A stretch of 64,000 bases of DNA from Mesotoga prima MesG1.Ag.4.2 (GTDB lineage Bacteria > Thermotogota > Thermotogae > Petrotogales > Kosmotogaceae). The position numbers and the translations under genes were made by a program. The stretch lies in NCBI RefSeq assembly GCF_000147715.2, contig NC_017934.1:372001-436000 (forward strand). The letters run 5' to 3'. Under the pieces are notes generated by a model that saw only the letters and a list, made by a program, of their open reading frames with translations, made no database searches and was not told the DNA's origin. This document shows, piece by piece, positions 1-64,000 of the stretch (positions are counted from its first letter, which is position 1; the number at the start of each line of letters is the position of its first letter).

Positions 1-1455
1 TATGTAGCCCTTGGTGAAAAAACCTTCTGAAAAGAAAGTGCGGCTCATCAAGACAGTGGTGGTCAAAGCGAAGATCACCAAAATAAGCGGGACAAGTTTT
101 CCAACATTGAAAGTAATTCTTTTTTCTTCATTAAAATCGGGGCTCATGAGGAAACCAAAGAGAAAGACTGCAAATAAAGCATTGGGCATCAGATGACCCG
201 GGAAAGAGAGTATTGAATGCGCGAAAATTACAAGGAGACCGGCCGTGAGAAAAATGTACTGGACAATCTTATCGATTGAGGGGGTTCGCCTTACAACCCT
301 GATTGTGTACAGAAACATTGAGAGAATAAACCAGGCAACAATAGCCATTCCTACCATTCCCGTTTCACCCAGTTGCTGAAGGTATTCATTATGAGTTCGG
401 ATACTGTTCAGGCCAGCAACATACATGTAATCAGGTTCTTCCAGAAGAACCCTTCCCATGTTCTCTGTAGAAAGGTACTTGTAAGAACCAAAACCAGTAC
501 CGAAGATAGTCGAGCCTTTCCACTGTTTAATTGCTGCCTTCCACTGAAGAACTCTTACGTCCACTGAGACGTTGTCTTCAGTTGTATAGGTTAGTCTCTC
601 AGAGAAACTGAACCGCCCACCCGTCAGAAAATTGTCTCCAGAATATACAATCATTATAATTATGGCCGCGAATATTAGCAAGATTAGGAACAATTTATTG
701 AAAACTGTGGCAAAGGGCCTCAACCTAAACTTCAGAAGTGAGATTATCAAGAAAACCGCTAGAAAGGTAAATGATCCTATTACCGAGTAATATACGGCTC
801 TAGTTTGACCTATCAAGATCACTATCAGGAAAATGGAGAAAACACCCAGGTAAAAAATGTGTCTGAGCTTTTCACGCTTCCACAGAACTCTACTTGAGAT
901 AGTAAGAAAGGCAGTGGGGAATAGCAACATTGCCATGAGGTCCGTTGTGAAATTCACATTGCCGATGACTGAAGATAGGTTTCCTCTTGTAAATGGGTTG
1001 TTCTCCGTTCCCCACAGCAGACCGTGGCCAGTATAAAAGGAGAAAAGTGCATCGACTGCTATGACAAGCCCCGCAAGAACGAAAACTTGAAGGATGAACA
1101 TCAGTCTATCGGGTTTTTCTCCAGATATCAGTAACGAGAAGAGGAGGAACAACAGCAAATTCATCGCAAAACCGAGAGATGTCAGAAAGACATTGGGTAG
1201 AGTATCCAGCAGCTGGAAAGTCGTCAAACATGCGTAAATGCCAAACAACAAAGCAAGAACCTGAGGAAATGAAATACTCAGCTTGTAGGATCCCCTAACC
1301 GCCCTTAGAGAAACAAAGACGATAAAAACAGATATGGCGACCGATGCGAAATAGAACTTTGGTAGGCCCATGTCCCACGTAAAACCTTTAATAGCGAACA
1401 GCGAAGATCCAAGAACAAAGATGGTATAAAAGAAGTATCTTCCCTTACACATAGT
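1..1455 (-). CDS. O-antigen ligase-family membrane protein (3' end cut by window edge)
   Basis: The minus strand is open from an ATG at 1453-1455 to the window edge, giving 485 residues without a stop. Ten or more hydrophobic segments are visible. A periplasmic-type loop carries Q-W-K-A-A-I followed about 45 residues later by R-T-H-N-E-Y-L-Q-Q-L-G-E-T-G, the pattern of the O-antigen ligase/Wzy_C family that transfers or polymerises undecaprenyl-linked glycans at the outer face of the inner membrane. GGTGGGAGG precedes the ATG. The C-terminal end lies outside the window. It could be a ligase, a Wzy polymerase or a protein-glycosylation ligase; these cannot be told apart from sequence alone. 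A CsaB-type envelope gene lies 4 kb away. Confidence 0.8.
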
Positions 1456-1515
1456 GCCTCCCACCGTCCCCCTAATGAATGCCTGGATTTACTATTAACA
1501 ATGGCAAAAGAAGCA

Positions 1516-1905
1516 TCACCCAACCACAGTAACTATTACCTCCCGGTTTCTAGGTCCGTCAAATTCACAGAAATAGACGCACTGCCAGATTCCTAGCATC
1601 AATGAATTGTCTCTGAAGGGAACAGTAACTGAAGAACCCACTAGAGACGCCTTTATATGCGCATCGGAATTCCCTTCCATGTGCTTGAATTCTCTGTTCT
1701 CGGGTATGCTCTCGTCCATCCAAAAGAGAATGTCACGCACGACATCTGGATCGGAGTTTTCATTGATCGTTACTGCAGCAGTCGTATGCGGTACGAATAC
1801 ATTCACAAGCCCGTAAGAAGCCGTGGATTCCTTTACAGACTGGATAACAAGCTTCGTAATGTCTATGAACTGACTTTTGCGTTCCGTTTTTACGCTGTAT
1901 CGCAT
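1516..1905 (-). CDS. YjbQ/UPF0047 family protein (secondary thiamine-phosphate synthase-like)
   Basis: A 129-residue protein matching the full length of the UPF0047/YjbQ family. Family signatures seen are VPHTTAAVTINENSDPDV near residues 39-56, H-M-E-G-N-S-D-A-H-I-K near 75-85, and the tail LGIWQCVYFCEFDGPRNR. The conserved His and Glu residues lie in a trimeric beta fold. Some members complement thiamine-phosphate synthase defects, but the physiological role is not settled. The gene starts 6 bp after minE and is probably cotranscribed with minD-minE; the pairing does not suggest a division role. Confidence 0.9.
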   Translation of the reverse strand: MRYSVKTERKSQFIDITKLVIQSVKESTASYGLVNVFVPHTTAAVTINENSDPDVVRDILFWMDESIPENREFKHMEGNSDAHIKASLVGSSVTVPFRDNSLMLGIWQCVYFCEFDGPRNREVIVTVVG

Positions 1906-1911
1906 GGTGCA

Positions 1912-2196
1912 TCAGTGAAAGACAACGTTTGTGATTATTACCACATATCCGTTGTGTTCCTCAAGCTGAACCTTAACGTTTTCTTCTTTGACTTTGTACT
2001 TGTCGGCGACATAGGTTTTTATCTGGTGTACCATATCTTTTCCGCTATTCTGGAGAATATCCTGGGGAATAACCTCCCTTACAGGAACAGAGTATCTCCT
2101 TCCTCCGGTAATTGAATCAAGTCTATCTTTTGCTTCCTTTCTACTTCCCTCAGTTTTTTTCTTCTTCCTGAAAAGTCCAAAGAACATACGCTTCAA
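1912..2196 (-). CDS. minE: Cell division topological specificity factor MinE
   Basis: A 94-residue MinE. The N-terminal MKRMFFGLFRKKKK resembles the amphipathic, basic membrane-targeting sequence. Next comes KEAKDRLDSI, the MinD-contact region, where the family has A-K-E-R-L. The C-terminal half has the D-I-L...V-K-V-Q-L-E...G-Y-V-V-I beta-strand pattern of the dimeric anti-MinCD domain. MinE stimulates the MinD ATPase so that MinCD oscillates or is cleared from midcell. It lies 7 bp downstream of minD. No minC is present in the window. Confidence 0.9.
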   Translation of the reverse strand: MKRMFFGLFRKKKKTEGSRKEAKDRLDSITGGRRYSVPVREVIPQDILQNSGKDMVHQIKTYVADKYKVKEENVKVQLEEHNGYVVIITNVVFH

Positions 2197-2203
2197 CTCC
2201 CTC

Positions 2204-3016
2204 TTAATTTCTTCTGAAGATGCGCTTCAGGAATTCAAGGAATCCTTTTGATCCGTGCTCAAGAATGTCATGCTCAACAGGAATTGGTTCTCCCTGCATC
2301 CTCAAAGCAATGTTCTCGAAGACCTTTCCGATTCCTTCACCATTTCCGTTTAGAATAACCGGTACACCCTTATTTGTTGCAATGATAACCTCGTCACTGT
2401 CCGGTATGATTCCTATTAGATCAATAGCGAGATTACCCTGGATATCCTCTCTGGTGAGCATGTCACCACGTTTGACCATCTGGATTTTGAAGCGGTTTAT
2501 CAGGAGCCTTATATTTGTCTCCTGCATTCCCGAGTTTTCGAGAAGTCCAATAACTCTGTCGGCATCTGTGATAGCCGGCAGTTCAGGAGTAGTCACTATC
2601 AGCGCCTTTTCAGCTGCAGCTATTGCATTTCTAAACCCTCTCTCTATTCCTGCAGGTGAGTCGACGATGATATAGTCAAACTTGGGATACAGTTCTGCAA
2701 CCATCTTTTTCATGTCCTCGGGTGACAGCATTTCCTTTGTTGCTATCTGCGAGGCCGCAAGTAGATAGAGCCCTTTAATCTGCTTGTGCCTAACAAGCGC
2801 CTCTGAAGCCGTTACCTTGCCATTGGCGACATCTAGAATCGTGTGCACAACCCTATTCTCGAGGCCAAGTGTAATATCTAGGTTTTTGAGACCAATGTCT
2901 GCATCGATAAGACAGACCTTAGCCCCTTTATTTGCAAGAGCACAACCTATGTTGGCTGTAATTGTAGTCTTGCCGACCCCCCCTTTTCCGGAAGTCACAA
3001 CGTATACTTTGGCCAT
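2204..3016 (-). CDS. minD: Septum site-determining ATPase MinD
   Basis: A 270-residue ParA/MinD ATPase. The deviant Walker A motif SGKGGVGKTT is at residues 9-18, DADIGLKNLD gives switch I, and DSPAG the Walker B region. The C-terminus GFLEFLKRIFRRN is a basic amphipathic membrane-targeting helix as in other MinD proteins. MinD binds the membrane as an ATP dimer and recruits MinC to block FtsZ assembly away from midcell. GGAGGTAG lies 8 nt before the ATG and an extended -10 promoter lies just upstream, so minD probably heads a minD-minE-yjbQ unit. Confidence 0.96.
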   Translation of the reverse strand: MAKVYVVTSGKGGVGKTTITANIGCALANKGAKVCLIDADIGLKNLDITLGLENRVVHTILDVANGKVTASEALVRHKQIKGLYLLAASQIATKEMLSPEDMKKMVAELYPKFDYIIVDSPAGIERGFRNAIAAAEKALIVTTPELPAITDADRVIGLLENSGMQETNIRLLINRFKIQMVKRGDMLTREDIQGNLAIDLIGIIPDSDEVIIATNKGVPVILNGNGEGIGKVFENIALRMQGEPIPVEHDILEHGSKGFLEFLKRIFRRN

Positions 3017-3049
3017 ATCTATCTACCTCCAGCCGTTAGACTTTTCTGA

Positions 3050-3058
3050 ATTATAGCA
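3050..3058 (-). promoter_or_regulatory. Extended -10 promoter of minD
   Basis: Reading the minus strand, TGC-TATAAT lies at 3058-3050, about 33 bp before the minD ATG. A weak -35-like TTGAAG sits 14 bp upstream of the TG element's hexamer. The TGn extension with a perfect -10 hexamer is enough for a sigma-A promoter. It lies in the 77-bp gap after rlmI, so minD can be transcribed independently of the upstream genes. Confidence 0.6.
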
Positions 3059-3093
3059 TTACAATGGTACTTCAACAGTATCTGGCGCTGCAT

Positions 3094-4272
3094 TTAGAAA
3101 TCACACAGTTCAAAGACACGAAATAAGCAGAACTTAAGATATCTTGTCTCGAATATAGAGCTAACCTCCGGATGGTCAAGCGGTTGGCCCCCTCTAAATG
3201 AGACTATTCCGACCTTTTTGCTGTCGTGAAAGGCATCGTTGATAGTTCTCATCCAGTCATCTTCAGAAATGATTTGTGTACATGAGGAAGATGCCAGAAG
3301 AGATCCGCTTACAGCCTTTTTTATCACTCTAAGGTTGAGTTCCTTGTACCCTCTCAAAGCACTTTTTTTCGAAGACGGTGATTTTGCCATTGCTGGAGGG
3401 TCAACTATCACAAGACTGTGACCGGCGAGTGATTCTTCTCTCAAATAGTCGAATGCATTTGCCCTGACAAACTCGCATCTACTGATGAATCCATTTATTT
3501 CAGCCGTCTCTCTTGCAACTGAAAGTGCGCGTTCCGAAGAGTCAACCAACGTCGCCCTACTGGCCCCTTGGCTCAAACAATGAAATGAGAAGTTGCCGGT
3601 ATATGAGAAAACATCAAGCACATTTCTTCCGTTCGCATATTTTGACAGTTTCTCTGCGTTGTCCCTTTGATCTAGGAAGAAACCGGTCTTTTGCCCTTTT
3701 GTGTCTGCAAAGAAAGTAACCCCATTCAATGAAAAGGGCAGCAACTCTGGCCCGTTACCAAAAAGCCATCCTTCTTTTGATTCTAACCCTTCTTTTGTAA
3801 GGGAGATTCCCTCGCTCTTTTCAAATATCCCCTTTGGCTTCAGTGTGGCTATCAAAGCTTCAATGATCTCGTTTTTGAGAACTCCAATTCCTAGAGTGTT
3901 AAACTGAACGACAAGCCAGTCAGAAAATTTATCCACTATCAATCCCGGTAGTCCATCGGCTTCGCCGAACGTAACTCTCAAGGCATTGCCATATCTAAGC
4001 AAAGAAGATTTCATCGCCAATGATCTTTTTAGCTTTTGGGCGAAGAAATCAGTATCGATACTGCAGTTTCTTCTTGTTAGGAGTCTCACTCTGATGGAAG
4101 AGTCCGGATTATAGTATCCTCTTCCCAGAAACTGTCCGGAATTGGTCAATACATCTACTATGCAACCACCTTCAACAGAGTCGGCTTTTTCGATTTCATT
4201 GTCATAGATCCATGGATGGCCAAATGCGATCCTCCTTTTTATCGACCGCTTCAAGACAACTCTTGCACTCAA
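3094..4272 (-). CDS. rlmI: 23S rRNA (cytosine-C5)-methyltransferase, RlmI family
   Basis: A 392-residue class I SAM-dependent methyltransferase of the RlmI/YccW type. The N-terminal part (about 1-75, R-I-A-F-G-H-P-W-I-Y) is the PUA RNA-binding domain. VLDVFSYTGNFSFH near 220 is the SAM-binding motif I. IVDPPAMAKS near 292 is the D-P-P-x catalytic region. In E. coli RlmI makes m5C1962 in 23S rRNA; other family members modify neighbouring cytosines, so the exact site is inferred. The ATG overlaps the end of the alcohol dehydrogenase gene by 4 bp, indicating translational coupling. Confidence 0.88.
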   Translation of the reverse strand: MSARVVLKRSIKRRIAFGHPWIYDNEIEKADSVEGGCIVDVLTNSGQFLGRGYYNPDSSIRVRLLTRRNCSIDTDFFAQKLKRSLAMKSSLLRYGNALRVTFGEADGLPGLIVDKFSDWLVVQFNTLGIGVLKNEIIEALIATLKPKGIFEKSEGISLTKEGLESKEGWLFGNGPELLPFSLNGVTFFADTKGQKTGFFLDQRDNAEKLSKYANGRNVLDVFSYTGNFSFHCLSQGASRATLVDSSERALSVARETAEINGFISRCEFVRANAFDYLREESLAGHSLVIVDPPAMAKSPSSKKSALRGYKELNLRVIKKAVSGSLLASSSCTQIISEDDWMRTINDAFHDSKKVGIVSFRGGQPLDHPEVSSIFETRYLKFCLFRVFELCDF

Positions 4273-5366
4273 ATGTTATTGATCCTCCTGTATAGATCCA
4301 TGAAGAACTCTTTGTCGAAATTACCTGGAGTCTTCTTCAGGTGCGATGCTTTTGAAGTGTAATCTGACCATTCGTTTATTTCTTCATCTGAGATTCTCAA
4401 GGAGATTCGTCCAGAGATAAACCTCTGTATAAAAATCTGGAGTTCATCGAGACTCTCAAAAGGATCGATTGCAGCACTTATTCTATCTTTGTCGGCCTCC
4501 GCAATCTTCTTGAAGATCTCGACCAGAATTAGAGCATTTGCCATACCGTGTTTTACATTCTTGAATGAAGAGAGTGGATAACCAGCTGCATGAACTGCAG
4601 TTGTTCCCGTATGAGCGATTACTATTCCGGCGAGTGTTGCGGCAAACTGCATCCTTTCACGCAAATCAATATCATCCTCATCCAGCAGTATTCTGTCGAG
4701 CGAATCTTTAATGAGCCTGTTTGCTTCTCTTGAAAGAGTTTTTAGCAGGGGATTTTGTCCCTTGTTAACTACTTCGCCTTCCAAAGAATGGGATAATGCG
4801 TCAAGTGCGGTAGCAATGGTTACATCTAAAGGCATTGTCACAGTGTATCTCGGATCGAGAAAGGATATCGCTGGAAAGATCGATGGCATCCCAAAGCCTT
4901 TTTTCTGTCCATCGGCATTTGTAAGAACCGAGTACTGAGTAACTTCACTACCCGTACCCGAGGTAGTAGGTATGGCGACTATTGGGTGAGACGGAAGGTT
5001 CTTTCCTCTGTATAGGTCCTCGCAACTGCATCCGTTCATTCCGACTGCAGAGATCGCTTTACCTGCATCGAGAGGGCTTCCTCCGCCAATTGCGATTACA
5101 AAATCACATTCATTTTCTGAAAGAAGCCTTCCTCCTTTTTCGACTGTAAAGAATGAAGGATTCTCTTCTACCTCATCGAATATTGAACTCGGAATATCTA
5201 AAGCTTCTAGCATCCTTAGTACTTCGTCGAGTGCTCCGCTTTTCTTTGCTGAGGATTTTCCAGTAACTATGAACGCTTTTGTGCCGAATTCCTTAAGCAA
5301 CTCACCGTTTTGGCCGATTACTTGTCTACCTGCAAAGACCCTTGTCGGCAAGAAATATTTCCACAT
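4269..5366 (-). CDS. Iron-containing alcohol dehydrogenase family protein
   Basis: A 365-residue group III (Fe-ADH) dehydrogenase. IAIGGGSPLDAGKAI near 90-104 is the NAD(P)-binding glycine-rich signature and TTSGTGSEVTQYSVLT near 133-148 follows it. Metal ligands are visible as DALSH (Asp and His), VHAAGYPL and KHGMANA, so the metal site is complete. The substrate cannot be read from sequence; butanol-, lactaldehyde- and propanediol-type enzymes all share these motifs. It lies 4 bp after csaB and overlaps rlmI by 4 bp, so the three genes form a transcription unit without an obvious shared pathway. Confidence 0.88.
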   Translation of the reverse strand: MWKYFLPTRVFAGRQVIGQNGELLKEFGTKAFIVTGKSSAKKSGALDEVLRMLEALDIPSSIFDEVEENPSFFTVEKGGRLLSENECDFVIAIGGGSPLDAGKAISAVGMNGCSCEDLYRGKNLPSHPIVAIPTTSGTGSEVTQYSVLTNADGQKKGFGMPSIFPAISFLDPRYTVTMPLDVTIATALDALSHSLEGEVVNKGQNPLLKTLSREANRLIKDSLDRILLDEDDIDLRERMQFAATLAGIVIAHTGTTAVHAAGYPLSSFKNVKHGMANALILVEIFKKIAEADKDRISAAIDPFESLDELQIFIQRFISGRISLRISDEEINEWSDYTSKASHLKKTPGNFDKEFFMDLYRRINNI

Positions 5367-5370
5367 TCAA

Positions 5371-6462
5371 TCACCTTCTTGCTAGGAGTTTCTTGAGCAA
5401 CTCTTTTGATTCATTCACCGTGTTTTCAAGACGAGACCAGTAGTCTTCCTTAAGATTCACCGGCTTATTCAAAGAACTGTTGATTGATAGGCTCAAGCTC
5501 TCGCAACTTTCTTCAAAATAGAGATTGCAGTTTTTGTCCAGAGACCTCACAAATCTATCAAGCTTAGTATTCTTCTTCCACACGAAAGGAACGCCCAATG
5601 AGATCGCCAGAATCACTCCATGAAGACGCTCTGTGATTATTAACTCTGCATTGTTAAAAACCTCAATCATTCCCTCAAGATTCTCTGGAGGTTTTCTTAC
5701 TTTGAATCCGTTTGAACGCGCCTTGGATTCAAGTTCGCTTCTCTTTTGCTCATCGTGGTGATTATGAAACCCTACGGCGCAAACTTGTGATAGATTATTC
5801 AATCTGAGAGAATGGAGTACATCGTCTACACTGGTTCCGTTTTTCAGAACTATTACCGCTAAGCCAGCAATCGTTTCACGCTTCTCGGGTATTATCCTTT
5901 TTTTTCGAAGGTAGTACGGTCCATAGTCTGTTCCGAGGATTGCTTTATTCGATATTGATGCAAAATGTTTGTAACTTACGGCGTCTCTCATGACTCCGTA
6001 AGTAAGCGGATCACTGAGCAACTTGTTCAGTGCCTTCCTGTTTGCGGTTTTACTTAATGGGCCAAACCCTTGGGAAAGAAAGAGCAGGGGTTTGTCTTTC
6101 TTGAGAGTGTACTTTGCAATCTCGTAATAGTACAAAAAACTCCTCCAGCTTGTCTGATCCTGAAGGAGATTTCCCCCTCCAAATACGGTTAGAATCGAGT
6201 TCTTGATGGAGGTTTGGAGCTCTCTTATGCTGAAGCGCTTAATTATCCTTACATCCAGTTTTGACGGAAATCTGTGGGCTATGTGGTTTATGCTCGGTGA
6301 GGCGGGCAGATAAATCGGTCCTTCAAATTCTATCTCTTCGATCAGGGATAGTGATGAAAGCAACAGAAGATCGTCGCCAAGGTTATCATATCCATAGTAA
6401 CCCACCAGCGTCAGCCCGCCAAAAGAAAACTGTCTCACCTCAAAACCTCCAGGAACATTCAA
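5371..6462 (-). CDS. csaB: Polysaccharide pyruvyl transferase, CsaB family
   Basis: A 363-residue protein starting GGLTLVGYYGYDNLGDDLLL near residues 14-33, the G-Y-Y-G-x-x-N-x-G-D-(D/E) signature of CsaB-type pyruvyl transferases, with a C-terminal T-E-R-L-H-G-V-I-L-A near 280-289. CsaB adds ketal-linked pyruvate from phosphoenolpyruvate to a cell-envelope polysaccharide, in several bacteria the anchor for SLH-domain proteins. Thermotogota carry an outer sheath, so a role in sheath anchoring is plausible but inferred. The gene diverges from comEC across a 74-bp gap. Confidence 0.85.
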   Translation of the reverse strand: MNVPGGFEVRQFSFGGLTLVGYYGYDNLGDDLLLLSSLSLIEEIEFEGPIYLPASPSINHIAHRFPSKLDVRIIKRFSIRELQTSIKNSILTVFGGGNLLQDQTSWRSFLYYYEIAKYTLKKDKPLLFLSQGFGPLSKTANRKALNKLLSDPLTYGVMRDAVSYKHFASISNKAILGTDYGPYYLRKKRIIPEKRETIAGLAVIVLKNGTSVDDVLHSLRLNNLSQVCAVGFHNHHDEQKRSELESKARSNGFKVRKPPENLEGMIEVFNNAELIITERLHGVILAISLGVPFVWKKNTKLDRFVRSLDKNCNLYFEESCESLSLSINSSLNKPVNLKEDYWSRLENTVNESKELLKKLLARR

Positions 6463-6480
6463 CGCTAATATTCTAACACA

Positions 6481-6507
6481 TGTGAATCATCGAACACGTT
6501 GTTCACA
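6481..6507. promoter_or_regulatory. Palindromic element between csaB and comEC
   Basis: The 74-bp divergent gap holds two nested inverted repeats: TGTGAA (6481-6486) with TTCACA (6502-6507), and inside it GAACA-CGT-TGTTC (6492-6504). Such dyad symmetry in a divergent gap fits a regulator-binding site, but it matches no operator I can name. The spacing differs from the GAAC-N4-GTTC LexA box of Firmicutes and from the six-base spacer of Rex sites. Confidence 0.35.
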
Positions 6508-6536
6508 AAGCACTGCAAGGGATGTAGAATCTAGTT

Positions 6537-7898
6537 ATGCACGATGCGCTCCGGCGAAGAAGTACACCTTTTCCTTTTTTGTTCTATCTTCTGGCGACCA
6601 TGCTGGGAGAGCTAATCATATTTTCTTCAATCTGGATGGATAGCGGTTGGCTTTCTTTAGCCCTTCTCGCGCTTTCCGTAATGCTTATCTCTTCGAAACA
6701 AGTCAGCCCGTTTGCCTGGGTCTTGTTCTTTGTGATGGGCTGCCTTGTACAAACCTTCACTTTGAAAATGCTCGATCCTGGAAAAGTTGAGTATGTCGGC
6801 TATGTTTCGAAAGGTGGAACGGGAAGGATCGAAGCAAGTAATGGTAGACTTCTCCGGGATGGCGAATGGATTTATCTTCCCTCGGCCGTAAATATCGATT
6901 TGTCAGACAGAAAAGCCGTTGCCTTTCCCGGGCAGATCGTGTGGTCTGCTGGCAGGCTTAAGAGGAGCGACACGTATCCTTTGTTGACAATCGAATCGGA
7001 AGTAGAAGGCTGCATTGATAGGTTTGAGATAATCTCTCTTCCCGGGAAACATATTGCTGGTCTGCTTTCAAAATACGAACTTGACAATACCATTGCCGCT
7101 GCAGTCTTTACTGGTGACAGAAAGCACATAGAATATGAATTGAGGAGAACGATATCTGATCTTGGAATCGCCCATTTGTTCGCTGTTTCAGGCTTGCATG
7201 TAGGACTGATGTATCTTCTAGTTCACAGCGCACTTTCTTTCCTAATGGTCGGAAGGAATTCCAGAATAATAGCTTCGATTTCTCTGCTTTTCTTATACAC
7301 ATTGTCTACAGGACCTGCTATCTCCGCCTTGAGAACATTTCTCATGCTTTTATGCTATTCGATATTCAGGATTATCGATTATCGTCAGCATCCACTGAAT
7401 ATCCTTGGACTTTCTGGAATGATAATTGTAATGGTTCAACCATCAATTGTTGCATCGATCTCATTTCAGCTGAGCTTCTTTGCTACGGCTGCGCTGCTGA
7501 TATTCCTGCCAGGAATCGAAAAGAAGAGCCTTATATACCAAGCTTTTCTAGTTGGTGCAATTGCCCAGGCGGCAATTGTTCCTCTTTCTTTGACCGCATT
7601 TGGTACGTTGTCTCTTGTCGGAATTCCTTTGACTATTCTAATGGTTCCGATGTTCGTAATGCCGTCTTACATAGGGATGATAGCCATATTGGTATCAGAT
7701 TTTCTGGGAATCGAAGTGGTAAGTTCCTTTATTTCGGGAAGCCTCAGAACAATGTCGAACATAATGGGAAAGGTTACAGCATCTATCGGAGAAGCGATTC
7801 CGGCAATGCGATTCGAAGCCTTCCCGGCTTATTTTATTTCGTTGCTTGTACTTTTCTTGTCTTTCATTGCATTCTGGCATTTAGGGCACAAGCCGTAA
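6537..7898 (+). CDS. comEC: ComEC/Rec2-family competence membrane protein, short form
   Basis: A 453-residue multi-pass membrane protein. Residues about 1-150 contain two membrane segments and an OB-like beta region. From about 180 the competence domain is recognised by G-I-A-H-L-F-A-V-S-G-L-H-V-G-L and G-P-A-I-S-A-L-R-T-F. ComEC forms the inner-membrane channel for single-stranded DNA during natural transformation. This copy ends after the membrane domain and lacks the C-terminal metallo-beta-lactamase-like domain of longer ComEC proteins. The ATG has no good ribosome-binding site within 10 nt, so the exact start is uncertain. The last 70 bp overlap the convergent fur gene. Confidence 0.85.
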   Translation: MHDALRRRSTPFPFLFYLLATMLGELIIFSSIWMDSGWLSLALLALSVMLISSKQVSPFAWVLFFVMGCLVQTFTLKMLDPGKVEYVGYVSKGGTGRIEASNGRLLRDGEWIYLPSAVNIDLSDRKAVAFPGQIVWSAGRLKRSDTYPLLTIESEVEGCIDRFEIISLPGKHIAGLLSKYELDNTIAAAVFTGDRKHIEYELRRTISDLGIAHLFAVSGLHVGLMYLLVHSALSFLMVGRNSRIIASISLLFLYTLSTGPAISALRTFLMLLCYSIFRIIDYRQHPLNILGLSGMIIVMVQPSIVASISFQLSFFATAALLIFLPGIEKKSLIYQAFLVGAIAQAAIVPLSLTAFGTLSLVGIPLTILMVPMFVMPSYIGMIAILVSDFLGIEVVSSFISGSLRTMSNIMGKVTASIGEAIPAMRFEAFPAYFISLLVLFLSFIAFWHLGHKP

Positions 7899-8296
7899 AA
7901 TTTCAGTTGATGGTCCTCTATGGTGTAACCGGTCCTCGACTTCACAAGCTCTTCAAGTTCTTCGAGGTTATCAAGATGAAATTCGACGACGGCACCACAA
8001 TTGCTGCAAATTACGTGATGATGGTGGTGCTCACCCTTTTCAACGAGTTCATACCTCACTACTCCATCTTCAAAAACGATCTTTCTGAGAAGCCTTATAT
8101 CGGCGAGTAGCTCAATCGTCCTGTAAACGGTTGCCTTGCTTATTCTGAAGTTCTTCCCCTGAACCTTATGGTAGATCTCATCCGCACTCAAGTGCTCTGT
8201 GCCAGCTTCAAGGAAAAGTCTTAGAATTAATTCCCTTTGAGCCGTCATTCTTTGATTTCTTTTTTTCAGTTCTGCCTTGAGCTGATCATTTCTCAT
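7829..8296 (-). CDS. fur: Fur-family metal/peroxide-responsive repressor
   Basis: A 155-residue Fur-family regulator. An N-terminal winged helix (about 15-80, with F-R-I-S-K-A-T-V-Y-R-T-I as recognition helix) is followed by the metal and dimerisation domain with GEHHHHHVICSNC and a second pair C-P-K-C near the end. This fits structural zinc held by two CxxC pairs plus a regulatory His-rich site. Whether it is Fur, PerR or Zur cannot be decided. The start chosen is ATG 8294-8296, placed 5 nt after GGAGG; an in-frame TTG lies 12 nt further upstream. The C-terminal 23 codons, including the second CxxC, overlap comEC on the opposite strand. Confidence 0.85.
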   Translation of the reverse strand: MRNDQLKAELKKRNQRMTAQRELILRLFLEAGTEHLSADEIYHKVQGKNFRISKATVYRTIELLADIRLLRKIVFEDGVVRYELVEKGEHHHHHVICSNCGAVVEFHLDNLEELEELVKSRTGYTIEDHQLKFYGLCPKCQNAMKDKKSTSNEIK

Positions 8297-8306
8297 GACA
8301 GCCTCC

Positions 8307-8337
8307 AAAAAGCCGAACTACGTTACATAATCGGCTT
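8307..8337 (-). terminator. Hairpin-plus-U-tract between nusA and fur
   Basis: On the minus strand AAGCCGA (8337-8331) pairs with TCGGCTT (8316-8310), followed by a run of U ending just before GGAGG of fur. The loop contains the nusA stop codon and the 5' arm lies inside the last nusA codons. It fits an intrinsic terminator that partly separates nusA from fur. The 7-bp stem and 14-nt loop are modest, so read-through is likely. Confidence 0.45.
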
Positions 8338-9351
8338 AATGTCTATCTTCCAGCCAGTCAACTTTGCGGCAAGTCTTGCATTTTGGCCACCTTTTCCTAT
8401 TGCTAGGGAAAGTTGAGTTGGCGAGACAAAGACGGTGGCCTCGTGGTTTTCGATATTTGCAACCTTCACTTCAAGAGCTGAAGCAGGTGCGATTGAGTTT
8501 CCAACAAACTCCGCAGGATTGTCGCTCCACCTTAATATATCAACTTTTTCGGGTTTTATCTCCCTGAGGACTTCGGCTATTCTTGTCCCGCTTTCTCCAA
8601 TGCAAGCCCCTACAGGATCGACTTTTGTGTTCTGACTGAATACGGCTACCTTAGTACGAATACCCTCTTCTCTGGCTATGGCCTTTACGGTTACGTCACC
8701 ACTTGCTATTTCTGGAACCTGAAGTTTCAAGAGTTCTATAACGAAGTCCGGGGTTCGTCTTGTAACGAGTAAGCGAGGTCCTCTAACAGATTTTGTGACA
8801 TCGACAACGTAGACTTTCATAAGTGAATTCAGTCTTGGCTGTTCCCCGGGAATGAGTTCCTTAGTTGGGATCCTCGTTTCGAGTTTCCCTATCCTCAAAT
8901 CGATCCACTCGTCAGTGACTCTAAGAACCTCAGAAGTTGTCACCGTTCCCTTCATATCGACGTACTTATCAAAGAGGTTCTCTTTTTCTTTTTCACGTAT
9001 CTTTTGAATAAGAACCTGTCGAGCCGTTTGAGCGGCGATCCTCTTGAATTTCTTAATGTTGAGTTTTCTCTCAACTGTTGAGCCAATCTCCGCCGAAGAA
9101 TCGAGTTTTAAAGCTTCTTCCAGCTTGACTTCTAAAGAGGGGTTTTCCACAGCCTCGACCACCAGTAGTTTTTCAAAGACTTCTATGTCGCCTGTAAGCC
9201 TGTCGATCCTGACATCGACATCGCTCTCGGACGCGAAGTTTTTCTTATAAGCACTCTGGAGAGCTTTTTCCAGTATGTCTATAACCTCTTCCTTTTCTAT
9301 ATTCTTCTCATCTTGCAGTTGATCAAGGGCTTCCAAGAGATTGAGATTCAT
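8323..9351 (-). CDS. nusA: Transcription termination/antitermination factor NusA
   Basis: A 342-residue NusA: N-terminal RNA polymerase-binding domain (about 1-125), S1 domain (about 130-200, F-D-K-Y-V-D-M-K-G-T-V onward), and two KH domains carrying G-E-S-G-T-R-I and G-K-G-G-Q-N-A-R-L. This is the short, core form, without the acidic C-terminal repeats of E. coli NusA. NusA modulates pausing and stimulates intrinsic termination. It lies 21 bp after rimP in the order conserved across bacteria, but infB does not follow; fur does. Confidence 0.96.
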   Translation of the reverse strand: MNLNLLEALDQLQDEKNIEKEEVIDILEKALQSAYKKNFASESDVDVRIDRLTGDIEVFEKLLVVEAVENPSLEVKLEEALKLDSSAEIGSTVERKLNIKKFKRIAAQTARQVLIQKIREKEKENLFDKYVDMKGTVTTSEVLRVTDEWIDLRIGKLETRIPTKELIPGEQPRLNSLMKVYVVDVTKSVRGPRLLVTRRTPDFVIELLKLQVPEIASGDVTVKAIAREEGIRTKVAVFSQNTKVDPVGACIGESGTRIAEVLREIKPEKVDILRWSDNPAEFVGNSIAPASALEVKVANIENHEATVFVSPTQLSLAIGKGGQNARLAAKLTGWKIDIKPIM

Positions 9352-9372
9352 GTGAACACCTCACCGTCCAAA

Positions 9373-9831
9373 TTATAGTTTTAAGTTTGCGCGCTTAACA
9401 TTTGAAAAGTGGAATGCTATCTCTTTACCGTTCTCGGAACTCTCAACAGTGACAACGTCGTTTTCGCATGAGATGATCTTCCCAATCAAAACCGAAACCC
9501 CTTCAATGGGTTCCTTGAGAATCACCTTTGCCTTCTCACCTGTGAATCTTACGTAATCCTTCAAATCCCTTAGAGCGCGTTCCAGTCCGGGAGACTCTAC
9601 AACAAGATCGTAAGAAAATGGGACGAGGTCCGCTGAATCAAGCGCTCTACCAAAATCGGCCGAGAATGATTCACAGTCGCTTATAGAAACATATCCATCG
9701 AGCTTATCGATCGTGATCTTAACAAGTCTTTTCTTACCTCTTCTTCCTAGCCCGAGATCATAGATCGAATAGCCCAGGTTGCTTGCGACTTCATTTGCCA
9801 GCTCGAAAAGCTCTTTCTTCAGGTCCTCCAC
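9373..9831 (-). CDS. rimP: Ribosome maturation factor RimP
   Basis: A RimP protein of about 152 residues when started at GTG 9829-9831, which has GGTGGTG about 6 nt upstream. The family pattern V-E-S-P-G-L-E-R-A-L...F-T-G-E-K-A-K-V is present near the middle, and the C-terminal SH3-like domain follows. RimP assists 30S subunit maturation. The frame stays open upstream to 9933, but that extension runs through a promoter and a terminator hairpin and is not coding. ATG 9844-9846 directly after the U tract is an alternative start. Confidence 0.9.
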   Translation of the reverse strand: MEDLKKELFELANEVASNLGYSIYDLGLGRRGKKRLVKITIDKLDGYVSISDCESFSADFGRALDSADLVPFSYDLVVESPGLERALRDLKDYVRFTGEKAKVILKEPIEGVSVLIGKIISCENDVVTVESSENGKEIAFHFSNVKRANLKL

Positions 9832-9846
9832 AAACAACACCACCAT

Positions 9847-9888
9847 AATAAAAAATAGAGGGCAAAACAAGCCCTCTCCCTTTGGGAG
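9847..9888 (-). terminator. Leader terminator/attenuator before rimP-nusA
   Basis: On the minus strand a 7-bp stem AGAGGGC/GCCCTCT (9877-9871 and 9863-9857) with a 7-nt loop is followed by ATTTTTTATT (9856-9847), a canonical intrinsic terminator. It lies downstream of a near-consensus promoter and upstream of rimP, so it sits in the rimP-nusA leader RNA. A second hairpin, CTCCC-AAA-GGGAG (9888-9876), overlaps the terminator's 5' arm by two bases and could compete with it. Confidence 0.75.
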
Positions 9889-9904
9889 TATTTCAACTAC
9901 AATC

Positions 9905-9933
9905 ATTATAACTCTTTTGACTCGGTCAGTCAA
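9905..9933 (-). promoter_or_regulatory. Sigma-A promoter for rimP-nusA
   Basis: On the minus strand TTGACT (9933-9928), a 17-bp spacer and a perfect TATAAT (9910-9905). This is the best promoter match in the window. The predicted transcript starts around 9898 and gives a leader of about 65 nt containing the terminator hairpin before rimP. Confidence 0.85.
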
Positions 9934-9946
9934 CGTTAACCGTGAT

Positions 9947-11083
9947 TTAGTCTGCTAGCGAGATGTCCTCCCTAGATGCGACAAACCCGGTTAGGATTAT
10001 TATTGCGATTGCTATCAGAAGATTAATTGCAGTGGGCAAAACGACCATGGGAAAAGTGAAGTCAAGCATTGATATTCCCTGGAGTACGACAAGGAGGGAG
10101 GTGGTTGGGAGACTTCGACTGAACGATTCGAGCCAATCGGGGAACATTGAATGAGGTATCAGAATTCCGCTCAGAATCAATACCGCTGTGACAAGCGTTA
10201 TTGACGTTAATTGAGCACTCCTTGAAGAATTCAGTATTGTCCCTATGAGAAGTCCTATAGATGTAAACAGGAGAATGTAGACTTCTAACACCACCACATA
10301 AAGAATCAGATTCGACGCAATTTCAAGCCCAAACAATCTTCCGGCCGTAATGAAGATCAAAACCTGCGCAGTTGAAAAAATCAAAAAACTGACCGTCTTG
10401 GCAATTATATATTTCACTGATCCCACATCTGATAGTCGGAGAAGATCTATCACACCGTTCCTTCTGTCTTCATAGATACCCGTAGCAGCTCCTATTGATG
10501 TTATGAACATAATCGTTGTAACCAGAACTATAGGAAAGAGAAGTGAAGAGAAGCTTAGCTTAGACTCGGAGATACCTTCAACTGTGAGAGAGGGCGCTAC
10601 GTAGTTCGGGTCGATCTCCACGGTCTTCATGAATTCGGGATCTGCTACAACCGGAAGGGCTTTGAACTCTCTCAGAACATTGCTCAAAACCTGATAGACG
10701 GCAACTGCAGTTTGCATTGATCCTGGGTTTGGAATGAAAACCAGTTCAGAGGGTTCCTGAAAGAGAAGCTTGTTCGCAAATCCTCTGGGAATTATGAAGA
10801 CCCCGTCGAGTTTGTCGATCACCGAGTCTATCTCCTCTCTGTTCGATAGCTGAAGTATGTTCTCTCCTTTCAGCATAGAGGTCGCGTACTGCACAAAAAA
10901 GAGACCTATGAAAGTCTTGTCTTCATTTATTATTCCTATTCTTAGGTCGGAATAACCTCCCGTTTCGGAGGTTATAGAAGATATGGCCGCCAAAATAACT
11001 GGCAAAAGGATAAGCACAAAAAGAAAAGCCCTCGATTTAACTATTAGAAGAAGATCGTTCTTAACAAGTCTAAGGAATCTCAA
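9947..11083 (-). CDS. ABC-2 type transporter permease
   Basis: A 378-residue membrane protein with the ABC-2 permease plan: one N-terminal membrane helix (about 18-36), a large extracytoplasmic region (about 40-180, with N-E-D-K-T-F near 55), then five or six helices in the C-terminal half, with Y-E-D-R-R-N-G-V near 205. Such permeases form exporters of drugs, lipids or glycans with a separate ATPase. No ATPase partner is adjacent; the nearest upstream gene is divergent. The start is TTG 11081-11083, with GAGAGGGAC upstream. Confidence 0.85.
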   Translation of the reverse strand: MRFLRLVKNDLLLIVKSRAFLFVLILLPVILAAISSITSETGGYSDLRIGIINEDKTFIGLFFVQYATSMLKGENILQLSNREEIDSVIDKLDGVFIIPRGFANKLLFQEPSELVFIPNPGSMQTAVAVYQVLSNVLREFKALPVVADPEFMKTVEIDPNYVAPSLTVEGISESKLSFSSLLFPIVLVTTIMFITSIGAATGIYEDRRNGVIDLLRLSDVGSVKYIIAKTVSFLIFSTAQVLIFITAGRLFGLEIASNLILYVVVLEVYILLFTSIGLLIGTILNSSRSAQLTSITLVTAVLILSGILIPHSMFPDWLESFSRSLPTTSLLVVLQGISMLDFTFPMVVLPTAINLLIAIAIIILTGFVASREDISLAD

Positions 11084-11328
11084 GTAACGTCCCTCTCTTC
11101 ACTATTGACTTTCTGTGATTATCTATAGAGCCTTTTTTTATTATACTCTATCAATAAATACAAAATGTCAACGCCGTCTTCAAGTAGGATCTGCGGCTGT
11201 TGCTCTTCTTGAGAAAGAACCGTTATCGTTGTTGTGCTTGTTTAAGCGGTCAGATGGTAGAATCGCAATAAGAACTGTTCCTTTGGTTTTTTCGTCAAAT
11301 TTCAGAGTACGATCTTGGAGGTGAATAA

Positions 11329-12663
11329 ATGAGGAGATTTATGGTACTTGCACTCCTGGTTATTGGAGCTTTATCAGTTGCAAGCGTCGGCACTATGTCG
11401 GGACGTCTTCCAGCTCAATCGCATACGGTACTAATAGTTGAAGATCTAGAAAACAATTACAACGTTTCCAAAAAAGCCGTTCTCATGGATATGGTATTGA
11501 ATCAGCTTGCCATAGAGCAACTGATAGCGCAGTACGTCGAAATGTTGGCTTACAATAATGGCCTAGATCCGAAAGACATATATAAGGCTTTTGATGGAGA
11601 TCTCGGACTTGCTGTCTGGGTAGATTCAGAAGGTACGGATCGTCTTGTAATTGTACTTGGACCAACTGAGAATCCAAAGGCGTTGAAGGCGGCTATCGAA
11701 AAGATACTTCCGCAGCTTCTACCCTCAGAGATTGAACTAAATATCGCCGTTGATCAGGAGTACCTCTTCATTGGTGATATTGAGCAGTATGCAGTTACAG
11801 AAAAGGGATTTAATCTTTCTCTGGTCACTGAAGGTCTAACGCCTGGGTTTGCTTACTTCTACTCTTCGGTGGGAGATGTTGTTCAGAAGGGTTCGTTGTG
11901 GAATGAGGAGGGGATTCTGATTGCTGAGGCTCTTTCGGTCCCCCTTTCTGAAGAGACCAGAGAGAGGTTCTCTTCCGCACTTGAAGGTGCTTCGGTGGTT
12001 GAACTGGAAGCCGGTTACCACCTTCCGCTCGTCTCCGGCTTTGCAAAGATAAATGATCTTTCTTTTCTCTCAGACCTAAATATCGAACAGCTCGGACTTC
12101 TTCCTTTAGAGTTGGGAGAACTCAAAATAGGCACTCAGGATATCACAGAGTTTTCCGAAGAGATGACGGGAGAAATCATGGTAGATGCCAACATCTCAGT
12201 TGACGATATATTCGCAAGTCTCATGGGCTCTGAGGGAACTACTTCAGGAGCAACAGACTCGGTAGGATATTCCTATGTCCTGAGAGCAGGCTACAGTGGA
12301 ACCTTAGATGATCTTAAATTTCGCCTTGAAAAAGCCGATCCGGATCTCAAGATTCTCGTCATTGAGAATGGTTTATCTATAGAAGATCAGTATATTTGGG
12401 TTAGCGACGGGTGGCTTTACGTTTCTTCAAGTAACCAGGTGAAGATCACGAAAGAACTTCAGGAAGGCGCGATAGTATCTGATCTAGAAGTTTATAATGA
12501 GCTGTTGAAGTTCTCTGGTTCTGAAGGTTTTGCCAGGCTTTTTTTGGATTCCGGTTACATACTTACTGGATTAATGGGAGTGGAAATAGAGAGTGGTGTT
12601 CTAGTGAACAGCCAGTATGTAAGAGAGATAGGTGGTATTAGAAGCACAATTGTGATCAAGTAA
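11329..12663 (+). CDS. Predicted secreted protein of unknown function (DUF3352-like)
   Basis: A 444-residue protein with an N-terminal signal peptide (FMVLALLVIGALSVASVGT) and no later membrane segment, so probably periplasmic or outer-membrane associated. The body alternates D-G-D-L-G-L-A-V-W-V and V-L-G-P-T-E-N-P-K-A-L-K-type segments, reminiscent of DUF3352-like proteins that repeat beta-alpha units, but this is a weak resemblance. GGAGGTG lies 8 nt before the ATG. It stands alone between a divergent permease gene and rqcP. I do not recognise a function. Confidence 0.8.
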   Translation: MRRFMVLALLVIGALSVASVGTMSGRLPAQSHTVLIVEDLENNYNVSKKAVLMDMVLNQLAIEQLIAQYVEMLAYNNGLDPKDIYKAFDGDLGLAVWVDSEGTDRLVIVLGPTENPKALKAAIEKILPQLLPSEIELNIAVDQEYLFIGDIEQYAVTEKGFNLSLVTEGLTPGFAYFYSSVGDVVQKGSLWNEEGILIAEALSVPLSEETRERFSSALEGASVVELEAGYHLPLVSGFAKINDLSFLSDLNIEQLGLLPLELGELKIGTQDITEFSEEMTGEIMVDANISVDDIFASLMGSEGTTSGATDSVGYSYVLRAGYSGTLDDLKFRLEKADPDLKILVIENGLSIEDQYIWVSDGWLYVSSSNQVKITKELQEGAIVSDLEVYNELLKFSGSEGFARLFLDSGYILTGLMGVEIESGVLVNSQYVREIGGIRSTIVIK

Positions 12664-12700
12664 AAAAAGAAGCCCCTGCGCCAAGCGGAGTGACGGGGGC
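12662..12700 (-). terminator. Intrinsic terminator on the minus strand after birA, beyond rqcP
   Basis: Reading the minus strand, GCCCC (12700-12696) pairs with GGGGC (12676-12672) with further pairing inside (CGC-TTG-GCG), followed by TTCTTTTTTT (12671-12662). On the plus strand no T-run follows, so the signal points leftward. The only minus-strand genes that feed into it are panB-birA, whose transcript would first cross the whole of rqcP in antisense. Confidence 0.65.
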
Positions 12701-12773
12701 AAGAACATCTCGATAACATAATTATACCTATTTTCTTATCGTTAGTCAAGTGTATACTCATGGGAGATCAGTT

Positions 12774-13013
12774 TTGCGCATCGACAAATTCTTGAAAATG
12801 AACGGAATTATCAAACGAAGAGTAGTAGCCAAGCAGGCAATTGAAAAGGGCTACGTATTCAGAAACAAGATCAGAGCAAAGCCTTCTTCGGAAGTTGAGC
12901 CCGGAGATCTTGTTTCAGTAAGATTTTTCAACAGAGTACTTGTAGTAAGAGTAAAAGAGGGATTCGAGTCAGAGATCGTGGAGGAAACTAGAGTAGAATC
13001 TCCCCGGAGTTGA
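12774..13013 (+). CDS. rqcP: S4-domain RNA-binding protein RqcP
   Basis: An S4-domain protein of 79 residues from TTG 12774, which follows GGGAGA by 6 nt; a GTG at 12750 would add eight residues. The sequence begins R-I-D-K-F-L-K-M-N-G-I-I-K-R-R and matches RqcP (YabO/Hsp15-like), with Arg2 and Arg16, needed for tRNA and 23S rRNA contact in Bacillus RqcP, both present. RqcP works with RqcH to add alanine tails to nascent chains on obstructed 50S subunits; rqcH is also in this window at 57.5-59.2 kb. Its 3' end overlaps birA by 26 bp. Confidence 0.88.
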   Translation: MRIDKFLKMNGIIKRRVVAKQAIEKGYVFRNKIRAKPSSEVEPGDLVSVRFFNRVLVVRVKEGFESEIVEETRVESPRS

Positions 13014-13791
13014 TCTCGAGGATCACTCCGTCTTCTCTTTCAAGGCATAAAGATGAGGGAGTGATGCTATTAATTATACCAGTGATTTTTTCACCATTGG
13101 GTAGGGATACAGTTATTTCATCTTTTTCCGCAAAAGCTAGATATTTTTTCCATCTGCGTGTTAGATATCTGTTTTTCCCTCGAATTAGATAGTTTTTTCG
13201 AAGGAACTCTACTCTCTTAAGAACTTTATCGAGAAGCATTTCCAGTGATATGTGTTTGTTAATAACCATTCCCAGACTTATGGCGATCTGCCTAATCTCT
13301 TCAGGGAGTTCGTTGTTTACATTTATCCCGACGCCTACCACAATAGCGTTTACCGATATCCCCGAGAAGATCGCTTCGGTCAAAATACCTGCCACTTTCC
13401 TTTTTCCAATGAGCACGTCGTTTGGCCACTTTATGCCAACTGAATTAATACCCATCTTGATCATCGTTTCTGCGACAGCTACCGAAACTACTTTTGTGTA
13501 CTCATTGGGTTCCCTTATCAACGACGGTTTGAAGACTATAGAGAACCACAATCCGCCCTTATTGGAGTACCAGAAACTATTGTGCCTTCCATAACCCGAA
13601 GTTTGCGAGAGAGCCCAGACGACGGTTCCGGAGGGAAGTTTGTCCAGGTTATTCTTGGCGTACACATTTGTTGAGTCTATTTCGGAGAATGATACAATGT
13701 TTTCGCCTACCATCATGGTCGGGATTTCATCCTCAAAATCCGAGTGAATCTGGCGAAAAACGTCAAATCTCCTCTGTCCCTTCAAAAGCAT
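12988..13791 (-). CDS. birA: Biotin--[acetyl-CoA-carboxylase] ligase, monofunctional
   Basis: A 267-residue biotin protein ligase. The catalytic signature G-Y-G-R-H-N-S-F-W near 83-91 stands for the family G-R-G-R-x-x-R-x-W and K-W-P-N-D-V near 140 binds biotin. There is no N-terminal helix-turn-helix, so it is a group I enzyme that modifies biotin carboxyl carrier protein but does not repress transcription. A short SH3-like C-terminal domain is present. It overlaps panB by 29 bp at its start and rqcP by 26 bp at its end. Confidence 0.9.
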   Translation of the reverse strand: MLLKGQRRFDVFRQIHSDFEDEIPTMMVGENIVSFSEIDSTNVYAKNNLDKLPSGTVVWALSQTSGYGRHNSFWYSNKGGLWFSIVFKPSLIREPNEYTKVVSVAVAETMIKMGINSVGIKWPNDVLIGKRKVAGILTEAIFSGISVNAIVVGVGINVNNELPEEIRQIAISLGMVINKHISLEMLLDKVLKRVEFLRKNYLIRGKNRYLTRRWKKYLAFAEKDEITVSLPNGEKITGIINSITPSSLCLEREDGVILEINSGEILL

Positions 13792-14563
13792 TTTTCTCCT
13801 CGGGAAAGACGCCAGACTTCACCTCTTCATCAAATCTTCGAAGTGCTGATATGATATTGGATTTAAGATCGGCAAATCTCTTAATGTATCTTGGACTAGA
13901 TTCGTCGTTGATGCCAAGTAGATCATGCCATCGAAGAAACTGCCCGTCACAATATCGACCAGAACCCAGACCAATTGTGGGGACAGAACTATCTTCCGTA
14001 AGCCTTTTCGCTACATCTTCGACAACCATTTCAAGAAGTATTGCAAAGACGCCCGCCTCCTCTAATTCGTTGACAGACTCAATTAGTCTCTTTATGCTTT
14101 TTTCGTCTCTTCCCTGTACAGGATATTCTCCGACCAAACTGGCGTGATGTGGAGTTATCCCGATATGACCCATTACAGGAAAACCACTATCAACCAAATG
14201 TTTTATAAGGTTTGCAGTCTCGAAACCGCCTTCGATTTTGACAGCGCTGGCTCCATGTCTCAAAAAGGAGACCACGTTTTCAACGGCTTTTTCCCTGGAA
14301 CATTGATAAGAGCCAAAGGGCATATCGGCAACTATAAAACTATTTTCCGCTCCCCTTCTGACTGACTTTAAGGACCATATCATTTCGTCCATTGTTACCG
14401 AGAGAGTATCCCTTTTCCCCATCACAAGCGTTCCGAGAGAATCCCCTACTATGATCATGTCCAGTCCTGCCTCTTCAGCAAACTTCGCTTCAAAATAGCT
14501 GTAAGCAGAGATCACAGACAGTTTACTTTGACCCTTCATTTGGACGATTTCTCTCACATTCAT
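13763..14563 (-). CDS. panB: 3-methyl-2-oxobutanoate hydroxymethyltransferase
   Basis: A 266-residue PanB. The motifs I-V-G-D-S-L-G-T-L-V-M-G near 38-49, A-D-M-P-F-G-S-Y near 80-87 and A-V-K-I-E-G-G near 110 carry the Mg-binding Asp residues and ketopantoate pocket. PanB transfers a hydroxymethyl group from 5,10-methylene-tetrahydrofolate to 2-oxoisovalerate, the first committed step of pantothenate and CoA synthesis. panC and panD are not nearby. A TATAAT on the minus strand at 14659-14654 may be its -10 element. The downstream birA is coupled by overlap. Confidence 0.95.
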   Translation of the reverse strand: MNVREIVQMKGQSKLSVISAYSYFEAKFAEEAGLDMIIVGDSLGTLVMGKRDTLSVTMDEMIWSLKSVRRGAENSFIVADMPFGSYQCSREKAVENVVSFLRHGASAVKIEGGFETANLIKHLVDSGFPVMGHIGITPHHASLVGEYPVQGRDEKSIKRLIESVNELEEAGVFAILLEMVVEDVAKRLTEDSSVPTIGLGSGRYCDGQFLRWHDLLGINDESSPRYIKRFADLKSNIISALRRFDEEVKSGVFPEEKNAFEGTEEI

Positions 14564-14787
14564 TCTAATCTCACATCTCCTTTAGAAATGATGCTACCAG
14601 GACTTTGCACCTTCTTCAAAGAATCAATGGGGCAAGTTAGTATCTTCATTTAGATTATACATTTTAGTCCATCGCCAAGAAAGTCCATGTGGGGAAGAGA
14701 CGGGTTCTCTTAGATCGATAATCAAAGACCTCAAGCCCGAGAATAAAGAAAAGTTATATAATTGATTATTCCTCTGAGGAGAGTGTA
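14564..14787. other. Divergent intergenic region, panB/rodA
   Basis: A 224-bp gap between divergent genes. It holds TATAAT on each strand, at 14654-14659 for panB and 14757-14762 for rodA, each without a convincing -35. GAGGAGAG at 14775-14782 is the rodA ribosome-binding site. No ORF or stable RNA structure is evident beyond a weak 6-bp hairpin near 14695. Confidence 0.4.
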
Positions 14788-15876
14788 ATGAAGCGAAGAG
14801 TTGAGTTCTTACTTCCGATAATCATGGTTTCTTTGATGATATTTGGACTTGTCGTTCTGTACAGCGCTACTTTCGGCGAAAGTGAGGCGTACCTGTTTGG
14901 AAGACAATTGGTCTGGGTCCTGCTTTCTTGCGCAGTGTTCGTCTTTACCGCGTATGTTGTAAAGAAAGAGCTATGGAAAAGCTTATCTTTTCCATTTATC
15001 ATCCTTTCGACAGTTTCACTCGCGGCAGTTCTCTATCTAGATTCTGGTGAAGCTTCAAGAAGGTGGATAGACCTAGGAATTGCAAGTTTTCAACCGTCAG
15101 AGCTAGCGAAATTCTCTTTGATAATTTTCCTTGGGAATGTTTATTCAAGAGACGCTAAGCACAGGTTTGGATTGTTTTCGCTGGGTATATTTTTCACTCT
15201 TGTTTTTGTGGGTCTTATATATCTAGAACCCGATCTGGGCACGACAATCATTGTATTGATCATATGGTATTTCATGACGTTGATTAGCAAGAGATATGAC
15301 AGGCTTATGATCGCAATAACTGTTCTAATTGCCTTTTTGGCTCCTATTGTTTTCATGTATGGTCTAAAACCCTACCAAAGAGACAGGTTGTTAAGCTTCC
15401 TTCATCCTGAAGAATACGCTTCAGGAGCTGCATACAATACGATTCAGGCAATAAGAGCAATAGGTTCGGGCGGCCTTAAAGGGACAGGATATCTTCAGGG
15501 TACAATGAACAGACTGGGATATGTTCCCGCAGATCACACGGATTTCATCTTTTCGGTTCTTGGTGAGGAGTTGGGTTTCATCGGAGCTGTGTCTCTGCTT
15601 GTTCTGTACCTGCTCCTTTTATGGAGGGTTTGGTCCATCACAAGAAAAACTGGCAGTGAGTTTGGTAGAATAGTTCTTAGCGGGATATTTGCAGTTTTTG
15701 CATTTCACGTCGTTGAAAATGTTGGAATGAATCTTGGACTCCTGCCTGTTACTGGAATCCCTTTGCCATTTGTTAGTTATGGCGGGTCGTCGTCTATGTT
15801 ATTTGCGCTTCAGTTAGGGATTGTACATAGTTATTCTGTGAAAGAGATCGAATATGATAAAGAGCAGAGAGAGTAG
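14788..15876 (+). CDS. rodA: SEDS-family peptidoglycan polymerase RodA
   Basis: A 362-residue SEDS protein with about ten membrane segments. Signatures include R-R-W-I-D-L-G near 92, Q-P-S-E-L-A-K-F near 100, D-L-G-T-T near 150 and the C-terminal L-L-P-V-T-G-I-P-L-P-F-V-S-Y-G-G-S-S. The length and lack of an extended N-terminus favour RodA over FtsW. RodA polymerises lipid II during elongation with a class B PBP. The ATG has GAGGAGAG 5 nt upstream. It heads a plus-strand run through gltX. Confidence 0.88.
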   Translation: MKRRVEFLLPIIMVSLMIFGLVVLYSATFGESEAYLFGRQLVWVLLSCAVFVFTAYVVKKELWKSLSFPFIILSTVSLAAVLYLDSGEASRRWIDLGIASFQPSELAKFSLIIFLGNVYSRDAKHRFGLFSLGIFFTLVFVGLIYLEPDLGTTIIVLIIWYFMTLISKRYDRLMIAITVLIAFLAPIVFMYGLKPYQRDRLLSFLHPEEYASGAAYNTIQAIRAIGSGGLKGTGYLQGTMNRLGYVPADHTDFIFSVLGEELGFIGAVSLLVLYLLLLWRVWSITRKTGSEFGRIVLSGIFAVFAFHVVENVGMNLGLLPVTGIPLPFVSYGGSSSMLFALQLGIVHSYSVKEIEYDKEQRE

Positions 15877-15896
15877 TTTATTGCGAGGGGGTACAA

Positions 15897-16811
15897 ATGA
15901 GACTTATTGAATCAGTCCCAAATTTCAGTGAAGGAAGAAGACTTGACGTTGTTGAACGGATTGTAGAAGAGGCCAAGAAGATTGAAGGCGTCTGGATTCT
16001 TGATTACTCAAGCGATCCAGATCACAATCGTTCTGTAATCACTATTACCGGTGAACCGGAAGCTGTAGAAGCTGCTTTGTTTAACATGACTCTTAAAGCA
16101 AAAGAACTGATTGATCTTAATAATCACTCAGGTGAACATCCAAGAATGGGCGCCACTGATGTTATTCCTCTTGTTCCTGTAATGAATGTTACAAAAGAAG
16201 AATGCATTGCGCTTTCAAAGAAACTTGGGAAAAGAATAGGAGAGGAACTTCGAATTCCTGTCTACCTGTATGAGGATTCTGCATCAACGCCCGAACGAAT
16301 TAGCCTTTCAAACATAAGGAAGGGAGAATTCGAGAACTTCGCTTCAAAGATTGCTTCCGACCAATGGAAGCCAGATTTCGGCCCCTCAGAGATTCACCCG
16401 TCTGCTGGAGTAACGGCTGTTGGTTGTAGGGAATACTTGATTGCCTTCAACGTGAATCTTGGCACGAATAAGATAGAAATTGCAAACAAGATTGCGAAGT
16501 CTGTAAGGCATATAAGCGGAGGATTTCGCTATGTGAAGGCTCTCGGCTTCAAGCTGGAGGATAGGGATATAGTGCAGATTTCAATGAATATGACTAACTA
16601 TAGAAAGACTCCACTTTTCAGGGTCTTTGAGGTGATAAAATCAGAGGCTGAAAGACATGGAGTTCCCATAGTCGGATCGGAGATAGTTGGATTAACGCCA
16701 CTTCAGGCGCTTGTGGATGTTGCAGATCATTATTTGAGATTAGAAAAGTTCACAAGCTCTTCGATCCTCGAGAAAAAAGTCCTGGACTTCATTGCGGACA
16801 AGGAAAGGTAA
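15897..16811 (+). CDS. ftcD: Glutamate formimidoyltransferase
   Basis: A 304-residue protein covering the two formiminotransferase subdomains only, without the C-terminal cyclodeaminase of the mammalian bifunctional enzyme. The start M-R-L-I-E-S-V-P-N-F-S-E-G-R, then D-P-D-H-N-R-S-V near 40 and G-E-H-P-R-M-G-A-T-D near 79-88 (catalytic His) are characteristic. It moves the formimino group from N-formimino-L-glutamate to tetrahydrofolate in histidine breakdown. GAGGGGG precedes the ATG. It overlaps hutI by 1 bp. Confidence 0.93.
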   Translation: MRLIESVPNFSEGRRLDVVERIVEEAKKIEGVWILDYSSDPDHNRSVITITGEPEAVEAALFNMTLKAKELIDLNNHSGEHPRMGATDVIPLVPVMNVTKEECIALSKKLGKRIGEELRIPVYLYEDSASTPERISLSNIRKGEFENFASKIASDQWKPDFGPSEIHPSAGVTAVGCREYLIAFNVNLGTNKIEIANKIAKSVRHISGGFRYVKALGFKLEDRDIVQISMNMTNYRKTPLFRVFEVIKSEAERHGVPIVGSEIVGLTPLQALVDVADHYLRLEKFTSSSILEKKVLDFIADKER

Positions 16812-18025
16812 TGGTAAAAGCTGACCTTGCAATCTTGAATATTGGGCAGATAGCTTCTCCGAAAAAGGCCGGCCCAATAAGAGGCAAGGAGATGTCCTCT
16901 CTTGAAACACGACACAATATGCATATCGCAATCGAGGGAGGGAAGATATCCTATGTTGGTAGGGAAAACGTGGAGGCGCGTGAGTACATAGATGGAACTG
17001 GACTCGTGGCCATTCCTGGATTTGTAGATAGTCACACTCATATTCCCTTCGTAGGTAGCAGAAGCAAAGAGTTTTTGATGCGACTGTCCGGTAAGAGCTA
17101 CATGGAAATAATGAAGACCGGCGGGGGTATAAGATCAACAGTTAAAGAGGTGAGGAAGGCTTCGGCTTCTGAATTGGTTGCAGAGTCACTTAGACATCTC
17201 GATCGCATGCTTTCCCTCGGAGTCACTACTATCGAAGGAAAAAGCGGCTACGGTCTCGACAAAGAAAATGAATTGAAGCAGCTGAAGGTTTTGAAAACAC
17301 TTGATTCTATTCATCCAGTTGATCTTGTCCCGACTTTTCTTGGTGCGCATGCTGTAGCCGAGGAGTATGAATCGTCGGACAGTTTTCTCTACTCGATGGC
17401 AGAAATGCTCGATGACGTGTCAGAGTATACCGATACAGTCGACATCTTCTGTGAAAATGGTGTCTTTAGTGAGAATCAGTCTAGGTGGTATTTAAAGCGA
17501 GCAAAGGAAAAGGGATTCAAGTTGAAGCTTCACGCCGATGAGCTTTCTGCGTCTGGAGGCGGAAGACTGGCAGTTGAGTTGGGGGCGCTTTCGGCAGACC
17601 ATTTGATTTCTGCCGACGATGGGACCTTGGAGCTCTTATCGAATAGCAATACGGTTGCAACGATCCTGCCGGGAACTTCCTTCTTTCTTAACGAGGCCTT
17701 TGCAAAGGGGAGGGAGCTCGTTGACCGTGGCGCCATAGTTGCACTGGCATCGGACTTCAATCCAGGTTCATGCAATATTTATGATCCCTTTTTCATAATC
17801 TTTCTAGCTGTTTCCCGTTGCGGTTTGTCTGTAGAAGAGGCAATAATCGCGTATACTGTGAACGGCGCTAAAGCCTTGTGCCTTGAGGATAGAAAAGGGA
17901 GGATCGAGGCAGGATTCGATGCCGACCTTGTTCTGATAAAGGCCGGTGATTACAGCGAAATAGTATACAACTTTTCCAGGAACATTGTAAGCGGAGTAAT
18001 AAAGAGCGGAAAAAGGGTAAGATGA
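16811..18025 (+). CDS. hutI: Imidazolonepropionase
   Basis: A 404-residue amidohydrolase. G-F-V-D-S-H-T-H-I-P near 70-79 supplies the metal-binding His pair, K-L-H-A-D-E near 238 the next His, and A-L-A-S-D-F-N-P-G near 310 the catalytic Asp. HutI opens 4-imidazolone-5-propionate to N-formimino-L-glutamate, the substrate of the ftcD product encoded immediately before it. hutH and hutU are not in the window, so the rest of the pathway must lie elsewhere or the pair serves another route. Confidence 0.94.
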   Translation: MVKADLAILNIGQIASPKKAGPIRGKEMSSLETRHNMHIAIEGGKISYVGRENVEAREYIDGTGLVAIPGFVDSHTHIPFVGSRSKEFLMRLSGKSYMEIMKTGGGIRSTVKEVRKASASELVAESLRHLDRMLSLGVTTIEGKSGYGLDKENELKQLKVLKTLDSIHPVDLVPTFLGAHAVAEEYESSDSFLYSMAEMLDDVSEYTDTVDIFCENGVFSENQSRWYLKRAKEKGFKLKLHADELSASGGGRLAVELGALSADHLISADDGTLELLSNSNTVATILPGTSFFLNEAFAKGRELVDRGAIVALASDFNPGSCNIYDPFFIIFLAVSRCGLSVEEAIIAYTVNGAKALCLEDRKGRIEAGFDADLVLIKAGDYSEIVYNFSRNIVSGVIKSGKRVR

Positions 18026-18489
18026 ATATTAGGATTGTTGGTACAGGAAAACCAAAGTCAAATTTCATTGTTGAAGGTGTAGAACAATACAGAAAGTGGC
18101 TTGGTGCTTTTGGAAGAGTTGATCTAGAATATTTCCCGCTTGGTGGGACGACCGCCAGAGAAAGAGAGCAAGTGAAGGAGAGAGAGGGCAGAAGATACTT
18201 GAAAGCTGCAGATTCGCAGGACAAGATTCTGCTTCTTGATGCCCAAGGGGAACAGTACTCCTCGCAGGAGTTTGCACGAATGCTTGAAAAATGGCAAAAT
18301 ATAGGTGTAAGCAATCTGTCTTTCTTTGTAGGAGGACCTTTAGGATTTAGTAATGAGGTCCTTTCTAAGGGCTGGCAGAAACTGTCTTTGTCAAGGATGA
18401 CCTTTACTCACGAAATGGCTGTTCTTATCCTATTGGAGCAGCTTTTTCGGGCATTTGCGATCCTGGGCAACAGACCGTATCATTATTGA
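18022..18489 (+). CDS. rlmH: 23S rRNA (pseudouridine1915-N3)-methyltransferase RlmH
   Basis: A 155-residue SPOUT methyltransferase, full family length. F-F-V-G-G-P-L-G-F and the C-terminal L-L-E-Q-L-F-R-A-F-A-I-L...Y-H-Y form the knotted SAM site. It methylates N3 of pseudouridine 1915 in helix 69 of 23S rRNA on the 70S ribosome. The ATG overlaps the hutI stop by 4 bp. Confidence 0.95.
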   Translation: MNIRIVGTGKPKSNFIVEGVEQYRKWLGAFGRVDLEYFPLGGTTAREREQVKEREGRRYLKAADSQDKILLLDAQGEQYSSQEFARMLEKWQNIGVSNLSFFVGGPLGFSNEVLSKGWQKLSLSRMTFTHEMAVLILLEQLFRAFAILGNRPYHY

Positions 18490-18509
18490 TCTGGAGGTGC
18501 AAATCAGAA

Positions 18510-19877
18510 GTGGAAGACCCTACTAGTAGCGGGGATCCTGTATCGATTTTATTGAATCTGTTATTGCTTGGCTTTCTTCTTTATCTTTCGGGTGTCTTCT
18601 CTGGAACAGAAACTGCTCTTATGTCAATGGGTAAATTAAAACTCCGTGACCTTGTCGATAGCAAAGAAAAGCGATTCAGCAAGTCGGTGAAGTTTTTTGT
18701 TCAAAACCCGAATTCAGTTCTCACAGCAATTCTCGTGATGAACAATGTTGTCAACATACTGTCTTCGTCACTTGCAACCTTGCTTGCATTGCAGGTTCTT
18801 CCAGATAACTCGGCCGGAGTTGCCGCAGCTTTAGTGACGGGCATTATGACCTTTCTCATTCTCATCTTTGGAGAAATTACACCCAAAATCTATGCGCGTG
18901 AGAATTCCGAGCGTTTATTCAGAAGAACAATCACCTTTATATCGGCAATCACGATTGTCTTGAAACCAATATTGTGGTTATTATTGCGGATTTCGAGTTT
19001 CTTTATAGTAATTATCGGTGGGAAAAAGGCCGAATTCGCACCTTTCATAACTGAAGACGAAATAAAATCTGCAGTAGATGCGGGGCATAAGGAAGGGGTT
19101 CTTCAGTCGGAAGAGAGAATGATTATGAAGAGAACTCTGGAGCTGAAAGATATATCGGTGAAGGAGATCATGACGCCCAGAGTCGAAATCGTTGCTCTTG
19201 AGGAAGAACAACCGCTGATAGATCTGATGGAACTCGTGCAATCCGAAGGATACTCTAGATATCCGATTTACAGGGAGAATATCGATAGGATTGTGGGTGT
19301 TTGCTATGCTAAAGATCTTCTGAACTTCATTCTCGACAGAAAGGACAACGATGTCCTCCAGACGATCCGTGTCGAAGAGATTATGAGGTATCCATATTTT
19401 GTTCCTGAGACGAAGAAGGTTGACGATCTTCTTAGGGAGTTCAAAGAGAAGAAGAATCATCTCGCAGTTGTTATAGATGAGTATGGAGGAACTGCCGGTA
19501 TCATTACCATGGAAGATGTCATCGAAGAGCTTACGGGTGAAATACTGGACGAATATGATGAAGAGTCAGAAGAGATAATGATAGAGAGATTGGGAGAGAG
19601 AGAATACATAGTTGATGGAATGACTCCGATAAACGATATTGAGAGAGAACTGGAACAGCCATTTCCTGAAACGGAGTTCGAGACAATTGGCGGTTACCTG
19701 CTAGAAGTTCTTGAGAGATTTCCGGAAGTGGGAGAAAAGATTATCGTAGACGGATTCACTTTCGAAGTTCTTGCTGCGGGAAAGAACAAAGTTGAGAAAA
19801 TCAGGCTAATTGTAGACAGGAGGAGCGTTGATGATAGACAGATTGGAGGAGAAGGCACTAATACAGAAAGCTATTGA
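18510..19877 (+). CDS. CNNM/CorC-family transporter with CBS domains
   Basis: About 455 residues from GTG 18510, chosen because GGAGGTG lies 10 nt upstream; a TTG at 18486 is open but lacks a site. Order: DUF21/CNNM domain with G-x-F-S-G-T-E-T-A-L and three to four membrane helices (about 10-170), a CBS pair (about 205-325, opening V-K-E-I-M-T-P-R-V), and a CorC_HlyC domain (about 345-430). Such proteins act in Mg2+ or Co2+ efflux or homeostasis. The tail overlaps cdd by 47 bp. Confidence 0.88.
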   Translation: MEDPTSSGDPVSILLNLLLLGFLLYLSGVFSGTETALMSMGKLKLRDLVDSKEKRFSKSVKFFVQNPNSVLTAILVMNNVVNILSSSLATLLALQVLPDNSAGVAAALVTGIMTFLILIFGEITPKIYARENSERLFRRTITFISAITIVLKPILWLLLRISSFFIVIIGGKKAEFAPFITEDEIKSAVDAGHKEGVLQSEERMIMKRTLELKDISVKEIMTPRVEIVALEEEQPLIDLMELVQSEGYSRYPIYRENIDRIVGVCYAKDLLNFILDRKDNDVLQTIRVEEIMRYPYFVPETKKVDDLLREFKEKKNHLAVVIDEYGGTAGIITMEDVIEELTGEILDEYDEESEEIMIERLGEREYIVDGMTPINDIERELEQPFPETEFETIGGYLLEVLERFPEVGEKIIVDGFTFEVLAAGKNKVEKIRLIVDRRSVDDRQIGGEGTNTESY

Positions 19878-20223
19878 GGCTAAGGAGCGATCATACTCCC
19901 CTTACTCGAAATTTCCCGTTGGTGCGGCTCTACTTACCGAAGAAGGCCGAGTTTTCGTAGGAACCAATGTTGAAAATAGTTCGTACGGACTATCTATGTG
20001 CGCAGAGAGGTCGGCCATCGTCTCGGCTGTTTCAAATGGGTACAGGAAGTTCAGAAGTATAGCCATAGTAAGTGACAGGAAGGAGCCGACTTCTCCTTGT
20101 GGAGCCTGCAGGCAGTTTATGGTGGAATTTGGGAACTTTGAAGTGATATTAGTAGGAGAAGAGAATATTAAGAGAACAACTACATTTGAGTTGCTGCCGA
20201 TGCATTTTGAGATGGAGAAGTGA
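19831..20223 (+). CDS. cdd: Cytidine deaminase
   Basis: A 130-residue tetrameric-type cytidine deaminase. Y-S-P-Y-S-K-F-P-V-G-A-A-L near the N-terminus, C-A-E-R-S-A (zinc Cys and catalytic Glu) and P-C-G-A-C-R-Q (two zinc Cys) are intact. It deaminates cytidine and deoxycytidine to the uracil nucleosides. AGGAGG lies 6 nt before ATG 19831. It fits the nucleoside-salvage genes elsewhere in the window: importer, uridine kinase and pyrimidine phosphorylase. Confidence 0.95.
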   Translation: MIDRLEEKALIQKAIEAKERSYSPYSKFPVGAALLTEEGRVFVGTNVENSSYGLSMCAERSAIVSAVSNGYRKFRSIAIVSDRKEPTSPCGACRQFMVEFGNFEVILVGEENIKRTTTFELLPMHFEMEK

Positions 20224-20224
20224 A

Positions 20225-20761
20225 ATGGAGCGTTCAGTTGGAGAAGAGAGGATTTTTTCAGGAAGAATTCTGGGGCTTGAAAGACATACAGTAATTTTGC
20301 AGGATGGAAGTCTAGCTCTCAGAGAGGTGGTTAGGCATCCCGGGGCCGTCGCGATTGTCGCATTTGTCAGTGAGCAGTTGCTTCTTGTAAGGCAGTTCCG
20401 ATTTCCGGTTCAGAAGTACATGCTTGAAATACCGGCTGGAAAGCTTGATGCGGGCGAGAGACCTGAAGATTGTGCTAGAAGAGAGTTGCTTGAGGAAACT
20501 GGCTACGTACCAAGATTTCTGCACAAATTGATTACAATAGAAACCTCTCCGGGCTTTTCCGATGAGATAATTCACATATATGTTGGTGAAGTAGAGAAGT
20601 CTCAGGAGCCGTGTCCCGATGAGGGGGAATTTGTTGAGCCGGTTCTGGTTGATTCTAAAGAGGTTGTAAAGATGATAATTGGTGGTCAAATTACCGATAG
20701 CAAGACGGTTTCTGGTATTTTGCTCGCTTTTGCTGGAAGGGAAAGTGATAAGTATGATTAG
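20225..20761 (+). CDS. Nudix hydrolase, ADP-ribose pyrophosphatase type
   Basis: 178 residues from ATG 20225, two bases after the cdd stop. The Nudix box is complete: G-E-R-P-E-D-C-A-R-R-E-L-L-E-E-T-G-Y at about 78-95. V-R-Q-F-R-F-P-V just before it and the overall length match ADP-ribose pyrophosphatases of the NudF type. The expected reaction is ADP-ribose to AMP plus ribose 5-phosphate; substrate choice is inferred. Its stop overlaps the gltX start by 8 bp. Confidence 0.9.
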   Translation: MERSVGEERIFSGRILGLERHTVILQDGSLALREVVRHPGAVAIVAFVSEQLLLVRQFRFPVQKYMLEIPAGKLDAGERPEDCARRELLEETGYVPRFLHKLITIETSPGFSDEIIHIYVGEVEKSQEPCPDEGEFVEPVLVDSKEVVKMIIGGQITDSKTVSGILLAFAGRESDKYD

Positions 20762-22202
20762 AGTTAGATTTGCTCCAAGCCCAACCGGATACCTCCATGT
20801 TGGAGGAGCTAGAACTGCGCTGTTCAACTACTTGTTTGCAAGGCACTACGGTGGAAAGCTTGTTCTCCGTGTAGAGGACACCGATATTTCCAGATCCACC
20901 AAGGAATATGAGGATCAGCTAATGGAGTCGCTTCTGTGGCTTGGTATAACATGGGATGAGGGTCCAGATGTCGGTGGCGCTTTTGGCCCATACAGACAAA
21001 GTGAGAGAGGCCCTATTTACAGGGAAATGATCGGGGATCTGCTCCAAAGGGGACAGGCTTATGAAGTCCATGCCTATCCTGAAGAGATAGAGGAACTGCA
21101 TGACAAATTGCTATCAGAAGGGAAGGCGCCACACTATGATCAAGAGATGCTTGAGGCCTTCAACACTGATGAAAGAATCTCTGAGTTCGAATCCAAAGGG
21201 TTGAGACCTGTCGTTTTTTTCAAGATGCCTCGGAAAGAGTACAGACTTCCAGATTTGATAAAGGGTGAAGTAGTCTTTAAGGAGGGAGCAATTGGAGATT
21301 TTGTGATTATGCGCTCCAACGGTCAACCTATCTATAACTTCGCTGTAGTGGCGGACGACATCACAATGGAGATCTCGCACGTGATACGGGGAGACGACCA
21401 CCTTTCCAATACTCTAAGGCAACTTGCACTCTATGAAGCCTTTGGAGCTCCAATACCCTCCTTTGCCCATGTTTCGATGATCCTTGGACCTGATGGAAAG
21501 AAACTAAGTAAAAGACATGGCGACACTTCGGTTGAGCAGTTCAGAGAAAGGGGCTTTTTGCCTGAGGCCTTCTTCAATTTCCTTACACTGCTTGGCTGGT
21601 CACACCCGGACGGTAAAGAGATTCTGAATCACGAAGAGATTGTAGAGAGTTTCTCCATTGAAAGGGTCAACACAAGCGCTGCAATATTTGATGAGGCGAA
21701 AGCCAAGTGGATGAACGGGGTTTACATTCGCGAATCTGATCTTGAAAGAATAACCGATTTGGCAGTCCCCTTTATCATTCAATCGAAATTGATGACTGCA
21801 GAAGATGCCGTTGCCAATAGAAAATGGCTGAAAAGAGCAGTTGATTCCGTTCGAAAGGGTGTGGAAACACTCTCCGAAATACCGGATAAGATGAGGCTAT
21901 ATTTCGAAGATCCTCAGGTGACTTTTTTCACTCCTTCCAACGATGTTGAAAAGGGTGTTTATAAAGCTTTGGAAGCTTTCAAAGAACGAGTCGAGTATCT
22001 TGATTCATGGAACAACGATGAAATAATTGGTACAATAAGAGGCATTCTCAAAGATCTGAAACCGGACAGAAAGGCTTTCTATATGACCCTGAGAAAAATA
22101 CTCACATCTGTCGAAGAGGGGCCCGAATTAGTAGATATTATTTTTCTCCTGGGAAGGAACAAGACTCTCAACAGGCTCCAGCGAGCAATCAACTCTATAT
22201 AG
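20754..22202 (+). CDS. gltX: Glutamate--tRNA ligase
   Basis: A 482-residue class I synthetase started at ATG 20754, because the family begins M-I-R-V-R-F-A-P-S-P-T-G. The HIGH motif is H-V-G-G and the KMSKS motif K-L-S-K-R. Many Thermotogota lack or duplicate Gln-tRNA routes, so this enzyme may be discriminating or may mischarge tRNA-Gln; sequence alone does not decide. It closes the plus-strand run and is followed by an intrinsic terminator. Confidence 0.96.
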   Translation: MIRVRFAPSPTGYLHVGGARTALFNYLFARHYGGKLVLRVEDTDISRSTKEYEDQLMESLLWLGITWDEGPDVGGAFGPYRQSERGPIYREMIGDLLQRGQAYEVHAYPEEIEELHDKLLSEGKAPHYDQEMLEAFNTDERISEFESKGLRPVVFFKMPRKEYRLPDLIKGEVVFKEGAIGDFVIMRSNGQPIYNFAVVADDITMEISHVIRGDDHLSNTLRQLALYEAFGAPIPSFAHVSMILGPDGKKLSKRHGDTSVEQFRERGFLPEAFFNFLTLLGWSHPDGKEILNHEEIVESFSIERVNTSAAIFDEAKAKWMNGVYIRESDLERITDLAVPFIIQSKLMTAEDAVANRKWLKRAVDSVRKGVETLSEIPDKMRLYFEDPQVTFFTPSNDVEKGVYKALEAFKERVEYLDSWNNDEIIGTIRGILKDLKPDRKAFYMTLRKILTSVEEGPELVDIIFLLGRNKTLNRLQRAINSI

Positions 22203-22204
22203 AC

Positions 22205-22233
22205 AAAGAGGCCAATCAAGGCCTCTTTTTATT
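22205..22233. terminator. Terminator between convergent gltX and the nucleoside permease
   Basis: AAAGAGGCC (22205-22213) pairs with GGCCTCTTT (22220-22228) over a 6-nt loop, followed by TTTATTT. On the plus strand this is a strong terminator for gltX. On the minus strand the hairpin is followed by the short run TTTGTCT, so it may also end the nucleoside transporter operon. Confidence 0.85.
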
Positions 22234-22235
22234 TG

Positions 22236-23195
22236 TCATGAATCCTTTTCATAAGGTGTACCGGAAGCTGCAGGAGACCGTGTCTTCCCAATGAATCCTC
22301 CGACTACTATCAGCGTAACCACAAACGGAAGCATATTGAAAAGAGGTTTTACGCTGGACGAAACAGAGACTATAGAGCTGCTCTGTAGCTGAAGATTCAT
22401 TGCTTCCGCAGCGCCAAAGAGAATTGCGGCCCACATGGCTCCAACGGGATTCCAGTTACCCAGTATCATCGCGGCAAGCGCAATAAACCCTCTTCCGTGA
22501 ATCATATTTTCGACGAATCTTCCAAGCTCTCCGACTGAAAGAAAAGCTCCGGCTAGGCTTGCAAAAACGCCACTCATAAGAACACCGAAATATCTGATCT
22601 TGAAAACATTTATTCCAAGAGTATCGGCAGCTTCGGGGTTTTCTCCGACAGCTCTCATTCTAAGCCCAAGGGGAGTCTTGTACATCAAGAACCAGCTGGC
22701 GATTACAGCGATAATGGCTAGGTAAGTAAAGGGACTCATAGAACCAAAAATATCTCCGATAAAGGGAATCTCACTTAGCCAGCCAGCATCAAGATATGGC
22801 ACGCGGCCAATGAAGTCTGTTTGACCCTCGTTACCAAAGATAGGAATCATCAAGAATGAAGTTGTGCCTTGTGCAATTATTACAAGAGCGGTAGCACTTA
22901 CAATCTGGTTTGCAGACCACCTTATACTTGCCCACGCATGAAACCAAGTAAAGCCAGTACCGATAATTACTGCCATCAGAACCCCGAGCCAGGCATTTCC
23001 GGTTATTAGAGTGAAAACTATCGAAGTAAAGGCTCCCATTAGCATGATGCCTTCGAGCGCAATGTTTGTAACTCCCGTGATTTCACTATAAGTTCCTCCG
23101 AGAGCAGCAAAGATTAAAGGAGTCGCAGAGAGCAGCGTTAGTTTATAGAACAAGGGGTTGACCAGAATTGCAAAGATCGCTTCGATCCAGCTCAT
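22236..23195 (-). CDS. Nucleoside ABC transporter permease (NupQ-like)
   Basis: A 319-residue branched-chain-type (BPD_transp_2) permease with about eight to ten helices. A-L-G-G-T-Y-S-E-I-T-G-V-T-N-I-A-L-E-G-I near 28-47 is the conserved permease motif, and R-A-V-G-E-N-P-E-A-A near 210 contacts the ATPase. The closest characterised systems are BmpA/NupNOPQ importers of guanosine and other nucleosides. It overlaps the preceding permease by 4 bp. Confidence 0.88.
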   Translation of the reverse strand: MSWIEAIFAILVNPLFYKLTLLSATPLIFAALGGTYSEITGVTNIALEGIMLMGAFTSIVFTLITGNAWLGVLMAVIIGTGFTWFHAWASIRWSANQIVSATALVIIAQGTTSFLMIPIFGNEGQTDFIGRVPYLDAGWLSEIPFIGDIFGSMSPFTYLAIIAVIASWFLMYKTPLGLRMRAVGENPEAADTLGINVFKIRYFGVLMSGVFASLAGAFLSVGELGRFVENMIHGRGFIALAAMILGNWNPVGAMWAAILFGAAEAMNLQLQSSSIVSVSSSVKPLFNMLPFVVTLIVVGGFIGKTRSPAASGTPYEKDS

Positions 23196-24247
23196 ATTGC
23201 AGTCACTCCTTTCTTTCGCTTCCAGGAAATCAGCGTTGATACTATTCTTTCGGCTGCCACGAGGAATATCACTATGCCTTGAATTATCGAAACAATGTCG
23301 TTTGGAATCTGAGCTCGAATTTGCATCGCATTTGAACCGGTTCTTAGGGCAGCTATAAGAAGAGCAGCGAAGATTATTCCAATCGGGTTGTTTCTTCCTA
23401 TAAGCGCAATCGTTATTCCATCAAAGCCTCTTCCCCCAGTGAGTTCTCCAACGAATCGATGAGGTGGAACACCAATAAGGTCGACAATTCCTGCCATTCC
23501 AGCCAGAGCGCCACTTATCGCCATAGTAAGAATTATGCTCTTCCTGATGCTTATACCTCCATACTCTGCAGCATGAGGGTTGAATCCGACTGCCTTCAGC
23601 TTATAGCCTGTTGTAGTCTTTTCAATCAAGATATACATGATTATTGCAACAGCAACAGCAATGAAAATTCCGATGCTGAGTTCAGTCGCTTGAACCTTCA
23701 AGATCACAGGAAGTTTCGACGCCTCCGCAATCTCAGGACTCTTTGGAGTTCCGGAGCCCACGGCGAGAGGCCCAGTTACCATATAAGATGCCAAGTTAGA
23801 AGCAATCCAGTTCAGCATAATCGTTGAGATTACTTCGTGGGCACCAGTGAAGGCTTTGAGAAATCCGGCAATTGAAGCCCAAAAAGCTCCTGCAAGCATT
23901 CCCGCGAGAATAGAAAGAGGGATCGCTATAACTGACGGAATTCCACCGATGTTCATAGCGACCACTGCGCCTATAAGAGCACCCATTGTCATCTGACCTT
24001 CAGCACCTATGTTAAAGACACCTGCTCTGAATCCAAAACCTACGGCGAGACCGGTAAGGATCAGAGGCGTCATCTTCATTATTGTGTCTGCGATAGCTTC
24101 CTGGCTGCCAAAGGCTCCATCAAGCATTATCGCGTAAGCTGTCACTGGATTCTTTCCGATCATGATGATAATTATGGAGGCGATTAGGAGAGCTATCAAA
24201 ACGGAGACGATAGGAACTAGTAAAGCATATATTTTGCCCGTGTTCAT
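23192..24247 (-). CDS. Nucleoside ABC transporter permease (NupP-like)
   Basis: A 351-residue permease of the same superfamily. F-R-A-G-V-F-N-I-G-A-E-G-Q near 72-84 and K-A-V-G-F-N-P-H-A-A-E-Y near 218 are the NupP signatures. It should pair with the downstream permease to make a heterodimeric channel. The ATG overlaps the ATPase stop by 4 bp and its own stop overlaps the next gene by 4 bp, so the three transporter genes are translationally coupled. Confidence 0.88.
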   Translation of the reverse strand: MNTGKIYALLVPIVSVLIALLIASIIIIMIGKNPVTAYAIMLDGAFGSQEAIADTIMKMTPLILTGLAVGFGFRAGVFNIGAEGQMTMGALIGAVVAMNIGGIPSVIAIPLSILAGMLAGAFWASIAGFLKAFTGAHEVISTIMLNWIASNLASYMVTGPLAVGSGTPKSPEIAEASKLPVILKVQATELSIGIFIAVAVAIIMYILIEKTTTGYKLKAVGFNPHAAEYGGISIRKSIILTMAISGALAGMAGIVDLIGVPPHRFVGELTGGRGFDGITIALIGRNNPIGIIFAALLIAALRTGSNAMQIRAQIPNDIVSIIQGIVIFLVAAERIVSTLISWKRKKGVTAI

Positions 24248-25836
24248 GATTCATCACTCCGTTCCCTGACGACTTCGGTCTTCTTGTGGCCCGCCATCAT
24301 AAGGCCAATCTCCTCTCTATTAACTTCATGCGGAGCCACTTCTCCCATTATCTGACCTTCGTAGAAGACAAGTATTCTGTCTGAAAGAGAAAAGATCTCA
24401 TCGAGTTCCATCGAAATCAGCAGCAATGCGATTCCCTTATCCCGCATAGATATCAGCGTCTTATGAATGAACTCTATCGCACCAATATCAAGCCCTCTTG
24501 TTGGCTGAGAGACTACAACCACTTTGGGTTCAATGGGTACTATGCTGATCTCGCGGCCCACTACAACCTTCTGTTGATTCCCTCCGGAGAGATTTCCAGC
24601 AATCATGTTTATATTCTTTGGCCTTATGTCAAAAGTCTCAACAACATCACTTGCGAAGGTCTTGACAGCTTTCAAATTTATGAACCCCTCTTGGGAAAAT
24701 GGTTCTTCATCCTGCTTCCCCAGTATGAGGTTATAATAGACGGGATATTGCATTATCATGCCCCTTTTGTGTCGATCTTCTGGGATGTGTGTCATTCCGG
24801 CCTCTCTAATCTCAAGAGCTGTATGATTTGTCAGATCTTCTCCATTGAGGAAGATTCTTCCCTTTTCAACCTTTCTAAGTCCAGTAATTGCTTCAACTAG
24901 TTCCGTCTGGCCATTTCCCGCGACGCCGGCGATACCAACTATCTCGCCCCGACGAACTACGAAGGATACGCCATTTACGGTGTCGAGATTTCTGTTATCC
25001 TTTACGTGGAGATCTTTTATCTCCAAAACGGTCTCCCCTGCCTTTTTCTCTTCTTTTTCGACTCTGAGGAGGACCTCCCTGCCGACCATCATATTGGCGA
25101 GTTGTCTTGGATTAGTGTCTTTAGTATTGACTTGACCGGTTACCTTTCCCAATCTCATGACCGTAACTCTGTCAGTAATAGCCATTACCTCATTCAATTT
25201 GTGAGTAATGAAGACTATTGTCTTGCCGTTTTCCTTAAGAACAAGGAGTATTTTGAAAAGTTCCTCTGTTTCTTGAGGGGTAAGAACCGCAGTTGGTTCA
25301 TCGAAAATCAAGATCTCTGCGCCCCTATAAAGGATCTTAAGGATCTCAACTCTTTGTTGCATGCCAACTGGAATGTCTTCGATATATGCATCGACATCAA
25401 CGGCCAAGCCGTATTTTTTTGAGAGCTCTATTACTATCTTTCTTGCCCTGCCGGAGTCCATGAATAGCTTCAAGGGTCCTCGCCTAGGTTCAGATCCTAA
25501 GACGACATTTTCGGCTACCGTTTGATTGTCTACAAGCATGAAATGCTGGTGAACCATTCCTATTCCCATATCTATGGCATCTTTCGGCCCGTTGATTATT
25601 GTCTTTCTACCGTTAATAAAAACCTCCCCTTCATCAGGGGTATAAAGTCCATAAAGCTGGTTCATCAGGGTGGTTTTCCCGGCACCGTTTTCACCGACAA
25701 GTGCGTGAATTTCGCCCTTCCTGACTTCAAAATTCACATGATCATTGGCCAAAACAGAAGGGAATTGCTTCACTATGCCTTTCATGGCTACTGCAATACC
25801 AGAGAGATCGAGGTTTTCAACGTAATTCAGGTCCAC
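24244..25836 (-). CDS. Nucleoside ABC transporter ATP-binding protein (NupO-like)
   Basis: 530 residues with two fused ABC ATPase domains, as in sugar and nucleoside importers. The first has Walker A G-E-N-G-A-G-K-T-T; the second has the weaker G-V-A-G-N-G-Q-T-E, usual for the second half of this family, and signature L-S-G-G-N-Q-Q-K. The start is GTG 25834-25836, 7 nt after GGAGG; an ATG 21 nt upstream lacks a site. A hairpin separates it from the binding-protein gene. Confidence 0.9.
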   Translation of the reverse strand: MDLNYVENLDLSGIAVAMKGIVKQFPSVLANDHVNFEVRKGEIHALVGENGAGKTTLMNQLYGLYTPDEGEVFINGRKTIINGPKDAIDMGIGMVHQHFMLVDNQTVAENVVLGSEPRRGPLKLFMDSGRARKIVIELSKKYGLAVDVDAYIEDIPVGMQQRVEILKILYRGAEILIFDEPTAVLTPQETEELFKILLVLKENGKTIVFITHKLNEVMAITDRVTVMRLGKVTGQVNTKDTNPRQLANMMVGREVLLRVEKEEKKAGETVLEIKDLHVKDNRNLDTVNGVSFVVRRGEIVGIAGVAGNGQTELVEAITGLRKVEKGRIFLNGEDLTNHTALEIREAGMTHIPEDRHKRGMIMQYPVYYNLILGKQDEEPFSQEGFINLKAVKTFASDVVETFDIRPKNINMIAGNLSGGNQQKVVVGREISIVPIEPKVVVVSQPTRGLDIGAIEFIHKTLISMRDKGIALLLISMELDEIFSLSDRILVFYEGQIMGEVAPHEVNREEIGLMMAGHKKTEVVRERSDES

Positions 25837-25863
25837 ACGCCCACCTCCATCGTACATGATACG

Positions 25864-25895
25864 AAAGATCGGGAGAGCTTACTCTCCCGATCTTT
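25864..25895. other. 14-bp perfect hairpin between binding-protein and ATPase genes
   Basis: AAAGATCGGGAGAG (25864-25877) and its exact complement (25882-25895) flank a 4-nt loop. A second small hairpin (CACAC/GTGTG, 25901-25914) follows toward the binding-protein gene. On the minus strand only a broken T-run follows, so it is probably an mRNA-stabilising or partial-termination element that lets the binding protein be made in excess of the membrane parts. Confidence 0.7.
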
Positions 25896-25925
25896 GATAT
25901 CACACGGTTGTGTGAAGAGCTTCCA

Positions 25926-26948
25926 TTAAGGAAGGGTTATTTCTGGGACAACGAAAGCGTCAAGTTTTTCCTGAGTATCAGGAACAACTAGCGTTCCGGC
26001 TTTTATTAGGCCCTTCAGGAACTCGACTTGAGAAAGGATAGTCGGTCCTACTATATCCTTGGTATAGGTCATAGGGCTTATTCCCACGCCTTCATCCTTT
26101 ATACCCAGTGTCTTTGCTCCAGGTTCGAATGTTCCCAGAGCAATACTCATGACGGCCTGATAAGAAGCCATGTCGACTCTCTTAACTGAGCTTGTAAGAA
26201 CTCTTCCAGGAGCCATGTAATCCTGATCGACATCGACACCAACTGCGAAGAAGCCCTCACCCTTCTCAGCTGCGGCCTCGATGACTCCATTTCCACAGGC
26301 CCCTGCGGCATGGAAGACTATATCCGCGCCTTCTGCGAACTGAGCGATGGCAAGGTCCTTTCCCTTCTTCGGATCGTTGAAGTCCATCGTATATCCCTGA
26401 AGTATGCTTATGGTCTTTCCATGGAGTTCTTCGTAAACTCTGATTCCAGCTTCATAGCCATAGCGGAACCTTTCGACCGGAGGAATTGGGAGACCACCGA
26501 CAAAACCTACCATGTTTGTTTTCGTCATAGCTGCAACAACGTAACCAACTAGGAAAGCTCCTTCCTGTTCTTTGAAAAGATAAGTTGCCACGTTGTTGGG
26601 CATGTTCTCGATCGGATCGATGTCGATCCCAATGAAGTAAGTATCCGGGAACTGAGGGGCAACCTTGTAAAGTGCGTCAGCCATCATGAAGCCTACTCCA
26701 AAAACGATGTCTGCTTCCTTGGCGGCATTAGACAGATTCGGAATGTAGTCGGCCTGCTCTTTCGACTGGACTACTTCTCTCTCCAGTCCGAGAAAATCAG
26801 AGGCCTTTACTATTCCTTCCCACGTGCCGTCGTTAAAAGACTTGTCACCAAGTCCTCCGACGTCTGTAACCATGATTACCTTCATAGCCAGTACCGGGAG
26901 AGCAAACATTAGAATAAGTGAGAACACCAACAAAAGTTTTAGTTTCAT
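25926..26948 (-). CDS. BMP-family nucleoside-binding protein
   Basis: A 340-residue periplasmic binding protein. The signal peptide ends around F-A-L-P-V-L-A and is of the ordinary type: there is no lipobox Cys, unlike BmpA and PnrA. The mature start K-V-I-M-V-T-D-V-G-G-L-G-D-K-S-F-N-D and V-F-H-A-A-G-A-C-G-N-G-V-I match the BMP/PnrA family that binds purine nucleosides, where Asp and Phe of D-x-S-F-N hold the base. It precedes the ATPase and permease genes, so it should feed that importer. Its ATG overlaps the 773-residue gene's stop by 4 bp. Confidence 0.9.
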   Translation of the reverse strand: MKLKLLLVFSLILMFALPVLAMKVIMVTDVGGLGDKSFNDGTWEGIVKASDFLGLEREVVQSKEQADYIPNLSNAAKEADIVFGVGFMMADALYKVAPQFPDTYFIGIDIDPIENMPNNVATYLFKEQEGAFLVGYVVAAMTKTNMVGFVGGLPIPPVERFRYGYEAGIRVYEELHGKTISILQGYTMDFNDPKKGKDLAIAQFAEGADIVFHAAGACGNGVIEAAAEKGEGFFAVGVDVDQDYMAPGRVLTSSVKRVDMASYQAVMSIALGTFEPGAKTLGIKDEGVGISPMTYTKDIVGPTILSQVEFLKGLIKAGTLVVPDTQEKLDAFVVPEITLP

Positions 26949-29266
26949 TCAACAACACTCCCTTTCTTATGAGATAGTAAGATCCAAAGAACTGATAATG
27001 CAATTATACCCGCAAAAACTATCAAAAACAAAGCGTTTACTGAGGGTTCAATAGATATTCTTAGCATCGGAGATCCGCCTTGAACAAAGAGATTTAGCGT
27101 ATCGATACCCGGCAGAACGATTAAAAAATAAGCTGTGATCACTGCAAGATTGATGAAGGAGATAACCGGTTTTCGCACAACGAACAATGTTATTGAGAGC
27201 AAGAGCAGAGCCACGACAAGCGATGCAAATTCGGGAACTCTGTAAACCTTAACTGGAACTGAAGAAGGGGCGTCATTCAGAAGAGGGGCCATCTTTTCAC
27301 GGTAATCATCAAGGGCGACTTCAAGTTCCGGCTTCGACTGAAGCTCCGTTTCCAGTGAATTAGAAAAATCTTCTCTCATTCTACTACCTGCAAAACTAAC
27401 AATTCTTTCTGAAGTATCTATTAGGGTTGATAAGGCAGCTTCGTAACCTTTACGATTTCTTTCGCTGTCGCGAATGAAACCTTCTATATCTTTTGTAAGG
27501 CCTTCTAATTCAGAGACATAAGTATTCTGATTTTCAATTGACATGTATTCACTGAATGCCGGTGCAGCCACTCTTAGCCTTCCGTTTGAGTCGACACTAA
27601 AACTCATTTCAGCAGCCGTTGAGAAAGAGTTCATCTTGTTCGGGATAATGACTCTCAAGACTCTCTTGAAGCTATTCAATTCACTTGAAACAAGTGAGTT
27701 CAAGTCTCTTGTTTGAAGGCTGATCATCGATTCCGGCGCAAGAAAGACATCATTTTTCAAAGTTGAATAATAAACGGAATCATAGAATCCTTCAAAGTTG
27801 TCCATCAGGAGTTCAGGCTGTTCGTTGAGAAGGTTCATGAATGGCAGTAATGCTATCAAGAAAAGGAGAAGGAGTTTCAGAATAAGTATCCTGCTCCTTT
27901 TTCTTCTGTTGAATGCGGCTGCAACAGCAAGTATGAACACGAAAGCAAACGCTGGCAGAGCAACAACTGAATGAAGCGACAAATCAAATATGCCCGTGGT
28001 TATCTCTCCGATGAAGAAGATATAAAGCGTTTCCAGAATTATTATTATTCCAATAACATATTTTCTCATAGCAGGAACAACTGTGAATCCCAAAATGGCA
28101 ATCAGTGCATAGGCCAATACTCTTAACCACCAGAGATCGATACGTTTATCAATACTTGAAACTAGGCTCTTGGAAAGCTCGTTCCTTATTCCTCCCATTA
28201 TGTTTGCCTGAATCGGAACGATCTTCCTTACTTCGCTTTCGATGTCGCTTTCTATTAGACTTGTAGGAGTAAACTGTTTTAGAGATAAAAGCTGGGCTCC
28301 CATCTGGATCTTCTCTACTATTTGAGATCTTAATTCTTGATTCTCCTCAAGAATGTCCATCAAATCCTGAAAGTAGGAGTCTTCAGGTATGGAATCAATC
28401 TCAAATCCCGGGATGTCCTTAACTCTTACCTCAACGGATTCAGGATAAAATGGGGCTTTATCAATCAATCCAATTGATCTAAGAAGCCAAAGTCTGAAAA
28501 GCTCTCTTCCCGAAGACATAATTTCTGCATTGCCTACCTGTGAAAGATCCATCGCAGTTTGAACAGCTAATCTGTTGACTTCCTCATCGACGAGCGAGCT
28601 AACACTATATTCTCTGTTGCTTATGGTCGAAATTGCTGAATTAAGCGCATCAATTACACTTCTGTTTGAAAGGCTTAGTATTTCTTTTTCTGAATCATAT
28701 GGCGCATCAGCTTCAATACTGTAGGAAGAAAAGGAATCCGTTACCAGAAGTTCGTCAGGAAATAAACCGGGCTTGGTTTCTATTAGGCCTAGAGAATAGG
28801 CGATCCATTCTTTGTAGACTTCTCCGGCCATTTCACGTACTCTTGAGGAATATGTATTGAAGACCTCAAGGTAAGCCGGCATTTCATTGAGGGTATGTAT
28901 TTCAAAAGGCTTTCCAGAAATATCAGTAAGGACCCAGGCGAGAAAGGCACTGTAGGCGATTCTGTCGTCGATGTCACGAAACTCACTTTCATCGAATGCT
29001 TCAATATGCCTGGTAAGAAGTCCGGCAATAGTTGTCGAACTTTCCTTCTTTTCTATGCTACCAACCATTTGAAGTTTGTAAAGTCTGTAGACAGACAAAT
29101 AATCGAGATCTTCAATCAGCTTCAGAACTTTTGGAAGACTTGGCTCTTCCTTATTGTAGTCTTCTACGTAGGCCTTGAAATCTTCGATAATAACTTTCTG
29201 GCTAAAAGAAAAGGAAAGAATGACGATCGCCAGAAACACAATGACCGAGAGTAATCTCTTTGGCAC
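26945..29266 (-). CDS. Large membrane protein of unknown function in the nucleoside operon
   Basis: A 773-residue protein I do not recognise. It has an N-terminal signal sequence (about 5-22), a 360-residue extracytoplasmic alpha-helical region rich in Glu and Ser, four membrane helices around 385-480, a second extracytoplasmic region (about 485-665), and three or four helices at 670-765. The tail ends in a short basic stretch. It sits between udk and the binding-protein gene, coupled to the latter by a 4-bp overlap, which suggests a role at the membrane linked to nucleoside uptake or envelope state. No enzyme motif is evident. Confidence 0.85.
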   Translation of the reverse strand: MPKRLLSVIVFLAIVILSFSFSQKVIIEDFKAYVEDYNKEEPSLPKVLKLIEDLDYLSVYRLYKLQMVGSIEKKESSTTIAGLLTRHIEAFDESEFRDIDDRIAYSAFLAWVLTDISGKPFEIHTLNEMPAYLEVFNTYSSRVREMAGEVYKEWIAYSLGLIETKPGLFPDELLVTDSFSSYSIEADAPYDSEKEILSLSNRSVIDALNSAISTISNREYSVSSLVDEEVNRLAVQTAMDLSQVGNAEIMSSGRELFRLWLLRSIGLIDKAPFYPESVEVRVKDIPGFEIDSIPEDSYFQDLMDILEENQELRSQIVEKIQMGAQLLSLKQFTPTSLIESDIESEVRKIVPIQANIMGGIRNELSKSLVSSIDKRIDLWWLRVLAYALIAILGFTVVPAMRKYVIGIIIILETLYIFFIGEITTGIFDLSLHSVVALPAFAFVFILAVAAAFNRRKRSRILILKLLLLFLIALLPFMNLLNEQPELLMDNFEGFYDSVYYSTLKNDVFLAPESMISLQTRDLNSLVSSELNSFKRVLRVIIPNKMNSFSTAAEMSFSVDSNGRLRVAAPAFSEYMSIENQNTYVSELEGLTKDIEGFIRDSERNRKGYEAALSTLIDTSERIVSFAGSRMREDFSNSLETELQSKPELEVALDDYREKMAPLLNDAPSSVPVKVYRVPEFASLVVALLLLSITLFVVRKPVISFINLAVITAYFLIVLPGIDTLNLFVQGGSPMLRISIEPSVNALFLIVFAGIIALSVLWILLSHKKGSVVE

Positions 29267-29284
29267 TTCACACCTCCAGCCCGA

Positions 29285-29890
29285 TCACTTGTTTAACATA
29301 TTCTCAATAGCATTGATTATCACATTGAGACCGGTAGTATTTGCGGCCCCGTCAGGTAAAACTATATCACAAAAGTATTTTTGCGGTTCTATGAAACTTT
29401 CGAAAGAGGGGGCGACAAATTTTCTGTATTGTTCGATTATGCTCTCTATTGATCTCCCTCGTTCCTTTGTATCCCGTTCAATTCTTCTAATTAGCCTTTC
29501 ATCAGCCGGTGCATCTATGTAGATCGAAAAATCGAAGAGATCCCTCATTTCTTTCTTGAACATTACCAAAAGTCCTTCGACAATAATCAACGGTTTAGGT
29601 ATGAACTTTCTACATATTCCAGACTCACGCCTATAGGTCACCATACTATAGACAGGAACCATAATGCTTTTGTTCTCTTTAACGGATCTGAGATGCTCTT
29701 CGAAAAGCTCAAAATCAAAGGCCTTAGGGGAGTCAAAGTTGAATTGTCTTGGATCGGTGCCTGGATCGAGATTCTTATAATAGTCATCCATAGAAAGGAC
29801 CGCAGCTCGTTCCATGAAGTGGTTGAAGATCATATTTGTCACCGACGTCTTTCCTGCCCCGCTGCCACCAGTTATTGAAACGAGGACCAT
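29285..29890 (-). CDS. udk: Uridine kinase-family protein
   Basis: A 201-residue P-loop kinase. Walker A G-G-S-G-A-G-K-T is at residues 8-15, S-M-D-D-Y-Y-K near 37 is the substrate-binding D-D-x-Y motif, and N-F-D-S-P-K-A-F-D follows. These are diagnostic of uridine/cytidine kinase (phosphoribulokinase/uridine kinase family), which makes UMP or CMP using ATP or GTP. It fits the downstream nucleoside importer as the trapping enzyme. The start overlaps the rex stop by 1 bp. Confidence 0.88.
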   Translation of the reverse strand: MVLVSITGGSGAGKTSVTNMIFNHFMERAAVLSMDDYYKNLDPGTDPRQFNFDSPKAFDFELFEEHLRSVKENKSIMVPVYSMVTYRRESGICRKFIPKPLIIVEGLLVMFKKEMRDLFDFSIYIDAPADERLIRRIERDTKERGRSIESIIEQYRKFVAPSFESFIEPQKYFCDIVLPDGAANTTGLNVIINAIENMLNK

Positions 29891-30543
29891 TAATGCTTTC
29901 TTCCTTTCTTTGAAGATCCATAAGTCATGCTAAAAGCAAGTGACCGGAAAGAAGCCGAAATATCTATCTCTTCGTTTATGATCTCCTGAGGTAAAGAAAG
30001 TCTTATTGGCGCAAAATTCACTATGCCCTTTATACCTGCCTCCGTTAGCAAATCGGCGGTGCTCTGCGCCGCGCTTGCCGGAACAGTAATCACACCGATT
30101 TCAACATTCCTACTTTTGACTATTTCTTTCAATTTGGCCGTGGACTCAATCATGAGGTTATTTGGCATGGGCATTCCTATCTTGTTAGGATTGTTGTCGA
30201 ACAGTGCCTTTGCAACGAATCCCGATTTGGAAAGGCCTGGATAGTTGGCCAGCGCCATCCCCAGATTTCCCATTCCAACTATACAGGTATTCCACCTCTT
30301 TCTGATTCCCAGTATCTCGCTTATGCTGTCAAGAAGAAGCTCGGTGTTGTAACCTACACCCCTTTTGCCAAACTCGCCAAAATATGAAAGGTCTTTTCTG
30401 ACTTGACTGGCTTTGATGCCTAGCCTGTCGGCAAAGTCTTTTGAAGATATGCTTGACACCCCAGAGATCACCAGATTTTCTAGGCATCTGTGAAAAATTG
30501 CAAGTCTCTTGATCGTGGGCTTGGGAATCTTCCTACTGTCCAT
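29890..30543 (-). CDS. rex: Redox-sensing transcriptional repressor Rex
   Basis: A 217-residue Rex. The N-terminal winged helix (about 8-80, [20 protein letters not shown]) and the NAD-binding [10 protein letters not shown] near 89 are intact, as is a C-terminal domain-swap helix. Rex senses the NADH/NAD+ ratio and represses fermentative and respiratory genes at TTGTGAA-type operators. It heads a minus-strand run with udk and the nucleoside importer. A TATAAT lies about 40 bp upstream on the minus strand. I did not see a consensus Rex operator in the intergenic region. Confidence 0.93.
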
Positions 30544-30640
30544 TATTTATCTTCCTCCAGGAGTTCCTTTGCGAAAATTATATCATGGTTACCGTCGGTT
30601 CATCTTTGATTGAGCCACTCAAAAATGTGAGACAGCTACG

Positions 30641-30649
30641 TGCTATAAT
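30641..30649 (+). promoter_or_regulatory. Extended -10 promoter for the rimO-recA-region run
   Basis: TGC-TATAAT at 30641-30649, about 40 bp before the ATG at 30690, with no clear -35. It is the only promoter candidate for the plus-strand genes that start at 30690. Confidence 0.55.
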
Positions 30650-30656
30650 TACCTTT

Positions 30657-30689
30657 AGAATGTTCATAATGTAGACTGGAGCACATTCT
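30657..30689 (+). other. 5' leader hairpin ending at the start codon
   Basis: AGAATGT (30657-30663) pairs perfectly with ACATTCT (30683-30689), the latter abutting the ATG at 30690. The ribosome-binding sequence CTGGAG lies in the 19-nt loop. A 7-bp stem could modulate initiation. Confidence 0.35.
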
Positions 30690-31025
30690 ATGGAAAAGAG
30701 AGTTGTTTTGAAAAGCCAATTTGTATTAGTACTAATGCTGATCATATCTCTTTTCCTTTTTGTTGAAACTTTGTACATTATCAGATATGTGAAGGAATCG
30801 CGGTCGGCTGAATTTGAGGTAATTTTTTATGATAATACTACACCGATCAGGATTCTCCTGGATGATGAAGGATACGTTCTTCAGCCTGGGGAGAGTTTGA
30901 TGCTAAGTATTGGGCGAAATGACGAAGTAATTGTCGAGCAAGAAGTAGCCGGAAGATACACAGTAAGAGGTGGCGGAAAGATAGTCAATGTGAGTATTCC
31001 GCGTGTGAAAGTGAGTGTAAAGTGA
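30690..31025 (+). CDS. Small single-pass membrane protein of unknown function
   Basis: A 111-residue protein with one hydrophobic helix (about 11-30) after a basic N-terminus, then an extracytoplasmic domain of about 80 residues rich in beta strands (E-F-E-V-I-F-Y-D-N...K-V-S-V-K). I find no family. It is first in the plus-strand run, and its stop overlaps the start of the DUF4416 gene by four bases, so coexpression is likely. Confidence 0.7.
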   Translation: MEKRVVLKSQFVLVLMLIISLFLFVETLYIIRYVKESRSAEFEVIFYDNTTPIRILLDDEGYVLQPGESLMLSIGRNDEVIVEQEVAGRYTVRGGGKIVNVSIPRVKVSVK

Positions 31026-31561
31026 TGGGGAATTATCGAAAGACGGAGATGGTCAATCTCGTAATCTTTGTTTTCGGTTCATATATAGATTACAGATTGC
31101 AGGAGATTCAACCTGTTCTTGAGAAAAGATTTGGGCCAGCAGACTACATTTCAAAGGCTCTGGATTTTGATAGGTACACATCTTATTACAATGATGAAAT
31201 GGGATATGGCTTGAGGGGAAAATTGATCTCCTTCAAAAGGCTTATTCACCCACAACAGATTTCTCTGATAAAAAGATTGACGAATGCGATAGAAGATCAT
31301 TTCACGTTGGAAGGCAATCGAAAGGTAAATCTGGATCCGGGTTACATTCATCATGCGCAGTTCGTGCTGGCCTCTACGAAGCACTGGGCAAATCGTGTTT
31401 ATGTTGGAGACGGCATTTATGCAGAAATTACGCTTATGTACATCGATGGCTCTTTGAAACCTCTTCCATACACTTATCCCAATTACAAAGATCGTGAATA
31501 CATAGAAGAGCTTATGAAAATCAGGGAGTTGTATCTTCTCAAGAGAAAGGAAAGGCTATGA
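31025..31561 (+). CDS. DUF4416 family protein
   Basis: A 178-residue protein with F-G-P-A-D-Y near 40, the conserved Y-Y-x-x-E-M-G near 57, F-K-R-L-I-H-P near 72 and L-D-P-G-Y-I near 100: the DUF4416 pattern, of unknown function. GTG 31022 is an alternative start three bases upstream. Its stop overlaps rimO by 4 bp; DUF4416 genes often neighbour translation-related genes, but no role is established. Confidence 0.85.
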   Translation: MGNYRKTEMVNLVIFVFGSYIDYRLQEIQPVLEKRFGPADYISKALDFDRYTSYYNDEMGYGLRGKLISFKRLIHPQQISLIKRLTNAIEDHFTLEGNRKVNLDPGYIHHAQFVLASTKHWANRVYVGDGIYAEITLMYIDGSLKPLPYTYPNYKDREYIEELMKIRELYLLKRKERL

Positions 31562-32862
31562 AGCTCGGAGTTCTTTCTCTGGGATGCTCAAAGAATATCG
31601 CTGACATGGACAACTTCATGGGGATAATGGCTAATAGAGGACACGAGATAGTTGAAGATGCTTCAGTTGCGGATTTGATAATTATAGATACCTGCGGCTT
31701 TATTGACGATGCAAAAAAGGAGAGTGTGGAGGAAATCTTCAAATTCATTTCTCTTAAGCAAGAGAATCCTGGATTGAAGGTAGTAGCTGTAGGGTGTCTT
31801 GTGCAGCGATATTTTGATGAACTAAAATCGGAAATTTCTGAGATAGATGGACTTATAGGAGTTACAAGTCCATTTACTCTTGCAGATCTAATTGAAAATG
31901 GGGAGTTCTTCTATTTGAAGGAGCCAGATGGAGTATACGACTTTTCCAGTAGAGTGGTCAGCAGTAAGTATTCTGCTTATGTGAAGATAGGAGATGGCTG
32001 TAACAGAAACTGCGCCTTTTGTTCTATTCCTAATTTCAAGGGGAAGTCGGTGAGTCGAAATCCAGATAGTATAGTTAAAGAGACACTTTCTCTCATAAGA
32101 AAAGGAGTAAAGGAGATCGATCTCGTTTCTCAGGATTGTACACAATATGGAAAAGACTTGAATGAGAAAACGGATCTCAAGAGCCTTCTTGAGAGGCTCA
32201 ACAATATTGATGGGGATTTCTGGATAAGAGTTCTTTATCTTCATCCTGATCACGTTGACAACGAGCTTGTCGATTCGATTCTCTCACTGTCAAAAGTCGT
32301 AGATTATTTTGATATTCCAGTTCAAAGCGGTTCTACAAGAATCTTGAAGAAGATGGGGAGGATAAAGGATTCAGATCGGTTGCGCGAGCTGCTGTTTGGA
32401 ATAAGGCAAAAGGCTCCTCACGCTATTCTGAGAACAACCTTGTTGATTGGTTTTCCCGGTGAAAGTGAAGCAACATTCAATGAAACCCTTGATTTTGTGA
32501 GAAGTGTAAAATTCGATAGACTTGGAGGCTTCGTTTATTCCAACGAAGAAGGGACTCAGGCATTCGGCCAGAAGAGGACGATCGGCAGAAAGGCGGCTAA
32601 GGAAATGCTCAATTCGTTGCTTGAAGAACAGGACACGATTTCAGCCGGAAGGCTTTCCCAGTTCAAAGGACAGATAATGACTGTTCTTGTTGAAGAAAGC
32701 GGTTCAAGTTATTCACTTGGAAGAGCCTATAACAGTGCGCCAGACGTTGACGGAGTGGTGGTACTTAAAGGTCATAATGAGGATGGGGTTTTTGTTAAAG
32801 CGAGAATTACTGATTCTTATGAACATGACATGGAAGGTGTTATCTTGGATGAACTTGCCTAA
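31558..32862 (+). CDS. rimO: Ribosomal protein S12 methylthiotransferase RimO
   Basis: A 434-residue methylthiotransferase. Order: N-terminal UPF0004 domain with conserved cysteines (L-G-C-S-K-N near 10, D-T-C-G-F, V-G-C-L-V-Q) for one iron-sulfur cluster, radical SAM core with C-N-R-N-C-A-F-C near 147, and a C-terminal TRAM domain. This is the RimO rather than MiaB subgroup by the short length and the D-G-C-N-R-N motif. It adds methylthio to an Asp of ribosomal protein S12. Confidence 0.93.
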   Translation: MKLGVLSLGCSKNIADMDNFMGIMANRGHEIVEDASVADLIIIDTCGFIDDAKKESVEEIFKFISLKQENPGLKVVAVGCLVQRYFDELKSEISEIDGLIGVTSPFTLADLIENGEFFYLKEPDGVYDFSSRVVSSKYSAYVKIGDGCNRNCAFCSIPNFKGKSVSRNPDSIVKETLSLIRKGVKEIDLVSQDCTQYGKDLNEKTDLKSLLERLNNIDGDFWIRVLYLHPDHVDNELVDSILSLSKVVDYFDIPVQSGSTRILKKMGRIKDSDRLRELLFGIRQKAPHAILRTTLLIGFPGESEATFNETLDFVRSVKFDRLGGFVYSNEEGTQAFGQKRTIGRKAAKEMLNSLLEEQDTISAGRLSQFKGQIMTVLVEESGSSYSLGRAYNSAPDVDGVVVLKGHNEDGVFVKARITDSYEHDMEGVILDELA

Positions 32863-33388
32863 TATTTTAACTTTATCCAGAATGTTGCTTACTATACCTG
32901 CATTGCTGATGCTAATGAGCGGGAGTGTTGTGGGTCACTATTTTTCGTTTATTGTTTTCGTTGTCGCTGCTTTGACAGATTTCTTCGATGGCAGAATAGC
33001 GCGAAAACGTGGACTGGTTACGGATTTAGGAAAATTCCTTGACCAGATCTCCGATAAGATACTGGTTACTTCAGTTTTCTTAGGGTTTATGGGACTGTCC
33101 AGGATCAGTCTGTGGTTCCTCTTTATCCTCATATTCAGGGATACACTTGTGTCAGGGATTCGAATGGTTGCTTCAAGTAAGGGAAAAGTGATTGCCGCGG
33201 ACATATTTGGCAAAGCCAAGACCGTGGCGCAAATTACGCTCTTGATACTTCTTTACTCTAATTTGCTCTGGGGATTTCCCGCTCCGAGTGTGATGGTTTG
33301 GTTCGAGATCCTTGTTGCTATCATAACGGCGTTAAGTGGGGGCAATTACCTACTTAAGAATCTTGATATCTTTAAGGGAGGAAAGTAA
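32849..33388 (+). CDS. pgsA: CDP-alcohol phosphatidyltransferase, probable PgsA
   Basis: 179 residues from ATG 32849, whose protein begins M-N-L-P-N-I-L-T-L-S-R as PgsA proteins do; the start overlaps rimO by 14 bp. The CDP-alcohol phosphotransferase motif D-G-x2-A-R-x8-D-x3-D is present (DGRIARKRG followed by DLGKFLDQISD). Five or six membrane helices follow. The expected product is phosphatidylglycerophosphate from CDP-diacylglycerol and glycerol 3-phosphate. Confidence 0.9.
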   Translation: MNLPNILTLSRMLLTIPALLMLMSGSVVGHYFSFIVFVVAALTDFFDGRIARKRGLVTDLGKFLDQISDKILVTSVFLGFMGLSRISLWFLFILIFRDTLVSGIRMVASSKGKVIAADIFGKAKTVAQITLLILLYSNLLWGFPAPSVMVWFEILVAIITALSGGNYLLKNLDIFKGGK

Positions 33389-33389
33389 A

Positions 33390-33956
33390 TTGCGCTCTTT
33401 TATTGCAGTTGACACCGGCGAGAGAGTCCCGGCCATGATAGACGGTATATCGGAAAAGCTTAGAAGAATGGGATTCAAAGCATCCTGGGTGCCTGGAGCA
33501 AACGCTCATGTCACGCTCGCATTTCTTGACAACATTGAGTTGGAGAAACTTGCTTTGCTCGCGTCGATGCTTTCTCGCAGATTAAGAGGCTTTCCTTCTT
33601 TTACTTTGGAGACGGGTAGAATAGGTTATTTCAAGCACAAGGATCTGCCGAAAGTAATCTGGGTTGCAATCGAGCGGAACCAAAATCTTGTCAATCTCCA
33701 GAGAGAAACAAGAGTAGTGCTTGAGGCGTTAAGTCTTCCTGTCGACGAGAATTTCAGACCCCATCTAACAGTTGGAAGAATGAAGTTTAGTCCACCCATG
33801 TGGCGCAAGTTTCTAAGCACTCTTGAAAATGAGCGCATAATCTTCCCCGTTGGAGAAGTTACAATATTCGAATCTATCCTTTCGAGGGAAGGTGCAACAT
33901 ACAGGAAGGTCTTCACATGCAGTTTTGAAGGAGGACTGATTGAACATGCTGTCTAA
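33390..33956 (+). CDS. thpR: RNA 2',3'-cyclic phosphodiesterase (2H family)
   Basis: 188 residues from TTG 33390, with GGGAGG 8 nt upstream. It starts R-S-F-I-A-V-D and carries both catalytic H-x-T motifs, H-V-T-L-A-F near 38 and H-L-T-V-G-R near 127, of the LigT/ThpR family. It opens 2',3'-cyclic phosphate ends of RNA; the in vivo substrate is unclear. Its 3' end overlaps recA by 17 bp. Confidence 0.92.
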
Positions 33957-34995
33957 GGATAAGAAGAACGCACTTGAAAGGGCAATAAAGGACATTGAAA
34001 AACAGTTTGGTAAGGGTTCAGTAATGTTGATGGGTGATAAGGAAGAACACAAAAGCATAGAAGTTATCCCTACTGGATCGCTTGCAGTTGATATCGCTTT
34101 GACGGTTGGAGGATACCCGAGAGGTAGAGTTGTTGAGATCTATGGTGCGGAGTCAAGTGGCAAGACGACCATTGCCTTGCATGCTATTGCAGAAGTTCAG
34201 AAGCGCGGTGGAATAGCTGCTTTTATCGACGCCGAACATGCGCTGGATATTCACTATGCCCAGAACCTCGGCGTAGATGTTGACAATCTTCTTATTTCTC
34301 AGCCAGACTACGGGGAACAGGCCCTCGATATCGTCGATGGTCTTATAAGATCAAATGCCGTTGATCTAATTGTAGTAGATTCTGTCGCTGCCCTGGTCCC
34401 TAGAACTGAGATTGAGGGGGCTATGGGTGAACTTCAAGTCGGACTCCAAGCCCGTCTTATGTCTCAGGCATTGAGAAAGATTTCCGGAAATGTTAGTAAG
34501 TCCAAATGCATAGTCATTTTCATTAACCAGACGAGAATGAAAATTGGGGTAGTTTACGGGAACCCTGAAACCACCACTGGAGGAGTAGCTCTTAAGTTTT
34601 ACTCTTCAGTAAGGCTTGAGATAAAAAGAGGGAGCGCGATAAGAGAAGGAAATACGGTCCTTGGAAACGAGACAACGATAAAAGTCGTGAAGAACAAAGT
34701 TGCGCCTCCATTCCGAGAAGCGAAGGTTGACATAATCTATGGACAGGGTATTGAACATGCAAACGAGCTCTTCAATCTTGCGCTCTCAGAAAACATGATA
34801 GAGAGGAAAGGCGCCTGGTATACCTACATCTCGGAAGATAATAATGAGGTAAGTCTTGGTCAGGGAAAGTCAAACGGTGTGGAATTCATGAAAGAGAATC
34901 CCGAATTGATTCTTGAAATAGAAAACAGGCTTAGAGCAAAATACAATTTGCCACTCTTAGAAGCTAAAAAAGAGGAGAAGGAAGAGGAAGGATAG
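33940..34995 (+). CDS. recA: Recombinase RecA
   Basis: A 351-residue RecA. Walker [10 protein letters not shown] near 66-74, [10 protein letters not shown] as Walker B, loop L1 E-G-A-M-G and loop L2 with N-Q-T-R-M-K are all intact. TTG 33940 and ATG 33946 are both possible starts after GGAGG. A Glu/Lys-rich acidic C-terminus follows the core. It is directly followed by recX. Confidence 0.98.
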
Positions 34996-35432
34996 TGCTT
35001 TCCGATCCAATGAAGGATGCAGTTAGATACATAAGGTATAGGATGAGATCCAGAAAGGAGATAGAAGACCAACTACTGAAAAAGGGTTATTCTCAGGAAG
35101 AAGTCGATGAGGTCATTGAAAAACTTGAAGAGCAAAAGCTAGTAGACGACAGAGTCTTTGCCAGACTCTATGTAAGCGATGGACTGAACGTTCATCATAA
35201 GGGCCCATTCAGAATCAGACAGGAGCTTTTCAAACTGGGCATCTTGGAAGAGATTATCTCTGATTCAATTGAGAAGGAATTGGAAAACTGCGACTTGAAA
35301 GAGATTGCGAAAATTGCGATTGGTAGTGCAGAAAGGACAGATGCTGATAAAATACGAAGAAAACTTTATAGAAAAGGATTTTCGTCTTCGTTAATAGACG
35401 AAGTAATTGACGAAATTGATGAGAAATCATGA
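34995..35432 (+). CDS. recX: Regulatory protein RecX
   Basis: A 145-residue protein of three-helix repeats: R-S-R-K-E-I-E-D-Q-L-L-K-K-G-Y in the first repeat, G-P-F-R-I-R-Q-E-L in the second, and I-R-R-K-L-Y-R-K-G-F in the third. RecX binds RecA filaments and limits recombination. It overlaps the recA stop by one base (GTG start), so RecX dosage should follow RecA. Confidence 0.93.
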   Translation: MLSDPMKDAVRYIRYRMRSRKEIEDQLLKKGYSQEEVDEVIEKLEEQKLVDDRVFARLYVSDGLNVHHKGPFRIRQELFKLGILEEIISDSIEKELENCDLKEIAKIAIGSAERTDADKIRRKLYRKGFSSSLIDEVIDEIDEKS

Positions 35433-35486
35433 AGGGAGGGAGCTGGTTTCCTCGACTGAAATTGAAAGGACCAGCGTTGAGAAACT

Positions 35487-37022
35487 ATGATGTTTTTGAT
35501 TGGTATAATAGCCGGCCTCGCAGCAGGGATAGCGCTGGCTTATTTTATATTCACCCCCTCTGCCGTGAAGAAGGCGAAGGAGGAGCTGCAACTCCAGCTG
35601 AAATCGGCGAAGCAAGATTCAGAATCGATCATAAAAAGGGCTCAGGAAGAGGCAGATCATCTGAAGAAAAAGGCTCTCATTGAAGGGCGCGAAGAACTCC
35701 ATCGACTTAGGGAAGAGCAGGAGAAGGACTTCAAGAGAGATCGAGAGGAACTGAAGCAATGGGAAGACAGGATTTCGAGAAGAGAAGACAACATCGACAA
35801 AAAGGAAGAAGCTATTGAAAAGACGAGAATGCAACTAGATTTAGAGCGCGCTCGGGTTGAAGAAATGAAAGAAGAAGCTGAAAAGAAGCTCTTCAGTTTG
35901 GCCGAGCTTTCGATGGAGGAAGCCAGGAATATGGTTCTGAAGAGAGCTGAAGAGATATATGAACATGATCTTGCCCAAAAGCTGAAGGAATTGAAAGATC
36001 ACTACGATGAAGAGGGAAACCGTTACGCAAAATGGGTAATCGTGAATTCTGTGCAGCGTTACGCTGCAGACTACACAGGAGATGTGACGGTAAGCGCTGT
36101 TAGCCTCCCTTCAGATGAAATGAAAGGTAGGATTATTGGAAGAGAGGGTAGAAATATCAGGGCCTTCGAAAAGCTAACAGGTTCAGATCTTGTAATCGAT
36201 GACACACCTGAAGTCGTAGTCGTATCTTGTTTCAATCCTCTGAGAAGAGCAATAGCCAAGATGACTCTAGATAGACTTGTGGAAGATGGCAGAATTCACC
36301 CGGCAAGAATCGAGGAAATGTACGAGAAATCCAAGAAAGAGATTTACAATGAAATAAAGGAAGCCGGTCAGGAAGCGTTAATGAAAGTGGGAATTCCTTC
36401 TATGCATCCGGAGCTTGTCAAACTTCTCGGTAGACTGAAGTTCAGGACCAGTTACGGGCAGAACGTCTTACAGCATTCGATCGAGGTAGCGCATTTGGCG
36501 GCGTTGATGGCCTCGGAACTTGGACTGAACGTCGATAAGGTGAAGAGAGGTGCAATTCTTCATGATATCGGGAAGGCGATTGATCACGAAGTTGAGGGAT
36601 CCCACGCAATAATCGGCGGAGAAATCGCAAAGAGATACGGCGAAAAGAGTCACGTGGTGAATATGATTCAGTATCACCATGGTGAGACCGAAGCTTTAAC
36701 TCCTGAGGCAGTTCTGGTAGCCGCGGCAGACGCAGTCTCGGCATCCAGGCCCGGAGCAAGAAGAGAGTCGCTAGATATGTACATAAAGAGGCTGGAGAAT
36801 CTCGAAAATATTGCCACCGGGTTCAAACACATAGAGAAGGCTTACGCTATTCAAGCCGGGAGGGAAATTCGAGTCATCGTTGAACCTGAAAAGGTTGACG
36901 ATCTTCTTGCTGAAAAGATGGCCATTGATATAGCAAAGAAGATTGAAGAAGAACTGGAATATCCCGGTGTTATAAAGGTTACTGTAATAAGAGAGCGAAG
37001 AAGCGTCTCTTATGCTTCCTGA
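35487..37022 (+). CDS. rny: Ribonuclease Y
   Basis: A 511-residue RNase Y. An N-terminal membrane helix (about 3-20) leads into a long charged coiled coil (about 25-150). A KH domain with G-R-I-I-G-R-E-G-R-N-I follows near 210, then an HD phosphohydrolase domain with L-H-D-I-G-K-A near 355. RNase Y is the membrane-bound endonuclease that starts mRNA decay. The 54-bp gap after recX contains no separate gene. Confidence 0.96.
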   Translation: MMFLIGIIAGLAAGIALAYFIFTPSAVKKAKEELQLQLKSAKQDSESIIKRAQEEADHLKKKALIEGREELHRLREEQEKDFKRDREELKQWEDRISRREDNIDKKEEAIEKTRMQLDLERARVEEMKEEAEKKLFSLAELSMEEARNMVLKRAEEIYEHDLAQKLKELKDHYDEEGNRYAKWVIVNSVQRYAADYTGDVTVSAVSLPSDEMKGRIIGREGRNIRAFEKLTGSDLVIDDTPEVVVVSCFNPLRRAIAKMTLDRLVEDGRIHPARIEEMYEKSKKEIYNEIKEAGQEALMKVGIPSMHPELVKLLGRLKFRTSYGQNVLQHSIEVAHLAALMASELGLNVDKVKRGAILHDIGKAIDHEVEGSHAIIGGEIAKRYGEKSHVVNMIQYHHGETEALTPEAVLVAAADAVSASRPGARRESLDMYIKRLENLENIATGFKHIEKAYAIQAGREIRVIVEPEKVDDLLAEKMAIDIAKKIEEELEYPGVIKVTVIRERRSVSYAS

Positions 37023-37026
37023 AAGA

Positions 37027-37055
37027 TTGACATAGGAAAAGCAGTGATATAAAAT
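37027..37055 (+). promoter_or_regulatory. Promoter of tRNA-Thr
   Basis: TTGACA (37027-37032), a 17-bp spacer and TAAAAT (37050-37055). Transcription would start about 5 bp before the tRNA 5' end, so the tRNA can be made independently of rny and probably leads into tilS. Confidence 0.75.
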
Positions 37056-37066
37056 TGAAACCAGGT

Positions 37067-37142
37067 GCCAACGTAGCTCAACCGGTAGAGCGGCTCATTC
37101 GTAATGAGCAGGTTGGGGGTTCAAGTCCCTTCGTTGGCTCCA
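37067..37142 (+). tRNA. tRNA-Thr (anticodon CGT)
   Basis: Cloverleaf folded by eye: acceptor GCCAACG/CGTTGGC, D arm GCTC...GAGC, anticodon stem GCTCA/TGAGC with loop TTCGTAA (anticodon CGT, reading ACG), variable AGGTT, T arm GGGGG-TTCAAGT-CCCTT with two G-U pairs, discriminator T and encoded CCA. G1-C72 and C2-G71 suit threonine identity. Confidence 0.95.
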
Positions 37143-37143
37143 G

Positions 37144-37164
37144 ATGCGCCCTTTACGGGCGCAT
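37144..37164 (+). terminator. Hairpin after tRNA-Thr
   Basis: ATGCGCCC (37144-37151) pairs perfectly with GGGCGCAT (37157-37164) over a 5-nt loop. It is followed only by TACTATT, so it is a weak terminator or a processing signal between the tRNA and tilS. Confidence 0.5.
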
Positions 37165-37184
37165 TACTATTGGTGGTGGGAAAA

Positions 37185-38576
37185 ATGGATAACTTCGAGT
37201 TAGAGGTTCTTCGATTTGTAAAAGAATGGGATCTCGTACGCGAAGGGCAGAGAATTCTTGTTGCCGTTTCCGGTGGAAAGGATTCAATGGCTCTCTTAAA
37301 TGTTCTAAACAACTTGAAATCAACACTGAAGATAGAGCTCTTCGCGGCTAACCTAAACCATGGCCTTCGCGAAGAGGGACCCCAAGAAGAGGCAAGAATG
37401 ATTGAGCAGTTCTGTGAAGATCGCTTTATAGATTTTTTCCATGAAAAGCGCGATGTGAGGGAATACATGAGAACGAAGAAGGGAGAATCAATTGAATCGG
37501 CTGCAAGGGAAGTAAGATACGGTTTTTTGAGAGACGTGAAGTCTATGATAGGAGCCGACCGCATTGCTCTTGGCCACAATCGAGATGATCTTGTGGAGAA
37601 TACCTTATTGAGATTGGTGAAGGGGACAGGCATGAAAGGCGTAATTGGGTTGCGCCCATCGAACGGCGATTTGATAAGGCCACTGCTGTTCAGCGATATG
37701 CAACGTATTATAGATTATGTTACAATTAACAAGGTTACATTTATGGAGGATGAAACCAACGCTGAGGATGGTTTTGAGCGCAATTTCCTGCGTTTGCGGG
37801 TCATACCAGAACTAAGAAAGATAAACCCGGCGCTTAACAAAGCAATTTGGAGGTTCTTTGAAAATATCTATGATGGATACTCGTTAATTGATTCGAGGGT
37901 TGAAACGCTAATGTCTAGATTTGGGAAGGCAGATGGGATATATTTCGCTAAGCTCTCTGAACTGAGAGAGATAGAGAAACCTCTCATTCTTGAGCTGGTT
38001 AGAAAGATAGTGTCTATGATGAGTTTTGACAACTACCCTCCTTCTCGGCAGCGTGCGTTAGCCTTTTTTGATCTCTTCTCTAAAGACGAAGGTCGGTGGA
38101 CAGTCGAGTTCAAAGAGAATTTGAAAGCTTCCAGGATTGGCAAATATGTGTTTTTTTACAGAGGAACCCTTGAGTTTCATGGGCATGAAAAAAGTTTTAT
38201 AGAGTCCATTCCTTTTGTCTGTGAGGCTGAAGGCTGGCAAATTAAAGTCGAATCCAAGGCGGGAATTTCAAGTGAGAATTACGGTGAATTTGATGGTGCT
38301 TTCAAAAGTATATGTTCAGATTCCCGAATTATCTTTCCGTTGAGTATTAGAGGGATGAACAACAAGGATAAGATTATACCCTTTGGAATGAAGAGAGAGA
38401 AGAAAGTGGTAGATATTTTGTCAGACAAAGGTCTTAAGGGCTTCTCGAGTATGATAATGGTTCTTGAAAACGCTTTTGGAGAGATCCTCTGGATTCCAGG
38501 TGTTGTCACGAGCGAGTTGTGTAGAGTTGGCCCCTCCAGTCGTAACAATGTAGTTTTTAGCCTTGAAAGGAGGTAG
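37185..38576 (+). CDS. tilS: tRNA(Ile)-lysidine synthase
   Basis: 463 residues from ATG 37185, preceded by GGTGGTGGG. The PP-loop A-V-S-G-G-K-D-S-M-A is near 28-37, followed by H-N-R-D-D-L-V-E-N and the C-terminal substrate-recognition domains. TilS converts C34 of tRNA-Ile(CAU) to lysidine. It overlaps the ftsH ribosome-binding site region, and the tilS-ftsH order is common in bacteria, usually with hpt between them; hpt is absent here. Confidence 0.94.
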   Translation: MDNFELEVLRFVKEWDLVREGQRILVAVSGGKDSMALLNVLNNLKSTLKIELFAANLNHGLREEGPQEEARMIEQFCEDRFIDFFHEKRDVREYMRTKKGESIESAAREVRYGFLRDVKSMIGADRIALGHNRDDLVENTLLRLVKGTGMKGVIGLRPSNGDLIRPLLFSDMQRIIDYVTINKVTFMEDETNAEDGFERNFLRLRVIPELRKINPALNKAIWRFFENIYDGYSLIDSRVETLMSRFGKADGIYFAKLSELREIEKPLILELVRKIVSMMSFDNYPPSRQRALAFFDLFSKDEGRWTVEFKENLKASRIGKYVFFYRGTLEFHGHEKSFIESIPFVCEAEGWQIKVESKAGISSENYGEFDGAFKSICSDSRIIFPLSIRGMNNKDKIIPFGMKREKKVVDILSDKGLKGFSSMIMVLENAFGEILWIPGVVTSELCRVGPSSRNNVVFSLERR

Positions 38577-38580
38577 TTCT

Positions 38581-40482
38581 GTGGATCAAAAGCCCAGGAT
38601 TGGAATGATTGTATTTTACGTTGTTTTAGGTTTATTCCTGCTGATTGCTCTCAGGGGCCTGTATCCAACTGAGACAAGCATTGTAGTTCCTTACACAAAA
38701 TTTCTGGATGACTTCAATAACATAATCGATATAGTTGTTTACGACAGCGGAAAAGTTGTCTACATAACGGGAGACAACCCAAGAAGGTCTCTTGAGACTT
38801 ATGTTCCATCTCAGACGCTTGTAACACAAACCTTCCAGAATCACATTGACTTGCTTGCTGAAAGAGGCGCAAACATAACGTTCGAGCGAGGAAGCGATTC
38901 TCTTTTCTGGGTGAATCTCCTCGGTACTTTGATCCCTCTGGGGATAATCATATTCATATGGTTCTTCCTAATGAGATCAATGTCCGGTAGGAATTCTCAA
39001 GCCTTCACTTTTACGAAGAGCCCCGCAAAGAAGTACGTTAACACTGATAAGAGGGTGACTTTCAAAGATGTGGCAGGAGTTGATGAGGCGCAGCAAGAAC
39101 TTGCAGACATTGTCAGCTATCTCAAGGATCCGTCGATATTTGCAGACACTGGCGCAAGAATGCCAAAGGGTCTTCTGCTTGTGGGGCCTCCCGGAACGGG
39201 AAAGACATTGCTTGCAAGAGCCGTAGCTGGTGAAGCAGGAGTTCCGTTTTTCTTCATTAGCGGGTCGGACTTCGTCGAGCTCTTCGTGGGAGTCGGTGCG
39301 GCAAGAGTGAGAGATCTGTTCACTCAGGCGAAGTCTTCAGCGCCTTCGATTCTTTTCATCGATGAAATCGATGCGGTTGGAAGACATAGAGGAGCAGGGC
39401 TTGGCGGAGGGCATGACGAGCGGGAACAGACTCTAAACCAGATTCTAGTAGAGATGGATGGATTTGATGCTAAAACAGGTGTCATAGTAATAGCCGCAAC
39501 AAACCGTCCAGACATTCTCGATAAAGCTTTGCTAAGACCTGGGAGATTCGACAAGAAAATATCTGTTGATCCTCCTGATTTGAAAGGGAGATCAGAGATT
39601 CTCAAGATACATATGCGCGGAAAACCGATAGATCCCGAAGTCGATGTTCAGCTCTTGGCAAGGAGGACACCTGGATTTGTCGGTGCAGATCTTGAGAACC
39701 TGATCAATGAGGCGGCAATTCTCTCAGCCAGAAAAAAGAAAAAGATGATTGGAATGGCAGAACTTGAGGAAGCCATTGATAGGGTCCTGGCCGGTCCTGC
39801 AAAGAGATCGAGAATCATAAACGATAGAGAGAAAAAAATACTTGCCTATCACGAACTGGGCCATGCGGTTGTCGGCTTAATTCTTCCAAAGGCGTTCCCG
39901 GTTCACAAAGTAACAATAATTCCTCGTGGGACTTCTACCCTGGGTTTTACGGAGAGTCTACCGCTGGAGGATAGGTATCTCATAACCAAGTCTGAGCTTC
40001 TGGATAATATGGCGCAGGCGCTTGGAGGAAGGGCAGCCGAGGATCTTGTCTTTGGAGAAATAACCACAGGAGCTGCTAGTGATCTGGAAAGAGCCAGCGC
40101 GATGGCGAGAAGTATGGTAACACAGTTTGGAATGAGTGAAAGACTGGGACCCATTGCCTGGGGCAAAGAGGAAGAAGAAGTATTCCTGGGCAGAGAACTC
40201 ACACGGATGAAGAATTACTCGGAGGAGATCGCTAGCGAAATTGACTCCGAAGTCAAGACTATTGTTCTCACTTGTTATGAAAAAGCTAAGAGAGTCCTTT
40301 CTGACCATAGAAAAAAGCTTGATGATGCGGCAGAGTACCTTCTTCAGAAAGAGACTATTTCGGGGAAGGAACTGGCCGATATTCTTGGACTCGAAGGCGG
40401 TAACTATTACAAGGATGATCTTGAGACCATAGACATTGCTCCAGGAGCATCTGCAGAAGAGCCAGATATTGCAAAGGATTAA
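38581..40482 (+). CDS. ftsH: ATP-dependent zinc metalloprotease FtsH
   Basis: 633 residues from GTG 38581, 7 nt after AAGGAGG. Order: two membrane helices (about 8-28 and 110-130) around a periplasmic domain, AAA ATPase with Walker A G-P-P-G-T-G-K-T and Walker B L-F-I-D-E-I-D, second-region-of-homology Arg residues, and the zinc protease site H-E-L-G-H with downstream Asp. It degrades unfolded membrane and regulatory proteins. Confidence 0.97.
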
Positions 40483-40494
40483 AGGTGGCGAAAA

Positions 40495-40902
40495 ATGCTG
40501 GATTTAGAGCGGTTAAGATCGCTGGAAAACAGTGAATTTACCCAAACTGTTATTCCTACCGACGTTTCTTTGAGATGGTCGGAACGGTACGATGTTGAAC
40601 TGCTAAATCTCCTGTCTACCAGTGGACTGATGAAGATTGTCCACAGTTGTGGCCACAATCTGATATCTGACTTCGAATCGGATTTACTGGTTTCTGTGGT
40701 TTCTGAAACATCTGTAAAACACTACTCTCCCATATTGATGGAAGAGGAGCTCGTTATAAACATCAGGATAGTATCCGTTTCAGATAGTGCGGAAGTGCAC
40801 TTTTCCGGGTCGGTTGTACAGCTAGGAACCGAAGCGGGTGCTTTTGAATTCTCCAGGAAGTTCATCTCTGTTGACTTCTTTAGGAGAGCATTTGGTGCGT
40901 AA
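40495..40902 (+). CDS. Hotdog-fold thioesterase-like protein
   Basis: A 135-residue protein. The pattern of a V-P-T-D-V-S-type edge followed by a helix with S-T-S-G-L-M, then alternating strands with V-K-H-Y-S-P-I-L and a C-terminal G-A-F-E-F-S, matches FlK-like hotdog thioesterases. Which acyl-CoA it cleaves is unknown. It lies 12 bp after ftsH and overlaps the radical SAM gene by 8 bp. Confidence 0.65.
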   Translation: MLDLERLRSLENSEFTQTVIPTDVSLRWSERYDVELLNLLSTSGLMKIVHSCGHNLISDFESDLLVSVVSETSVKHYSPILMEEELVINIRIVSVSDSAEVHFSGSVVQLGTEAGAFEFSRKFISVDFFRRAFGA

Positions 40903-42370
40903 ACCGAGAGACAGAAAAAGCTGGAGCGAGTATGAGATAGTTTCCAGACTCAGATCAAGAGAGCGATTTGTTAAAGAAATACGTGGTTTTGGAGATGTGA
41001 AGGTAGCAATTATCTACCCGAACTCATATAAAGTGGGAAGCGCAAGTCTATCGACTCATGTTTTGATGACTAAGTTCAACGAGCTGGGTAGTATAAGGGC
41101 GGAGAGATTCTTTTTTCATGAGGGTTTTTCGAAGTATTATTCTTTTGATTCATTAACGCCGCTAGATGAATTTGTGATTTGGTCTTTTTCTGTGCATTTT
41201 GAACTCGATCTGCTCAACGTCTTTGAAATATTGAATAAGTTCTCGATACCCCTTAGGAAGGAAAAAAGGAACAGGTTTCATCCGTTGATCCTTATTGGTG
41301 GAGCCTTAACCTACTTCAATGACTCTCTTGTATCTGAAATTGCAGATGTGGTTTATAGGGGAGATCTTGGTGAGAAATTCCTCGAGCAACTCTCTGCCAT
41401 TGATCATCGCATGAGTAAAGAGGAGATGGTTTCTACTCTCGAGACAGAACACCAGGAAACGATTTTTTCTAATTGCCTGGGTGAAAGCGCTTTTATCAGT
41501 CCGGATTCGGTCTTCGGAGACAGGTATCTCATAGAGATTGGTAGAGGATGCTTTCGAAAATGTAAGTTCTGTGTCGCGGGATACAAATTTGGAAGGCCAA
41601 GGTTCAGAGAATTGAAAGACACGATTGATCTCATGGATTCAGTCGCGGGATTCACAAAGAGATTTGGACTGATTGCTGCGACGGTTACAGATTATCCAGA
41701 TATTGATGAGATAGCAGAACACTGTATTGAAAAGGGTTATGAGCTGTCAGTTTCGTCTCTCAGACTTGATTCTCTATCGGATACATTGATGAGGTCTCTG
41801 AAGCTTTCCGGACAAAGCTTTTTCACAATTGCTCCGGAGGGGGGAAGCCAGAAGATAAGGAATGCCTTTGCAAAGGGGATAAGCGAGGAAGATATCACTG
41901 AGGCACTGGAGTTAGGAAGGAATAATGATTTTCACAGGGTGAAGATGTATTACATATATGGAGCTGTTTTTGAGACCCAGGATGACAGGACAGAAATATC
42001 GAAAACAGTGCATCAAGCTCTAAAGATGGGTTATTCAAGTGTAGTACTTAGTCTGAACCCGCTGATTCCGAAACCCGGCACGCCGTTTGAGAATATGCCA
42101 ATGGAGTCGGTCGGCGTTCTCAGAAAGTTAGAGAGGGAAATAAGATCGGAACTGATGATGGAGGGAGTCAAACTCGATTTTGAGAGCCTTAAAGAATCGC
42201 GGTTGCAGTTTGCCCTTGCCAGCATCGATAGAGAAAAAGGAAGAGAATTACTTGAACTTGTCGAGCGTGGAATTGATCCAACACCTATTCTGAACAAATA
42301 CGCAGAGGATGTGAATTCGGAACGGAAGGAGTGGAAAGAGCATGGCAAAGAAGAGTATTCTGGTCGTTGA
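40895..42370 (+). CDS. Radical SAM protein of uncharacterised B12-binding-like type
   Basis: 491 residues from GTG 40895, 6 nt after AGGAGAG. The N-terminal 190 residues (V-A-I-I-Y-P-N-S-Y-K-V-G-S-A-S-L-S) resemble the degenerate B12-binding region of this subfamily, with no D-x-H-x2-G cobalamin motif. The core carries C-F-R-K-C-K-F-C for the [4Fe-4S] cluster and SAM. The family (TIGR03960-like, N-terminal half) has been linked by fusion in other bacteria to tRNA or ribosome modification, but its substrate is unknown. It overlaps the response-regulator gene by 29 bp. Confidence 0.82.
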   Translation: MRKPRDRKSWSEYEIVSRLRSRERFVKEIRGFGDVKVAIIYPNSYKVGSASLSTHVLMTKFNELGSIRAERFFFHEGFSKYYSFDSLTPLDEFVIWSFSVHFELDLLNVFEILNKFSIPLRKEKRNRFHPLILIGGALTYFNDSLVSEIADVVYRGDLGEKFLEQLSAIDHRMSKEEMVSTLETEHQETIFSNCLGESAFISPDSVFGDRYLIEIGRGCFRKCKFCVAGYKFGRPRFRELKDTIDLMDSVAGFTKRFGLIAATVTDYPDIDEIAEHCIEKGYELSVSSLRLDSLSDTLMRSLKLSGQSFFTIAPEGGSQKIRNAFAKGISEEDITEALELGRNNDFHRVKMYYIYGAVFETQDDRTEISKTVHQALKMGYSSVVLSLNPLIPKPGTPFENMPMESVGVLRKLEREIRSELMMEGVKLDFESLKESRLQFALASIDREKGRELLELVERGIDPTPILNKYAEDVNSERKEWKEHGKEEYSGR

Positions 42371-43061
42371 TGATGAACCTTCGATCGTGGAGCTCCTTAC
42401 TTTCAATTTAAAAAAGGAGGGCTACGAAGTCCTGAAAGCTTATGATGCAGAAGAAGCGTTGAAGATTGCCGAAGACAACGAAACAGACATGTTTATCGTC
42501 GACATTATGCTTCCAGGAATGGATGGATTCGAACTTGTAAGAAACCTTAGAGCGACAGAGAAGTTTAGACAGACACCCGTAATTTTCCTGAGTGCGAAGA
42601 GTGAAGAATTTGACAAGGTGTTGGGGTTAGAGCTTGGTGCAGACGACTACATCACCAAACCGTTCAGTGTTCGAGAAGTGCTGGCTAGAATAAGAGCGGT
42701 ATTTAGAAGAATTCAGCAGAGTGCGCAGGCAAAAGAGGAAAGGCCAAAGAAGATACTCGCAAGAGATCTCGAAATCGATACAGAAAAGTACGAGGTAAGA
42801 GTGAGGAACAGAATGGTTAACCTTACCCCTCTTGAGTTTGAACTACTAAGATTCCTTGCAGAGAACGAAGGAAAGGTTTTCAGCAGGGATGTGCTTCTTG
42901 ATAAACTCTGGGGATACGATTACTATGGTGACACAAGAACTGTTGATGTTCATATCAGAAGACTTAGAACGAAAATCGAAGAAGACGCTTCTACTCCGAA
43001 GTATATAATCACAGTCAGAGGAAAAGGCTATAAGTTCAGAGATCCCGGAAAGGAAGATTGA
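42342..43061 (+). CDS. OmpR/PhoB-family response regulator
   Basis: A 239-residue response regulator. The receiver domain (1-120) has the acidic pair Asp10-Asp11, phosphoacceptor Asp54 in F-I-V-D-I-M-L-P-G, and K-P-F near 106. The winged-helix output domain (about 140-235, T-V-D-V-H-I-R-R-L-R) is of the OmpR/PhoB type. The histidine kinase gene follows by 4 bp. PhoB-like phosphate control is the usual reading for this pair, but the signal is not shown by the sequence. Confidence 0.93.
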   Translation: MAKKSILVVDDEPSIVELLTFNLKKEGYEVLKAYDAEEALKIAEDNETDMFIVDIMLPGMDGFELVRNLRATEKFRQTPVIFLSAKSEEFDKVLGLELGADDYITKPFSVREVLARIRAVFRRIQQSAQAKEERPKKILARDLEIDTEKYEVRVRNRMVNLTPLEFELLRFLAENEGKVFSRDVLLDKLWGYDYYGDTRTVDVHIRRLRTKIEEDASTPKYIITVRGKGYKFRDPGKED

Positions 43062-43065
43062 TTAA

Positions 43066-44316
43066 TTGCTTTATGCTGTCCTCGCTGCTGTTGCGGTGAT
43101 AGCTTTTCTCTTCATGATTCTGTTTAGACATGAGAATCAAAAGAATAAGAGATTAGAAGCCGCTAAAAGGCGCTTTGCGGATCTCGTCGAAGTTCCGAGA
43201 AGCGCCGAGTTTATCTTTATATATAAGAAGGTTCAACAGCTGATCTCAAGTATGAAAGAAGAGATTGCTCTTCTAGATACCAGGATCGAAAACCTTGTCA
43301 TGATCTTCGACAACTTAAGCGATGCCTTCTTGATAGCGTCGGAGGACGGAAAGATCGAATACGCCAACAAAGCTGCGCAAGAACTTTCTAGCAAGCAGCT
43401 CGTAGGTCTAAGAATCAGTGAAGGGATAGACAGTTACTACATTGGCGATCTCTTTGAAGATTCGGTTAGAACTCAGGAGAGTCAAGAGTCCGAGATAACT
43501 ATATACTATCCCAGAAGATCGGTAAGAAATTGCAAGATAATGAGAGTCACTCTTAAAAGTGAAGTTAGATATCTCATCCTTCTCCGCGATATCACGAAGG
43601 AGAAGGAAGTTGAGGCAATGAGAAGAGATTTCGTCGCAAATGTCTCCCACGAGCTTAGGACACCGCTAACATCAATCCACGGATACGCTGAAACACTTGC
43701 CGAGGACGATCTTGAGGATAAAGAGACTGTCTACAGATTCCTTTCTATAATTGAAAACGAATCTGCCAGAATGACGAGATTAATTAACGACTTGCTCGAT
43801 CTGGAAAAACTTGAATCCGGTGAAGCATCATTCAGCAAAGAGGATGTGGAGTTAGGAGAGGTGGTCAACTACGTAATGAGAATTGTTGAGCCTCTCGCGA
43901 GTGAGAAGAATGTCTCCATAAATGTCGACGTAGATGAAGGGATTTTTGTGGAGGGTGATTTTGACAGACTTGTACAGCTTCTATTGAACCTTGTAGACAA
44001 CGCCGTGAAATACACCTTTGCCAAGGAACACGGGCCAAAAGAAATCTGGCTCAGAGCCTATGCCCAGAATAACTCCGCAATGATAGAAGTAGAAGATACT
44101 GGAGTTGGAATACCGGAAGACTCTTTGAAACACATTTTTGAGCGCTTCTATAGAGTAGACAAAGCTCGATCGAGAAAAATGGGTGGGACCGGCCTCGGAC
44201 TGGCGATTACAAGGTTTATTGTTGAGAAGCACGGAGGCACGATTTCCCTTGAGAGCGAGTACGGTACAGGAACGATCTTGAAAGTCAAGCTACCGCTTAA
44301 GAAGGTGTTTGAATGA
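43066..44316 (+). CDS. PhoR-like sensor histidine kinase
   Basis: 416 residues from TTG 43066. There is one N-terminal membrane helix (about 2-22) and no second one, so it has little or no extracytoplasmic sensor. A PAS domain (about 75-180, L-S-D-A-F-L-I-A-S-E-D-G) is followed by the HisKA domain with phosphoacceptor His in V-S-H-E-L-R-T-P near 194 and an HATPase domain with N, G1 (D-T-G-V-G-I-P) and G2 (G-G-T-G-L-G-L) boxes. The signal is probably sensed in the cytoplasm or through a partner. Confidence 0.92.
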   Translation: MLYAVLAAVAVIAFLFMILFRHENQKNKRLEAAKRRFADLVEVPRSAEFIFIYKKVQQLISSMKEEIALLDTRIENLVMIFDNLSDAFLIASEDGKIEYANKAAQELSSKQLVGLRISEGIDSYYIGDLFEDSVRTQESQESEITIYYPRRSVRNCKIMRVTLKSEVRYLILLRDITKEKEVEAMRRDFVANVSHELRTPLTSIHGYAETLAEDDLEDKETVYRFLSIIENESARMTRLINDLLDLEKLESGEASFSKEDVELGEVVNYVMRIVEPLASEKNVSINVDVDEGIFVEGDFDRLVQLLLNLVDNAVKYTFAKEHGPKEIWLRAYAQNNSAMIEVEDTGVGIPEDSLKHIFERFYRVDKARSRKMGGTGLGLAITRFIVEKHGGTISLESEYGTGTILKVKLPLKKVFE

Positions 44317-45614
44317 GAATATACGACATAATAATGAAGAAGAGAAATGGTTTTCCCAACACCAGAGAAGAGCTGGATTCACTGATAATGGGTTTCGTTG
44401 AAGGAATTGTGCCTGATTATCAAATGGCGGCATGGTTAATGGCTGTTTACTTCAATCACCTTAATGCAGAAGAGAGGTTCCATCTCACTGAAATTATGAT
44501 AGAGTCTGGTGATCGGATTGATCTTTCGTCTATCAAAGGTCGAAAAATCGATAAACACTCTACCGGTGGGGTTGGCGACAAGGTTACTCTTGTTGTTGGA
44601 CCTATTGTAGCAGCCGCCGGCCTAGTTTTTGCTAAATTGTCTGGAAGAGGGCTTGGTCATACTGGTGGGACAATCGACAAACTTGAATCGATTCCGGGTT
44701 TTGTGACTTCACTGGACATAGAACAATTCAAAAGGCAAGCCGAGCGCATTGGTATAGCCCTCGCAGGTCAGACAGCGCAAGTTGCAGTTGCGGACAAGAA
44801 ACTTTATGCTCTTCGAGATCTTACAGCAACTGTTGATGAGATCTCGCTAATTGCGTCAAGCATAATGAGCAAGAAACTCGCAGTAGACTCGGATGGAATT
44901 CTCCTTGATGTCAAGATTGGTACAGGAGCCTTCATGAAAGATCTGGATGGTGCCAAAACGCTTGCAAGAGCTATGATTGATTTAGGAAGAAAGAACGGAA
45001 GAGCCACGAAGGCTGTAATTAGCGATATGAACCAGCCGCTGGGCGTTTCAGTGGGAAATTCCCTTGAGGTTGTTGAAGCCATCGATACCCTTAAAGGACG
45101 CGGTCCACAGGATTTTAGCTCTCTGTGTAGAATAATTGCGGGTCAGATGCTCGTAGCGGGCGGGATGAAAAGCGAGGCAGACGCATTGAGGACTGTCGAT
45201 AGACTGATACTCTCCGGCGAGGCACTGAGGAAATTCGATGAATTTGTCTACGCTCAAGGAGGTCCAGAAGGATTTTCCGCAAGTTATGCAGTTCATTTCA
45301 AAGAGGCCGAAATTGTTGAGGAAGTCAGGACAAGTGTAAGCGGGTACGTACAATCAGTTGATGCGGAGTCTATTGGACTAATCTGCATGAGGCTGGGTGC
45401 TGGAAGAGAACGTAAGGAAGACGTTATTGACCCATCGGTTGGAATAAGAATCTTGAAGAGAATTGGTGATAGGGTCGAGAAAGATGAAGTTATCGCAGTT
45501 ATTTATGCAAACGACAAAAGAAATGCCGATAATGAGGCTAAGAAGCTTGTTGATAGCTTTGTCATTTCAGAGCAGAAAACATCCCCTCCTCCAATAGTTT
45601 ACGAAGTGATCTAA
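44313..45614 (+). CDS. pdp: Pyrimidine-nucleoside phosphorylase
   Basis: A 433-residue thymidine/pyrimidine-nucleoside phosphorylase. K-H-S-T-G-G-V-G-D-K near 80-89 is the phosphate-binding loop, and S-G-R-G-L-G-H-T-G-G-T-I-D-K near 109 the family signature; a C-terminal PYNP domain is present. It splits uridine, thymidine or deoxyuridine into base and (deoxy)ribose 1-phosphate. It complements the nucleoside importer, cdd and udk of this window. It overlaps the kinase stop by 4 bp. Confidence 0.94.
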   Translation: MRIYDIIMKKRNGFPNTREELDSLIMGFVEGIVPDYQMAAWLMAVYFNHLNAEERFHLTEIMIESGDRIDLSSIKGRKIDKHSTGGVGDKVTLVVGPIVAAAGLVFAKLSGRGLGHTGGTIDKLESIPGFVTSLDIEQFKRQAERIGIALAGQTAQVAVADKKLYALRDLTATVDEISLIASSIMSKKLAVDSDGILLDVKIGTGAFMKDLDGAKTLARAMIDLGRKNGRATKAVISDMNQPLGVSVGNSLEVVEAIDTLKGRGPQDFSSLCRIIAGQMLVAGGMKSEADALRTVDRLILSGEALRKFDEFVYAQGGPEGFSASYAVHFKEAEIVEEVRTSVSGYVQSVDAESIGLICMRLGAGRERKEDVIDPSVGIRILKRIGDRVEKDEVIAVIYANDKRNADNEAKKLVDSFVISEQKTSPPPIVYEVI

Positions 45615-45626
45615 GGAGTGCATTAT

Positions 45627-47300
45627 ATGAAACGCATTATCTTTATTTGTTTTCTTCTCATTTCATTGGTCTCATCAGCAAAGAATCTGATATACCTTGA
45701 TGAAAGAGGGCAGACGAGGGTCTTTACCAACTCCGTTGTAACTGACCGATCTATGGACTTTGTAAAACTTGATATTATCGGTGAGCTGATAAGAGGAGTA
45801 GTTGTCTCTCAATCACTTCGACAGGAAGAGACAATAATGATTCTCCCTTCGGGAATAATTGTTTCTCTATCTCACGAGACAAAAAGGGCAACCGTGGAAT
45901 TTGGAAGTGAATTTGACAACTCGATGATCTTTAAGGATGGCATGGTCTACATTAATGCCGAGCTACTTGCCGCAATTACCGACAAGTCTTTCTTCAGCGA
46001 GACTGAGGCACTGATACTCTATGCGCAGCCTGTAACGATAAAAAGCATTGTGAACAGGCCTGAATCTGTTTCAATTACTCTGGATAGAGACGTTCTCCCG
46101 GATTTTTTCACTGTCTGGTGGACTGGAAGCGGTTCTCTAGCCTTAACCTTGAAGCCGGCGAAAATCGATCCTTTTCTGGATGCAGAAGGAGTGACAGTGG
46201 CCACTGGAAGGGGGTTTGTAAAGATATCCGTGGAGAAACCCTGGCCAGACGTAGAATATGAGATTAAAGGGAGAACCCTCACTCTCATGGGAAAAAGCGG
46301 CATAGGGAGAACGATAGAGCAGGAAACGAGTACGGATTTCAGCTTGAATATTTTTGAATCTTATTCAGGTGGCCAGAAATTTACTATGTCTTACCTTGAA
46401 ATGAACGGCTCCAGCTTCTCTTTTGGCGTTCAACTTGCGAACAATGGGATTGGTGGCCTCGAAAAGGCAACTGATATTCTGAGAGAGAGTGGTTCAGAGA
46501 TTATGATAAACGGCGGCTACTTCGACCAGAATCAAAACCTCCCCATTGGTCTTCTTGTTCAAAACGGAAAAGTCTTAGGTCTCCCAAGCCTGGGAAGACC
46601 GGCGATATATTTCACTGAAGATGGAAAAACATATGTTACAAGGATGGACATATTGTACCTCGCAAAATTCGATGATCGGTTCGTTCAGATTACGGGTGTT
46701 AATTCTCCGTACAGAGGCGAAGCAGTGCTGTACACCGATGAATACCGTAACAGTATTCCAGAGTTCGATGACTTCACTTATCTGTCGGTAAAGGATGGAA
46801 GGATAGTAAAGGAAGGATTTTCATCAAAGGTGGAGAGGGATACTGATTTGCTGGTTCTTTCACCATCGTCTTTGCAGAAAATTGGAGATACTGCTTTTGT
46901 AGGCAGATCGGTTTCCTTTGAACTAATGAATTCATTTGGCGTGAAGATCACCGGAGCAGTTGAGGGTGGACCCATGATAATTCATAATGGGAGACCGGTC
47001 ACTAATTATGAGCAGAACTACTACTCGGCATCTCTTCTGGATGTCAGAGCACCGAGAACGCTTGTTGGCATCAAAGAAACCGGAGAAGTAGTATTCATTG
47101 TTATCGATGGATACCAGCACAGTAGCTATGGCTTAACTTTCAAAGAGATGATAGAATTCTTTAAAGACAAGGGATTTGAATCTCTAATGTGTCTTGATGG
47201 CGGCAAATCATCGGTGATGTCTGTGAATGGCGAAATAATCAATTCTCCATCCTCGGGAGTTCCCTCTCTTCCCGTAATAATAACCGGGTCGCGTAAATAG
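45627..47300 (+). CDS. Phosphodiester glycosidase-family secreted protein
   Basis: 557 residues from ATG 45627, 8 nt after AAGGAG. A signal peptide (about 3-19) leads to an N-terminal region of about 250 residues rich in beta strands that resembles the copper amine oxidase/N-terminal domains found in periplasmic hydrolases, then the NAGPA/DUF2233 domain. M-I-N-G-G-Y-F near 300, L-V-G-I-K-E-T-G and C-L-D-G-G-K-S-S-V-M near 525 are its landmarks. The family uncovers N-acetylglucosamine 1-phosphodiesters in animals; in bacteria it is thought to act on envelope glycans. Confidence 0.85.
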   Translation: MKRIIFICFLLISLVSSAKNLIYLDERGQTRVFTNSVVTDRSMDFVKLDIIGELIRGVVVSQSLRQEETIMILPSGIIVSLSHETKRATVEFGSEFDNSMIFKDGMVYINAELLAAITDKSFFSETEALILYAQPVTIKSIVNRPESVSITLDRDVLPDFFTVWWTGSGSLALTLKPAKIDPFLDAEGVTVATGRGFVKISVEKPWPDVEYEIKGRTLTLMGKSGIGRTIEQETSTDFSLNIFESYSGGQKFTMSYLEMNGSSFSFGVQLANNGIGGLEKATDILRESGSEIMINGGYFDQNQNLPIGLLVQNGKVLGLPSLGRPAIYFTEDGKTYVTRMDILYLAKFDDRFVQITGVNSPYRGEAVLYTDEYRNSIPEFDDFTYLSVKDGRIVKEGFSSKVERDTDLLVLSPSSLQKIGDTAFVGRSVSFELMNSFGVKITGAVEGGPMIIHNGRPVTNYEQNYYSASLLDVRAPRTLVGIKETGEVVFIVIDGYQHSSYGLTFKEMIEFFKDKGFESLMCLDGGKSSVMSVNGEIINSPSSGVPSLPVIITGSRK

Positions 47301-47328
47301 ATAGAAATAGATTTGGAGGTGGTCAGAT

Positions 47329-49401
47329 ATGGACAAGATTCCGGTCGATGCCAAAAGAGATATTGTACTCATTGGGCACCACGGGTCAGGTAAAACTCAA
47401 ATTGTTGATGCGATGCTTTTCAACGCAAAGCTTATTGATCGAATAGGCATCCTGGCGACTGATTCAGAAGAAGTCGAAAAAGAGAAGAAAGCAAGTTTCT
47501 CAATGGGAGTCACCAGCTTACCCCACAATGATAAGAGAATCTATGTGATCGATACTCCCGGTATGTCGGATTTTTATGCCGAGACAGCAAATGGTATTTT
47601 TGCATCGGAGAATGTTGTTGCGGTAATAAATTCAACTGCCGGGCTTGAGATACAGACAGAAAGGTTCGGTTCGATTGCCAAGGAGCTCAAGAAGGGGATT
47701 ATTGCGTTCTTCAATATGCTTGATAAGGAGAGAGCCGGTTACGAAGAAACCCTCTCGGATCTGGCGGATACATTTGAGAGAACCCCGGTCCTTGTACAGC
47801 TTCCAATCGGGAGAGAAGCGGACTTCCGGGGAATTGTAGATTTGGTGAAGATGAAAGCCTATATTTACGAGAACGAAGGCGCTTTCAAGGAAGAGGATAT
47901 TCCTGCTGATCTAAAGTCAGCGGCCGAAGAGTCTAGAACGAAAATGATCGAGGATATTGTTCAGAACGACGAGGAACTGATGATGAAGTATCTGGAAGGA
48001 GAAGAACTCTCGACAGAGGAACTGATCACTGCCCTCAGGAAAGCCTACCTTGCGAACGAAGTAATTCCGGTCCTTCTTGGATCAGCTGGAAAGAACATTG
48101 GAATTTCACAGCTCCTGGACTTTGTGAGTGCAGTTGGCAAGGGGCCTTCAGAAGCTTCTCCGAAAGCGGCAACGCTCCTCTCCGGAGAAAAGATTGATGT
48201 AGTTCCTGCTGAGGAAGAACCACTTGTTGCCTACATTTTCAAATCTGTTGTCGATCCCTTTGTTGGTAAGCTCACTTTTATGAAACTGCTTTCAGGAACT
48301 TTGAAGCAGGGAGACTCTTTCTATGTTGTTGATCAGGATTCCTCCGAAAAGGTAGGTCACGTTATGCTTCCGGAGGGTACAAAGGAAATTGAAGTAGATG
48401 AGGCGACGGTCGGAGACATAGTGAAGCTTAGCAAACTTAAGAAGAGCGCTGCCGGTAACACTGTTGCACACAAGGATAGGCAGCTGAAGCTGGACCTACC
48501 GGTTATGCCCGAACCAATGATATCAAAGTCTATCCAGCCGAAGTCAAAGGGAGACATAGATAAGATAAGTGGAGGTCTTGCCAGACTGGCAGAATCCGAT
48601 CCCACATTCAAGTGGGAAAATGATCCTGAGACCAACGAGACAGTTATCAGCGGTCTTGGTTCAGTCCATCTGGACATTATGATCGAGAGGCTTAAGAAGC
48701 TATTCTCTGTTGATGTAGAAGTTGGAAAGCCGAAGATCGCTTACAGAGAAACAGTAAGGAAGACTGTTGAGGCCGAGTACAAGCACAAAAAACAAACTGG
48801 TGGGCATGGCCAGTATGGGCACGTTCAGATAAAGATTGAGCCCAATGAACGCGGCGCAGGTTTTGAGTTTATAGACAAAATCGTTGGAGGTGTTGTTCCA
48901 AAGAACTATATCCCAGCTGTCGAGAAGGGCATTGTGGAAGCTATGAAGAAAGGTGTTCTCGCTTCATATCCCGTTGTCGACGCAAAAGTAACCCTTTTCT
49001 ATGGATCATACCACGACGTTGACTCTTCAGATATGTCATTTCAAATAGCTGCAAGACAGGCTTTTAAAAACGGGATGGCAGAAGCAAACCCTGTCATTCT
49101 TGAACCTTTGATGGACGTCGAGGTCTTTGTTCCTGAGGAGTCCACGGGAGACATAATGGGTGAAATAACTTCTAGAAGAGGTAGACCAATGGGAATGGAA
49201 CCTCAGGGCAAGGGTACTTCAAAGGTAGTCGCCCAAGTTCCTCTCGCAGAGATGCTAGACTTTGCGAATAAGCTCAGCTCAATTACGAGTGGTCGTGGAT
49301 ACTTTACCATGAAATTCAGTGGTTATCAGGAGACTCCGCCCGATGTCCAGCAGAAGATCATTCTTGAAAGGCAGAGAGAACTGGAAGAGCAGCAGAAGTG
49401 A
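47329..49401 (+). CDS. Elongation factor G-like GTPase (EF-G2 type)
   Basis: A 690-residue protein with all five EF-G domains. The GTPase domain departs from canonical EF-G: Walker A reads G-H-H-G-S-G-K-T instead of G-H-I-D-A-G-K-T, G3 is D-T-P-G and G4 is N-M-L-D-K. The usual E-R-G-I-T-I switch II sequence is missing. These features mark the EF-G2 paralogues, whose role in translocation, recycling or stress is not settled. A canonical fusA is not in the window. An intrinsic terminator follows. Confidence 0.88.
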   Translation: MDKIPVDAKRDIVLIGHHGSGKTQIVDAMLFNAKLIDRIGILATDSEEVEKEKKASFSMGVTSLPHNDKRIYVIDTPGMSDFYAETANGIFASENVVAVINSTAGLEIQTERFGSIAKELKKGIIAFFNMLDKERAGYEETLSDLADTFERTPVLVQLPIGREADFRGIVDLVKMKAYIYENEGAFKEEDIPADLKSAAEESRTKMIEDIVQNDEELMMKYLEGEELSTEELITALRKAYLANEVIPVLLGSAGKNIGISQLLDFVSAVGKGPSEASPKAATLLSGEKIDVVPAEEEPLVAYIFKSVVDPFVGKLTFMKLLSGTLKQGDSFYVVDQDSSEKVGHVMLPEGTKEIEVDEATVGDIVKLSKLKKSAAGNTVAHKDRQLKLDLPVMPEPMISKSIQPKSKGDIDKISGGLARLAESDPTFKWENDPETNETVISGLGSVHLDIMIERLKKLFSVDVEVGKPKIAYRETVRKTVEAEYKHKKQTGGHGQYGHVQIKIEPNERGAGFEFIDKIVGGVVPKNYIPAVEKGIVEAMKKGVLASYPVVDAKVTLFYGSYHDVDSSDMSFQIAARQAFKNGMAEANPVILEPLMDVEVFVPEESTGDIMGEITSRRGRPMGMEPQGKGTSKVVAQVPLAEMLDFANKLSSITSGRGYFTMKFSGYQETPPDVQQKIILERQRELEEQQK

Positions 49402-49419
49402 GATTATAAACGATACTTG

Positions 49420-49446
49420 AGCGGGGGAAATCCCCCGCTTTTCTTT
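49420..49446 (+). terminator. Intrinsic terminator after the EF-G-like gene
   Basis: AGCGGGGG (49420-49427) pairs with CCCCCGCT (49432-49439) over a 4-nt loop, followed by TTTCTTT. The 8-bp GC-rich stem is the strongest plus-strand terminator in the window and ends the long run that starts near 30.7 kb. Confidence 0.9.
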
Positions 49447-49504
49447 GAACGTTAGTTGACCAGTGGATGTCATAGGATTGAGAGTTAGGAGGAGCCGAGA
49501 AAAA

Positions 49505-49783
49505 ATGCACGTGGGCTATATGACTTATCTTTTGAGATTGTATGGAATAAGTTCCTTAAAGGAGAAACGAGCCGTAATCAAGCCTGTCCTAAATGACCTT
49601 CGAAGGAAATTCAATGCTTCAGTCGTTGAGACGGGGAAACATGATTCAAAACAAGAGAGCGAAATCACTGTCTGCATGGTGGCAAACGAAAGGGGCGAAC
49701 TCGATTCGCTCTTTCAATCGGTTTGGCAGCGAATAATCTGGAACGGTCTCGAAGTCTCAGGAGAGGACGGAGAGATCTGGTAA
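49505..49783 (+). CDS. DUF503 family protein (YlxP-like)
   Basis: 92 residues from ATG 49505, with AGGAGG about 10 nt upstream. Y-L-L-R-L-Y-G-I-S-S-L-K-E-K-R and D-L-R-R-K-F-N-A-S-V-V-E-T match DUF503. In many bacteria this gene lies in the nusA-infB-rbfA region; here it sits apart. It may interact with ribosome assembly factors, but no function is proven. Confidence 0.85.
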   Translation: MHVGYMTYLLRLYGISSLKEKRAVIKPVLNDLRRKFNASVVETGKHDSKQESEITVCMVANERGELDSLFQSVWQRIIWNGLEVSGEDGEIW

Positions 49784-49799
49784 TAAATGGAGGTGAAGA

Positions 49800-51023
49800 A
49801 TGAAGAAAATTCTAGTCTCGTTAATGCTGGTGTTTTTAGCATCTATTTCTATTTCTCAGCAGTTGTATATCTTCAGCGGGTTTTCTATCTATTCCGGAGA
49901 AGTCGTATTCGAGAATGGGACCGCAATCATAGAATTGCCGTATGGAGCTGATATCGTACCCGAAAGCCTTTCAGTGTTCGGTGCTCCTGAGAGAACACAT
50001 ATAAGATATCTTCCTGCCGATAGCCTAAAGTCCCTATATGAGAAACAAATAGGGAGATGGATCAAATTCCTCTTTGACGATGGAAGATCGGAAATGCTAG
50101 AAGTTATTTCTGACTTTCCCGTATTCAGAAATTCATATGGAGAAATACTTGTCAATCCAAAGGGCTCACCTGTTTTCACTGGTGAGTACACTCCAGCAGG
50201 ACAATTCTTGCTAGAGACTCAAGAAAACTACAACGGGCACGCGAGGTTTGCCTACCAAACGACGAATAACAACTGGACAGCAAGGTACTCCCTATCGGTG
50301 GACGATTTTTCAATGACTGGTCTGATGATTGTTGACTTAGGCGTTGAGCCACCGTCAACAATTACACTTGTATCTTCGAATCCTGAATTTGGCTACTCTG
50401 CTAGAGAGAGTTCAAGCAAAATGGCTAATGCATCCTACTCAATATCCCCAACTACTTCTGGCGCTGAAACAAGGCTTTACGAGATTTCTGTCCCGCTGAG
50501 CCGTGGGATCAATTACATATCATTTCTATCGAGGTTTGTTGAAGGAGAAAAGAGGCTAGTGTTCAGGGCCAACTGGGGAGCGAGCAACTATACGGGTGTC
50601 GATATTGATGTTCGCCTCAAAGAGGTCCCGCTAGATCTTCCATCTGGTATTATAGATATCTGGAGCGATTCGGTTTACTTGGGCTCGGCGGGAATTGGGA
50701 ACATAGCTGAAGGAGAGAACATTTCACTGGAAAGCGTTGCAAAATCTATTGAAATTGCCGGAAAGAAGATTTCGGAGACAATGAAGACTGATAGTACGTA
50801 CAGATACATTAGAAATACATATTACGTGAGAAATCTGTCTGAAGAAACGTCAGCGGTAGTGATCGAGGACTATCTTGGACAAAATGTAGACCAAATCAAT
50901 ATGGAAAATAACGAAAAATTCGAATACGTAAAAGCTGAAGGAAAATGGTCGGCAGTTATAACGGTTGAACCCGATCAAATTGCAGAGGTTAAAGTTGATT
51001 ACAGAGTACGATACGGTAACTAG
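49800..51023 (+). CDS. Secreted DUF4139-like protein of unknown function
   Basis: A 407-residue protein with a signal peptide (about 3-19). The body is beta-rich. Segments such as R-W-I-K-F-L-F-D-D-G-R and G-E-I-L-V-N-P-K-G-S, a central region with N-W-T-A-R-Y-S-L-S and a C-terminal V-V-I-E-D-Y-L-G resemble DUF4139-type proteins seen in many Gram-negative bacteria. There is no transmembrane anchor or lipobox. GGAGGTG lies upstream of the ATG. The end overlaps the yqeK start. Confidence 0.7.
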   Translation: MKKILVSLMLVFLASISISQQLYIFSGFSIYSGEVVFENGTAIIELPYGADIVPESLSVFGAPERTHIRYLPADSLKSLYEKQIGRWIKFLFDDGRSEMLEVISDFPVFRNSYGEILVNPKGSPVFTGEYTPAGQFLLETQENYNGHARFAYQTTNNNWTARYSLSVDDFSMTGLMIVDLGVEPPSTITLVSSNPEFGYSARESSSKMANASYSISPTTSGAETRLYEISVPLSRGINYISFLSRFVEGEKRLVFRANWGASNYTGVDIDVRLKEVPLDLPSGIIDIWSDSVYLGSAGIGNIAEGENISLESVAKSIEIAGKKISETMKTDSTYRYIRNTYYVRNLSEETSAVVIEDYLGQNVDQINMENNEKFEYVKAEGKWSAVITVEPDQIAEVKVDYRVRYGN

Positions 51024-51588
51024 AGAAGTTCGCGCCAAGGCAAAGTCGATGTGCTCTCCGGAAAGATTCGAGCATATTTTGAGAGTGGAAAGACTCGCAA
51101 AGAGATTAAGCAGCATTCATGGTATCGATTCCTCAGGAGTTGGTCTCGCTGCCGTTTCACATGATATGTTTAGAGACCAGGCGGAAGACGAACTAATGAG
51201 ACTAGCTATTTCCTTCGGGATTGATATGACTGAAATGGAGAGGGTTGCACCTGTTCTTCTTCACGGAAAAGTTGCCGCCCTTTATCTCAAAGAGGAATAC
51301 GGAGTTGACGGTGATGTCTTTCAGGCTGTCTACTGGCATGTAAGCGGGATTCCGGGCATGAGTACTACGGGAAAGATTTTGATGATTTCGGATATTGCTG
51401 AAGAAGGAAGAGACTTTTCCGAAGCCCTTCATATTCGTGAAACTGCAGAAGTAGATCTGGAAAAAACATTTGTTGACGTGATAAGATTGAAAATAACATG
51501 GGCCGTTGAGTCGGACAGTCTCTTGCTTCCCGAGACCGTGTGGACGTGGAATGAATTACATGGAGGTGCCAGTCATGTCTTTAATTAA
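50995..51588 (+). CDS. yqeK: HD-domain phosphohydrolase, YqeK family
   Basis: About 197 residues from TTG 50995, 6 nt after AGAGG; an in-frame ATG-type start at 50965 lies inside the preceding gene and is less likely. R-F-E-H-I-L-R-V-E near 25 and S-H-D-M-F-R-D near 50 give the HD metal site, with L-L-H-G-K near 87 and Y-W-H-V-S-G near 105. YqeK cleaves diadenosine tetraphosphate symmetrically to ADP. YqeK next to an LCP gene is a usual bacterial arrangement. Confidence 0.85.
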   Translation: MITEYDTVTREVRAKAKSMCSPERFEHILRVERLAKRLSSIHGIDSSGVGLAAVSHDMFRDQAEDELMRLAISFGIDMTEMERVAPVLLHGKVAALYLKEEYGVDGDVFQAVYWHVSGIPGMSTTGKILMISDIAEEGRDFSEALHIRETAEVDLEKTFVDVIRLKITWAVESDSLLLPETVWTWNELHGGASHVFN

Positions 51589-52285
51589 GCCCAAGAGACG
51601 ACGTGGTCCAAAACTATTGTGGTTGATTTTGGTGATTGTACTTGTCGTTGTAGCAGGTGCAGGCTATGTGTATTTCATAGTAAATGGGGTCAACAGCAGC
51701 GATGAGATGAAGGCAGAGTATGTAGATTATCTCTTCTACTGGCAGTCTGCGGATAATCCTCTCTATTACTATGTAAGGACTACGACGGTGGGCAGAACAT
51801 CGCTTGTAATCTTCCCAATTTTCGCCACTATTCAGAACTCCAAAGAGGTTCTTGATCCGCAACTAGGAGCAGATGCCGTTGAAGCAGTTCAGAGTTGGCT
51901 TGGTACTTCAGGTGATTTCTCTTATTTCGTCAATTTCACCCCCGACTTGATAGATGCTCTTTCTTCAAAACTCGGGGTCAATGCTTCGAATCCTGTCGAA
52001 CTCATCGATGCCATGGCTCTGCGAGGGTTTAAGTTATTTGATTACTGGAAGATAAATGATTTCGTTCAAACCGTTAAGGAGTACGACGTCGCTTCCATAT
52101 TGACTTCTGAAGGGATCGCTGTTCTACTTCGTCGCCTGGGAAATTCATCGAGGATGACCTATAAGCTCGAAACCTTAACTGAGTTTCCGATGAAGATATC
52201 AGTAGGAGTTGGAGGCGAAACGGTTTCACGAATGTATCTTAAACCCGATTCACTGGAGACAGTAAAAAAGGCATTAGCAGACTAA
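51575..52285 (+). CDS. Single-pass membrane protein of unknown function
   Basis: 236 residues from ATG 51575, with GGAGGTG 6 nt upstream. A basic start (K-P-K-R-R-R-G-P-K) and one helix (about 14-36) point to an N-in, C-out topology, leaving about 200 extracytoplasmic residues. No family was recognised. It lies between yqeK and an LCP gene (stop and start overlap by one base), so a role in envelope assembly with the LCP protein is a reasonable guess. Confidence 0.75.
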   Translation: MSLIKPKRRRGPKLLWLILVIVLVVVAGAGYVYFIVNGVNSSDEMKAEYVDYLFYWQSADNPLYYYVRTTTVGRTSLVIFPIFATIQNSKEVLDPQLGADAVEAVQSWLGTSGDFSYFVNFTPDLIDALSSKLGVNASNPVELIDAMALRGFKLFDYWKINDFVQTVKEYDVASILTSEGIAVLLRRLGNSSRMTYKLETLTEFPMKISVGVGGETVSRMYLKPDSLETVKKALAD

Positions 52286-53487
52286 TGAAATCTGTTCATC
52301 AATTTCTTGTGGCGTTGACGGTGCTGCAAGTTTTTCTCTTTTTCTTTCTGATTTTTCTCATTTTCAGGGATGCTTTTTACTCTTTCTCGGCAAAAGATCT
52401 TGCGGCAGAGAGCTTCCTGGTCGTAGGAGTAGATTCCGGTGGAAACTCAAGTGACGCAGTTGGTGGAAGAACAGATTATATCTCTATTGTGTATTTTCGG
52501 AATTCCGGAGGTCTCGTGTTAAAGAGCATCCCCAGAGATACTGTAGTTACTTACAGATCTGAAAAGAGAAAGATCAACTCCCTGTACAACTCCTTTGGGA
52601 TAGAGGCGCTTATCGAGGAAGTGGAAAAGCTTACCGGGAGAACGATAACGGGCTCCGTTGTTGTTGATTTCAATACTGTGACCGAAATAACGACCTTTAC
52701 CGGTCCTATTCGTGTTGAAGTTACGACGCCGATGCATCATGACGATTTCCAGCAGGGACTTCACATCCATTTCGAACCTGGCATTTATTTTCTCGAAGGT
52801 GAGGACCTGCTGAAGTTCCTTCGCTACAGAAGCTCTGATTCGGGTGATCTTGGTCGGATCGATAGACAGAAGAGAGTGTTGGAACAGCTCATCCGAAATC
52901 TTGTAAGTGCCGGGCCGTCGAAGATGATAGAAATGATAGATTTCGTGCTTGAAAAGACAGATATCAGCATAGACAAGAAGACTCTCACTGACTTCGCCGT
53001 TGCTTTCTTCACAGGCAAGAGGTCTGTAAGTTTCACACAGATAGATTACTACATCGATGATGAGGGTCAGATAGTTCCAACCGGTCCCGGCAGCGATGAA
53101 CCGAAAGCAGTCGAAATCGAAAGCAAATCGCCGAAGATTCTGGTGATAAACAATATTCCCGACTATGAGGAAAGATTTGGAGATTTCGCGGAAACAATAA
53201 AAAGTCAGTGGCTTGCTCAGGCAGGAGTGAAAGTAGATGCCACGGGTTTTGTACCGAATATTTCAGGCATTGAAAAGCGCGATACATATCTGTTCATAAA
53301 TTCGAAAGACTCAGAAATTAGAGAGCTCTTCTCAAAGGCGCACGTCTATCACAGACCCTTTGTTATGTTGACTTCCAGCTTCGGAGGGCTTGATTATTAT
53401 TATGCGTTGATAGATTCCCTGTCAAAGAATAGATTCTATCCAGCTAAGTATGATGCTTATGTGTTGCTTGGAGTAGGGGGAAGGTAG
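52285..53487 (+). CDS. LytR-CpsA-Psr (LCP) family protein with LytR_C domain
   Basis: A 400-residue protein with one N-terminal membrane helix (about 8-30). The LCP domain (about 45-245) shows D-Y-I-S-I-V-Y, L-K-S-I-P-R-D-T, K-I-N-S-L-Y and the phosphate-binding R-Y-R-S-S-D-S-G-D-L-G-R-I-D-R-Q. A C-terminal LytR_C domain (about 285-370) follows. LCP proteins move glycans from undecaprenyl phosphate to peptidoglycan or other acceptors. A diderm with an LCP protein is less usual and fits the Thermotogota envelope. Confidence 0.88.
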   Translation: MKSVHQFLVALTVLQVFLFFFLIFLIFRDAFYSFSAKDLAAESFLVVGVDSGGNSSDAVGGRTDYISIVYFRNSGGLVLKSIPRDTVVTYRSEKRKINSLYNSFGIEALIEEVEKLTGRTITGSVVVDFNTVTEITTFTGPIRVEVTTPMHHDDFQQGLHIHFEPGIYFLEGEDLLKFLRYRSSDSGDLGRIDRQKRVLEQLIRNLVSAGPSKMIEMIDFVLEKTDISIDKKTLTDFAVAFFTGKRSVSFTQIDYYIDDEGQIVPTGPGSDEPKAVEIESKSPKILVINNIPDYEERFGDFAETIKSQWLAQAGVKVDATGFVPNISGIEKRDTYLFINSKDSEIRELFSKAHVYHRPFVMLTSSFGGLDYYYALIDSLSKNRFYPAKYDAYVLLGVGGR

Positions 53488-53490
53488 TAG

Positions 53491-54441
53491 ATGAGGAGCA
53501 TTTTCAGGGATTTCACTTATGATTACTTCGGCATTTTGAGCTATCCAAAGGAGAGATGGTTCGATTTCTGGACAAGTTATAGAGAGAAGCATCCTAGAGT
53601 TCTAGAGGAGTACATGTTCAAGAACAACCTTGACGAAGAAGAACTCTCTCTGTCACTAGACAAACTCGAAAGGAGAGAGATTGACAGGCTGTCTCACTAC
53701 TGGGAGATTCAGGGACCTATTGAGAAATCGAGAGTTCTGAAAGAGCTCGGCAAGATGTCTCCCCAGCTTCATCTTGAAAGAGAGGATTTTGTGATCCACA
53801 TACTGGGTGCCCTTGGAAGACAGCAACATCTCATAGTCCCAACATCCAGAGGAAATGTAGTGATGATAGATCTCCTGTTTTGCTGGAAAGAAGGGAGCAT
53901 CAAAGACTTCTCAAGCGTCATATTGGCGGCCCTGAAGGATTTCCTTGAGTATTCAAGGGTAAACGTGCGTCATACTATGGACAGCGGGAAACGATCCGAA
54001 AGATTTGACTTGATACTTGATGTGATTGAGAGAGAAATCAAAGGCCGTTCTTTCAAAGAAAAGATGGCAATGATCTCTAAGCTCCTGGACAAGTATGTTG
54101 ATTACTACAACTGGACTGGCTTTTATCTCGTCAATGAAGAGAGATCCCTTGTTTTAGGGCCTTACGTCGGAGAACCCACGGAACATGTGAAAATCGCCTT
54201 TGGAAGTGGAATTTGCGGACAAGCCGCAGAAACTAAGAAGGTTTTCCTGGTGCCGGATGTATCAAAGGAGAACAACTATCTCTCTTGCAGTTCAAAGACG
54301 AAAGCCGAGATCGTGCTACCTTTAATAGTTGACGGAAAGGTAATAGGTGAACTGGATATTGACAGTCATTTTCAGAATAGTTTCGACCGCCTAGATGAGG
54401 AATTTCTCGAAAAAGTATGTGGACTCCTGATTGCAAGCTGA
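53491..54441 (+). CDS. GAF protein with fRMsr-like C-terminal domain and novel N-terminus
   Basis: A 316-residue protein. The C-terminal part (about 165-316) resembles free methionine-(R)-sulfoxide reductase: N-W-T-G-F-Y-L-V near 210, G-I-C-G-Q-A with Cys242, and Cys266 in L-S-C-S-S. The 10- and 24-residue spacings match the three E. coli YebR cysteines, but the first position is His232. The N-terminal 160 residues match no domain I know; they include two acidic helical stretches. Activity on free Met-R-sulfoxide, which would limit oxidative damage, is therefore uncertain. Confidence 0.75.
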   Translation: MRSIFRDFTYDYFGILSYPKERWFDFWTSYREKHPRVLEEYMFKNNLDEEELSLSLDKLERREIDRLSHYWEIQGPIEKSRVLKELGKMSPQLHLEREDFVIHILGALGRQQHLIVPTSRGNVVMIDLLFCWKEGSIKDFSSVILAALKDFLEYSRVNVRHTMDSGKRSERFDLILDVIEREIKGRSFKEKMAMISKLLDKYVDYYNWTGFYLVNEERSLVLGPYVGEPTEHVKIAFGSGICGQAAETKKVFLVPDVSKENNYLSCSSKTKAEIVLPLIVDGKVIGELDIDSHFQNSFDRLDEEFLEKVCGLLIAS

Positions 54442-54527
54442 AAATGGCTAATATTGGGGTGCATAGTATTGTAACTTTATTAAACTATAAATGACATTGT
54501 ATCTTTGGCATTCCTTCATAGTTTCGA

Positions 54528-54536
54528 TGCTACAAT
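54528..54536 (+). promoter_or_regulatory. Extended -10 promoter of the decarboxylase gene
   Basis: TGC-TACAAT at 54528-54536, 31 bp before the GTG at 54568. A TTGGCA lies 20 bp upstream of the hexamer, too far for a good -35. It lies in a 126-bp AT-rich gap. Confidence 0.5.
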
Positions 54537-54567
54537 AACTTGATTATTTTATAGGAGGGATGCCGTA

Positions 54568-55731
54568 GTGCACATTACCCCTGAGGTTAGGAAGGCCGCA
54601 AGAGAAATAAAGACACCGTTCTTGATAATGGATATGGATTACGTTAGAAACAATTATTTCGACATTGTAAGCCATGTTAGAAATGTCCAGGTGTTTTACG
54701 CGGTTAAAGCGAATTCACACCCCAGGATTATCGAGACTCTTCGGGATCTCGGCAGCAATTTCGATGTAGCTTCACGCGGTGAGATTGAGAAGCTTCTGGC
54801 ATTGGGTATAAGCCCCGAAAGAATGAGTTTTGGAAACACCATCAAGAAAGTCGAAGACATCGCATACGCTTATTCCGTAGGAATAGACTATTATGCTGTC
54901 GACTCGGAAATGGAAGTAGAAAAAATAGCGGCTCACGCCCCCGGAAGTAAAGTCTACGGGAGAATCGCAACCAGCGGTGGAGATTGTGATTGGCCGCTTT
55001 CGAGAAAGTTTGGAACGGATGTCGGTCATGTGATCTCTATCATGGAATATGCCGATCAGCTTGGCCTCGACGCTTACGGTGTTAGCTTCCATGTTGGTTC
55101 TCAAAACTACAACGTAAATAGCTGGGACGATGCAATAAGGGATGCTTCGGAGGTTTTCAAGACTCTTCGTGCCAAGAATATTAACCTGCGCATGTTAAAT
55201 CTTGGCGGAGGAATGCCCGTAAAGCATGTAAGAGAGATCAAGTCTGTAAAGTCTTATGGCGACATAATAAACAGAGCACTGGACAAATACATGTCTTTTG
55301 TTCCTGATCTTGAGCTCTTCATTGAACCAGGCAGGTCCATGGTTGGAAATTCGGCAATTCTCGTCAGTCAGGTGATTCTTCGCAGCAAGAAGGGCAGTGA
55401 AGACTGGGTATATATCGACGCCGGTGTCTTTCACGGTCTAACAGAGACAATAGAAGGTTTCAGGTATGAAGTTCTGACCGAAGGAAAAGTTGACGATACT
55501 AAGATTTCCTTTCATCTAGCAGGACCCACATGTGATTCGGTAGATACTATTTACCACGAGATAGACCTACCGAAAAACATAGGCTACGGAGACATATTGT
55601 ACTTCATTAATGCAGGTGCCTACACAACTGAGTATGCTACGAATTTCAATGGTATTGATGCTCCGAGAGTTCTGTTCGTGGAAGACTTCATAGATGCTGA
55701 AATGCCTATAGAACGAGACTTCATGGAATAA
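54568..55731 (+). CDS. Ornithine/lysine decarboxylase, alanine-racemase-fold type
   Basis: 387 residues from GTG 54568, with GGAGGGATG upstream. It is a group IV PLP decarboxylase: PLP lysine in Y-A-V-K-A-N near 51, H-V-G-S-Q near 175, E-P-G-R-S-M-V-G near 253 and the catalytic C-D-S-V-D near 320. Substrates in this family are ornithine, lysine or diaminopimelate; the C-D-S-x-D motif fits ornithine or lysine decarboxylation to putrescine or cadaverine. It is monocistronic, bounded by its own promoter and terminator. Confidence 0.88.
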   Translation: MHITPEVRKAAREIKTPFLIMDMDYVRNNYFDIVSHVRNVQVFYAVKANSHPRIIETLRDLGSNFDVASRGEIEKLLALGISPERMSFGNTIKKVEDIAYAYSVGIDYYAVDSEMEVEKIAAHAPGSKVYGRIATSGGDCDWPLSRKFGTDVGHVISIMEYADQLGLDAYGVSFHVGSQNYNVNSWDDAIRDASEVFKTLRAKNINLRMLNLGGGMPVKHVREIKSVKSYGDIINRALDKYMSFVPDLELFIEPGRSMVGNSAILVSQVILRSKKGSEDWVYIDAGVFHGLTETIEGFRYEVLTEGKVDDTKISFHLAGPTCDSVDTIYHEIDLPKNIGYGDILYFINAGAYTTEYATNFNGIDAPRVLFVEDFIDAEMPIERDFME

Positions 55732-55757
55732 AAAGAGCCCCGAATAGGGGCTCTTTT
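55731..55757. terminator. Bidirectional terminator between decarboxylase and rhomboid genes
   Basis: AAAAGAGCCCC (55731-55741) pairs with GGGGCTCTTTT (55747-55757) over a 5-nt loop, with A and T runs on both sides. It can end both the plus-strand decarboxylase gene and the minus-strand operon. Confidence 0.92.
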
Positions 55758-55761
55758 TAAT

Positions 55762-56610
55762 TCACAGGAACCTTCTAAGTCTTTCGAACTCCTCTTGAGA
55801 GAGAAGATCCCTTTTATACAGCTCCCAGAGAACTTTGGATCCTATCTCCTGGTCCTTGAGACTACTCAGTTCGCTCCTGAGCTGAGCAATTCTAATAGTC
55901 CTCTCCTCAGATCTATTGTCTTTCATGCCGTTAAGGACTGGTATATACTTGACTAAGATATCTCGCGAGGCTTCTTCTGGAGTCTTTTCCTTTACCCTTG
56001 TGTAGACTCTTCTAGATCTAGCAGACCTTGCATATGCCGGCTTGGCAAACCAGCCTATTATAGCTCCGACAACAAGACCTCCTATGTGGGCAGCGTTACT
56101 GATTCCGGGAATGCTGAAACCAAGAAAGAGGTTAATCAGGATAATCGGTAGCAGAGAGTATCCAGTGATAGAACGCAGAACTACCGGAGTGTCTTTTTTC
56201 AGTCCAAGAGTGAACAGGATTCCAACCAGGCCAAAAATCGCGCTACTCGAGCCAATTGTGAATGCAGTAGAAAAGGCTGCTGCGCTAAGACTTCCGCTTA
56301 TTCCAGTAACGAAATAGAAGAGAAGATACCACTTTGATCCATAGACTCCTTCGACTACATGACCGAGCTGGAAAAGTGCCCACATATTGAAAAGAATGTG
56401 CATTAAATTGCCGTGAAGAAAGAGAGCAGTTAGAGGAGTATATATCAAACCGTTTGAAAGAGCAAATCTGCTTACGCCTCCATAGACTGTTATAAGATCA
56501 CGGTAGCTTATTCCTTGCGGACCTCTGAATAGTCCCATAAACGCGACAAGAAGATACACGATTACGTTTATGATTATCAGGGTTATTGTTGCACTTCTAA
56601 ATCGAATCAA
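55762..56610 (-). CDS. Rhomboid-family intramembrane serine protease with SHOCT-like tail
   Basis: A 282-residue protein. Six to seven membrane helices span about 8-190. The catalytic dyad is Ser122 in G-S-S-S-A-I-F-G and His175 in A-A-H-I-G-G, and loop motif H-G-N-L-M-H-I-L-F-N-M-W near 66-77 is intact, so it should be an active protease. Residues 211-282 form a soluble C-terminal module that ends L-L-S-Q-E-E-F-E-R-L-R-R-F-L, a SHOCT-like pattern, which is also present in the neighbouring membrane protein. Confidence 0.9.
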   Translation of the reverse strand: MIRFRSATITLIIINVIVYLLVAFMGLFRGPQGISYRDLITVYGGVSRFALSNGLIYTPLTALFLHGNLMHILFNMWALFQLGHVVEGVYGSKWYLLFYFVTGISGSLSAAAFSTAFTIGSSSAIFGLVGILFTLGLKKDTPVVLRSITGYSLLPIILINLFLGFSIPGISNAAHIGGLVVGAIIGWFAKPAYARSARSRRVYTRVKEKTPEEASRDILVKYIPVLNGMKDNRSEERTIRIAQLRSELSSLKDQEIGSKVLWELYKRDLLSQEEFERLRRFL

Positions 56611-56624
56611 TTTTCTTCCTCCCG

Positions 56625-57545
56625 CTAAACTAAGAGTCTTGTTAGTCTGTTGAATTCATTTTCCGTCAGTAATTGCTTTGAGAGAAGATCATTGAGAAGT
56701 GATCTCGCCTGATCGGATTTTAAGTTGCCAAGATCCTTGAAGAGAGAAGCGATAATCAGCTTTCTATCATCGCTTTCTTCAGAAGAAGCCAGACTTCTTG
56801 AATACTTCTCAAGAATCTCTTCACTTATGGATTTCGATGGTTGTTCTTCCTTTTCCTTCTTAATGTTCTTCGCTTTGTCTTTGAATGACTCTTCGAGCTC
56901 ATCCAGCTTCTTCTCGATCTGATTATGGAACCTCTGTATCGCGGCCAACCTGTATCTCATGAACCAGCTGAATAGACCATAAGTGATCAGAGTGAAGATC
57001 ACCATAATTACTACAGAAAGTGGCTTAAGTATCAAGACTGGTATATTTCTCTGTTTACTCTCGAGTGACTGAATCTTCATCTCATCGTTGTACAGCATTG
57101 TTATCAGCTTCCCATAAAGAAAAATCGAAGCTATGCCGGTTATGAAGAACAGCCAGCTTGAAAGAACATATCCACTACCCAGCAAGGTGATCAGCTCTTC
57201 CATGCTCATAGTATCAAGACTCATATCAATGTTTTCAATAATTGCCCTAATGATGTATAAACCGGCAAAATTCATTGTTAAGTATGAAGCCGAGTAAAGA
57301 ATTACCCATATTCTAGAATTGCCCGCGATCTTCTGCTCCGCACAATTCTGCGGTTTGACGTAACCTTTTTTCTTCATGGTGGCAAGATGACGATCGCGGT
57401 TCCACGCAAGAATGTACCATATGTAAAGACTTATCGTCATTCCGATTACCGACATTGTCATTGATACCGTGGCGCTTGAGAAAAAAATCGAGGCGTAAGT
57501 TAAGAAGCCGCCCACAAAGAAAATATAAGGTGAAAGTCTGATCAA
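56625..57545 (-). CDS. Multi-pass membrane protein with the same C-terminal SHOCT-like module
   Basis: A 306-residue protein with five membrane helices in the first 195 residues (about 8-25, 27-45, 78-97, 125-142, 170-190), then a coiled-coil stretch with many Lys and Glu (about 200-235) and a C-terminal module (238-306) ending L-L-T-E-N-E-F-N-R-L. I recognise no enzyme or transporter family. It overlaps rqcH by 4 bp and precedes the rhomboid gene by 14 bp, so the two tail-sharing proteins should be co-made. Confidence 0.8.
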   Translation of the reverse strand: MIRLSPYIFFVGGFLTYASIFFSSATVSMTMSVIGMTISLYIWYILAWNRDRHLATMKKKGYVKPQNCAEQKIAGNSRIWVILYSASYLTMNFAGLYIIRAIIENIDMSLDTMSMEELITLLGSGYVLSSWLFFITGIASIFLYGKLITMLYNDEMKIQSLESKQRNIPVLILKPLSVVIMVIFTLITYGLFSWFMRYRLAAIQRFHNQIEKKLDELEESFKDKAKNIKKEKEEQPSKSISEEILEKYSRSLASSEESDDRKLIIASLFKDLGNLKSDQARSLLNDLLSKQLLTENEFNRLTRLLV

Positions 57546-59230
57546 TTCCTTCCCACCATCTCTTTCGTAAGATCAACTGTAATCGATTCGAACTTTCTGT
57601 ATGTGACCATTCCCGGTTTAGCTCCTTTTGGCTTTTTTACGTTTTTCACTTCAGTATGTGCTACCTCTACCTTTCCAGACTGCCTTCCCCTGGAATACTT
57701 TGCTGCTAGAAGAGAACCATAAAGAATCGCCTCTGGAGTGATCTCTTTTCCAGCTTTTTTAAGTATAACATGTGCTCCGGGAATGCCTCTTGCATGGAAC
57801 CAGATATCGTCCCTTGAGGCGTTCTTCGTTATTTCATCATTCTCAATGTTGTTCCTTCCAACGAGAAATTTAAACCCGTTTCTTTCGAAGACTCTCGGGC
57901 CAGACTTCTGTGACCTCTTCTTTCTCTTTTTATCTATCTTTTCTTTTCTTTTTATGCCAGCTTCTTCCAGTTCAGAAGAGAACTCCCGAACGTCTTCCAG
58001 CGATTCTGCCTGTGAGACCATTTCCTTTAGCTGATCAAGGTAGTTTACTTCGTCACGCAAAACTCTTAACCTTTTCTTTAGTTGAATCTCCTTGCGCAGA
58101 GATTTGCTGTAATATTTGAAAAAAAGCTGCGCGTTTTCCGATGGCGTTAGCCTACTGTCCAGAGAGATTTCGACTGTTTCACCTGTCTCCCAGTCTTCAA
58201 GCTCCACCGTTTCCCTTCTTTCTCTTAGCCTATATAGATTTGCGGTAATAAGTTCTCCGTATTTTTTGAAATCCCTGTAATTCTCAACTTCTGACAGTTC
58301 CGTTTCTAACTTATCGATCAACTTGAAAAGACGTTTGAACGATTTGTCAATCTTCCTTATTATTGACTGCTTTCTCCTGTCAACCTCTGTTTCTGCTCCT
58401 GAAGATTTTATTGCGCGTCTAATAGCTTCCGACGCCCCAACCTTTTCGCAACGGCCTTTATGATCGAGAGGTATGGGTGAGATTTCAGCTCCCTTTGTCC
58501 CGTCAATCACAAAAAGCGATCTTCCGTTGGTGTCCAGAGAAAGGCTCATTAGGAATTCTGCAACTTCATCAAGACGTTCTTCCCGAAGACTGGATGGAAC
58601 AACATCTTCAATCTGCAAGAAGCCCACGATATTCTCTGCGGTTGCTCTCGAAAAGCCTGTAAACGACTTCATTATTGCTCTTGAAAGGGTATCTCCTGAG
58701 TGAAGGAGCGTTAGAGTAATATTTTCTTTAGACAGGTTTCTAAGAGATTTTCCTGGACTATCTGGCGGATAATACTTCACATTTCTGGCGAGAGTTCTCT
58801 TTGAGCTGATCATCTCTCTAAATACCTGTAGTATTCTTTCCTCCTCGTCAAGTACCATGATGTTAGACCCTGGCCCAATGAATTCTGCGATTACCGAGTA
58901 TTTGTTTCTTTCTCCAAAGGCATCTCTACCTTCAAAATCCATTCTTGTTATTCTATCCATGTCTAACTGAGCGATTTTTGTCAGAAAGAAGCCGTTGATG
59001 TGTCTTCTCAAAAAGAGACTGAAAGGGGTCTCGATCGATGGAGAATTCTGATTTCTGTTGCTCTCAATTATATAAGGCGATGATGGATTGAGAGAGATTT
59101 CAATTCCCCTTTTCGAGAATTTGAAGAAGAACTCGCTTCTTCCTATTTGGTATACCTGTCTCAGTTGCTGACCAGAGACATCAGATATTTCAGCCAGGAC
59201 TCTCTGGAGAATCAGACCATCGAACACCAT
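57542..59230 (-). CDS. rqcH: Rqc2 homologue RqcH (NFACT family)
   Basis: A 562-residue NFACT protein: NFACT-N (about 1-180), a helical coiled-coil middle (about 270-410) and NFACT-R (about 430-540, D-D-I-W-F-H-A-R-G-I-P-G-A-H-V-I). Asp92-Arg93 match the DR motif needed for alanine tailing in Bacillus RqcH. RqcH marks nascent chains stalled on 50S subunits with C-terminal alanine. The RqcP partner gene lies at 12.8-13.0 kb. Its start overlaps ispE by 19 bp. Confidence 0.93.
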   Translation of the reverse strand: MVFDGLILQRVLAEISDVSGQQLRQVYQIGRSEFFFKFSKRGIEISLNPSSPYIIESNRNQNSPSIETPFSLFLRRHINGFFLTKIAQLDMDRITRMDFEGRDAFGERNKYSVIAEFIGPGSNIMVLDEEERILQVFREMISSKRTLARNVKYYPPDSPGKSLRNLSKENITLTLLHSGDTLSRAIMKSFTGFSRATAENIVGFLQIEDVVPSSLREERLDEVAEFLMSLSLDTNGRSLFVIDGTKGAEISPIPLDHKGRCEKVGASEAIRRAIKSSGAETEVDRRKQSIIRKIDKSFKRLFKLIDKLETELSEVENYRDFKKYGELITANLYRLRERRETVELEDWETGETVEISLDSRLTPSENAQLFFKYYSKSLRKEIQLKKRLRVLRDEVNYLDQLKEMVSQAESLEDVREFSSELEEAGIKRKEKIDKKRKKRSQKSGPRVFERNGFKFLVGRNNIENDEITKNASRDDIWFHARGIPGAHVILKKAGKEITPEAILYGSLLAAKYSRGRQSGKVEVAHTEVKNVKKPKGAKPGMVTYRKFESITVDLTKEMVGRN

Positions 59231-60081
59231 TTCTCATTCAGCTCCTCTGAAGTAACAAAACTGTATCTTCCCTTGCAACCCTCAAAAAGGGAAAAGATCG
59301 CTGAGCCCGAACCAGTCATCATTGTCTTAATGGCACCGCCATTCTTATTAGAGAGCATTGAGTGGCAATCTCTTATCATGGGAAAGCGATCAAAGATGGA
59401 CTTTTCGAACGTATTGTAAGACATACGCCTTACAGCTTCAATGTCATGACTTTTAAGGGCAAGGTAGTATTTCTCAGCCATTTCACAATCGAGATGCAGT
59501 TCGGGGTTATCTTCATCTATGAACTCGTAAGCAAGGGGAGTTGAGACCTCAATGCCGGGGAAGGAAAGTTCGACTGAATATCCAGAGACATCACCGGGAA
59601 AACTCAAGATCTCTCCCCTTCCTGAAGCTATCGCCGTTCCTCCTTTGAGAAAGAAAGGTACGTCGCTGCCAACATTTGAGGCGATTCTCAAGACTCGCTC
59701 TTCATCAATCTTGAAAAGCCCCGCTAAATACTTCAGGAGTGCTGCGGCATCTGAACTTCCCCCACCCAGTCCTGCGCCCGAGGGGATTCTCTTCTTCAAT
59801 TCCAGACCTATTTCTATTCTCCGGTCTATCTCACTCTCTATTTGCTCAATGACTTTATAAAGAGTGTTCTCCTTGTCCCAGCGGAGAGATGTATTGCATT
59901 TGAAGTATAACTTCCTTGTATCATGCTTTACGAACAAATCGTCGTAGAAATCGATTGTCTGGAAGACAGTGCTAATCTCGTGGAATCCGTCGCTTCTGCT
60001 CTTACCTACCGCAAGGTAAAGGTTTATTTTTGCCGGGCATCTCAGTTTAACAGAAGATAATCTAGAACTATTTGAGACCAT
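59212..60081 (-). CDS. ispE: 4-diphosphocytidyl-2-C-methyl-D-erythritol kinase
   Basis: A 289-residue GHMP kinase. C-P-A-K-I-N-L-Y-L near the N-terminus and P-S-G-A-G-L-G-G-G-S-S-D-A-A near 95-108 (ATP loop) are diagnostic; T-G-S-G-S-A-I-F near 265 closes the fold. IspE performs the fourth step of the methylerythritol phosphate route to isoprenoids. The start overlaps the Nudix gene by 40 bp, and no clear ribosome-binding site precedes it, so the true start may lie slightly inside. Confidence 0.94.
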   Translation of the reverse strand: MVSNSSRLSSVKLRCPAKINLYLAVGKSRSDGFHEISTVFQTIDFYDDLFVKHDTRKLYFKCNTSLRWDKENTLYKVIEQIESEIDRRIEIGLELKKRIPSGAGLGGGSSDAAALLKYLAGLFKIDEERVLRIASNVGSDVPFFLKGGTAIASGRGEILSFPGDVSGYSVELSFPGIEVSTPLAYEFIDEDNPELHLDCEMAEKYYLALKSHDIEAVRRMSYNTFEKSIFDRFPMIRDCHSMLSNKNGGAIKTMMTGSGSAIFSLFEGCKGRYSFVTSEELNEKWCSMV

Positions 60082-60620
60082 GTTTCCATACTCTCCCTGT
60101 ATTCTGAAAGAACTTTAATTTCAGCCATTGCACCAGTGAATTTTTCCTTTTCGTTGAAGCCGCCGAAATCCACTTCAGCTATATAAACTACACCAATGTG
60201 GACTCTGCTGACCTCAGTCTGTAGATCATTTAGGATTCCCAAATAACCCATGCTGTGGATTTTCACAGATACTTCTTCGCGGATTTCGCGCTGGAACCCG
60301 TTCTCAAAGGCCTCCCATGGAAGCCTTCCATCCTCTGGATTTATGTGTCCACCCACTCCAATCGAATATAGTTCATGAAGGCGAGCTTCGCCCTGCTTTT
60401 TTGTCCTCTTCATGAGAAGATACTCGTCGCGATTCCTGAAAACCGCGTACGGTATGATCTGCCTCATCGATTCATCGTTTTCTGCTTCAGAGCGACGTAC
60501 AAATCTTCCGAATCTCTCAACTTTTTTCTTTATCTCATCTAAAGGAAGAGCCAGCAACCCGTTGCGGGTTGCCAGCTCTCCCAGACAGTCGACATCGACT
60601 ACGAGAACTCTTTCTTCCAA
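60042..60620 (-). CDS. Nudix-family hydrolase of unknown substrate
   Basis: 192 residues from TTG 60618-60620, with AAAGGAG upstream. The Nudix core is recognisable (G-V-G-G-H-I-N and R-E-I-R-E-E near 128-133), but the glycine that opens the box is displaced by one residue, so the signature is imperfect. The N-terminal 60 residues are extra and charged. It follows the frameshifted lipoprotein gene by 14 bp and precedes ispE with overlap. Confidence 0.78.
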   Translation of the reverse strand: MEERVLVVDVDCLGELATRNGLLALPLDEIKKKVERFGRFVRRSEAENDESMRQIIPYAVFRNRDEYLLMKRTKKQGEARLHELYSIGVGGHINPEDGRLPWEAFENGFQREIREEVSVKIHSMGYLGILNDLQTEVSRVHIGVVYIAEVDFGGFNEKEKFTGAMAEIKVLSEYRESMETWSQIVLDYLLLN

Positions 60621-60634
60621 AACTTTCTCCTTTA

Positions 60635-61704
60635 CTACCAGCTATGATCCGGGAACAGCACCATAGAAGAGCCTCTCAGAACGCTAAACGCAATTGCTTC
60701 TTCATTGAAGTCGCTTGAAGGCAAGGTCTTCTCTACTGCTATAACCCCAAAATAGTGTTCGTCGTCCCAAAGAGATCTTTCGGGCATTAGAACAGATTCG
60801 TAAATGGTGAAGTCTGTGTATATTGCGACTGCCTCTTCGAATTCACCAGAACTTGGGTGTAATAACTGTTAATCTTGACTAAATGGGTGGCCAGATTATC
60901 AATCTTCCTGGCCCTGAAGAGCCACAACTCATCCTTAGTACGATCGATGTTCTCAACAGAAATCTTCCAACCGGTTGGTCTCCAACCACTAAACGTGACT
61001 GGTTTGATTCGAATACTCCAATTATCGGAGACTGGTGCGCTGTTGAAGAGTGTTGTCATCTGGCTTGATGAGTATGCACTTTTCGTGAGACTTTGCCAGT
61101 TCTGAAAGAAGACCTCCCCTTGACTGAATATGTCGCTCGCAGACATTGGTAGTATTCCCAACAACAGCCTCTGGGCGAATGGATCAAATCCTACAGCGGA
61201 TTCTAGATAATCCTCTCTGTACCTTACGAAAGTTGGAACTCTTACTGATGGAAAGCTCATTCCACTAAACCAACTGGAGGGTTCATTAAATGAAGCTCCG
61301 ATCTTTTCAAAAACCTCAACCAGAACGGATTCCTTTACATTGTAGGCGATATTCTCGCTTCTTGATACGTAACCACCACTGAAATTCGCATATACAGTGA
61401 CTTTTACTTCGCTGTTTTCGGGGGCACTTGGAAGATATACTACTGCAGTGTCGAAGCTTTTCTTTTTGAGATTATCAGTGGTAATGATATCCCCGTCCTT
61501 ATTCTCTAGTTTCCAATCGTAGCTGGTCACGTCTACAGTACCAATATTTTCGACCTTAATGAGGATTGGTTTTCCAGGTTCTCTGTTACTTTCTTGAATA
61601 AACAAAACGGGTATCGGAAGCTTAGGAATGCACGAAGAAAATGTTAAAATAAGCATTACGAACAGACCCAGCATCACAAACAACTTTGCTCTTTTCATTT
61701 CCAT
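60635..61704 (-). pseudogene. Lipoprotein gene interrupted by a single frameshift
   Basis: The minus strand encodes a lipoprotein with a signal peptide and lipobox (L-T-F-S-S-C, Cys25), then Ig-like beta-rich segments. The first frame runs to T283 and stops at 60787-60789. At the CCC of 60855-60857 the reading should slip by -1; the new frame is open for 73 more codons to TAG at 60635-60637, ending 14 bp before the Nudix start. The repaired product is about 356 residues. One missing C would explain it: a recent mutation, a sequencing error or, less likely, programmed frameshifting. Function is unknown. Its start overlaps the cca gene by 10 bp. Confidence 0.8.
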
Positions 61705-64000
61705 CCCCTCCCTTTCAGGTATTCCCTGACAAACTCATCTTCCTTATCTTTTGTAAGACCGTCCAGCCTTGCACAGAACAGCTCGTCTAGAACATCTCTT
61801 ATCTCGGGGCCTTCCCTCATGCCGTATCTGGTCTTAAGTACATTTCCATTGATTGATAATTTCGTGTCATTCAGTTTCTTCAGATAGGCAAGGAATAACA
61901 AATCCTCCTGTTCATCCAGATAACTGTTGACGAAGTTAAGTATTTCGGGCTTGTTCGTCTTCAGAGATCTGTAGAATTGAGAAGGAGTCTCTGGCTTCTC
62001 ATTAACTATTATACCTGCAGTGGCTATCGCATCATTAAGCCTTTCAAGATAGTTTTTCGGCAATCCATAACGTGCTATGCACCATTCAACGGATTTCGAG
62101 TCACTCTTTCTTAGGATTATCATTAAGAGTGTGTAGAACATCCTATCTTCTCCAATTAACAAAGCGTTTCTCTCTCTTCGAAGGAAATAGCGCTGGAGTC
62201 TGATGTCTGTCTCTCTATCAAATTCTGTTTCGGGGAAGAGCTTCTCCATAACACCAAGGCTGGCAAGTCTTCTCAAGGCCTTGAGTGGAAGCGGCTCTTC
62301 AATTGCCTTGCTCAATTCGTCTCTCAGTCTCTGCCCTGTTACCCTATCGAGATATCCTTCAGCTGCACATTGCTTGAGCAGCTCGGCGGTTCTCACTTCT
62401 ATCTCGAACCCAAAGCGCTGTTCAAATCTTACGGCTCTGAGGATTCTTGTCGGGTCCTCGATGAAGCTTAGAGGGTGGAGTGCTCTTATAATCCCTTTTG
62501 AAAGGTCCTTTCTCGATCCAAAGAAATCGATCAGAATTCCAAAATCCTCCTGGTTCAGTTTTATAGCCATGGCATTTATGGAGAAATCTCTCCTGTAAAG
62601 ATCTTTCTTTATCGTGCTCATTTCGACCTCAGGAAGAATCGCTGGTTTCTTGTAGTATTCAGTTCTCGCCGTTGCAACGTCAATTCTCAGACCATCGTTG
62701 AAGAACATGGAACTGGCGAGAAATTCCCTGTGCTCGACAATCTTAATGTTAAAGTACTTTTTGAAGGTCTCTGCAAAGAGATTGGCATTGCCTTCGACCA
62801 CTATGTCTAGATCGAGATTTTTTTTGTTCAAGAGAAGATCCCTCACAAAACCTCCAACTATGTAAGTCGGCATGTTGAGCTCGCTCCCAACTGCACCGAG
62901 AAATCTTAGCATGGTTACTATGCGTTTTTCGACGCGTTCCTCTATCAAATCTTCTACGGGGAATTTGGCATAGTTCTGATCACCTATCTTTTCTCCGGGA
63001 TCGATTATCCTTCTTCTTCCAAAAGTGCTCTTCAGGAGATCAGTCCGTGTCACTATTCCACTCAGGATACCACCGTCGAGGATTAGAATTGCAGTTGTAT
63101 CGTTTTCTATCATCTTATCGGTTACCGCCTGAACCGAATCGTCTACCGATGCCGTCACAAAGAAACGGTCCATCACTTCAATTATTCTTCTCGCTGCCAG
63201 TCCGTGTCTAATGGCTTTTTCGGTATTCCTGTATTTGGCTATACCTACAAGCTTTTCCTGATCAACTACCGGCAGAGTGTGATGACCCGTTCTCTGCATG
63301 ATTTTGAAGACATCTTCAACCTTCATCTCTGCAAGAGCGGTTCTGACCGGTGAAGACATAATATCTCTTACTTTAATGAGGCGTTCAATGTTGTTTTCGA
63401 AGTTTTTTATGATTTTTTCTTCGGCTTCTGCTGACGTGCAGTTTTCAAAGTAACCAAGTGTGTATGATCCGCCGCTGTTTCTTTGCACACCATCGAGCTC
63501 GGCAGTGTCGAGATTCATGTATTTCGATCTTAGAGTGTAATATACTCGATTGTTGGTTTCGAGAAGGACAACTAGATTCTCTACGCCAAGAAAGGACCAG
63601 AGTTTTTCTACCACGAGGCTAAGCCCTCCCGGCAGAAAGTCTCTTCTTGCAGATGCGATGTTGATCTCTACCCCTCTGATCGATGTCCTTCTCAAACCCA
63701 GTATCAGTGATTCTATGAGCCTCTGTTGTGAAGCGCTCAGCTTGTAGCCCGAGTAGATTCCAAGATCGTCCGGCCGTGCGCCTAGATCGATAAGCCATGC
63801 GGCAGTACTCAGATCTTGTGCTCTGGTAGAGGCATGAGTGAAATTTCCGGTTTCCCTGTAGATTGCTGTCGCAAATAGGGTTGCCTCATTTCTGGATATT
63901 TCCTTCTTCTTTTTCCTCAGTTGATTGCACATGAGAGTGGTACAAGCTCCAAGATCCTTGAAAATTCCTTTTTGTGTTTCACTCAAGCTTGTCCTGTGAT
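61695..64000 (-). CDS. cca: DHH-CBS-tRNA nucleotidyltransferase fusion (5' end cut by window edge)
   Basis: The frame is open to the window edge, so the TTG near 63986 is not the true start. The visible 768 residues begin just after, or within, a DHH-family motif IV (H-R-T-S-L-S at the edge). Next are the DHH-subfamily second domain (to about 130), two CBS domains (about 205-330), the nucleotidyltransferase head (G-G-F-V-R-D-L-L and L-D-L-D-I-V-V near 375-395) and RNA-binding and tail domains. The combination is known from Thermotoga CCA-adding enzymes. Here the tRNA carries an encoded CCA, so repair is a likely use. Confidence 0.9.
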   Translation of the reverse strand, partial: HRTSLSETQKGIFKDLGACTTLMCNQLRKKKKEISRNEATLFATAIYRETGNFTHASTRAQDLSTAAWLIDLGARPDDLGIYSGYKLSASQQRLIESLILGLRRTSIRGVEINIASARRDFLPGGLSLVVEKLWSFLGVENLVVLLETNNRVYYTLRSKYMNLDTAELDGVQRNSGGSYTLGYFENCTSAEAEEKIIKNFENNIERLIKVRDIMSSPVRTALAEMKVEDVFKIMQRTGHHTLPVVDQEKLVGIAKYRNTEKAIRHGLAARRIIEVMDRFFVTASVDDSVQAVTDKMIENDTTAILILDGGILSGIVTRTDLLKSTFGRRRIIDPGEKIGDQNYAKFPVEDLIEERVEKRIVTMLRFLGAVGSELNMPTYIVGGFVRDLLLNKKNLDLDIVVEGNANLFAETFKKYFNIKIVEHREFLASSMFFNDGLRIDVATARTEYYKKPAILPEVEMSTIKKDLYRRDFSINAMAIKLNQEDFGILIDFFGSRKDLSKGIIRALHPLSFIEDPTRILRAVRFEQRFGFEIEVRTAELLKQCAAEGYLDRVTGQRLRDELSKAIEEPLPLKALRRLASLGVMEKLFPETEFDRETDIRLQRYFLRRERNALLIGEDRMFYTLLMIILRKSDSKSVEWCIARYGLPKNYLERLNDAIATAGIIVNEKPETPSQFYRSLKTNKPEILNFVNSYLDEQEDLLFLAYLKKLNDTKLSINGNVLKTRYGMREGPEIRDVLDELFCARLDGLTKDKEDEFVREYLKGRGWK

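Follow-up and report, generated by a model that had tools for sequence, protein, structure and literature searches.

The rimP-leader was the most ubiquitous attenuator in the survey of Naville & Gautheret 2010 (PMC2965389), where it is described as a GGGc...gCCC stem and U-stretch lying 4-130 nt before rimP, without an antiterminator and with NusA as the best candidate regulator. In Bacillus subtilis, according to a passage of PMC12288461 that refers to its ref. 34, NusA autoregulates through NusA-stimulated termination in its own leader; the initial annotation of the locus studied here had pointed out that nusA operons elsewhere are feedback-regulated in this way, and the B. subtilis case agrees.

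In this paper, we focus on one leader, the short stretch ahead of rimP-nusA in Mesotoga prima: is it an attenuator of the kind already known, and which of its parts, if any, are its own? We argue that the first reading of the locus (a promoter and two hairpins that attenuate rimP-nusA) is largely supported but describes a known kind, and that one of the hairpins, which we call P1, is an apparently new part, a Kosmotogaceae variant of the rimP leader that appears undescribed in the literature searched.

Results

Anatomy of the leader

The window is the whole stretch of DNA that was analysed, 64,000 nucleotides long, and all positions refer to it unless a contig is named (Table 1). Read along the minus strand, the leader begins with the promoter that had been annotated, TTGACT-17-TATAAT (9933-9905), which recurs in Kosmotogaceae; it continues through GATTGTAGTTGAAATA to the 5' arm of P1 and passes from P1 into the terminator hairpin, the two sharing A9877-G9876 (the last 2 nt of P1, within the terminator 5' arm), just as first described. 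P1 has no U-tract of its own, and ATTATGGTGGTGTTGTTT lies between the T-tract and the GTG at 9831. The order of promoter, hairpins and rimP had been read correctly; the spacing had not, P1 starting 16 nt (rather than about 20) downstream of the -10, and the start of rimP is most likely this GTG, which is ATG in three congeners and is preceded by a Shine-Dalgarno sequence at 9844-9838.

Table 1. Features of the rimP-nusA leader and of the genes that follow it
Feature	Position	Strand	Basis and remarks
-35 hexamer TTGACT	9928-9933	-	sequence and family comparison
-10 hexamer TATAAT	9905-9910	-	sequence and family comparison; spacer to -35 of 17 nt
Predicted transcription start	9898-9900	-	5-7 nt past the -10
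P1 hairpin CUCCC-AAA-GGGAG, 5 bp, triloop	9876-9888	-	fold, scan, 17/17 Kosmotogaceae
Intrinsic terminator hairpin AGAGGGC-UUGUUUU-GCCCUCU	9857-9877	-	scan, fold, conservation; rimP-leader motif GGGc...gCCC
A + U6 tract	9850-9856	-	U6 = 9855-9850; invariant within genus
Predicted leader 3' ends	about 9850-9848	-	from the U-tract
Probable Shine-Dalgarno GGUGGUG	9838-9844	-	sequence; invariant within genus
rimP, GTG start, 152 aa	9373-9831	-	ORF and profiles (RimP_N, RimP C-terminal SH3)
nusA, 342 aa	8323-9351	-	ORF and TIGR01953, 388.9 bits, above cut-off (NusA equivalog)

The leader up to the terminator is ~50 nt long, and the ~25 nt from there to rimP, holding as they do a Shine-Dalgarno sequence, leave no room for a second promoter. 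With the sole possible promoter upstream of the hairpins, each rimP-nusA transcript from that promoter crosses the terminator. As in the B. subtilis case, nusA lies 3' of the terminator, on the same strand and in the same operon as rimP; a Fur-family gene comes directly after it, so that the three stand in a row (7829-9831). The end of the Fur-family gene overlaps a convergent ORF (6537-7898) that is ComEC-like by inspection. By the definition of the rimP-leader, too, the fit is close: the stem ends at 9857 and the GTG is at 9831, AGAGGGC...GCCCUCU is followed by A and UUUUUU, and the leader has neither a large conserved aptamer nor a clear antiterminator.

Consensus scans alone are weak evidence for either element, the excess over shuffles not being clear (16 promoter-like sites vs 13.8+-4.1, and 10 terminator-like sites vs 7.3+-2.9). 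The rimP-leader terminator ranks first in the terminator list, the pair of hairpins (38 nt) is more stable when folded than shuffled versions of it (z -2.8) and, in the 9 kb scanned (5000-14000), two promoters match at 11/12 positions, that of rimP and one other. The other, again TTGACT-17-TATAAT, is at 12749-12721 on the minus strand, near 12.7 kb. We hold the observation to be real because it is conserved, in ten genomes of the genus and 17 of the family, and not because of the scans.

Conservation across Thermotogota

RimP was present in 94 of the 103 Thermotogota genomes searched, and the DNA upstream of each was inspected. Promoter and terminator precede rimP in 17/17 Kosmotogaceae genomes examined, and in every one GGGC follows the promoter at a distance of about 25-40 nt; by eye the promoter reads TTGACT-17-TATAAT in 16 of the 17 and TTGAAT-16-TATAAT in the last (the 19-nt spacer that an automated pattern gave in two g2 genomes was an artefact of greedy matching to a wrong -10). 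Within the genus, stems and U-tract are unchanged across ten genomes in which loops, promoter spacer and rimP synonymous sites vary, and CTCCCA.AGGGAGAGGGCTT and GCCCTCTATTTTTTATT stand out as invariant blocks; conservation of the hairpin in related genomes, the check that had been proposed for it, is thus plainly there.

Beyond the family, a GGGC...GCCC or equivalent hairpin is found in nearly all Thermotogota rimP leaders (n=50 for GGGC...GCCC in the phylum), with degenerate or different forms in G031, G061 and G048. Families f3, f10 and f11 have tRNA-Ser(GGA) and then ACCGGGAC...GUCCCGGUUUUU ahead of rimP, the tRNA having been checked at six loci and being visible by reading in the rest. 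At loci of these families (L056, L073, L058, L077, L080, L046 and others) the terminator after the tRNA reads ACCGGGAC...GTCCCGGTTTTT, an arrangement that parallels metY-rimP-nusA of Escherichia coli and a motif that differs from GGGC...GCCC. Family f5 (L041, L043, L023, L033, L089, L084, L035) has only 13-14 nt from -10 to GGGC, so that its leader is essentially the terminator hairpin alone, a minimal version with no space for P1. At L085 and L068 (family f4), a different hairpin, GAAAC.../...GUUUC, overlaps the terminator 5' arm by about 4 nt and is possibly an independent competing hairpin. By itself, the GGGC...GCCC motif does not single out rimP, for the M. prima genome holds four further AGGGC...GCCCT hairpins with T-runs (C1:258155, 2132687, 2206057, 2969456).

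The upstream hairpin

When every leader was scanned uniformly for a hairpin adjoining the terminator 5' arm, P1 was found in 17/17 Kosmotogaceae at score 9, a score reached in 0.1-1.5% of mononucleotide-shuffled upstream sequences; no hairpin equal to it was found by the same scan in the 33 other Thermotogota GGGC-type leaders. In all 17 the loop is 3 nt and the last base of the 3' arm immediately precedes the A that flanks GGGC; anchored on the triloop, the stem numbers 5-6 pairs throughout, each of them standard or G-U. P1 and the terminator share 2 nt in 16 of the 17 genomes and 1 nt in G013. Genus g3 has the stem CCUCUU-NNN-AAGAGG or CCUCU-UAU-GGAGG where the others have CUCCC-NNN-GGGAG, and at four of the five stem positions the replacements stay paired or preserve a wobble. 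Selection on the structure of P1 is thus likely, if not overwhelmingly so, the covariation coming largely from that one genus and from few independent events. The exact P1-plus-terminator pattern occurs once in the genome; in a species-level collection, the two-hairpin pattern hit 46 contigs, in 7 of which it precedes rimP (all Kosmotogaceae-type, their titles naming Kosmotogaceae, Kosmotogales, Thermotogales or Mesotoga), and none of the remaining hits is next to rimP. Other Thermotogota families have the terminator without P1, and P1 is therefore dispensable for the basic function.

Could the two hairpins exclude each other, as had been suggested? In a weak form they could, two base pairs being contested; full exclusion does not hold. 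Alone, P1 has -6.8 kcal/mol and the terminator -13.3 kcal/mol, and together the registers P1(3 bp)+T(7 bp), P1(4)+T(6) and P1(5)+T(5) come to -16.0, -15.7 and -15.2 kcal/mol, within 0.8 kcal/mol of one another and still close at 50-60 C, where the basal A-U pair of the terminator is formed only about half of the time. In other words, P1 leaves the terminator able to form and disputes only its two basal pairs, and the effect, given registers so nearly isoenergetic, may be small. A classical terminator/antiterminator switch, for which extensive overlap is expected, is ruled out by the 2-nt overlap together with these energies; P1 more likely would make the terminator marginal and factor-dependent. 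In a B. subtilis terminator, a hairpin-to-3'-end distance longer by 2 nt abolished termination (PMC8060035), so a contest over two basal pairs could matter. We also considered whether the loop of the terminator carries a consensus pause signal (G-11 G-10 ... Y-1 G+1), which fits here and fails in g3 and in the short-loop families; the GGGC-loop-GCCC motif itself dictates the positions that match.

Discussion

That the leader is a transcription attenuator of rimP-nusA, as originally proposed, we consider highly probable; conservation, independence of the upstream gene and membership in the rimP-leader family all support it well, and from its sequence termination would be expected here in vivo. 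RNA polymerase would start near 9899, transcribe a leader of ~50 nt, and either stop at the GGGC/GCCC terminator (giving a short RNA that ends near 9850) or read on into rimP-nusA. Abundant NusA—a product of this very operon and a factor that acts on hairpins at the RNA exit channel—would most likely raise termination and so complete a negative feedback. P1 would fold first, abutting the terminator and competing for its two basal pairs, and would probably keep the terminator marginal, its efficiency being left for a factor to set. As a whole, this combination of attenuator, NusA feedback and tuning by P1 is probably the best explanation. As for its parts, we think the odds lean modestly toward NusA as the effector, by analogy with B. 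subtilis, and the conservation of P1 hints that it might be a functional tuning element, a role to which we give somewhat less than an even chance. More tentative still is the suggestion that Kosmotogaceae evolved a two-hairpin attenuator in which P1 acts as a 2-bp clamp, or as a hairpin on which NusA docks, and makes termination dependent on NusA; if true, this would be an attenuator pared down to a minimum, tuned by a protein and lacking an antiterminator.

To which gene does the terminator belong? An ABC permease on the same strand ends at 9947, and no terminator separates its end from the rimP promoter, so that read-through from it would meet the hairpin, and one might suppose that the hairpin is simply the 3' end of an ABC-transporter operon that lies before rimP by chance. 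The gene ahead of the leader is a co-oriented ABC-2 permease in M. prima, in most of its congeners and also in g2 and g5; however, the nearest upstream ORF is divergent in G012 and G004 and unrelated in G011 and G015, and the leader is the same in all four, which argues that it belongs to rimP-nusA. Synteny, with the promoter found upstream of the hairpin in every Kosmotogaceae leader, largely refutes that supposition, which we regard as hardly credible, and the hairpin may in addition stop transcripts that read through from upstream.

If the leader does serve rimP-nusA, it might still sense nothing, its hairpin being a constitutive partial terminator that sets a low level of expression without feedback. 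A leader of ~50 nt with no visible classical antiterminator or aptamer, no Rfam match and a competition over 2 bp is what one would then expect; yet the hairpin sequence itself is strongly conserved beyond its pairing, and NusA feedback has been proposed for such leaders (PMC2965389) and has, in the passage of PMC12288461 cited above, a direct precedent at the corresponding locus of B. subtilis, all of which makes mere constitutive termination improbable. Another factor could be sensed instead (RimP, NusG, Rho or a pausing state), with the structurally conserved P1 as a possible binding site or pause hairpin: RimP feedback was raised as a hypothesis in PMC2965389, and at weak terminators of B. 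subtilis NusG and NusA act together (PMC8060035). But other Thermotogota have the same terminator without P1, so a general sensor cannot require it, and NusA is the only effector for which experimental support at the rimP-nusA operon has been reported; we think a different factor more improbable still. P1 might, alternatively, act on translation, its 5' arm serving as an anti-Shine-Dalgarno that represses rimP in read-through transcripts, for when the long leader is folded, the CUCCC region comes to pair with GGUGGUGUU, and the Shine-Dalgarno of G011, UAAGAGGU, has a complement in ACCUCUUA. In g2, g4 and g5 that pairing is weak or missing, in two genomes of g3 it is limited to 5 bp, and the long fold has a z of -0.33; we have rejected this role, since the pairing is not kept across genera, and consider it very unlikely. 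A leader that attenuates rimP-nusA, probably under the influence of NusA, is the reading we keep.

What is gained is the extension of a known, little-tested attenuator to a deep-branching phylum, in which termination before rimP-nusA has been kept across Thermotogota despite changing sequences and changing upstream genes. The compact Kosmotogaceae leader (about 50 nt, two abutting hairpins) would, moreover, be a good minimal substrate for studying how NusA acts on a terminator hairpin.

Comparison with Known Systems

Like the rimP-leader (PMC2965389), the Mesotoga element is a short stem with a U-stretch in the 5' UTR of rimP-nusA, near the start codon; unlike it, it precedes an operon without infB (which lies ~1.2 Mb away, C1:1604459-1606213), and an extra hairpin abuts the terminator. 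Thermotogota are absent from the main text of that paper. The Rfam family RF01770 (rimP) has the same gene context; neither a search of the genome with it nor a search of the locus against Rfam gave a match at the leader, at its gathering score of 47 bits or even at E<=10, so the RF01770 covariance model does not cover the Mesotoga leader. Like the NusA leader of B. subtilis, ours places a terminator whose basal stem context is suboptimal before an operon that encodes a termination factor; that of B. subtilis measures ~180 nt (PMC2965389) against ~50 nt to the terminator here, and dependence on NusA here would be by analogy. There is a resemblance, too, to the tandem rimP-leader of Gammaproteobacteria (PMC2965389 Fig. 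2a), in which a C-rich/G-rich hairpin is likewise followed by a G-rich/C-rich one. In the E. coli leader (L157), a CCCCG...CGGGG terminator is followed some 25-35 nt on by GGGCUUUAGGCCCUUUUUUU; that upstream hairpin has its own U-tract, as has the second, lies ~25-35 nt upstream and comes after tRNA metY, whereas P1 has no U-tract and overlaps its terminator by 2 nt.
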